Source: Actinomycetota bacterium
GTDB lineage: Bacteria > Actinomycetota > Thermoleophilia > Gaiellales > Gaiellaceae
Length of the DNA stretch: 12,608 bases
Direction: 5' to 3'
Assembly: GCA_003136795.1 (NCBI GenBank)
Contig: PLDP01000172.1
Coordinates: forward strand, 3,434 to 16,041
Of this stretch, positions 1 through 12,608 are shown in pieces; position 1 is the first letter of the stretch, and every line of letters starts with the position of its first letter. Below the pieces are notes generated by a model. It was not told the DNA's origin. It saw only the letters and a program-made list of their open reading frames with translations, and made no database searches. Position numbers and translations under genes: made by a program.

Positions 1-1111
1 CACCGGTTCGTGTCCCCCAACGCCTGGGCTGGAGGTCGGTTTTCGGATGCTCGCAGATCAGCTGGACTACATCGTCGGTGTCGACCCGAACCGCGACACG
101 CACGCGCTCGCGATCGTGCACATCGTCAGCGGCGCGGTCGTCGCCGAGTCGACGGTGCTCGCAAACAGCGACGGCTACGCCGCCGCGCTGAGGCTCGTCG
201 AGGAACACGCGCCAGGTCGACGCGCGTTCGCGATCGAAGGGACAGGCTCCTATGGCTTGGGGCTCACCCGCTTTGTTACCGGCCGCGGAGAGCGTGTGCT
301 CGAGGTTGGGCGGCTACGGCGGGAACGCCGCTCGGGCGGCAAGACCGACGCGCTCGACGCCGTGCGTGCGGCCCGCAGCGTCCTTGCGAACGAGCGGCCT
401 GCGACGCCACGGGCCGGCGGCGAACGCCAGGCGTTGCAGGCACTTGTGGCCGCCAGGGAGGGGGCGGTCAACGCCAAACGGGCCGCTCTCTGCCAGCTGC
501 GCGACCTGCTGGTCACAACACCCGAGCCGCTACGCAGCGAGCTGCGGCCGCTCACACGAGCACGGCTCCTGCAACGCCTCGCAGCAACCCGACCGCACGG
601 CCGACGCGACGCCGAGCTCCGCGGCAGCCTGCTCGCGCTCCGCTCGATCGCCCGACGTGTCCTGCAACTGACCGCCGAGGAACGCGCGCTCGCCCGCGAG
701 ATCGAAACGATCACTCGCAGGCTCGCACCACACCTGCTCGACCAACCAGGCGTTGGGACCCCACGCAGCCGCACAGCTCGTCCTCTCCTGGTCACACCAA
801 GGACGCATCACCTCCGAGGCGGCCTTCGCAAGGCTCGCCGGCACCGCACCGATCCCCGCCTCCTCCGGCCAAACAGTCCGCTACCGCCTCGACCGATCAG
901 GCGACCGAAAACTCAACCGCGCGCTCCACCAGATCCTCGTCACACGCAAACGCACTCATCCCGCCACGATCGCCTACATCGAACGCCGCCTCCAGGAAGG
1001 CAAGACCCGACGCGAAGCAAACCGCTGCCTCAAACGCTACCTCGCCCGCAGCATCTACCGCCTACTCGAACACGGACCGCCACCAGCGACTTGACAGACA
1101 TAGAAGCATCG
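1..1111 (+). mobile_element. IS110-family insertion sequence, right part
   Basis: The window opens just upstream of an IS110-type transposase, so the left end of the element lies outside. The right end is placed just after the tract TTGACAGACATAGAAGCATC (1091-1110), because that is where similarity to the local 38-bp repeat begins. IS110 elements lack terminal inverted repeats, so this boundary is inferred. In IS110-type elements a non-coding end encodes the bridge RNA that selects the target; only 46 bases precede the transposase here, so the RNA cannot be assessed. Confidence 0.65.
47..1094 (+). pseudogene. IS110-family DEDD transposase, frameshifted
   Basis: Transposase of the IS110 family, which recombines DNA with an N-terminal RuvC-like DEDD domain and a C-terminal domain with a catalytic serine. 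The N-terminal part shows the expected acidic residues: GVDPNRDTH near residue 11, AIEGTGSYG near 64 and KTDALDA near 100. The C-terminal part (SGQT, GDRKLNRALHQI) continues in the next frame from about 753 to the TGA at 1092-1094. One extra G in the GGG at 755-757 breaks the reading: removing it joins QPGVG to PHAAAQL, the usual family sequence. The start at 47 is preceded by GGAGG at 31-35, a slightly long spacing. With the shift the frame runs on to 1132 as unrelated arginine- and proline-rich residues. I know of no programmed frameshifting in this family, so a mutation or assembly error is more likely. Confidence 0.85.
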
Positions 1112-1129
1112 CTCGCGCAGGCAACGGTC
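1112..1129. repeat. Half copy (copy 0) of the 38-bp array repeat at the IS110 right end
   Basis: CTCGCGCAGGCAACGGTC matches 16 of 18 bases of the right half of copy 4 (4429-4446). The left half of the repeat is missing and IS110 sequence is found in its place. Confidence 0.55.
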
Positions 1130-1191
1130 TAGCGCCAACCCTCTCCCGAGGGATCGCGGGCGCAACTTGGAGCGGCTAGCTTGGCCGTGAC

Positions 1192-1662
1192 ATGAAGCTG
1201 TCGTCACTCCTCGCGCTCGCGCTGCTCATCGCGTGTTCAACAGCCACCAACGGCGACGCGGCAACGCTTGTTGCCACGGGCAAGTTCGACCCGTGCCCCT
1301 CTCTTAAAGACGTGCGCGCGGCCGGTGGGGTCTACACCCTGCAGCTGGCGACGACGGGCGTCATGCAGCGACTCCCGAAGGTCTATGGAGACATTGCACC
1401 GGGATACCCGTTCCGAGTTCAGCTGGTCGGGGGGATCTTGCTCGCTCGAAGATATTACGTGCCGAGCAAGAACAATCCGGCGGATCCGTTGCGCTACTAC
1501 CAAGCTGCCAGCCGCGTGTGCGGCCCCGGGATTGCAGGGATGTCTTGGGCGTTCACCGTCAACTTCCCGTACGCCGGAGGCGTCTTATGGGCCAGATACG
1601 TCGTTTTCGTGGTCAGAGCACGATCAGGATGGAAGCTCTACGGCGAACTGCCGCTTAACTGA
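1192..1662 (+). CDS. Putative small lipoprotein of unknown function
   Basis: A 156-residue protein with a lipoprotein signal: MK, a hydrophobic run SSLLALALLIA, then the lipobox LIAC with Cys15 as the likely lipidated residue. It is therefore expected to be attached to the outside of the cytoplasmic membrane. The mature part is short, has Cys35 and Cys109 that could pair, and ends in aromatic-rich strands (WKLYGELPLN); I recognise no family. No clear ribosome binding site precedes the ATG, but a TANNNT box (TAGCTT, 1177-1182) lies nine bases upstream, compatible with a leaderless transcript. It is the only plus-strand gene between the repeat copies and lies opposite to its four neighbours. 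Confidence 0.7.
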   Translation: MKLSSLLALALLIACSTATNGDAATLVATGKFDPCPSLKDVRAAGGVYTLQLATTGVMQRLPKVYGDIAPGYPFRVQLVGGILLARRYYVPSKNNPADPLRYYQAASRVCGPGIAGMSWAFTVNFPYAGGVLWARYVVFVVRARSGWKLYGELPLN

Positions 1663-1692
1663 GTAAGCCCTCAAACGCCTGAAGCCGCACAT

Positions 1693-1721
1693 GGGACATT
1701 CGCGGACACTGGCGCACCCGA
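1693..1721. repeat. Array repeat, copy 1
   Basis: Most degenerate complete copy. It reads GGGACATTCG then CGGACACTGGCGCACCCGA, aligning with copy 5 with one gap and a few mismatches. It lies between the convergent ends of the lipoprotein gene (stop 1662) and the hypothetical gene (stop at 1734), where no promoter would be expected. Confidence 0.6.
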
Positions 1722-1733
1722 GGGCGGCTGCGC

Positions 1734-2462
1734 CTACTCGTCTTCGTGAGGAAACAGCTGCCAGTTGATCGTGTCCCTCGCCATCGTGATCCCATCGGTC
1801 GGCTCCATCTTGAACGCCTCGAACGATCCGTCCGCCAGGATCTGGTCGATGCATGAGGAAGACCCTCCGACATAGCTGCTGTTGAGATCGATCTCGGTAG
1901 CGACACACCAAGTGCGATCGGATGGCCACCAAATGCTCGCCGATTGTTGTGAACCACGTTGTGGTTGGATCGCCGCCTCGATCGGACCAGCAAGCAGGTG
2001 ATAGCGACGACGCGGGAGCTCGAATACGGGTGCGCGCCTTATCTCGGTTGAGAGATTGCCCCAGCCCTCCCACACAGCGAGCCAGCATTCCTCTGAGCGC
2101 TCTGTCTGCTGGGCAAGGGTCGCAGCCAGCGGACGAGCGATCTCCGGGGGAAGCGAACCCAACCTCGGCGCCGTCTCCCAGCAGTCATAGGGACCGGGGG
2201 CGTAGTACTCCGCGCCGCCGAGAGCCGCCCACTGCATCTCCCGATGAACGACGCGTCCAGTAGTGCCAGCGACCTCGGCCCAGGTGACGACTCGATCTCC
2301 CTGTTCGGCTGGGTGAAGAATGCGGGCATAAGCGTCGAAGCCCGCGGGCACGAGCGACAAGACACTCTCGGCGAACGTGACCACACGCTCGACAAGCCAG
2401 TCGGCAGCCTCAGCCGACTCTGGAAGACGTACGAGGTCACTCATCGCTGACGACTCTGACAC
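1734..2462 (-). CDS. Conserved-looking hypothetical protein
   Basis: Encodes 242 residues from GTG at 2462; an ATG at 2444 (MSDLVRLP) is an equally plausible start. No signal peptide or membrane segment is visible, so the protein is probably cytoplasmic. The stretch SLVPAGFDAYARILHPA near residues 36-52 and a following tryptophan (VVTWAEVAG) look like a conserved core I associate with uncharacterised actinobacterial proteins. The C-terminal half is rich in tryptophan and acidic residues and ends INWQLFPHEDE. I assign no function. The gene is alone between repeat copies 1 and 2, with its stop 12 bases from copy 1. Confidence 0.7.
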   Translation of the reverse strand: MSESSAMSDLVRLPESAEAADWLVERVVTFAESVLSLVPAGFDAYARILHPAEQGDRVVTWAEVAGTTGRVVHREMQWAALGGAEYYAPGPYDCWETAPRLGSLPPEIARPLAATLAQQTERSEECWLAVWEGWGNLSTEIRRAPVFELPRRRYHLLAGPIEAAIQPQRGSQQSASIWWPSDRTWCVATEIDLNSSYVGGSSSCIDQILADGSFEAFKMEPTDGITMARDTINWQLFPHEDE

Positions 2463-2472
2463 GGTAGGCGCT

Positions 2473-2510
2473 CAGGGTGTCCTTAGGAACACTGGCGCAA
2501 GCGACCGTCG
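2473..2510. repeat. Array repeat, copy 2
   Basis: 38 bases beginning CAGGGTGTCCTTAGGAACAC and ending TGGCGCAAGCGACCGTCG. It matches copy 4 without gaps at 32 of 38 positions. It lies between the start of the hypothetical gene (2462) and the stop of the kinase gene (2526). The left half contains a near-palindrome around CCTTAGG. Confidence 0.8.
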
Positions 2511-2525
2511 ATCTCTTGGCGGGGT

Positions 2526-3548
2526 CTAAAGCCAGCGTTCGGCAAGCTCGAGGAAGGCTTCGTGCGCGGCGGCGGCGCCCAGGCGTCGGCTCTCGGATGG
2601 TTCGGGGCCGTACTCGCCGTTGACCCAGGCCGGTAGCCAGGCATAGCGCAATGCCGTTCCGAGCGCATAGACCTCGGCGGCCTCCTCGGAAAGTCGCTCA
2701 TCGGCGAGACCGTCACTGTAGGCAGCCCAGACCGCCGCAACCAGAGCTGCTGCTTCGCTGGCTTTGATGATCTCGTCAGCGAGTGCATCCGAAGCGAGGA
2801 CCCCGGCATCAGCGCCGATCGGGCCGAGACCGCAGTAGGCCCAATCGATGACTGCCATGCCACCCCGACCCGGGAAGACGTTGGCCGGGTGCAGGTCGAA
2901 GTGGCAGATCGTCTGCGATATCTGGTCGAGTCGGAGAAGAATCGCCTCCCGGTTCCCTGCGAATGGCTCGGCGAGATGATCCAATCGGGGCTCAAGGTAG
3001 GCGCGCAGAAACCCCGACGGAAGTCCGTTGGGCAAATCCCGGGACAGGCGTCCCTGTGCTGCTCCGAGCAGCCGCGCGACGTCCGCGACTGCCTCGACCG
3101 TCCACGACGCGGGCCGTCCGAGATCCTCTAGCCAAAGCGCAACCGATCCGTCTGTCCGCTCGCCGACGTGAAGCAACCGCGGAGCACGAAGCTCAGGTTC
3201 AAAGAGATCGGGGATGCCCTGCGCGTACACCGATGGCTCCCGGCGCCACCAGCGTGGATGTGCAGGGTTCTCTGACGCGCGCCAGTTCAGGTTGGGACTC
3301 GCACCTAAACGAAGCAGCTTCACGATCGCAGAGCCGCCGCCGCCCCGCACGCGCCAGACGCCGACTGTCGCCCCGAGTGGGCGTGGGCGCAGCGACTCCA
3401 GGCTCTCTATCTCCGGGTCACCAAGCACGAGCGCCGCTTCCTGCGGGAGCACAATCGTCGCCGTCCCTCCGTCGTGCGTCACAGTCGCATCAGTCACATA
3501 CGGCAGCCTAATCCCGCCCGACCGAAACCAGGCGTCACTTTCGAACAC
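2526..3548 (-). CDS. Aminoglycoside-phosphotransferase/choline-kinase-fold protein
   Basis: A 340-residue kinase-like protein of the APH/choline kinase superfamily, which transfers phosphate from ATP to a hydroxyl of a small molecule such as an aminoglycoside, choline or a sugar. Visible motifs are a candidate ATP-contacting Lys77 (AIVKLL), the hinge-like LWLEDLG (138-144), the catalytic loop HFDLHPAN (216-223) and the metal-binding aspartate in VIDW (233-236). The substrate cannot be read from sequence; resistance is only one option. The start used is GTG at 3548, which lies inside repeat copy 3, so the first residues MFESDAW are encoded by repeat sequence. A later GTG near 3494 is an alternative but would remove N-terminal residues. 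The stop is 15 bases from copy 2. Confidence 0.85.
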   Translation of the reverse strand: MFESDAWFRSGGIRLPYVTDATVTHDGGTATIVLPQEAALVLGDPEIESLESLRPRPLGATVGVWRVRGGGGSAIVKLLRLGASPNLNWRASENPAHPRWWRREPSVYAQGIPDLFEPELRAPRLLHVGERTDGSVALWLEDLGRPASWTVEAVADVARLLGAAQGRLSRDLPNGLPSGFLRAYLEPRLDHLAEPFAGNREAILLRLDQISQTICHFDLHPANVFPGRGGMAVIDWAYCGLGPIGADAGVLASDALADEIIKASEAAALVAAVWAAYSDGLADERLSEEAAEVYALGTALRYAWLPAWVNGEYGPEPSESRRLGAAAAHEAFLELAERWL

Positions 3549-3560
3549 TGGCCCAGGCGA
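3532..3560. repeat. Array repeat, copy 3
   Basis: CACTTTCGAACACTGGCCCA followed by GGCGA aligns with copy 4 with one missing base and few changes; the right end is less conserved (GTAACTACG). It fills the 16-bp gap between the kinase GTG (3546-3548) and the methyltransferase stop (3565-3567), and covers the start of the kinase gene. Confidence 0.65.
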
Positions 3561-3564
3561 GTAA

Positions 3565-4371
3565 CTACGCCGCCGAGCGAGATGCCTTCAATGAAAACAA
3601 GAACGGCACATCGTCACGGTCAGGCAAACCCCACCAGCCGTCACGGTCTTGAACCATCGACGGAAGCCACTGAAACGAGCAGAACGGGAACTCGTGAAGG
3701 AACTCAATTTGAAGTCCTGCGCTAGTAAGCGCGGTGATCACGTCAGACAGCGAGTGCTGCCACTGAAATGACAACCGATGTTCGAGAGCAGCGTCGCGGT
3801 CTGCGTAGGATCCATCACTCTCGTCCTTCATCGGCCCCACGTTGAAGTACGGCTCCGACGCAATCAGGCGGCCCTCACGCTCTTCGAGCATGCCGCCTAC
3901 CGGGTGCTGCTCCACGATGTAGAAGGTTCCCTCGGCTGCGACATAGCCCGCGACTACGCTCGCCCAACGATCCAGATCAGGAAGCCACGTCAGCACACCG
4001 TACGACGTGAAGACAACGTCGAATGTGCCGACTAGTTTGTCCGGCAGGTCGTAAATGTCAGAGCACACGAACTCGGCGGCGACACCTTCCTCTCGGGCAA
4101 GTTCGCGCGCCAGGTCGATCGCCGCGGGCGAGAAGTCGACGCCAACGACGCTCGCACCGCGCCGAGCCCAGGAAATCGAATCCATCCCAAAGTGGCATTG
4201 CAGATGCAGCAATCGCTTGCCCTTCACATCGCCGACCTCGCGGACTTCGATAGGCCGAAGCGTCGAAGCGCCCGCGCGGAATGCGGCTAGGTCATAGAAG
4301 CCACCAGCAGCATGAACGGACACCAGTTCATCCCAAAGGAGGCGATTTGCGTCAAGCGGTGACTCGCTCAT
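3565..4371 (-). CDS. Class I SAM-dependent methyltransferase
   Basis: A Rossmann-fold methyltransferase. The SAM-binding motif I reads LLHLQCHFGMDS and is followed by GVDFS at the end of strand 2 and CSDIYDL as the post-II acidic motif. The ATG at 4371 (MSESPLDANR) is preferred over an in-frame TTG at 4380; neither has a strong ribosome binding site. The length of about 268 residues is normal for a stand-alone small-molecule methyltransferase, and the C-terminal half (SFQWQHSLSD, FCSFQWLP) resembles proteins annotated only as class I methyltransferases. The substrate is unknown. The gene is alone between copies 3 and 4, with its stop four bases from copy 3. Confidence 0.85.
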   Translation of the reverse strand: MSESPLDANRLLWDELVSVHAAGGFYDLAAFRAGASTLRPIEVREVGDVKGKRLLHLQCHFGMDSISWARRGASVVGVDFSPAAIDLARELAREEGVAAEFVCSDIYDLPDKLVGTFDVVFTSYGVLTWLPDLDRWASVVAGYVAAEGTFYIVEQHPVGGMLEEREGRLIASEPYFNVGPMKDESDGSYADRDAALEHRLSFQWQHSLSDVITALTSAGLQIEFLHEFPFCSFQWLPSMVQDRDGWWGLPDRDDVPFLFSLKASRSAA

Positions 4372-4407
4372 CGATCCCAAGATTACGCCGAGCAGGCCGC
4401 GAACCCT

Positions 4408-4446
4408 CAGGGTGCATTTCGGAACACTCGCGCAGGCGACCGTCGG
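4408..4446. repeat. Array repeat, copy 4
   Basis: Begins CAGGGTGCATTTCGGAACAC and ends TCGCGCAGGCGACCGTCGG. It is the best match to copies 2 and 5. It lies between the methyltransferase start and the GNAT stop. The preceding ACCCTCAGGGT (4403-4413) forms a short palindrome at its left edge. Confidence 0.8.
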
Positions 4447-4473
4447 TAACGCGAACCCGTCGCGATGTGCGGT

Positions 4474-4935
4474 CTATGAGAGGTCGAGACCCATCACCGG
4501 ATTGACTCGACCCCACAGACTAAGGTCGCCGTCGCGAACATACTGGCCGCCCATTTTCTCGTAGAAGCCAAGGGCATTTGGTTCGGCCTCCCACTCCATC
4601 CGGACCGCGCCCGACTGCCGTCCCACGTCCATTGCGTGTCGAAAGAGCTGGCTTCCGATGCCCTGTCCCATCCATTGCGGATCGATCCAAAGGTCGTCGA
4701 GCCACAGAGCGTGTCCTTGATGAATTGCGGCCAGCCAGCCGACGAGCTACTCATCAACCGAAGCGACGTAGACATCCTTCCGGGCGAGCTCCCGGGGGGA
4801 GAAGTCGCCCATCGCCGCCCACCCCGTCACGCGCGTTAGGTCGTAACCCCACGAAGCCTTCGCTGCTACCGCGATCTCCCGCAGCCGCTCACCCTCGTCG
4901 GGTGCGACTGCTCGAATACACGCATTCATCCGCAC
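4474..4935 (-). pseudogene. GNAT-family N-acetyltransferase with internal amber codon
   Basis: One 154-codon frame holds a complete small GNAT acetyltransferase, which transfers an acetyl group from acetyl-CoA to an amine. It is interrupted by TAG at codon 63 (plus-strand 4747-4749). The frame reads DVYVASVDE, stop, LVGWLAAIHQGHALWLDDLW, continuing into the acetyl-CoA-binding motif QWMGQGIGSQLF and the usual C-terminal EPNALGFYEKMGG. Because both sides are in the same frame, this is a single nonsense change rather than a frameshift; CAG or GAG would restore it. The start is GTG 4935 or ATG 4929. A fragment could restart at the ATG at 4671 (MGQGIG), but it would lack the N-terminal half of the fold. 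The gene lies between repeat copies 4 and 5. Confidence 0.85.
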
Positions 4936-4951
4936 CCACGATAGTGTCGTT

Positions 4952-4991
4952 CAGGGTGCATTCGTGAACTCTGGCGCAGGCGAGCGCACGG
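4952..4991. repeat. Array repeat, copy 5
   Basis: Begins CAGGGTGCATTCGTGAACTC and ends TGGCGCAGGCGAGCGCACGG. CAGGGT and ACTCTG can pair as a 6-bp stem (one G-T wobble) around a 10-base loop. It separates the minus-strand GNAT gene from the plus-strand hydrolase and is the last copy I find in this direction. Confidence 0.75.
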
Positions 4992-4998
4992 CGCTCAC

Positions 4999-5749
4999 AT
5001 GAAGCATGAAGCAGAAAAGGATCGAACGACGCAGCTCGAAACATTAGGCACAGGTACCCCGCTCGTTCTAATTGGCGGTAGTGATCGCGGCCTCCAGGCG
5101 TTTCCATATCAGCTTCCGTTGGCCGAGGAGGGCTACCAGCTAATCGCTCGAGTGCCTCGCTCTGAGTTGCCCGAAAGTGTCGACTTTGAAGAAGAAGCGT
5201 CGAGGCTCAATGAAGTGCTGCCTCATCAAGCACTACACGTTGTCGGTCACTCTTGGGGCGGCCTTACAGCGCTGCATCTCGCTGCGCTTCGTGCTGAAAA
5301 CATTGGGTCGTTGTTGCTTATTGAGCCGGCTGCTATGAGCGTCGCTAACGATGAGCCGTCTTGTTAGAGCTCACATCGATGCAGTCGGAGCTGTGTTCAA
5401 AGAGAGCAACCGCCTATCAACTCAGGAGCTTAATGTGGCCTTCCGAGCAGCCCGTGGTGCTCCCAATAAACCTCGGCGGTTAACTGACGAAGAAACGTTT
5501 CGAATGGAACTCCTCCGACGGCAGCGCCTGCCGTGGACTGCTCATCTGCCGATTAGGGCGCTCGGCAGTGCAGGATTCAAGAAGCTAGTCGTAACCGGTG
5601 GATCCGACGCCATGTACGAGGTCGTTGCGGACCGGCTGGCTGATCTAATCGGCGCACAGCGCGAGACGGTCGTGGGCGCAACTCACCGAGTTCAAGATGC
5701 ACCCTCCTTTAACTCTCTATTGCAGCGCTTCGTGCAAAGCACTAGGTAG
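4999..5749 (+). pseudogene. Alpha/beta hydrolase, frameshifted
   Basis: A small alpha/beta-hydrolase-fold protein of about 250 residues with the nucleophile elbow GHSWGG (residues 83-88), a candidate oxyanion region LVLIGGSD (23-29) and, in the second part, the acid in GGSDAMYE and the histidine in GATHRV. The first frame stops at TAG 5365-5367; the fold continues in the next frame from about 5363. One extra T at 5361-5362 accounts for the break: removing it joins NDEPS to VRAHIDAV. The substrate is unknown. The segment from here to about 6650 is visibly less GC-rich and uses more A/T-ending codons than the flanking genes, which suggests a different origin. The ATG at 4999 lies eight bases after repeat copy 5 and has no clear ribosome binding site. 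Confidence 0.8.
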
Positions 5750-5755
5750 GTCGGC

Positions 5756-5780
5756 GAGTCGTTGGCAAAATTGACGACTC
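5756..5780 (+). other. Hairpin between hydrolase and nucleotidyltransferase
   Basis: GAGTCGT and ACGACTC form a perfect 7-bp inverted repeat around an 11-base A/T-rich loop, seven bases after the hydrolase stop and 16 bases before the next ATG. No T-run follows, so it is not a typical intrinsic terminator. It may be an operator, an mRNA structure or a recombination-type site. Confidence 0.5.
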
Positions 5781-5796
5781 CTGAGAAAATGAGCTT

Positions 5797-6624
5797 ATGA
5801 AGGAACGACTTGGCCGCGGCTTTGACGAGCCGATTGAAGTGGCATCTTTGCTGGGGCCCGAAAGCAGCCGCTATGTGACCGAACTCGTCCTCCGTCTAAA
5901 GCGTGTCCTCGAACCGAAGCTCGAGGGTGTGTACCTGCACGGATCCGGCGCACTTGGCGACTTCACTCCGAGTCGCAGCGACATTGACATCATTGCGGTG
6001 TCTTCGGCTCGGCTATCGGGAGACGAGCGAACTCGGCTTCGAGAAGAGCTGTCTCCGGCCGCGCTGCCGTGTCCTGCGGCTGGGCTCGAGTTCCACGTCG
6101 TTGATAGGAAGAGTCTCGGCACGGTCGCTGAATCTCCGCTCTTTGAAGTTCACGTCGCCACCGATAGCCGGAACAGAACGGAGAAGTTCGTCGATGGCCA
6201 CGGACATAAGGGCGACACTGACCTTGTTATGCACTATGCGGTTCTCAAGGCACATGGGATCACGCTTGCCGGGCCACCAGCTTCAGAGGTCTTTCCGGAG
6301 GTGCCGCGCCATCTTCTGCTGCGAGCATTCCGAGATGAGCTCGCGTGGGCAGCTCGGCACGCATCACCCAGCTATCAAGTACTCAATGCTGCGCGCGCAT
6401 GGAGGTTCGTCGACGAGAACGTCATCTGCTCGAAGACTGAGGGAGCTGAATGGGCACGCTCACGCGTCGCCGACGCGTCCGTCATCGATCAAGCCCTGCA
6501 GCATCGGCGCGGCTTAACAGACGCGTACCCAGACAGCGAGACATCGATGGCGCTTCTCGACGAGGTCCGATTGCGTCTCGACGAGGGAGACCTCATTCGT
6601 GATTGTCGCTTAGGTTCGGCTTGA
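5797..6624 (+). CDS. AadA-like nucleotidyltransferase
   Basis: A 275-residue protein of the ANT(3'')/AadA-like nucleotidyltransferase group, whose known members adenylylate streptomycin or spectinomycin. The polymerase-beta-type motif is clear: HGSGALGDFTPSRSDIDIIA, with Gly-Ser at 49-50 and the two metal-binding aspartates at 62 and 64. LEFHVV carries Glu98 in the position expected for the third acidic residue. The C-terminal helical part (DELAWAARH, NAARAWRFVDE) matches the usual layout of an AadA-type second domain. The start ATG 5797 follows a purine-rich GAGAAAATGAG. The length is close to that of AadA. Resistance activity is possible but not shown, because many soil homologues have unknown substrates. 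Confidence 0.8.
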   Translation: MKERLGRGFDEPIEVASLLGPESSRYVTELVLRLKRVLEPKLEGVYLHGSGALGDFTPSRSDIDIIAVSSARLSGDERTRLREELSPAALPCPAAGLEFHVVDRKSLGTVAESPLFEVHVATDSRNRTEKFVDGHGHKGDTDLVMHYAVLKAHGITLAGPPASEVFPEVPRHLLLRAFRDELAWAARHASPSYQVLNAARAWRFVDENVICSKTEGAEWARSRVADASVIDQALQHRRGLTDAYPDSETSMALLDEVRLRLDEGDLIRDCRLGSA

Positions 6625-6632
6625 GCGGGCAT

Positions 6633-6656
6633 GAACCTCAAGGCAGGGCGAGGTTC
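6633..6656 (+). other. Hairpin after the nucleotidyltransferase gene
   Basis: GAACCTC and GAGGTTC form a perfect 7-bp inverted repeat with a 10-base loop, eight bases past the stop. No T-run follows. Stem and loop size resemble the hairpin on the other side of the gene, but the sequence differs. Confidence 0.45.
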
Positions 6657-6787
6657 GAAAACTGCGCTGCAAGGTCCACTTGAACGGACTCGAACAACAC
6701 CTGCCAGTCGCGAGCCTGGTTGAAGCAGTTTGCCGACGCCGACCTTGGCGAGTTCTCCGCAGATCCTGCTGGTTGTTGCCATTACTT
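6638..6787 (-). pseudogene. Possible C-terminal gene remnant
   Basis: The 166-bp stretch between the nucleotidyltransferase and the IS holds no convincing gene. One minus-strand frame ends NQARDWQVLFESVQVDLAAQ then FSNLALP and a TGA at 6640-6638, with plausible amino acid composition. It has a TAA three residues into the segment next to the IS, so it cannot be shown to continue the gene cut by the IS on the other side. I do not recognise it. Confidence 0.2.
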
Positions 6788-6790
6788 CTC

Positions 6791-6812
6791 TGAGGGGTGC
6801 GCAAACTCGGTT
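6791..6812 (+). repeat. IS terminal inverted repeat, left
   Basis: Begins TGAGGGGTGCGCAAACTCGG. It differs from the complement of the right repeat at three positions. Confidence 0.85.
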
Positions 6813-7882
6813 TCATGCTGCGAGGTTGTATTCGTGGATGAGGCCGCCGAGCCGGACGCGCCGCTCGATGGGGGCGGTAGATGGGTGCACGGCACGGACC
6901 GTCTGCTCGGATGGCTCGGGTGGCGAGAGATTCAGTGAGCGGTGTGGCCTATGGGTGTTGTGGTGGTCGGCGAAGACGCGGAGTACACGATCGAGGTGGC
7001 GTCGGTTCATGATCAGTAGCCAGTCGAGACACTCGGCGCGGACGGTGCGGACGAATCGTTCGGCGATCGCGTTCGCCTTCGGCGCTCGCACCGGTGTCTT
7101 GATGATCTCGATGCCTTCGCTTGCGAAGACGGCGTCGAAGTCGCGGGTGAACTTGCTGTCGCGGTCGCGGATCAGGAATCGAAACGGCGATGGCTGCTGC
7201 TGGAGCGTCCAGGCAAATTGGCGAGCTTGCTGGGTGACCCAGACGCCGGTCGGGTTCGCGGTGCAGCCGACAAGGTGTACGCGCCGGCTGTCGAGCTCGA
7301 TGAAGAACAGCACATAGAGCCGCTGCAGCGAGATCGTCTCGACGGTGAAGAAGTCGACCGCGAGCAGGCTCGCGGCTTGCCCTCGTAGGAAAGCACGCCA
7401 GGAGAGTCCCGGGCGCTGGCCGGCAGGCCCAAGTCCCGCCCTCCGCAGGATCTTCCGCACCGTCGTGGCGGAGATGATCATGCCGAGGCCGTTCAGCTCG
7501 CCCGCGATCCGCTAGTAGCCCCAGCGCGGGTTCTCCCGCGCCAACCGCAGCACCAGCTCGCGGATCTCGTCGCCGATCGGAGGCCGGCCGCTCCGATTGG
7601 AGTACGTCCAGCGGCGCGCGACGAGACGTCGGTGCCAACGCAGCAGCGTCGCCGGCGTGACCAGGAACGATCGCAGCGCGACCGCGGCAACAACCGACTT
7701 GCTGCAGCAAGAAAGACGCGATCGGCCATCGTGAGCTGCGGTCGCCTTGCCTGACGCCGCAGCACCGAGAGCTCGTGCCGGAGCACGACGATCTCCAGCT
7801 CCTTGAACGCCTCAGAGCGACGGCGAAGCAACACGAGTTGGAGCAGGCAGCGGCACACCAGATAGGAGAACGACCAGAACAA
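6813..7882 (-). pseudogene. rve-type transposase, frameshifted and with a nonsense codon
   Basis: A DDE transposase with an integrase-core (rve) catalytic domain, IS3-like. From the N terminus: a coiled, HTH-like part (IVVLRHELSVLRRQ), then RWHRRLVARRWTY and ENPRWGY, then the catalytic domain with aspartates in AVDFFTVET and IRDRDSKF and the glutamate in NAIAERFVRTVRAE, ending HEYNLAA. The TTG start at 7882 is supported by GAGGAG seven bases upstream. Two lesions are visible. One base is missing at about 7673/7674: adding it joins LLPRSR to WRSFLVTPATLLRWHR. A TAG at 7514-7512 replaces the codon after WGY in WGY-RIAGEL, most simply CAG changed to TAG. The element cannot make its own full-length transposase. 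Confidence 0.9.
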
Positions 7883-7951
7883 GAACCAACTCCTCGGAAT
7901 CAGCGGGACGGGCCGACGACTCTACGGCCGACACGCACGTCCCAAGCCGCG

Positions 7952-7973
7952 AACCGAGTTAACGCACCCCACA
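7952..7973 (-). repeat. IS terminal inverted repeat, right
   Basis: On the minus strand it begins TGTGGGGTGCGTTAACTCGG, pairing with the left repeat at 19 of 22 positions. Confidence 0.85.
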
Positions 7974-8069
7974 CCCGGCTGACGCCGAGACCGGACCGGC
8001 GACAGCTGGGCCGACGACACCCAGACTCGCACTCAGCAGAATCAGGATCAGCGCTCTGCTGCCCTGCAA
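7974..8069 (-). pseudogene. 5' fragment of a secreted-protein gene cut by the IS
   Basis: A minus-strand frame beginning at TTG 8069 reads MQGSRALILILLSASLGVVG followed by PAVAGPVSASAG. This is a textbook signal peptide: a basic residue, a hydrophobic core and an A-x-A cleavage region. The frame then runs directly into the right inverted repeat of the IS and stops at TAA within it. The gene therefore probably encoded an exported protein downstream of the HEAT/GT2 pair, and the insertion removed or separated the rest. The start is uncertain: the only Shine-Dalgarno-like sequence, AAGGCGG, lies inside the preceding hairpin. Confidence 0.5.
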
Positions 8070-9694
8070 AAAGCCGCCTTGCGGCGATTTCCGTGAGCTT
8101 GTTCGCTCTGACCTCGGTCGCCCAGACCAGCCGTGGCCGAGAAGCGGATTCTGGCCGGAGATGTTTCGGAGCGTGGATTGCGTGCGAACTTGTCCCAGTC
8201 GCGGCGGCCGCGGAGGAAGCCCCAGACCCCGTAGAGTCGGGCAATCATGATCAGCGGTCGGTAGAGGAACAGGTCGAACGGGCCTGCGATCATCATCCGC
8301 AGCACTGACTCGGACCGGTAGTCGCGCGCGGTCCAGTCGTCGAACAGCACCGCGGCGCTCGTCAGCGTCGCGTTCGAGAACGCGAGCAGGCCGAGCACGA
8401 CCGCGAACAACTCCCAGCTCACGGCCCCGGTCCACACTGCGAGCACGAGCGTGAGCAGCGACAGCAGCTCGAACAAGGGTGCGAGCAGTTCGCTCAGGAC
8501 GTAGAAGGGCAGTCCGAGCATGCCCACTCTGCCGTAGCGGGGGTTGCCGAACATGCGCCGGTAGGCGACCAGTGTCTCCATGATCGCCCGCTGCCAGCGC
8601 GCTCGTTGTCTGACCAGGCTGCGCACGCTGCTCGGGGCCTCCGTCGCGCCGACCGTCTCCGGCATGCACAGGACCTCGTACGCGCGGCCCTCGCGGAGGA
8701 AGCGTTCGTGGACGCGGAAGGTCAACTCGATGTCCTCGCAGCTGAACGCGCGCGAGAAGCCGCCCAGCTCCTCGAGGATGTCGCGGCGCCAGATCGAAAA
8801 CGCACCGACCGAGCAGAGCATGAAGCGCAGATGGCTCCAACCGAGCCGCGACCCGAGGAACGCGCGTAGGTAGTCGAGATGCTGGAACACACTGAACGGG
8901 CTGCGGTCGAGCGAGCGCCGGCCCGAAGGCTGCGCGTGCATTCCCTCTGGATGAAAGCTCAACGCCACCATGCTGGTGACGCCGACGATGCGCGCCGGGT
9001 CGCGCATCGCCAGCCGCATCCCGAGCAGGAGCGCCTCGCGGCGGTACATCGTGTCGCCGTCGACGCAGAGGACGTACTGGTAGCGGGCGAAATTGAGTGC
9101 GCAGTTGAGCGCGTCGGCCTTGCCGCCGTTGCGCTTGCGGACGACCGTCAGCCGCGGCTCAGCGTGGCTACGGAAGACCCCCACGAGCGGTTCGGTGTGG
9201 AAGATGCGGCGGAAGAAGATTTCGACCTCCTCGAGCGCGAACGCCTCGTCGAGCCGCTCGAACGTGCCGTCGGTGGAGCCGTCGTCAACCACGATCAGCT
9301 CGAACTCGGGGTAATCCTGCTCGAGTAGCGTGCGGATCGAGGCGACCGCATCCAGCTCCTCGTTGTAGATGGGCGACATGATCGAGACGGGGATCGTGAA
9401 GCGGGACGCCTCGAGCGCCTCGAAGTCTTCGCTGCTGCGCTGTCTCTTGCGCATCGCGCTTTCGGCGGCGGCGAAGAAGAGGAGCAGCCCGTTGGCGACG
9501 AAGACCGCGAGGAAGTAGAGGAGGCAGGTGAACGCGCACCAGCCGAGGGCTGCCGCAAAGCGGCCGTCCGCCCACGCTCTGAGCGACTCGTTCGCCTGCA
9601 CGAGCTCGCCGCCCAGCAGGACGCCGCCCAGTGCGCCGAGCGCGACCACGGACAAGAGGAGCTCGGCCCGCCAAAGCCGGCGCCGGGTGCTCAC
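8048..9694 (-). CDS. Processive family 2 glycosyltransferase (polysaccharide synthase)
   Basis: A 548-residue membrane GT2 enzyme of the cellulose, hyaluronan and poly-N-acetylglucosamine synthase type, which polymerises a sugar from a nucleotide-sugar donor and exports the chain. Two membrane segments come first (about 12-31 and 48-78). The cytoplasmic domain follows, with VVDDGSTDGT (135-144), GGKADALN (190-197), the DxD motif in CVDGDT (210-215), the catalytic-base motif SCEDIEL (318-324) and the acceptor motif QRARW (363-367). Further membrane segments lie around 393-450 and 470-490. The start is GTG 9694, which overlaps the TGA of the upstream HEAT gene as GTGA, indicating translational coupling. 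The sugar is unknown. The last 40 residues (from about 509) look non-conserved and run through the hairpin at 8068-8085, so the natural end may have been earlier. Confidence 0.88.
   Translation of the reverse strand: MSTRRRLWRAELLLSVVALGALGGVLLGGELVQANESLRAWADGRFAAALGWCAFTCLLYFLAVFVANGLLLFFAAAESAMRKRQRSSEDFEALEASRFTIPVSIMSPIYNEELDAVASIRTLLEQDYPEFELIVVDDGSTDGTFERLDEAFALEEVEIFFRRIFHTEPLVGVFRSHAEPRLTVVRKRNGGKADALNCALNFARYQYVLCVDGDTMYRREALLLGMRLAMRDPARIVGVTSMVALSFHPEGMHAQPSGRRSLDRSPFSVFQHLDYLRAFLGSRLGWSHLRFMLCSVGAFSIWRRDILEELGGFSRAFSCEDIELTFRVHERFLREGRAYEVLCMPETVGATEAPSSVRSLVRQRARWQRAIMETLVAYRRMFGNPRYGRVGMLGLPFYVLSELLAPLFELLSLLTLVLAVWTGAVSWELFAVVLGLLAFSNATLTSAAVLFDDWTARDYRSESVLRMMIAGPFDLFLYRPLIMIARLYGVWGFLRGRRDWDKFARNPRSETSPARIRFSATAGLGDRGQSEQAHGNRRKAAFCRAAER
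8068..8085 (-). terminator. Putative intrinsic terminator overlapping the GT2 3' end
   Basis: On the minus strand GCCGC-AAG-GCGGC is followed directly by TTTTT, a short GC hairpin with a T-run. It lies just inside the 3' end of the GT2 frame and right at the TTG of the signal-peptide fragment. It could terminate the operon, or hide the AAGGCGG that would serve the next gene. Confidence 0.5.
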
Positions 9695-10890
9695 CGCCGC
9701 ACATCCTCGAGCAGCGCGTGGATTCGCTGCTCGTCGCCTTTCGCCCGGGCGACTAGCGCTTCCTCGAACCAGTCGCCGCCCGCCTCGACGATGGAGCGGA
9801 GGAGACGGCGCGTTGGCTCGCTCTCCGGGTGGTCGGCTACTTCGTGTGCGAGCCGATCGACCATACCGGTGTTCTGCAGCACCTCGGCTGCCCCGTTGCG
9901 CGCGAATGCGTCCGGAGACTCGAGGTACGGAACGACGTAACGTGTTGCTCCGGATCCGAGCTGCTCGAGCGCATGCTTGGCCCCGGCCCGCACCCACCAG
10001 TTCTCGTCTGCGAGCAGCTTCGCCACCAGGGCCGCCAGCTCGGGCCGGTCCTGTGCGCCGAGCGCACGCGCCGCGTGCGCCCGCACGAACGGAATCTCGT
10101 CGGCGAGCAACTCGATCGCGATCGAGGTCGCCGCCGGCCCACCCACGGTGCCGAGCGTTTCGGCAACCGCGGCGCGAACAGCGGGGTCCTCGTCGCCAGC
10201 GAGAGTGACGAGCTCGAGCGGTAGCGAGGCAAGCGTCCGGTAGCGCGCCAACAGCTTTACGGCCCAGTAGCGCACGGCGGCGTCCCAATCTCGCAGCAGC
10301 GGCAACAGCAGCCCACCGATGTCGAGCGGGAACTCGTCGAGCTGAGTGGCAATGCGCGAACGCGGGCCTGCGCCGTCACGCAGGGCCTGGACGAGGATGG
10401 CGGCGGCGCGCTCGTCGCCGATGTCGCCGAGCGTTGCAAGCGCCGCGTTCAGGACGTCCGCGTCGGCTTCCGAGAGCGCCTGCTCGAGTAGCGGCAGGGC
10501 GGCATCCGAGCCGGATCGGGCGAGAATGCGCAGCGCGGCGACGCGTCGCCACTTCGACATCTCGCTCGTGTGGTGGGCGGCGGCTACGCACAGACGCGCC
10601 TCGTTCCGGGAGGTTGCGTGCCGGGCAAAGACGGAGGCGAGCGCCGGCGCTGTGGCGGTATCCGCGGCAACGCGCTCGATCGTCCAGTGCGGCAGCCTGC
10701 GCAGCGTCCGCTCGAGCTCGGCCGCATCGTTCGCCACTGGCCCGGCGCGCCGTTCGGCGAGCCTCCCCGCGGTTCTGACGAACCTCATCTGCACGTCGTA
10801 GATCAGCCGCGTCAGCAGAACGAACAGCGTGACACCGAGCCAGGTCAGGAAGACGAGGCCGAGCACGTAGGCGCTCCACGGTGGATTCAC
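9691..10890 (-). CDS. Membrane-anchored HEAT-repeat protein
   Basis: About 399 residues starting from GTG 10890, chosen because AAAGGAAG lies just upstream; a GTG at 10920 would add ten residues and has no such site. One membrane segment comes early (YVLGLVFLTWLGVTLFVLLT). It is followed by a basic linker and a long series of paired helices of the HEAT type, for example RVAALRILARSGSDAALPLL, AAVAETLGTVGG, VRAHAARALGAQ and VRAGAKHALEQLG. HEAT scaffolds bind other proteins and have no activity of their own. The four-base stop/start overlap with the glycosyltransferase and the shared membrane location suggest that it organises or regulates the synthase; that role is inferred. Confidence 0.85.
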   Translation of the reverse strand: MNPPWSAYVLGLVFLTWLGVTLFVLLTRLIYDVQMRFVRTAGRLAERRAGPVANDAAELERTLRRLPHWTIERVAADTATAPALASVFARHATSRNEARLCVAAAHHTSEMSKWRRVAALRILARSGSDAALPLLEQALSEADADVLNAALATLGDIGDERAAAILVQALRDGAGPRSRIATQLDEFPLDIGGLLLPLLRDWDAAVRYWAVKLLARYRTLASLPLELVTLAGDEDPAVRAAVAETLGTVGGPAATSIAIELLADEIPFVRAHAARALGAQDRPELAALVAKLLADENWWVRAGAKHALEQLGSGATRYVVPYLESPDAFARNGAAEVLQNTGMVDRLAHEVADHPESEPTRRLLRSIVEAGGDWFEEALVARAKGDEQRIHALLEDVRR

Positions 10891-11187
10891 GTTGCTTCCT
10901 TTGTTCGCATTGAATCTCACACCGGCGGCGGCGGCGCGTCGTCCGGGAAAGCTCGTACGGGGACATCTGCGACGTCACCCGATCGGCTGGTGCCGCCAAA
11001 CGCTGACGCCGTACGGCGTCGCCCCCTCCGAGCGCACATAGCGAAAGCCTCTCGGCGAGCAGCCGAGCTACCCATCGAGCTACCAGATGGTGTCCCCGAG
11101 GCCAATCTCGTCCGCCGCGTGCTGGCTCAGCAAAGCCAACCCAGCCGACAAGGCTGGACTGCCTGCGTTATCGCACCCAGGAGGTCG
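10891..11187. other. Non-coding structured region upstream of the HEAT/GT2 operon
   Basis: No convincing gene. The plus strand can form CTCGGC-gagca-GCCGAG (11051-11067) and CCAGCC-gacaa-GGCTGG (11141-11157), and contains two copies of GAGCTACC (from 11065 and 11077). A 62-codon minus-strand frame ending in proline repeats looks non-coding. The region should hold the operon promoter, but I cannot identify a -35/-10 pair with confidence. Confidence 0.4.
11005..11020. promoter_or_regulatory. 16-bp perfect palindrome
   Basis: GACGCCGTACGGCGTC is its own reverse complement, lying 115 bp upstream of the HEAT gene start. Symmetry of this length suits a dimeric repressor or activator site; with no loop it is a less natural RNA hairpin. 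Which protein would bind is unknown. Confidence 0.4.
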
Positions 11188-11212
11188 GCGGTTCGAGCCC
11201 GCCTAGCTCCAT
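11160..11212 (+). pseudogene. Degenerate tRNA-Ala remnant
   Basis: The 3' part of a tRNA is clear: variable loop AGGTC, T stem GGCGG (11188-11192), T loop TTCGAGC, T stem CCGCC (11200-11204), acceptor strand TAGCTCC and discriminator A at 11212, with no encoded CCA (TCC follows). GCCTGC at 11162-11167 matches the anticodon-stem strand typical of tRNA-Ala, but the loop and opposite strand are scrambled. No 5' acceptor strand GGAGCTA or D arm is found. It is a dead tRNA or the 3' end left at an integration site. Confidence 0.6.
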
Positions 11213-11438
11213 CCGTCCGTTGCGGGAAATACAACGACGTGCCTGCTTAGAGGCACCTTCCGCTATTCCGGTCGCTCGAGGAGCGAACCGCCGTCACTCA
11301 AACCTCCGGCGCCGCCGCTCCAAGCGCGAGAGGTGTTCATAGGAGCGCGCCGAGGTCGCTGAGCCCCGCGTGCCGCGCCGCAGGCCCGCCGATTTCGATC
11401 GGGTCCTTGCTGCAAGCAGCCGACAAGCCAACCGCTGC
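11213..11438. other. Intergenic stretch without a recognised gene
   Basis: I see nothing I can support here. The plus-strand frames are shadows of the adjacent cyclic-nucleotide-binding gene. Confidence 0.4.
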
Positions 11439-11903
11439 TTAGCGCTCGCGCGTGCAGGTGCCCAGGGGCAGCCAGCTACGGTGGCGTGCGGCTCCGGCGG
11501 TGTCGTCGATCCGCGCCGCGAGAGCGGCGAGGATCTTCCGGTGGATCTGCGGCGAGTCGTCCAGCAGCCGCCGGAACGCTCGGTCGGTGACCACGAGCGC
11601 CTGTACCTCGGAGGTCGTCGTCACCGTTGCGTTCCGCGGCGCGTCCGTGAGAAGTGCCATCTCGCCAAAGAAGTCGTCGCCGCCTTTGATCGGCACCTTG
11701 CGACCGCGCTTCCTGACCTCGACAGTCCCTTCCAGCACGACGACGAACTCGCGCCCCGGAGCGCCCTCCTTCATCAGTGTCCGCCCGGCACGGAAAGAGA
11801 TCTCGTCGGCCACGGAGGCGATCCGAGCGAGCTCGGCGCTCGAGCACTCGGAGAAGAGCGGCACCTGCTTCAGCTTCTCGATTTTCGCGTTCTTCTTCAG
11901 CAT
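11439..11903 (-). CDS. Cyclic-nucleotide-binding domain protein
   Basis: A 154-residue stand-alone cNMP-binding domain of the Crp/PKA-regulatory fold. The N-terminal helix LKQVPLFSECSSAELARIA is the usual lead-in. EGAPGREFVVVLEGTVEV forms the central strands, and FGEMALLTDAPRNATV (79-94) is the phosphate-binding cassette with Glu81 and Arg90, the residues that contact the cyclic nucleotide. No helix-turn-helix follows, so it is not a Crp-type regulator; it may sense cAMP and act through a partner. It is divergent from an adenylate-cyclase-type gene, a sensible pairing. The start is ATG 11903. Confidence 0.88.
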   Translation of the reverse strand: MLKKNAKIEKLKQVPLFSECSSAELARIASVADEISFRAGRTLMKEGAPGREFVVVLEGTVEVRKRGRKVPIKGGDDFFGEMALLTDAPRNATVTTTSEVQALVVTDRAFRRLLDDSPQIHRKILAALAARIDDTAGAARHRSWLPLGTCTRER

Positions 11904-11917
11904 GGGACGCGAGTCTA
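11904..11917 (-). promoter_or_regulatory. Putative leaderless promoter of the cNMP-binding gene
   Basis: TAGACT (minus strand, 11917-11912) fits TANNNT and lies eight bases before the ATG, so transcription would begin at or next to the start codon. A weak -35-like TTCGTG lies 17 bases further upstream. Confidence 0.3.
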
Positions 11918-11973
11918 ACCCGCCGGCGCGGTTTCACGAAGCTCGAGCCTCGGCATCGGCCCTGTCGCGTCGG

Positions 11974-12003
11974 TTGACACAGGGCGTCTGCTGCTGCTGA
12001 GAT
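11974..12003 (+). promoter_or_regulatory. Putative promoter of the cyclase fusion gene
   Basis: Exact TTGACA at 11974-11979, then an 18-base spacer and TGAGAT at 11998-12003. The expected transcription start falls at about the GTG of 12010, which suggests a leaderless mRNA and supports that start codon. Confidence 0.4.
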
Positions 12004-12009
12004 TGGTCG

Positions 12010-12608
12010 GTGGCCGAGGTGGTCGAAACACGCTATGCCAAGGCCGACGACGGCGTGCACGTGGCCTACCAGGTCTGCGGCGCCGGCGACTTTGACCTGG
12101 TTGTCGTTCCGGGCTTCATCTCGCACCTGGAGGTGCAGTGGGAGGAGCCGGCAGTGGCATCGCGGACGACCCGCAGGCGCGCGCGTTCCACGGCCACTTC
12201 CAGCGGCTAGCGGCGAGCCCGGGGGCTGCGATGGAGCTCCTGACTTCCTTGGCGGACATCGACGCGCGGCCGGCGTTGCCGCTCGTGCACGCGCCGACGC
12301 TGATCCTGCACCGAACCGACGAGCGGATGGTCCCGGTCGTGTACGCGCGCTACATGGCCGAGCGCATTCCGGGAGCGCGGATGGTGGAGTTCGAGGGCAC
12401 CGACCACTTCTATTACACGCAGCACGCCGACGCGATCGCCGACGAGATCGAGGAGTTCCTCACCGGCACGCGCTCGCCTCGCCCGTACGACCGGATGCTC
12501 GCCGCAGTCCTCTTCACCGACATCGTCGACTCGACCCGGCAGCTGGCGCAGCTGGGCGACCGGCGTTGGAAGGCTCTCCTCGATCAGCACGACGATCTGG
12601 CGCAACGC
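12010..12608 (+). pseudogene. Alpha/beta-hydrolase/class III cyclase fusion with internal deletion, cut by window end
   Basis: Starts like the actinobacterial proteins that join an N-terminal alpha/beta-hydrolase domain to a class III adenylate/guanylate cyclase: ETRYAKADDGVHVAYQVCGA, then LVVVPGFISHLEVQWE. After about residue 47 (near 12150) it jumps to sequence belonging near the end of the hydrolase domain, in another frame: FQRLAASPGAAMELLTSLAD, then APTLILHRTDERMVPV, FEGTDHFYY and the cyclase start AAVLFTDIVDSTRQLAQLGD with its metal-binding aspartates. The nucleophile-elbow region is absent and the first frame stops at TAG 12208-12210. Compared with the family, roughly 150 residues are missing. 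As it stands no fusion protein is made; a downstream start could still yield a cyclase. Confidence 0.8.

Follow-up and report, generated by a model that had tools for sequence, protein, structure and literature searches.

Introduction

Integrons are the best-known bacterial route to ordered arrays of single genes. Other systems also combine mobile DNA with short recombination sites. Staphylococcal cassette chromosome (SCC) elements, which depend on the Ccr serine recombinases and may form composite islands, are found in tandem with direct-repeat sites at one locus, are tens of kb in size and lie at one conserved gene, and dif/pdif modules are bounded by Xer sites of alternating orientation. 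Known large serine integrases insert phage DNA at a single site and excise it only with the help of a further factor, and their attP and attB sites differ by 5 bp in the placement of the outer (ZD) motif (PMC3783163). Integrons are very rare in Actinobacteria (PMC9024848).

The present analysis concerns a stretch of 12,608 nucleotides, here called the window, from a MAG of the family Gaiellaceae, together with related genomes. Gaiellales soil bacteria hold numerous small arrays in which exchangeable single genes are separated by a specific recombination site. A search of open-access literature found no paper describing such a system.

The array in the window

The first-pass annotation described five copies of a repeat, plus a half copy, marking off intervals with one gene each. 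The five copies, each of a 40-nt unit, are real and all lie on the plus strand (Table 1). The likeness of the copies at 2471-2510 and 4406-4445 is upheld (34/40 positions agree, 85%), and the intervals, gene orientations and stop-codon distances approximately match the earlier description. A sixth repeat is split by an IS110-family element whose start is about 92 bp to the left of the window. The half copy at 1112 represents the right part of this repeat, from position 21 onward, and the left half (positions 1-20) is found just outside the window on its left side, at C63:3322-3341. The array extends leftward as far as the contig end. Since the annotated start of the APH gene overlaps REP site 3, its true start is probably further inside. 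No Rfam families were found in the window. A frame-shifted hydrolase gene is located right of the last window repeat.

Table 1. Features of the window, in window coordinates.
Feature	Position	Strand	Remarks
IS110-family element in REP site, between positions 20/21	1..1110	+	PF01548, E 1.4e-10
REP right half (positions 21-37), site split by IS110	1111..1127	+	
Cassette gene, possible lipoprotein/secreted protein (by eye)	1192..1662	+	no Pfam match
REP site 1, attC-like/attP-type	1688..1722	+	central CA 1715-1716
Cassette gene, function unknown, 242 aa	1734..2462	-	no Pfam match
REP site 2	2471..2505	+	central CA 2498-2499
Cassette gene, APH phosphotransferase family	2526..3548	-	PF01636, E 3.7e-10
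REP site 3	3527..3561	+	central CA 3554-3555
Cassette gene, SAM methyltransferase	3565..4380	-	PF13649, E 5.6e-13
REP site 4, top score within window	4406..4440	+	central CA 4433-4434
Cassette gene, acetyltransferase-like (by eye)	4474..4935	-	in-frame stop present
REP site 5, final recognised site of array	4950..4984	+	central CA 4977-4978

Distribution of the REP site and organisation of the cassettes

The window repeats are members of a site named REP, CTCRGGGGWCATTCCCGAACACTSGCCCAGGCGAG. With a matrix based on four of the window copies, 23 copies scoring at least 24.8 bits are found on five contigs of this genome, the maximum in the shuffled-sequence control being 11 bits. Over the whole genome, this MAG has 40 REP matches at E <= 0.01 and 57 at E <= 10, and matches are present in 62 genomes of the family, its own included. 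Viral contigs gave zero exact matches to three patterns, and the phages and plasmids searched for sites gave chance-level matches only (E about 0.5).

Neighbouring REP copies share the same orientation in 136/138 pairs, and among 198 inter-site intervals of 200-3500 bp, 149 contain exactly one gene; the median interval is 634 bp. A unit consists of a short left end (~GGCGAG...), usually one gene in either direction, and a conserved right end (~CTCRGGGGWCATTCCCGAACACTSGCCCA). Cassette gene orientations are balanced (95 vs 92), and GC3 is 0.75 in cassette genes vs 0.87 outside. The cargo, as seen in 140 scanned proteins, includes up to 13 GNAT, seven glyoxalase and six APH proteins; a defence-library scan of these 140 proteins matched 15 models, the commonest being mad2, in five proteins.

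The gene-cassette array reading of the first-pass annotation is supported. The checks proposed with it were a search of related genomes for runs of the repeat, for a tyrosine recombinase at one array end and for strains where single units are absent or reordered, and they turned out mostly in its favour: the repeats form many arrays in the related genomes, and sites lacking a unit exist, as seen in an empty and a filled ilvA locus.

The HEAD site and its geometry relative to REP

A second type of site, HEAD, has the same core as REP and is common at array starts. It is recognised in 42 of 107 array regions, and several are present per genome. Within 2.6 kb of these 107 regions, matches to the right part of the site that lie outside REP number 45 on the same strand and 4 on the opposite strand upstream, and 7 and 2, respectively, downstream.

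The two site types differ in the distance from the start of a TCRGG motif to the central dinucleotide, which is 26 bp in 178/280 REP and 21 bp in 20/63 HEAD sites, an offset of 5 bp equal to the attP/attB shift reported in PMC3783163. A full serine attachment site would be expected to carry the outer motif on both halves, but in most HEAD and REP sites the right half lacks it. An inverted B-type half of at least 10 bits is found in 8/276 REP sites, one of them a recombinase site, and an inverted P-type half is found only beside the recombinase described below. Five of 84 head-type sites have an inverted REP half: three are recombinase sites and two have the centre TG, the latter being REP copies read from the opposite strand. 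An attC-type imperfect hairpin was considered for these sites and rejected, as the flanks hold no inverted partner at word lengths 7-8 and the columns that covary most strongly do not form complementary pairs; at word length 9 there is a slight right-side excess of inverted partners (11 versus 2).

Exchange of units and position of the breakpoint

Homologous copies form 31 pairs, which match on the left only (13) or on the right only (18). Stable, conserved gene order around the repeats, named in the first-pass annotation as the mark of an ordinary intergenic repeat, was not seen, since 0/31 pairs are two-sided. The same annotation expected single units to be reordered with breakpoints at one fixed base of the repeat. 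Single units do occur in differing surroundings with breakpoints inside the repeat, and these breakpoints so far fall in a zone of about nine bases rather than at one base.

The breakpoint was fitted jointly to the 30 of 31 pairs that are each at least 70% identical, giving an optimum at position 27 and placing 1811/2000 bootstraps at 24-29. Many right-side matches are short, 10/18 right pairs having 100 nt or less, mostly of one hairpin element. When the fit is limited to the 18 pairs with matches of at least 150 nt, it is flat from 21 to 29, with the optimum at 24 and 1271/2000 bootstraps at 24-29, and a breakpoint at 30 is worse by 13 ln units. Independently of this fit, the best inverted-repeat centre among six gap sizes is a 2-bp gap at 28-29 (275 REP and 57 HEAD sites). 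The invariant CA is the centre of the inverted repeat and lies within the breakpoint zone 21-29, though the breakpoint is not tied to the CA itself.

Exchange also reaches across genera. Copies of one glyoxalase cassette from three genera, one of them represented by stand-in genomes, share 94-96% identity, vs 68-74% for long pieces of the xer region. Another cassette follows a HEAD in genome G093 and an internal REP in G085 (84% over 380 nt), the match beginning 12 nt past HEAD and 64 nt past REP; this is the sole clear case of its kind. From such sequence comparisons, it is concluded that units are exchanged among arrays and among genera, with breakpoints between repeat positions 21 and 29; they probably join at the invariant CA, positions 28-29.

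A large serine recombinase beside HEAD

A clade of five proteins, each containing all three large serine recombinase domains (PF00239, PF07508 and PF13408), adjoins HEAD at 4/4 loci having upstream sequence, and at 13 other PF00239 loci the sequence examined contains no site match. Three of the four recombinase-adjacent sites have the structure HEAD half - CA - inverted REP half; at the recombinase site of G092 the inverted REP half scores poorly, at -2.9 bits. Seven REP matches, all in one orientation, follow the recombinase in G072:C2.

In a PF00239 search, the clade is present in 4/15 array-rich genomes (G072, G079, G092 and G110) and in 0/5 others; it is also present in G065. Seven array-rich genomes have no PF00239 match at all, and the clade was not found in this MAG (81% complete) or in G073 (94% complete, 21 sites). 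As it is missing from most of the array genomes searched, these two included, co-occurrence alone lends no support. Furthermore, a phage/plasmid-type replication gene accompanies the recombinase in G065, G079 and G110, and the enzyme could thus be an integrase for which HEAD sites are just targets. Four viral relatives of the recombinase have no REP- or HEAD-type sites in the sequence examined. Given its position at HEAD and the form of the adjacent sites, the cassette enzyme is probably a large serine recombinase.

A 715-aa divergent tyrosine recombinase encoded in this genome was also considered and set aside; it occurs in 4/151 genomes (G000, G011 and, weakly, two of another family).

Alternative explanations

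The cassettes might instead be run by a tyrosine recombinase, XerC/XerD or an unseen integron-type integrase, with the serine elements merely targeting HEAD. Two XerC/XerD-like genes are present in 25/26 genomes searched, arrays or not, as read from the list of matches; in G003, which has 20 sites, they are the sole PF00589 matches, and the breakpoint zone 21-29 is also compatible with a tyrosine enzyme of wider overlap. However, no tyrosine recombinase is regularly found beside arrays: a profile built on 67 putative recombinase ORFs, which is not IntI-specific, matches 3/86 regions, with a phage-type gene at L191, one Xer gene at L150 and the Xer pair itself at L096, where there is no array. 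The earlier expectation of a tyrosine recombinase at an array end was not borne out, and a large serine recombinase is the better candidate, although it is missing from most genomes checked. Moreover, neighbouring sites are uniform in orientation (136/138), unlike the alternating sites of dif modules; the best palindrome centre spans 2 bp; and a tyrosine enzyme would not account for the 5-bp shift between REP and HEAD. The REP and HEAD sites also appear unlike dif. Control by a tyrosine enzyme is considered unlikely. Still less probable is a degenerate true integron, with CALIN-type attC clusters that have lost their integrase. The layout, with an attI-like head followed by gene-site units and many enzyme-free arrays, is the same as in integrons, and the cargo (GNAT, glyoxalase, APH) resembles integron cassettes, but attC box pairs (RYYYAAC/GTTRRRY) surround 3/271 sites vs 1.8 expected by shuffling; the flanks lack an inverted repeat partner at word length 7 or 8, and the genes lie in both orientations (95 vs 92).

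Two further readings are highly improbable. The repeats occupy short intergenic gaps close to gene ends, as would be expected of REP-like or regulatory repeats that take no part in recombination, but this reading is contradicted by the one-sided homology, the in-repeat breakpoints, the cross-genus cassette, the GC3 contrast and the empty sites. Movement of the units by IS110-family transposases, which scarcely merits more belief, would agree with the IS110 insertion within a REP site of this genome and with the IS110-like ends that abut repeats in L193 and L180 (by eye). However, IS110 (PF01548) is found in 6/20 genomes and was not found in G003, G066 and G072 (20, 36 and 24 sites), and its insertion point at 20/21 is just outside the cassette breakpoint zone.

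Proposed mechanism

The best explanation, to which we assign a probability of about 70%, is a site-specific gene-cassette array that constitutes a serine-recombinase analogue of the integron, with HEAD like attI and REP like attC. Because the sites resemble those of large serine recombinases, this may be an integron-like capture system running on a different enzyme. In such a system, HEAD would be the attB-type partner, in the attI role, and REP the attP-type partner, in the attC role. The REP of a circular cassette would undergo recombination with HEAD, the CA being the 2-bp overlap, and the product would be HEAD - new gene - REP, with HEAD free to accept a further cassette. Since HEAD and REP would also be the excising pair, cassettes would be gained and lost symmetrically at the first position. 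The one-way rule of serine integrases may be bypassed by omitting the outer motif from one side of each site. In most genomes, including this one, arrays would lack the enzyme and rely on recombinase-bearing elements that come and go. That this is an independently evolved integron analogue, in which an attB-type half site takes the part of attI, an attP-type half site that of attC, and the one-way rule is bypassed, is considered more probable than not.

If true, there would be a second capture system with an unrelated enzyme, suggesting more than one origin of cassette capture. It would also help to explain the variable gene content of uncultured soil Actinobacteria and open an unread cassette pool. 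Additionally, half-sites without the outer motif would let units be inserted and removed repeatedly with no need for a directionality factor, a property of potential use in DNA assembly.

Comparison with known systems

The arrays described here share with integrons and CALINs a distinct head site, tandem, mostly one-gene units bounded by sites, similar cargo and many enzyme-free arrays. In contrast to integrons, they show no attC boxes, no complementary covariation and no gene-orientation bias, and there are several heads per genome. Integrons use a tyrosine enzyme, while the best candidate here is a serine recombinase. Large serine integrases resemble the present system in the three domains, the 2-bp palindrome centre, the 5-bp motif shift (PMC3783163) and the gene beside a hybrid site; in contrast to theirs, the sites described here serve dozens of small units. 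The arrays resemble SCC in their tandem elements with direct-repeat sites and, probably, in their use of a serine recombinase, and differ from it in their median interval of 634 bp and their many loci. Finally, the Acinetobacter dif/pdif modules, which depend on XerC/XerD, also consist of small gene modules between short sites, with site-targeting IS elements, whereas the orientation of the sites described here is uniform.

Repeat copies in the window and its genome

The repeat copies described by the first-pass annotation are present in the window, and the half copy placed at 1112 is indeed one side of REP, the attC-like repeat with a unit of about 40 nt, interrupted between positions 20 and 21 of the unit by an IS110 element. 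The profile search suggested there, run on the same genome and its relatives, brought up further copies as well as arrays in the family. A matrix made from four window copies identified 23 copies on five contigs of the genome itself, a MAG of 2.6 Mb in 289 contigs that is 81% complete and in which the window occupies C63:3434-16041; the weakest of these scored 24.8 bits, against a maximum of 11 bits in shuffled sequence. With the sequence model R1, the whole genome gave 57 matches at E <= 10 and 40 at E <= 0.01.

Several smaller features accompany the repeats (see table). The IS110 element appears by eye to be frame-shifted, and IS110-like ends adjoin the repeat at another position in two fetched regions, L193 and L180. 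An acetyltransferase-like frame interrupted by a stop and a hydrolase split between two frames point either to cargo in decay or to errors in the sequence. A hairpin, TGGTGTCTGACACC..GGTGTCAGACACC, lies immediately right of several REP sites in regions of the own genome (L010, L012, L095, L249) and of the relative G003 (L144, L145), and may be either a REP-like element or a cassette-family terminator.

Distribution and array layout

A REP match at E <= 0.01 was found in 63 of 151 genomes (the own genome and 150 relatives), 62 of which, the own genome included, belong to the family of the window and one, with a single match, to another family of the order; in the genus of the window, 4 of 13 genomes had no match at this threshold. 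The filters of this search were strict and some sites were missed, as in G023, where a unit of HEAD (the second site type, found at array starts), gene and REP is present though the search gave no match. In the GTDB collection the exact REP pattern occurs in 36 stretches, nearly all from MAGs labelled Actinobacteria in the wide sense, including Candidatus Gaiellasilicea (Gaiellaceae), with single records labelled by depositors as Chloroflexi, Pseudonocardiales and Solirubrobacterales, and it is found in none of the viral contigs searched.

In 86 fetched regions (933 kb) there are 225 copies of at least 15 bits, rising to 280 once more regions were added, and the shuffled sequence of the 86-region scan gave no match at 9 bits or more. 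Neighbours less than 3.5 kb apart have the same orientation in 136 of 138 pairs, and same-orientation neighbours show a median spacing of 614 bp. A simple gene picker, applied to 198 intervals of 200-3500 bp from 107 single-orientation regions, found one gene in 149 intervals, two in 34, three or more in 4 and none in 11. The main cassette genes lie on the repeat strand in 95 cases and on the opposite strand in 92, and their GC3 is 0.75 (n = 153) versus 0.87 outside the cassettes (n = 258). Among the 140 of 187 picked genes covered by a Pfam scan, the commonest families are acetyltransferases, glyoxalase, APH, hydrolases and methyltransferases.

The HEAD site

When only the right part of the repeat served as query, a search revealed HEAD, TCRGGCGWRAGSACGCTSGCCCAGGCGAGCG, at the left end of arrays read in their own orientation. 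Outside REP, this part matches 45 times upstream on the same strand, 4 times upstream on the opposite strand, and 7 + 2 times downstream (up to 2.6 kb, 107 regions). The HEAD matrix reaches at least 12 bits in 31 of the 44 upstream matches with full flanks, and the remainder resemble degraded REP copies or some other sequence. A head was recognised in 42 of the 107 array regions of the interval analysis; HEAD also precedes single genes without REP, and two HEADs can occur in succession. A model from 26 heads matched 11 of 13 genomes at E <= 0.05, weakly in G030, G016 and G024 (0.008 or worse), and had no match in G007 and G013, two genomes with no REP match in the 151-genome search. A cassette following HEAD in G093 has a homologue following an internal REP in G085, with 84% identity over 380 nt, the match beginning 12 nt past HEAD and 64 nt past REP.

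Unit mobility and site geometry

When the flanks of every REP copy were compared with those of all others, homologous copy pairs were left-only in 13 cases, right-only in 18 and two-sided in none; a looser first comparison gave 21 and 14 one-sided pairs, again with none two-sided. Two of the left-side matches are short (<= 110 nt), one being an IS110 end, and 10 of the 18 right-side matches are <= 100 nt, mostly the hairpin element of the own genome and G003. The joint breakpoint optimum over 30 pairs with an identity of 70% or more is position 27, falling at 24-29 in 1811 of 2000 bootstraps; the peak is again 27 in 21 pairs without a common copy, and near 40 in control random copy pairs. Restricting the fit to matches of at least 150 nt (11 left, 7 right) gives an optimum of 24, with 24-29 in 1271 of 2000 bootstraps, positions 21-29 within 3 ln units, position 30 worse by 13.2 and position 18 by 8.6. 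Taken together, the joint and long-match fits place the breakpoint within the repeat, not right of 29 and with a left limit of about 21.

A palindrome scan of REP and HEAD over every centre and six gap sizes found the same most palindromic centre in both, the 2 bp at 28-29 (between arms that stop at 27 and resume at 30), with a REP score of 0.529 against a mean of 0.276 (sd 0.056). This centre lies where the breakpoint zone ends on the right; its two positions are C in 99% and A in 97% of copies, and this CA is the putative crossover point. The distance from the centre leftwards to the start of the TCRGG motif is 26 bp in 178 of 280 REP sites and 21 bp in 20 of 63 HEAD sites, the remaining sites of both types carrying variants of it. 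For LI integrase, PMC3783163 describes a ZD motif 5 bp nearer the centre in attB than in attP; both consensus sequences had been set before comparison with this rule.

Individual loci also display exchange of units. A glyoxalase-family cassette is 94-96% identical among G068, G003 and G114, which represent three genera, with unrelated sequence to its right, whereas in the xer region the long alignments between these genera, for which G071 and G017 replace G114, show 68-74% identity. In G026, a 237-bp stretch, 99% identical, adjoins a different right-hand neighbour on each of two contigs. At C61 of the own genome, an array of 3.2 kb lies between ilvA and a metallo-hydrolase/rhodanese gene (names by eye), while in three genomes of its genus 48 (G005), 33 (G004) and 19 bp (G001) separate the aligned flanks, with neither REP nor HEAD at the locus. 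In G003 the locus holds HEAD plus one other gene, in G008 two other genes without a site, and in G002 a short REP-like insertion with a different repeat, GAATCTGGTTCGGC..GCCGAATCAGATTC. The comparison indicates that individual loci gain or lose arrays or heads, and that part of the variation there is not due to cassettes.

Coordinates of features in the window, its genome (G000) and regions fetched from relatives (L-numbers)
Feature	Location	Remarks
IS110 element within REP	window 1-1110 + C63:3342-3433	C-terminal part, 753-1094, in a frame other than that of the DEDD domain (by eye)
Acetyltransferase-like frame	window 4474-4935	in-frame stop
Hydrolase in two frames	window 4999-5749	right of last repeat
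Nucleotidyltransferase, AadA_C domain	window 5797-6624	E 1.7e-13; past last recognised repeat
REP with right arm like inverted HEAD half	L078_9927, L136_2457, L136_2870, L147_7501, L164_8868, L180_119, L181_1406	>= 10 bits
Second glyoxalase cassette	L353 8727-9164 (G003:C159)	between two REP sites; G003 already has one
REP-like insertion at ilvA	L306 (G002:C54), ~4330-4420	
Divergent tyrosine recombinase, 715 aa	G000:C184:5062-7206	close relative in G011 only, distant ones in G046, G049

A candidate recombinase

A search for the serine recombinase catalytic domain (PF00239) covered 15 array-rich genomes and 5 that had no REP match in the 151-genome search, and 9 of these 20 gave a hit. Inspection of HEAD loci showed a serine recombinase adjoining a HEAD in G065. 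Members of the clade to which it belongs begin 0-15 bp after a HEAD match in G110, G092, G079 and G065, and in G072 the contig starts within the gene. The remaining 13 PF00239 loci of the 20-genome search showed no HEAD or REP match within the examined stretch, at most ~1.5 kb per side; in a larger stretch, one of them (G079:C36) has one REP 2.5 kb away. The five clade proteins contain all three large-serine-recombinase domains and share 53-56% identity with the first of them; of the 7996 proteins scored, 2531 were related at E <= 1e-40.

In three of the four sites beside a recombinase gene, a HEAD half is joined through CA to an inverted REP half of 21.8-26.0 bits; for the G092 site the latter half scores -2.9. 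The inverted REP half occurs in 5 of 84 head-type sites, namely these three and two reverse-read REP copies with TG at the centre, and in 0 of 276 REP sites. A HEAD-like right arm is present in 8 of the 276 REP sites, including the G110 recombinase site, and the right arm of the seven copies in the table is of the kind that a hybrid attR-type site would have. Behind the recombinase gene of G072 come seven REP matches in the same orientation, three of them of 18.7-19.6 bits. The recombinase occurs with a G2P-type replication gene in G065, G079 and G110 (two genera; regions L356, L365 and L189), so that the sites may go back to a small phage or plasmid able to integrate.

These observations point to the serine recombinase as the putative enzyme of the cassette system, presumably acting on HEAD x REP, with cassette gain and loss that would be symmetrical. 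The main weakness of this reading is that most of the array-bearing genomes checked, the own genome included, have no copy of the clade recombinase, which may be hidden by incomplete MAGs with contigs broken in arrays.

Comparison with known systems

What the sequences show is a mobile system spread through the family, in which most units hold one gene, sites are of two types and breakpoints fall in a zone within the repeat. To our knowledge, no cassette array uses a serine recombinase, and a search of the open-access literature, with subscription journals mostly outside it, found no report of one. REP/HEAD arrays lack at least one defining feature of integrons and at least one of dif modules, and they differ from SCC in scale and placement; on these grounds we regard the cassette system as categorically new.
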